6,884 bases of DNA from Thermococcus sp. (GTDB lineage Archaea; Methanobacteriota_B; Thermococci; Thermococcales; Thermococcaceae): the NCBI GenBank assembly GCA_011050175.1, contig DRGF01000022.1, positions 1 to 6,884 on the forward strand, in the 5' to 3' direction. The stretch's first letter is position 1. Every line of letters begins with the position of its first letter. Below, one piece after another: positions 1 through 6,884 of the stretch. The notes under the pieces are model-generated. The model had not been told where the DNA came from. It saw only the letters and a program-made list of their open reading frames with translations, and made no database searches. The position numbers and the translations under genes are program-made.

Positions 1-412
1 CATAATCAACGCGGCCAAGACCCTTATGGAAGAGCTTGGCCTTACCGTCAACGACTTCGACTACGCAGTCTTCCACCAGCCGAACGTCAAGTTCCCGCTC
101 ACCGTCGCCAAAATCCTCGGAATTCCGAAGGAGAAAGTCCTCCCAGGACTGCTCACCGGCAAGATTGGAAACACCTACAGCGGTGCCACGATGGTCGGCG
201 TTTCGGCCGTCCTCGACATAGCCAAGCCAGGAGACAGGATTCTGTGGGTTTCCTTCGGTTCGGGAGCGGGAAGCGACGCCTTCAGCGTTGTCGTCCAGGA
301 CGCCATTGAAGAGAAGCGCGACCTCGCTCCGAAGACCATGGACTACGTGAACAGGAAGAAGTACATAGACTACGCCCTCTACGCGAAGGCGAGGAAGAAG
401 TACATAATGTGA
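1..412 (+). CDS. Hydroxymethylglutaryl-CoA synthase, C-terminal part (5' end outside window)
   Basis: This is the last ~136 residues of an archaeal HMG-CoA synthase, which condenses acetyl-CoA with acetoacetyl-CoA to HMG-CoA, the first committed precursor of archaeal isoprenoid lipids. The frame is open from base 2 and ends in TGA at 410-412; the ATG at 26 is internal. Visible family signatures are FHQPN, carrying the catalytic-triad His that positions acetoacetyl-CoA, then GNTYSGA and the glycine-rich GSGAGSDAF near the CoA and active-site pocket. The catalytic Cys and Glu belong to the missing N-terminal part; the family is usually about 350 residues. The basic tail ending KARKKYIM is intact. 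The stop sits inside the region that supplies the SD of the next gene, so the two are translated from one message. Family identity is seen in the sequence; participation in the thiolase/DUF35 complex is known for archaeal homologues. Confidence 0.95.
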
Positions 413-422
413 GGTGGTTGAG

Positions 423-1583
423 ATGAGGAAGGCAGTCATAATCGGTGCCGGTATGACCCCTGTTGGTGAGCACTGGAAGCTTGGACTGAGGGACCTCGCG
501 GTCGAGGCGCTCCTCAACGCTATGGACGACGCGGGAATAGACAAGGTCGATTCTCTCTACGTTGGGAACATGGCCTCAGGATCATTCGTTGAGCAGGAAA
601 ACCTCGGCGCGCTCATCGCTGACTGGGCCGGCCTTGGCAACATCCCCGCCGTTAAAATCGAGGCCGCCTGTGCCTCGGGCGGTGCGGCTGTTCAGGAGGG
701 TGTTAAGGCCGTTCTCAGCGGGCTGGAAGACGTGGTCGCCGTCGTCGGCGTCGAGAAGATGATGGATGCATGGCCGAGCGACGCGACGCGCTACCTCGCC
801 TACGCCGCCGATGCGGAGTGGGAGCTCTTCCACGGAGTTAGCTTCGTCGCTCTCAACGCGCTCGTTATGCGTTACTACATGAAGGCCTACGGCTACACCG
901 AGGAGGACCTGGCGCTCTTTGCAGTTAACGCGCACATCAACGGCACCAAGAACCCCTACGCTATGTTCAAGAAGCCGATTAAGGTCGAGACAGTTCTCAA
1001 GAGCCCCTACATTGCCGACCCACTCAAGCTCTTCGACGCCTCGCCGGTCTGCGACGGTGCGGCATCGGTCATAATAACCACGCCGGAGAAGGCCAAGGAG
1101 CTCGGCATCCCGAAGGAGAAGTGGGTAGAGGTCGCCGGAATGGGAAGGGCGATAGACACCATTAACCTCGCCAACAGGGAGGACCTTCTCACCCTCAAGG
1201 CTGCCAAGGTAGCCGCCGAGAGGGCCTATAGGATGGCAGGCGTTACGGCGAAGGACATCGACTTCTTCGAGGTTCACGACGCGTTCACGATCATGGCCGC
1301 CCTGAGCCTTGAGGCCCTCGGTGTCGCGGAGCGCGGTAAGGGTGCCCAGCTGGCCAAGGAGGGGCAGATAGCGATCGACGCGGACTACCCGATACAGACC
1401 ATGGGTGGACTAAAAGCGAGGGGCCACCCTGTTGGAGCCACCGGAGTCTACCAGACGGTCGAAGCGGTGCTCCAGCTGCGCGGAGAAGCGCCGAGCCAGG
1501 TGCCCGACGCGGAGATAGGCCTCACCCAGAACATAGGTGGAACGGGCTCGAACATAACCGTTAGCATATTCAGGAGGGTGTGA
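423..1583 (+). CDS. Acetyl-CoA C-acetyltransferase (archaeal SCP2-like thiolase)
   Basis: A 386-residue thiolase that condenses two acetyl-CoA to acetoacetyl-CoA, feeding the HMG-CoA synthase encoded just upstream. The catalytic nucleophile is Cys83 in EAACASGG, His285 lies in the HDAF motif, and His335 in the GHPVGATG motif. The C-terminal CxG motif of bacterial thiolases is replaced by NIGGTGSN, as is normal for archaeal and SCP2-type thiolases, so this is not a defect. I chose ATG 423 because GAGGTG (411-416) lies 6 nt ahead and the N-terminus becomes MRKAVIIGAG, as in the family; an in-frame GTG at 414 lies inside that SD. Archaeal thiolases of this type have low sequence similarity to the biosynthetic bacterial enzymes and are known to work in a complex with HMG-CoA synthase and a DUF35 protein. 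All three genes occur here in that order, which supports the assignment over a degradative role. Confidence 0.93.
   Translation: MRKAVIIGAGMTPVGEHWKLGLRDLAVEALLNAMDDAGIDKVDSLYVGNMASGSFVEQENLGALIADWAGLGNIPAVKIEAACASGGAAVQEGVKAVLSGLEDVVAVVGVEKMMDAWPSDATRYLAYAADAEWELFHGVSFVALNALVMRYYMKAYGYTEEDLALFAVNAHINGTKNPYAMFKKPIKVETVLKSPYIADPLKLFDASPVCDGAASVIITTPEKAKELGIPKEKWVEVAGMGRAIDTINLANREDLLTLKAAKVAAERAYRMAGVTAKDIDFFEVHDAFTIMAALSLEALGVAERGKGAQLAKEGQIAIDADYPIQTMGGLKARGHPVGATGVYQTVEAVLQLRGEAPSQVPDAEIGLTQNIGGTGSNITVSIFRRV
1411..1424 (+). other. Thiolase active-site GHP region (site marker)
   Basis: Low-value marker: the codons here lead directly into the GHP motif of the thiolase, whose His335 codon begins at 1425. 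It is recorded only so that the active site can be located on the DNA. Confidence 0.5.
1571..1580 (+). promoter_or_regulatory. Ribosome binding site deciding the DUF35 start
   Basis: The sequence CAGGAGGGTG lies inside the last codons of the thiolase gene and matches the anti-SD end of archaeal 16S rRNA. Its spacing of 7 nt points to the ATG at 1586 and excludes the GTG at 1580. Confidence 0.75.
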
Positions 1584-1585
1584 AG

Positions 1586-1990
1586 ATGGCCCGCCCGATG
1601 CAGGTTTCCCGCTACTGGAGGCACTTCCGCGAGAAGTACCGCCTCATAGGTGGAAAGTGTGAGAACGGCCACGTCCACTTCCCCAAGAGGGAGGTCTGTC
1701 CTGTCTGTGGTTCAAGAAACGTCGAAGAGTACGAGTTCAGCGGAAAGGGCAAGGTCATCAGCTGGACGATAGTGAGGAACCCGCCGAGCGGGTTCGAGTA
1801 CTACAAGCCCTACCCGCTCGCCCTCGTCCAGCTCGAAGAGGGGCCCGTCGTTCTGGCCCAGCTGACCGACGTTGACCCCGAGGAGATAGACTTCGGCATG
1901 GAGGTCGAGGTCGTCACCAAGAAGATAAGGGAGTTCGAAGAGGACGGAATAATCCTCTACGGCTACAAGTTCAGGCCCCTGGTGAAGTGA
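1586..1990 (+). CDS. DUF35 zinc-ribbon/OB-fold scaffold protein of the thiolase/HMG-CoA synthase complex
   Basis: A 134-residue DUF35 protein. In characterised archaeal complexes this subunit bridges thiolase and HMG-CoA synthase and forms part of the shared CoA channel; that role is inferred here from family and gene order. Residues 1-23 (YWRHFREKYRLIGG) match the usual N-terminal helices. A zinc ribbon follows at residues 25-41, with Cys25, Cys38 and Cys41. The first knuckle reads CENGH rather than the usual CxxC, so His29 or no fourth residue may serve as ligand. Residues ~50-134 form the OB-fold, with KGKVISWT and PYPLALVQLEEGPVVLAQ typical of the family. ATG 1586 is preferred because GGAGGG (1573-1578) precedes it by 7 nt; the in-frame GTG at 1580 lies too close to that SD. 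It is probably the last gene of the operon, as T-rich DNA follows. Confidence 0.9.
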   Translation: MARPMQVSRYWRHFREKYRLIGGKCENGHVHFPKREVCPVCGSRNVEEYEFSGKGKVISWTIVRNPPSGFEYYKPYPLALVQLEEGPVVLAQLTDVDPEEIDFGMEVEVVTKKIREFEEDGIILYGYKFRPLVK

Positions 1991-1995
1991 GGGGC

Positions 1996-2022
1996 CCACT
2001 TTTTCAATCTCTTTTAAATTCC
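1996..2022 (+). terminator. T-rich terminator after the mevalonate operon
   Basis: Directly after the DUF35 stop, GGGGCCCA is followed by two T-runs (a T5 and a T4) in ACTTTTTCAATCTCTTTT. Archaeal RNA polymerase terminates at such runs without needing a hairpin. The position between two convergent units supports this reading. Confidence 0.55.
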
Positions 2023-2077
2023 CAGAACTTCTTGACGTTTCTTGGCATGCACAAACCCAGTAATGGCGGCATCACAA

Positions 2078-2105
2078 GAACAAAAATCCCCAAGCAAAAG
2101 AAACC
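2078..2105 (-). terminator. T-rich terminator after the GNAT/hypothetical unit
   Basis: On the minus strand, 11 nt beyond the TAA of the 96-residue gene, the DNA reads through TTTTAGG, CTTTTGC and GGGATTTTTG, a series of T-runs. These are typical of an archaeal terminator. Together with the plus-strand terminator they fill the 125-nt gap between convergent operons; nothing else was seen there. Confidence 0.5.
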
Positions 2106-2115
2106 TAAAACTGGA

Positions 2116-2406
2116 TTAGATTTTTTCAATCCGCATCTTATCCCCGTTTTCGAACTCCAGTTCAAGTTTGCCCTTTTCCATCTTCACCTTCACGCCATCA
2201 ACAACGGTCTCTATCTTTCCGTCTTTGGCCTCGGTGCCAATCATCTCGGCAATTTCCTCAACACTTTTCAGGGAGCCGTTCATGGTCGTTTCGAGCCTTT
2301 CGCTACCCTCTATTACGACCCTGAGCTTCCCCTTTCCTTCCCGTATAAAACTCTCTTCCTTCAACTCGTTCCCCTTCTCCGGTTGAGGTGGCTTTATGCA
2401 GGGCAT
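2116..2406 (-). CDS. Unrecognised small protein, 96 residues
   Basis: I do not recognise this family. The ATG at 2406-2404 abuts the TGA of the GNAT gene (TGAATG), so the two genes are probably translationally coupled, and GGTGG just before the GNAT stop could act as a weak SD. The first ~20 residues are proline- and charge-rich (MPCIKPPQPEKGNE) and probably flexible. From residue ~25 the pattern alternates as beta strands with a helix between: KLRVVIEG, then SVEEIAEMIG as a helix, then KIETVVDGVKVKME and KLELEFENGDKMRIEKI. It has one Cys (residue 3), no membrane segment and no signal peptide, so it should be a small soluble cytoplasmic protein. A TTG start further in is possible but less well supported. 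Reality of the gene rests on tight coupling, amphipathic strand pattern and thermophile-like Glu/Lys content; function is unknown. Confidence 0.72.
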   Translation of the reverse strand: MPCIKPPQPEKGNELKEESFIREGKGKLRVVIEGSERLETTMNGSLKSVEEIAEMIGTEAKDGKIETVVDGVKVKMEKGKLELEFENGDKMRIEKI

Positions 2407-2922
2407 TCAACCACCATGGGCTTTTTCTCCTTGGCCCTTATCACCCTTTCGAATGTCCTTTACCATCCTTACCCATATACCGCTCTGACCTACCCTTTTG
2501 AAACCGTAGCTCTCGTAGAAATGCATCGCCTTATCGTTCTTCTCGCCCACCCAGAGTTCTATTCTGTCGTTGTGCTCTCCCAGGTACTCCATGCACTTCT
2601 CCATCAGCTTGTGCCCTATCCCGCTTCCCTGGAACTTTTTGTCGATCACAAACTCGTGGATGGCCCCGACGGTTCTGCCCTCGTACTTGCTGTACCAGTC
2701 GTTGTCGCAGACTATAAAGCCCGCTGTCTCATCTCCAACCTTCGCAACGAAAAAGCCGTCCTTGGCCTTGTTCCAGCACCAGCGGAGGTAGCGCTTCGCG
2801 TAGCTCTCCCCCTCACCGCCGTACTCGCGCATGCCCTCGTAACCTTTCATGTATATTTCAATGAGCCTCTCCAGCGCCTCCTGGTCCAGCTTCTGCAGTT
2901 TCTCGATCTTTACCTCGCTCAT
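2407..2922 (-). CDS. GNAT-family N-acetyltransferase
   Basis: A 171-residue GNAT enzyme that would transfer an acetyl group from acetyl-CoA to an amine; the substrate cannot be told from the sequence. Acetyl-CoA motif A is clear: strand HEFVIDKKF followed by Q98-G-S-G101-I-G103 (the Q/RxxGxG/A loop) and helix HKLMEKCMEYL. Motif B follows as N129DKAMHFYESYGFKRVG with Tyr136 in the usual general-acid position. Residues 57-72 (FFVAKVGDETAGFIVC) form the central strands. The last ~18 residues are a Lys/Gly-rich tail. I place the start at the second Met (2922) because the only TATA element (around 2944-2952) lies about 25 nt from it, giving a leaderless message; an ATG at 2937 adds five residues but would lie upstream of that transcription start. 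Its position next to aMBF1 may be coincidental. Confidence 0.85.
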   Translation of the reverse strand: MSEVKIEKLQKLDQEALERLIEIYMKGYEGMREYGGEGESYAKRYLRWCWNKAKDGFFVAKVGDETAGFIVCDNDWYSKYEGRTVGAIHEFVIDKKFQGSGIGHKLMEKCMEYLGEHNDRIELWVGEKNDKAMHFYESYGFKRVGQSGIWVRMVKDIRKGDKGQGEKAHGG

Positions 2923-2943
2923 CGATATATATTCCATCGTGGG

Positions 2944-2952
2944 GTTTAAAAA
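2944..2952. promoter_or_regulatory. Shared TATA element between GNAT and aMBF1 genes
   Basis: GTTTAAAAA contains the palindromic core TTTAAA and is the only TATA-like element in the 71 nt between the two divergent start codons. On the minus strand it lies ~22-26 nt before ATG 2922. On the plus strand a transcript starting ~25 nt downstream (about 2972-2976) would carry the SD GGTGAT ahead of ATG 2994. Use in both directions is inferred from spacing; no convincing BRE is visible on either side. Confidence 0.55.
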
Positions 2953-2993
2953 GGATGGTCATGAGATTTAGGTGGAGCCAGAAGGTGATTGAA

Positions 2994-3533
2994 ATGGCGA
3001 AGACCAAGCCAAAGTACTGTGAGATATGCGGGGCACCGATTAAAGGTCCCGGTCATAAGATAAGGATTGAGAGGGCAGAGGTTCTCGTGTGCAACCGCTG
3101 TTATGAGAAGTACGGAGGAAAGAAGCCCGGAACCTTCAGCATCATGCCGACCGGCAGGCAGCCGGCGAGGAGGACCTATTCACAGCCATCACGGCCAAGG
3201 CCTTCACCCAAGCCGAGGACGGAGAGGCCCCTCTACACCGAGGAGATAGTTGAGGACTACGCCGAGAGGGTCTACAAGGCGATACAGCGTTCGGGCAAGA
3301 GCTACGAGGAACTTTCTCACGAGATAGGGCTCTCCATGAACGACCTCCGCGCCATCGCCCACGGCCACCGTGAGCCGACCATCAAGGAGGCCAGGAGGCT
3401 TGAGAAGTACTTCAAGATAACGCTCATCGAGACCGGTGGCGAAGAGATAATGGAGAAAAAGACTATTCCAAAGGACTACGAGCCGACGCTCGGCGACATA
3501 GCCAACATCAAGATTCGGAAGAGGAAGAAGTGA
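2994..3533 (+). CDS. mbf1: Archaeal multiprotein bridging factor 1 (aMBF1), zinc ribbon plus HTH
   Basis: A 179-residue MBF1 homologue. The eukaryotic protein bridges TBP and gene-specific activators; archaeal MBF1 shares the Cro-like HTH, and work on it points more to translation and ribosome association, so its role stays open. An N-terminal zinc ribbon has Cys9/Cys12 (CEIC) and Cys33/Cys36 (CNRC). Residues ~52-80 are a Pro/Arg/Ser-rich linker. The Cro/C1-type HTH spans ~85-145, with YEELSHEIGLSMNDLRAIAHG as the helix-turn-helix and EPTIKEARRLEKYFKI as the closing helices. The C-terminal tail is basic (KIRKRKK). ATG 2994 gives the family N-terminus MAKTKPKYCEIC and has SD GGTGAT (2984-2989) 4 nt ahead; an upstream in-frame ATG at 2955 would add 13 residues unlike the family. 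It diverges from the GNAT gene and converges, with a 4-nt gap, on the next gene. Confidence 0.93.
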   Translation: MAKTKPKYCEICGAPIKGPGHKIRIERAEVLVCNRCYEKYGGKKPGTFSIMPTGRQPARRTYSQPSRPRPSPKPRTERPLYTEEIVEDYAERVYKAIQRSGKSYEELSHEIGLSMNDLRAIAHGHREPTIKEARRLEKYFKITLIETGGEEIMEKKTIPKDYEPTLGDIANIKIRKRKK

Positions 3534-3537
3534 GGAC

Positions 3538-3951
3538 TTAGAACTCCTCCAGCTTCTCTTCTTCCTCCCGCTTCTTTCTGAGCTCCTCTGCCTTCGTCCT
3601 CTTCGGCGGGTGGAAGCCTTTGAGCTTCTCGAAGGTTCCCCACAGGCGTATGAGCTCCTCCCAGACTTCGGTGTCGGGGGGTATCACGAGGACATGCGCA
3701 GGGGGGTGGATGTCCATAAGCCTTCCAATTGCTTTGGCCGGAGGAAGGTCTATCTGGGCAATTACGTGCGCCTTAAAGCGCCTCCTCGGCTTCTCGCCGC
3801 TTATCTTCTCAAAGGCCCAGTCCGAGAGGGCGGGGGGTATTATCCTCGGGTCACCGCGAATCTTCACGCCGCCGTACCTGACGAGGTCTGCCAGGGCTAT
3901 GCTGGCCTTCTGAAAGTTGTCTGTCCTAACTAACACGATCGTGTTTCTCAT
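3538..3951 (-). CDS. Conserved-looking uncharacterised protein, 137 residues (possibly DUF356)
   Basis: I cannot assign a function. The N-terminal half starts with a strand (NTIVLVRTDN), a helix (FQKASIALADLVRYG) and a strand (VKIRGDPRII). A middle part has FKAHVIAQIDLPPAKAIGRLMDIHPPAHVLVIPP, which reads as strand-helix-strand, suggesting a small ferredoxin-like alpha/beta fold. From ~residue 98 a helix leads into a strongly charged tail (KRTKAEELRKKREEEEKLEEF) that could form a single helix or short coiled coil. The beginning resembles what I recall of DUF356, an archaeal family of unknown function; I could not verify this. It has no Cys, signal peptide or membrane segment. The ATG at 3951 follows a GGTGGTGAG stretch serving as SD, and a TATA box lies upstream at about 3982-3989. 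The gene is divergent from tbp. Confidence 0.8.
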   Translation of the reverse strand: MRNTIVLVRTDNFQKASIALADLVRYGGVKIRGDPRIIPPALSDWAFEKISGEKPRRRFKAHVIAQIDLPPAKAIGRLMDIHPPAHVLVIPPDTEVWEELIRLWGTFEKLKGFHPPKRTKAEELRKKREEEEKLEEF

Positions 3952-3981
3952 TGTCTCACCACCCCCGGCTTTGCCTAATCC

Positions 3982-3989
3982 CTTTTAAG
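3982..3989 (-). promoter_or_regulatory. TATA box for the 137-residue gene
   Basis: The minus strand reads CTTAAAAG, preceded by the purine-rich AAGAAGG where a BRE would lie. A start ~25 nt on, near 3960, leaves a leader of about 9 nt, barely enough to hold the GGTGGTGAG SD. Confidence 0.5.
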
Positions 3990-4083
3990 CCTTCTTAATT
4001 TTTGGTTGCTGGCACTTGATATAAGAACGTTTCAGGCCGGTGTGGACATTTGTGTGCATTACTTTCGCTTCATGACCACCGTG

Positions 4084-4121
4084 ACCTAAACCTTTAAAAA
4101 CTCTCGATGTTCATTTATAAA
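4084..4121 (+). promoter_or_regulatory. Candidate tandem tbp promoters (two TATA boxes)
   Basis: Box 1 is CTTTAAAAA at 4092-4100, with an A-rich possible BRE (CCTAAAC) just upstream; it predicts a start near 4122 and a leader of about 34 nt. Box 2 is TTTATAAAG at 4114-4122; it predicts a start near 4142, which would put the SD at the very 5' end of the message. Box 1 is the better canonical match because it leaves room for the GGAGGTG site. Confidence 0.5.
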
Positions 4122-4135
4122 GGGTTTTTAAACCC
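4122..4135. repeat. Small palindrome GGGTTT-TT-AAACCC in the tbp leader
   Basis: Perfect 6-bp arms with a 2-nt centre lie between the TATA boxes and the SD, close to the start predicted from box 1. The core TTTTTAAA also resembles a TATA box. It could be an operator, a third TATA-like site, or chance in A/T-rich DNA. Confidence 0.45.
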
Positions 4136-4142
4136 ACCATCT

Positions 4143-4149
4143 GGAGGTG
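4143..4149 (+). promoter_or_regulatory. Strong SD that fixes the TTG start of tbp
   Basis: GGAGGTG is a seven-base match to the anti-SD and lies 6 nt before TTG 4156, but 15 nt before the next in-frame ATG at 4165. The spacing therefore selects the TTG. Confidence 0.8.
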
Positions 4150-4155
4150 TAAGCC

Positions 4156-4728
4156 TTGGTCGATATGAGCAATGTAAAGCTCAGAATTGAGAACATTGTC
4201 GCTTCTGTTGATCTGTTTACGCAGCTCAACCTTGAGAAGGTCATTGAAATCTGTCCCAACTCCAAGTACAACCCTGAGGAGTTCCCTGGGATAATATGCC
4301 GCTTCGAGGAGCCCAAGGTTGCTCTTCTGATATTCAGTTCAGGCAAGCTCGTCGTCACCGGCGCAAAGAGCGTCGAGGATATAGAGCGCGCCGTCAACAA
4401 GCTCATCCAGATGCTCAAAAAGATAGGTGCCAAGTTCGGCCGCGCCCCGCAGATAGACATCCAGAATATGGTTTTCAGCGGTGACATTGGTATGGAGTTC
4501 AACCTCGATGCGGTTGCGCTCAGCCTGCCCAACTGTGAGTACGAGCCCGAGCAGTTCCCGGGCGTCATCTACCGCGTCAAGGAGCCGAGGGCCGTTATAC
4601 TGCTCTTCTCGTCCGGAAAAATAGTCTGCTCCGGAGCCAAGAGCGAGCACGACGCATGGGAAGCCGTTAGAAAGCTCCTCCGCGAGCTGGAGAAGTACGG
4701 CCTTATCGAGGAAGAGGAGGAGTGGTGA
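4156..4728 (+). CDS. tbp: TATA-box-binding protein (TBP)
   Basis: A 190-residue archaeal TBP, the basal factor that binds TATA boxes and, with TFB, recruits RNA polymerase. It is the saddle made of two imperfect ~90-residue repeats: repeat 1 at about 7-95 and repeat 2 at about 98-186. The four DNA-kinking Phe are visible as pairs 17 residues apart: Phe43 (EEFPG) with Phe60 (IFSSG), and Phe134 (EQFPG) with Phe151 (LFSSG). IVASVDL matches NMVFSGDI, and LVVTGAKS matches IVCSGAKS. An acidic C-terminal tail (EEEEEW) is typical of Thermococcales. Start TTG 4156 follows GGAGGTG at optimal spacing and gives [14 protein letters not shown], matching the known Pyrococcus N-terminus MVDMSKVKL; ATG 4165 would drop three residues. 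The upstream region has stacked TATA boxes, and the gene overlaps the following deacetylase-family gene. Confidence 0.98.
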
Positions 4729-5735
4729 AGGCTTTGGCCTTCTCCGTTATCTATTCTCCCGTTTTTCTGGAGCACAAACCGGAGAACTACCATCCCGAAA
4801 ACCCGGAAAGGTTGCTGAGGGCCGTCAAGGCTCTCCAGCGGCTGGACCTCTGGAAGCCGGTCGAACCGGTTCCTGTTCCCGAGAAGGAGCTTCTGAAAGT
4901 TCATTCAAAGGAATACGTTGAGCTCGTGAGGGAGCGGAGCAGGAGCTTCTCATACCTCGACCCCGATACCTACGTCTCCCCCGGTACGTGGGAGGCCTCG
5001 CTCCTTGCCTTCGGGGCATCGAGGCTGGCTGTAAAGCTTGCCCTTGAAAAAGGCGGGCTCCACCTCGCCCTCGTCAGGCCGCCGGGCCATCACGCGGGAA
5101 AATCAGGGAGGGCCTGCAACGCCTCGACTTTGGGCTTCTGCATCTTCAACAACGCTGCATATGCGGCAAAGGTCGCCAAGGAGCTCACCGGGAAGGTTCT
5201 CGTCATAGACTTCGACGCCCACCACGGCAACGGGACGCAGGAGATACTATGGGACGACGACAAAGCCGTCCACATAGACCTGCACGAGCGCGACATCTAT
5301 CCGTGGAGCGGTTATGAATACGAGGTCGGCGGTAAGGGAGCTGAGGGGACGAAAATCAACCTTCCTATGCCCCACTACGCTGGAGACGATGACTACATCT
5401 ATGCATGGAACGAAATAGTTCTTCCGATACTGGCCCAGTTCAAACCGAAGCTTGTTGTCATTTCAGCCGGCTTCGACGGCTTTCTCGGCGAGAATCTAAC
5501 AACGCTAAGACTGAGTGAGCTCTTCTTTGCATACGCAGGTTCAACGCTTTCGCGTTACCCTCTTGCGGTGATTTTTGAGGGTGGCTACTCGGTTGGTCTT
5601 GATAAAGGCTTTCCTGCCTTCATAAAGGGCTACCTAAGTGGAGAAATCCGCGAAGTCCCCGTAAGCCCGTCTTATGAAGCCCTCAGAACCGTTGCAAGGG
5701 TGAAGGAGATACAGTCGGAGTGGTGGGAGTTCTGA
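4725..5735 (+). CDS. Histone deacetylase superfamily zinc amidohydrolase
   Basis: A 336-residue member of the arginase/deacetylase fold that removes acetyl (or related acyl) groups from amines; the prokaryotic family includes acetylpolyamine amidohydrolases, AcuC-like proteins and protein lysine deacetylases. All catalytic parts are present: His122-His123 in RPPGHHAG, the zinc ligands Asp164 and His166 in [11 protein letters not shown], the third ligand Asp251 in [10 protein letters not shown], and the transition-state Tyr288 in EGGYS. The length is normal for the class II-like bacterial/archaeal group. The GTG at 4725 overlaps the tbp stop (GTGA) and has GGAGG (4716-4720) 4 nt ahead; a GTG at 4722 is also possible, and a TTG at 4734 less so. 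The coupling with tbp suggests co-expression. Substrate is unknown; a polyamine, protein lysine or small-metabolite role cannot be distinguished here. Confidence 0.92.
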
Positions 5736-5736
5736 G

Positions 5737-6861
5737 TTAGGGGTGGGTAAGTAGCTTACCCGGGGGTAAGTTGGTTTTCTTTATAACTTCCCTCACAACG
5801 GGGTCGGGGATTGAATAGCCGTCGCTGGTCTTTTCGAGGTATCCATACTTGACAAGGTTTTTCAACAGAGCAGAGAACTTCGCATCGTTTATCTTTCCTG
5901 CCTTGAACTCGACGTACTCTTTTATGGAGCTCCAAGAATCGTTTCCCAGGGAAACTGCCTTCAGGATGTACCAGTACCTCGCGCTGTACCTCGTGAGGGT
6001 CGAGACTTCGTCAAGAACCAGCGCTTTGGCCCTCTCAAAGAGCTCGTCGAGGGCATCTTTTTCAGAGAGCTTTCTAACTCCCCTGAGGTAGCCGTAGAGG
6101 GTCAGCCATCCGACTATACCGTCAAGCTTTTCCACGGCTTTTTTGATTTCGTTGTTTGGAACATCCATACCAAGCTCTTTGAACCCTTTCCTCAGGAAGT
6201 CTTCGCTCTGCTCTTTTGAGAATCTCCTTAGGGTTATCTCCCTTGCATACCTGCCAAAGAGCGGCTTTTTTGGATTCTCAAGTCCTATAAACTCGTGAAG
6301 CATCCCGACCTCGGAGCCAGTCAGCACAAACGTCAGATTTGGCAGGTTGTCCACGGCATAAGCTATGAGACCGTCGTACTGTATCCCCGAAAGCCTGAGA
6401 TACTGGGCCTCGTCAAAAGCTATTATAACTCTCCTGCCTGTCTTCTCGACCCATGCGTCAAGCCTCTCAAGGAGCTCCGCAAGGTCGGGCTTTTCATCGA
6501 ACTCCACCTGAATGCCAGAAACTTTAATCCCTTTAACCCTTGAGAGGACGTTCACGAGTTCCATCCTCACTTTGTCTCTTCCCTTCAGGGACTTGAGGAG
6601 GCCTTCAAGGAGTTTTCTCGCGAGCAACTCTTGAGGAATCGAGCCGTGGGTGAAGTAGAGCGAGCGAACGTCAATCTTGGAGAACGGTTTTCCCGATTCG
6701 GAGAGCGCAACATTGAGGAGAGAGCTTTTGCCGAGCCTCCTGATGCCGAGCAGAAGGATTAGCGTTTCTCCGAGCTCAATGGCTTCGGAAAACTCCCTGA
6801 GCTCTTCCTCCCTATCGTAGAGGTCTTCCCTTCTCCTCTTCGGCTGGAGGTCGAACAGCAA
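5737..6861 (-). CDS. Archaeal AAA ATPase (SSO1545/MNG-type, ATPase_2 family) with winged-helix C-terminus
   Basis: A 374-residue STAND-like archaeal ATPase of unknown role; the family is expanded in Thermococcales and Sulfolobales. The N-terminus LFDLQPKRRREDLYDREEEL is the family hallmark. Walker A is Gly39-IRRL-Gly44-Lys45-Ser46, with the RR insertion characteristic of this family. Walker B is RVIIAFDEAQ, with Asp150 and Glu151. A sensor-1-like strand is TFVLTGSEVG (~177-186), and FGRYAREITLRRFS (~200-215) is the region where arginine-finger and lid residues lie. Residues ~290-365 form a winged-helix-like segment (WSSIKEYVEF through YSIPDPVVREVI). Start TTG 6861, with GGTGGGG just upstream, gives the family N-terminus. 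The frame stays open to the window edge, so a longer form is not excluded. Both ends of the gene overlap an inverted repeat (see repeats). It converges with a 1-nt gap on the deacetylase gene. Confidence 0.9.
   Translation of the reverse strand: MLFDLQPKRRREDLYDREEELREFSEAIELGETLILLLGIRRLGKSSLLNVALSESGKPFSKIDVRSLYFTHGSIPQELLARKLLEGLLKSLKGRDKVRMELVNVLSRVKGIKVSGIQVEFDEKPDLAELLERLDAWVEKTGRRVIIAFDEAQYLRLSGIQYDGLIAYAVDNLPNLTFVLTGSEVGMLHEFIGLENPKKPLFGRYAREITLRRFSKEQSEDFLRKGFKELGMDVPNNEIKKAVEKLDGIVGWLTLYGYLRGVRKLSEKDALDELFERAKALVLDEVSTLTRYSARYWYILKAVSLGNDSWSSIKEYVEFKAGKINDAKFSALLKNLVKYGYLEKTSDGYSIPDPVVREVIKKTNLPPGKLLTHP
5745..5770. repeat. Alternating GGGTAAG / CTTACCC / GGGTAAG elements
   Basis: GGGTAAG (5745-5751), CTTACCC (5755-5761) and GGGTAAG (5764-5770) occur in a row with 3-nt and 2-nt spacers. 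The middle arm can pair with either neighbour but not both. There is no T-run beside them, so a terminator role is uncertain. They sit immediately after the deacetylase stop, inside the ATPase 3' end. Confidence 0.75.
5748..5773 (-). repeat. Left copy of 26-bp inverted repeat flanking the ATPase
   Basis: Read on the minus strand from 5773 to 5748, this matches 6859-6884 on the plus strand at 22 of 26 positions. The first 11 (CAACTTACCCC), a GTAAG block and the final TACTTA are identical; mismatches are three in the middle spacer and one before TACTTA. It encodes residues 365-373 of the ATPase (LPPGKLLTH plus the flanking base pairs). A GGGTGGG stretch lies just outside it. Confidence 0.85.
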
Positions 6862-6884
6862 CTTACCCCACCGTAAGTTACTTA
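6859..6884 (+). repeat. Right copy of 26-bp inverted repeat, truncated by window edge
   Basis: This is the inverted partner of 5748-5773 and covers the ATPase TTG start and its presumed SD. It also holds an internal palindrome: AACTTAC (6860-6866) and GTAAGTT (6873-6879), a perfect 7-bp arm pair around 6 nt. The match runs to the last base of the window, so the true outer end is not visible. Confidence 0.85.

Follow-up and report, generated by a model that had tools for sequence, protein, structure and literature searches.

Thermococcus genes of an AAA+ ATPase family are probably deleted or swapped as units through palindromic sites predicted to bind the ATPase

The window, the whole stretch of 6,884 nucleotides analysed here, comes from contig DRGF01000022.1 of a Thermococcus sp., a heat-loving archaeon (assembly GCA_011050175.1). 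Its right-hand part holds the following genes and sites, with site classes as defined below.

4156..4728, + strand: TATA-binding protein (TBP) gene, often found beside the class A locus in relatives
4722..5735, + strand: histone-deacetylase-family protein (HDAC), convergent neighbour of the ATPase gene, its stop codon touching the 3' site
5735..5771, no strand: 3' site, tandem palindromic units AGTTAGGGGTGGGTAAGT (5735-5752) and GCTTACCCGGGGGTAAGT (5754-5771)
5737..6861, - strand: ATPase gene, 374 aa, TTG start, PF01637 ATPase_2 with a C-terminal winged helix
6861..6884, no strand: 5' site (probable operator), inner unit ACTTACCCCACCGTAAGT (6861-6878) and 5 bases of the outer unit (6880-6884)

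The TBP and HDAC genes overlap by 7 bases (4722-4728), and they adjoin in most of the HDAC-bearing loci that we read. The ATPase gene occupies the interval between the two sites, together with two opposite-strand ORFs of 80-82 aa, and no transposase was found there. Its product matched PF01637 at 69.1 bits (gathering score 33.2) and carries an MCM_C-like winged helix at residues 294-349 (36.8 bits against a threshold of 27), where a structure model also predicted helices and wing strands. This model (mean pLDDT 73.5, pTM 0.50, residues 39-46 at Walker A below 50) was used for the fold family only. Among 14 class A sequences, the Walker A-like GIRRLGKSS was invariant and the Walker B-like AFDEAQYL invariant or nearly so. 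The nearest solved structures, by sequence and also as best fold matches, were 2qen and 2fna of the SSO1545/PABY2304 ATPase_2 family, AAA+ ATPases with a C-terminal winged helix that are related to the window protein over nearly its whole length (E 6e-49 and 1e-72 for 2fna and 2qen); we know of no function for these solved members. Archaeal Orc1/Cdc6 and ORC ranked next after this family, and such a placement of the modelled fold would fit a DNA-binding switch. Searches of PHROGs and NCBIfam with the window ATPase gave no match, and we found no function for the ATPase family in the literature. A reading as a defence system was set aside, the PADLOC matches being weak (strongest for PDC-S27, at 25.2 bits and E 1.7e-6).

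When one is inverted, the ends of the ATPase gene agree at 22 of 26 bases (5748-5773 against 6859-6884, the best 26-nt match between the 100-nt ends), including an exact 11-mer, GGGGTAAGTTG at 5763 and CAACTTACCCC at 6859. None of 400 first-order Markov shuffles reached this value (best 19/26), and a repeat search scored the ends as a 32-nt inverted repeat of 81%. A first-pass annotation of this DNA had reported the match and its 11-base block, and had noted that the right copy spans the ATPase start codon; the coordinates and the position of the right copy were confirmed. However, its reading of the match as the ends of an inverted-repeat unit of ~1.14 kb did not hold, as the ends are pairs of tandem palindromes with the unit ACTTAC-N6-GTAAGT and a 19-bp period. 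Since each unit is itself palindromic, inverted orientation is not the defining feature. The left copy, which had been placed 12 nt past the deacetylase stop, starts at 5735, the last base of that stop codon; the 3' site, found by pattern match with 3 mismatches, overlaps this base and the ATPase stop codon. The 5' site touches the ATPase start codon; the contig end at 6884 cuts it down to one unit and 5 bases of the next. Relatives of the window gene display a complete two-unit 5' site and a TATA box; where a continuation past 6884 with CCCACCCC had been predicted, they instead have the outer palindrome and then the TATA box.

The window genome (70% complete, 1.17-Mb assembly) encodes two further family members. 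One, on contig C11, is flanked by directly oriented tandem-palindrome blocks of 42 bp that are 95% identical; the other, on C92, has a block at its start, and its contig ends ~15 nt past the stop codon. Family matches were obtained in 56 of 61 genomes of the genus with the window protein as query (0-15 each) and in 85 of 94 Thermococcales genomes searched (up to 23 per genome), fragments counted in both cases. We read 112 genes (the window gene, L012-L042 and L123-L202) from the better-scoring matches among those listed, and analysed the upstream regions of the 110 with at least 60 nt upstream, the window gene and L135 being too short there. A palindromic site lay between the TATA box and the start codon in 108 of these 110 genes, from which the site classes were themselves drawn; the exceptions were L036, whose start did not align, and L137, which has one B-like unit. 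A pattern-independent tandem-palindrome score gave 11-12 of 12 for 89 of the 110 genes and for 4 of 550 shuffles.

The sites fell into classes labelled A-I, with 22 genes in A (23 with the window), 22 in E, 17 in B, 15 in D, 10 in H, 10 in C, 5 in G, 5 in F and 2 in I; A and C have common half-sites and were split by protein identity. Most often the 5' site consists of two palindromes; in G, H and I the TATA-to-start interval holds a single, longer one instead. In classes A-F a BRE/TATA-like stretch, with the consensus gAAACCCTTATA in class A, abuts the site, which ends at the start codon. One study places transcription starts in T. kodakarensis ~23 bp past the TATA box (PMC4247193), so on that spacing the first palindrome is expected between the TATA box and the transcription start. 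Winged-helix residues do not follow the site classes in a simple way: the helix consensus differs among classes, but A and C, whose half-sites agree, have different recognition helices. Pattern searches of the 61 genomes found sites of A/C in at least 39, B in 28, E in 34, D in 33 and H in 25, with 0-4 sites per genome for each pattern (for A/C, among the matches listed); reversed-pattern controls gave 0, except for one match in each of two genomes for B. In genome G051 the sites are expanded, with four tandem class E units before a start codon (L153, G051:C68:14963-15035) and three units at a class A 3' end (L215:179-234), as if whole palindromes had been gained and lost.

To look for second copies at the 3' end, each gene's site was compared with the 220 nt surrounding its stop codon, and the 3' regions of other classes served as controls. 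A copy scoring above every control was found for 15 of 22 class A genes, plus the window gene, and for 6 of 17 class B genes, and for none of the 69 genes of classes C-I. By eye, a single unit touches the deacetylase stop in four class A genes that lack a full 3' copy (L028, L031, L032 and L034). Both orientations occur among the class B 3' copies, with L012, L128 and L042 direct and L039 and L041 inverted.

Sites were also present where no ATPase start adjoins them. Our set of 46 such gene-less sites (class A 8, C 6, B 9, E 9, D 7 and H 7) leaves out sites beside other family members (L270, L274 and L277-L279) or adjoining an intact or broken gene (L227, L236 and L280), a class B remnant (L259) and a site too near a contig end (L260); further sites outside the set include G009:C1:1301998, G021:C1:2009746, G047:C25:126652, G040:C365 and G043:C12. 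Beyond the HDAC locus, sites were found through the site itself, so that losses that removed it are hidden. In 44 of the 46, the left and right flanks each matched a filled locus of that class somewhere within 1.5 kb; in L241 and L262 only one flank did so. The downstream match resumed within 45 nt of both the site and the filled locus's stop codon in 27 (A 7, C 4, B 3, E 8, D 5 and H 0), of which 22 also had a best upstream match reaching to within 80 nt of the site; the downstream junction was not close in 19. Two members of the set, L238 and L239, retain ATPase remnants, that is, internal deletions, and three class C members, L217-L219, have an intact class C gene nearby. These three adjoin a conserved protein (MRVFV...), which is duplicated in L218.

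At L216, L208 and L209, a single class A site is joined to the TATA box of the ATPase. The site at L216 is identical to the 3' site of the window and runs straight into the TATA-box sequence from the ATPase promoter, with no ATPase, and the upstream neighbour that it has in common with L014 stands 0.4 kb further on. Empty and filled counterparts in class B were L242/L040, L233/L042 and L235/L041. In class E, the sites L229-L231 have the reverse orientation with respect to the promoter, and genome G015 has a perfect class D site (L261), although the family search with the window protein finds no member there. Between relatives, gene-less sites were 95.9% identical in their arms, 89.4% in their loops and 82-86% in their flanks, an arm value that is biased, and only suggestive of selection, because the sites were found by their arms. 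Two class B gene-less sites with matching left flanks and perfect arms have the loop ACCCCT (L237) and AGGGGT (L240), suggesting loop inversion at the palindromes.

The window's locus was surveyed through its neighbour gene. Its order is TBP-HDAC-[ ]-iorB, where the brackets mark the ATPase position; an extra gene often precedes iorB, and HDAC is sometimes lacking. Counting fragments, 41 of 61 genomes have an HDAC match. A reading of every one of these 41 loci gave 19 filled (including L215, cut by a contig end, and L036, with a disrupted start), one broken (L212), 9 with the site only, 8 with neither gene nor site and 4 of other kinds. By eye, 5 of the site-only loci are clear and L249, L251, L252 and L254 are worn or single-unit. 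On an HDAC tree of 38 loci, one of them from outside the genus and four with broken HDAC left out, the site-only loci required 6 changes, 5 of them forced by well supported branches, against a shuffled mean of 8.2. Site-only loci were somewhat more clustered than random (17 of 500 shuffles as low), and loss events are therefore fewer than site-only loci. Seven of the 8 loci with neither gene nor site fall within two clades, one weakly supported, which may never have had the gene; outside them, 9 gene-less loci retain the site, one (L211) does not, and at most 4 are ambiguous. Class A genes stood at TBP/HDAC/iorB in most loci read and in G092, and three genomes of genus g3 (G064, G067 and G068) have class A-like genes with the same 5' site type and no TBP or HDAC within 1.5 kb.

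These surveys bear on outcomes that the first-pass annotation had named as contrary to its proposals, namely a repeat absent around other family members, an ATPase at the same locus in every related species and a repeat not conserved there. We found the reverse: the repeat recurs at other members, it is conserved at the locus, and the gene is absent from the locus in some species. In L212 a class A ATPase (3-404 and 1683-1769) is split by ~1.3 kb between residues 330 and 333, and a worn site lies beside the deacetylase. Some loci have a gene, UPN, between iorB and the ATPase and others do not, as a comparison of L015 with L016 illustrates; its boundary lies just before the ATPase promoter.

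The history of the ATPase at the window's locus conflicts with that of its neighbours, and in most of the divergent pairs examined the change falls near the 3' site. Identities of ATPase and HDAC correlated at r 0.34 (153 pairs); the values were 0.84 for HDAC and iorB (28 pairs) and 0.64 for ATPase and iorB (55 pairs), each from a different set of pairs. For 11 of 21 loci, the ten without a reference gene being left out, the ATPase and MBF1+HYP+TBP alignments rejected each other's tree (AU p 6e-91 and 2e-68), while their nucleotide identities at the same loci still correlate at 0.61; this conflict does not separate site-based exchange from ordinary homologous recombination. Among six pairs profiled, the level of identity shifts near the ATPase-HDAC junction in L028/L015, L028/L029, L024/L016 and L024/L019. 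In L028/L032 there is no clean change at the site and the level shifts only later in HDAC, and L015/L016 are alike along the entire profile.

We consider it likely that the site is the ATPase's own operator and that two copies of it allow the unit to be deleted or exchanged by recombination. The position of the sites, their classes and their scarcity suggest that each is probably an operator foremost, and likely one for the ATPase's own winged helix. The C-terminal winged helix would read the palindromic site, and binding over the initiation region would repress the gene's own promoter. Recombination between the two flanking copies, homologous or assisted, could then remove or replace the gene. 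Deletion between two copies would leave a single copy, as is the case in classes A and B. For C, D, E and H a 3' copy would once have existed, although the filled alleles examined have none beside the stop codon; the two-site route is seen directly only in A and B, since none of the 69 genes examined in classes C-I showed a 3' copy above controls. That family genes are deleted or swapped as units is probable because one copy remains at many places without the gene. The paired-site proposal of the first-pass annotation, as predicted binding, gains support from the location of the sites at the promoter (108 of 110 genes), from their sequence classes and from their small number in each genome. 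Its mobile-cassette proposal survives in part: one-site gene-less loci in many species and the discordant ATPase history agree with it, but it is not supported as a transposon. A transposon with terminal inverted repeats and target duplication was rejected as the main reading, as the unit contains no transposase, no duplication was seen, the orientation of the second copy varies and each class is mostly at one locus; target-site duplications were looked for by eye, with the window contig ending at 6884 and the site-free loci too diverged.

Pure autoregulation is a possibility to which we give a smaller but appreciable weight. The sites would be operators only, a 3' copy would be a second operator acting by looping or as a roadblock, and genes would be lost by ordinary deletion, the site surviving by selection or chance. 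The presence of the 5' site in nearly all genes (108 of 110) and of the 3' copy in two classes only, the mostly single locus of each class and the identity of gene-less sites (arms 96% against loops 89% and flanks 82-86%, biased because sites were found by arms) all agree with this. However, gene losses repeatedly end at the site, two-site class A and B loci have one-site counterparts, a perfect class D site is present in G015 where no family member was found, and ATPase identity shifts near the 3' site in several pairs. RNA-level action, with the palindromes as hairpins in the leader and 3' end, seems very improbable: the palindromes can fold and the start codon touches the second one, but sites persist where the gene is absent, and the outer unit is conserved yet lies upstream of the transcription start expected from the spacing given in PMC4247193.

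An ATPase that binds class-specific tandem palindromes at both gene ends, represses itself and helps both to excise its gene precisely and to bring it back, and so would form a new kind of one-gene element in Thermococcales, is in our judgement unlikely; if it were true, chromosomes would be sets of addressable docking sites, filled or empty by species. Still more doubtful is a true mobile cassette, for which site-specific recombination at the palindromes, driven by the ATPase itself or by factors acting in trans, would carry the gene into leftover sites. Such a cassette would account for one site when empty and two when filled in classes A and B, for the mixed orientation of the 3' copy and the flipped sites of L229-L231, for class A genes in g3 (G064, G067 and G068) away from TBP and HDAC within 1.5 kb, and for the incongruent ATPase tree. 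Against it, each class is mostly at one locus, no carrier was found in the plasmid, phage and viral-contig collections searched, and the crossover position within the site differs, by eye, between L216 and L208/L209, as in ordinary recombination. Carriage by plasmids or viruses received no support: there was no relative of the window protein at E 1e-5 among 72,556 plasmid and 50,697 phage records, and the viral-contig collection gave no confirmed relative. One paper, however, reports genes for AAA-ATPases, their family not stated, within virus-like regions in T. gammatolerans and T. kodakarensis (PMC2718504).

Our literature search found no description of such sites or empty alleles, and the unit resembles several known systems in part. 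Orc1/Cdc6 initiators bind Orc-box sites next to their own gene, and the ATPase's sites likewise adjoin its own gene, as in Orc1/Cdc6 and autoregulated archaeal repressors, with Orc1/Cdc6 being the next fold match. In contrast to Orc1/Cdc6, the ATPase site classes follow paralogues, the sites lie at the promoter and sometimes the stop codon and are few per genome, and nothing found here points to an origin. Integron gene cassettes are one-gene units with palindromic recombination sites, of which one is left when empty; the ATPase is also a one-gene unit with palindromes whose empty locus retains one site, but it has no array, its promoter is inside and it has a site at both ends. REP/RAYT and IS200/IS605 also have a gene bracketed by palindromes, whereas here the gene is an AAA+ ATPase, with no Y1 transposase, and the sites are not spread through the genome (0-4 per pattern; for A/C, among the matches listed). 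Recombination between terminal copies deletes the body in solo-LTR formation and leaves one copy, as recombination between the site copies of the ATPase gene would; unlike LTRs, the terminal copies here are operator-like sites of 37 bp, and they enclose no more than one ATPase gene. A DNA transposon or insertion sequence differs from class A, which is mostly at one locus, TBP/HDAC/iorB.

The site classes give paralogues a predicted DNA target, and the empty alleles reveal a pattern in how gene and site separate. Should the ATPase act at both sites, this would be a simple, self-contained regulatory and possibly mobile unit; should it not, the loci still form a clear natural series in which gene losses and replacements are bounded by sites. 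Two further observations concern class H-type palindromes. One, ACCCCCCACCAGTAACTGGTGGGGGGT, lies directly after the stop codon of the class G gene L168, as though the locus had passed from one class to another. Others lie directly upstream of a distant family member (25-26% identity) in L270, L274 and L277, hinting that the pairing of site and gene extends to further subfamilies.
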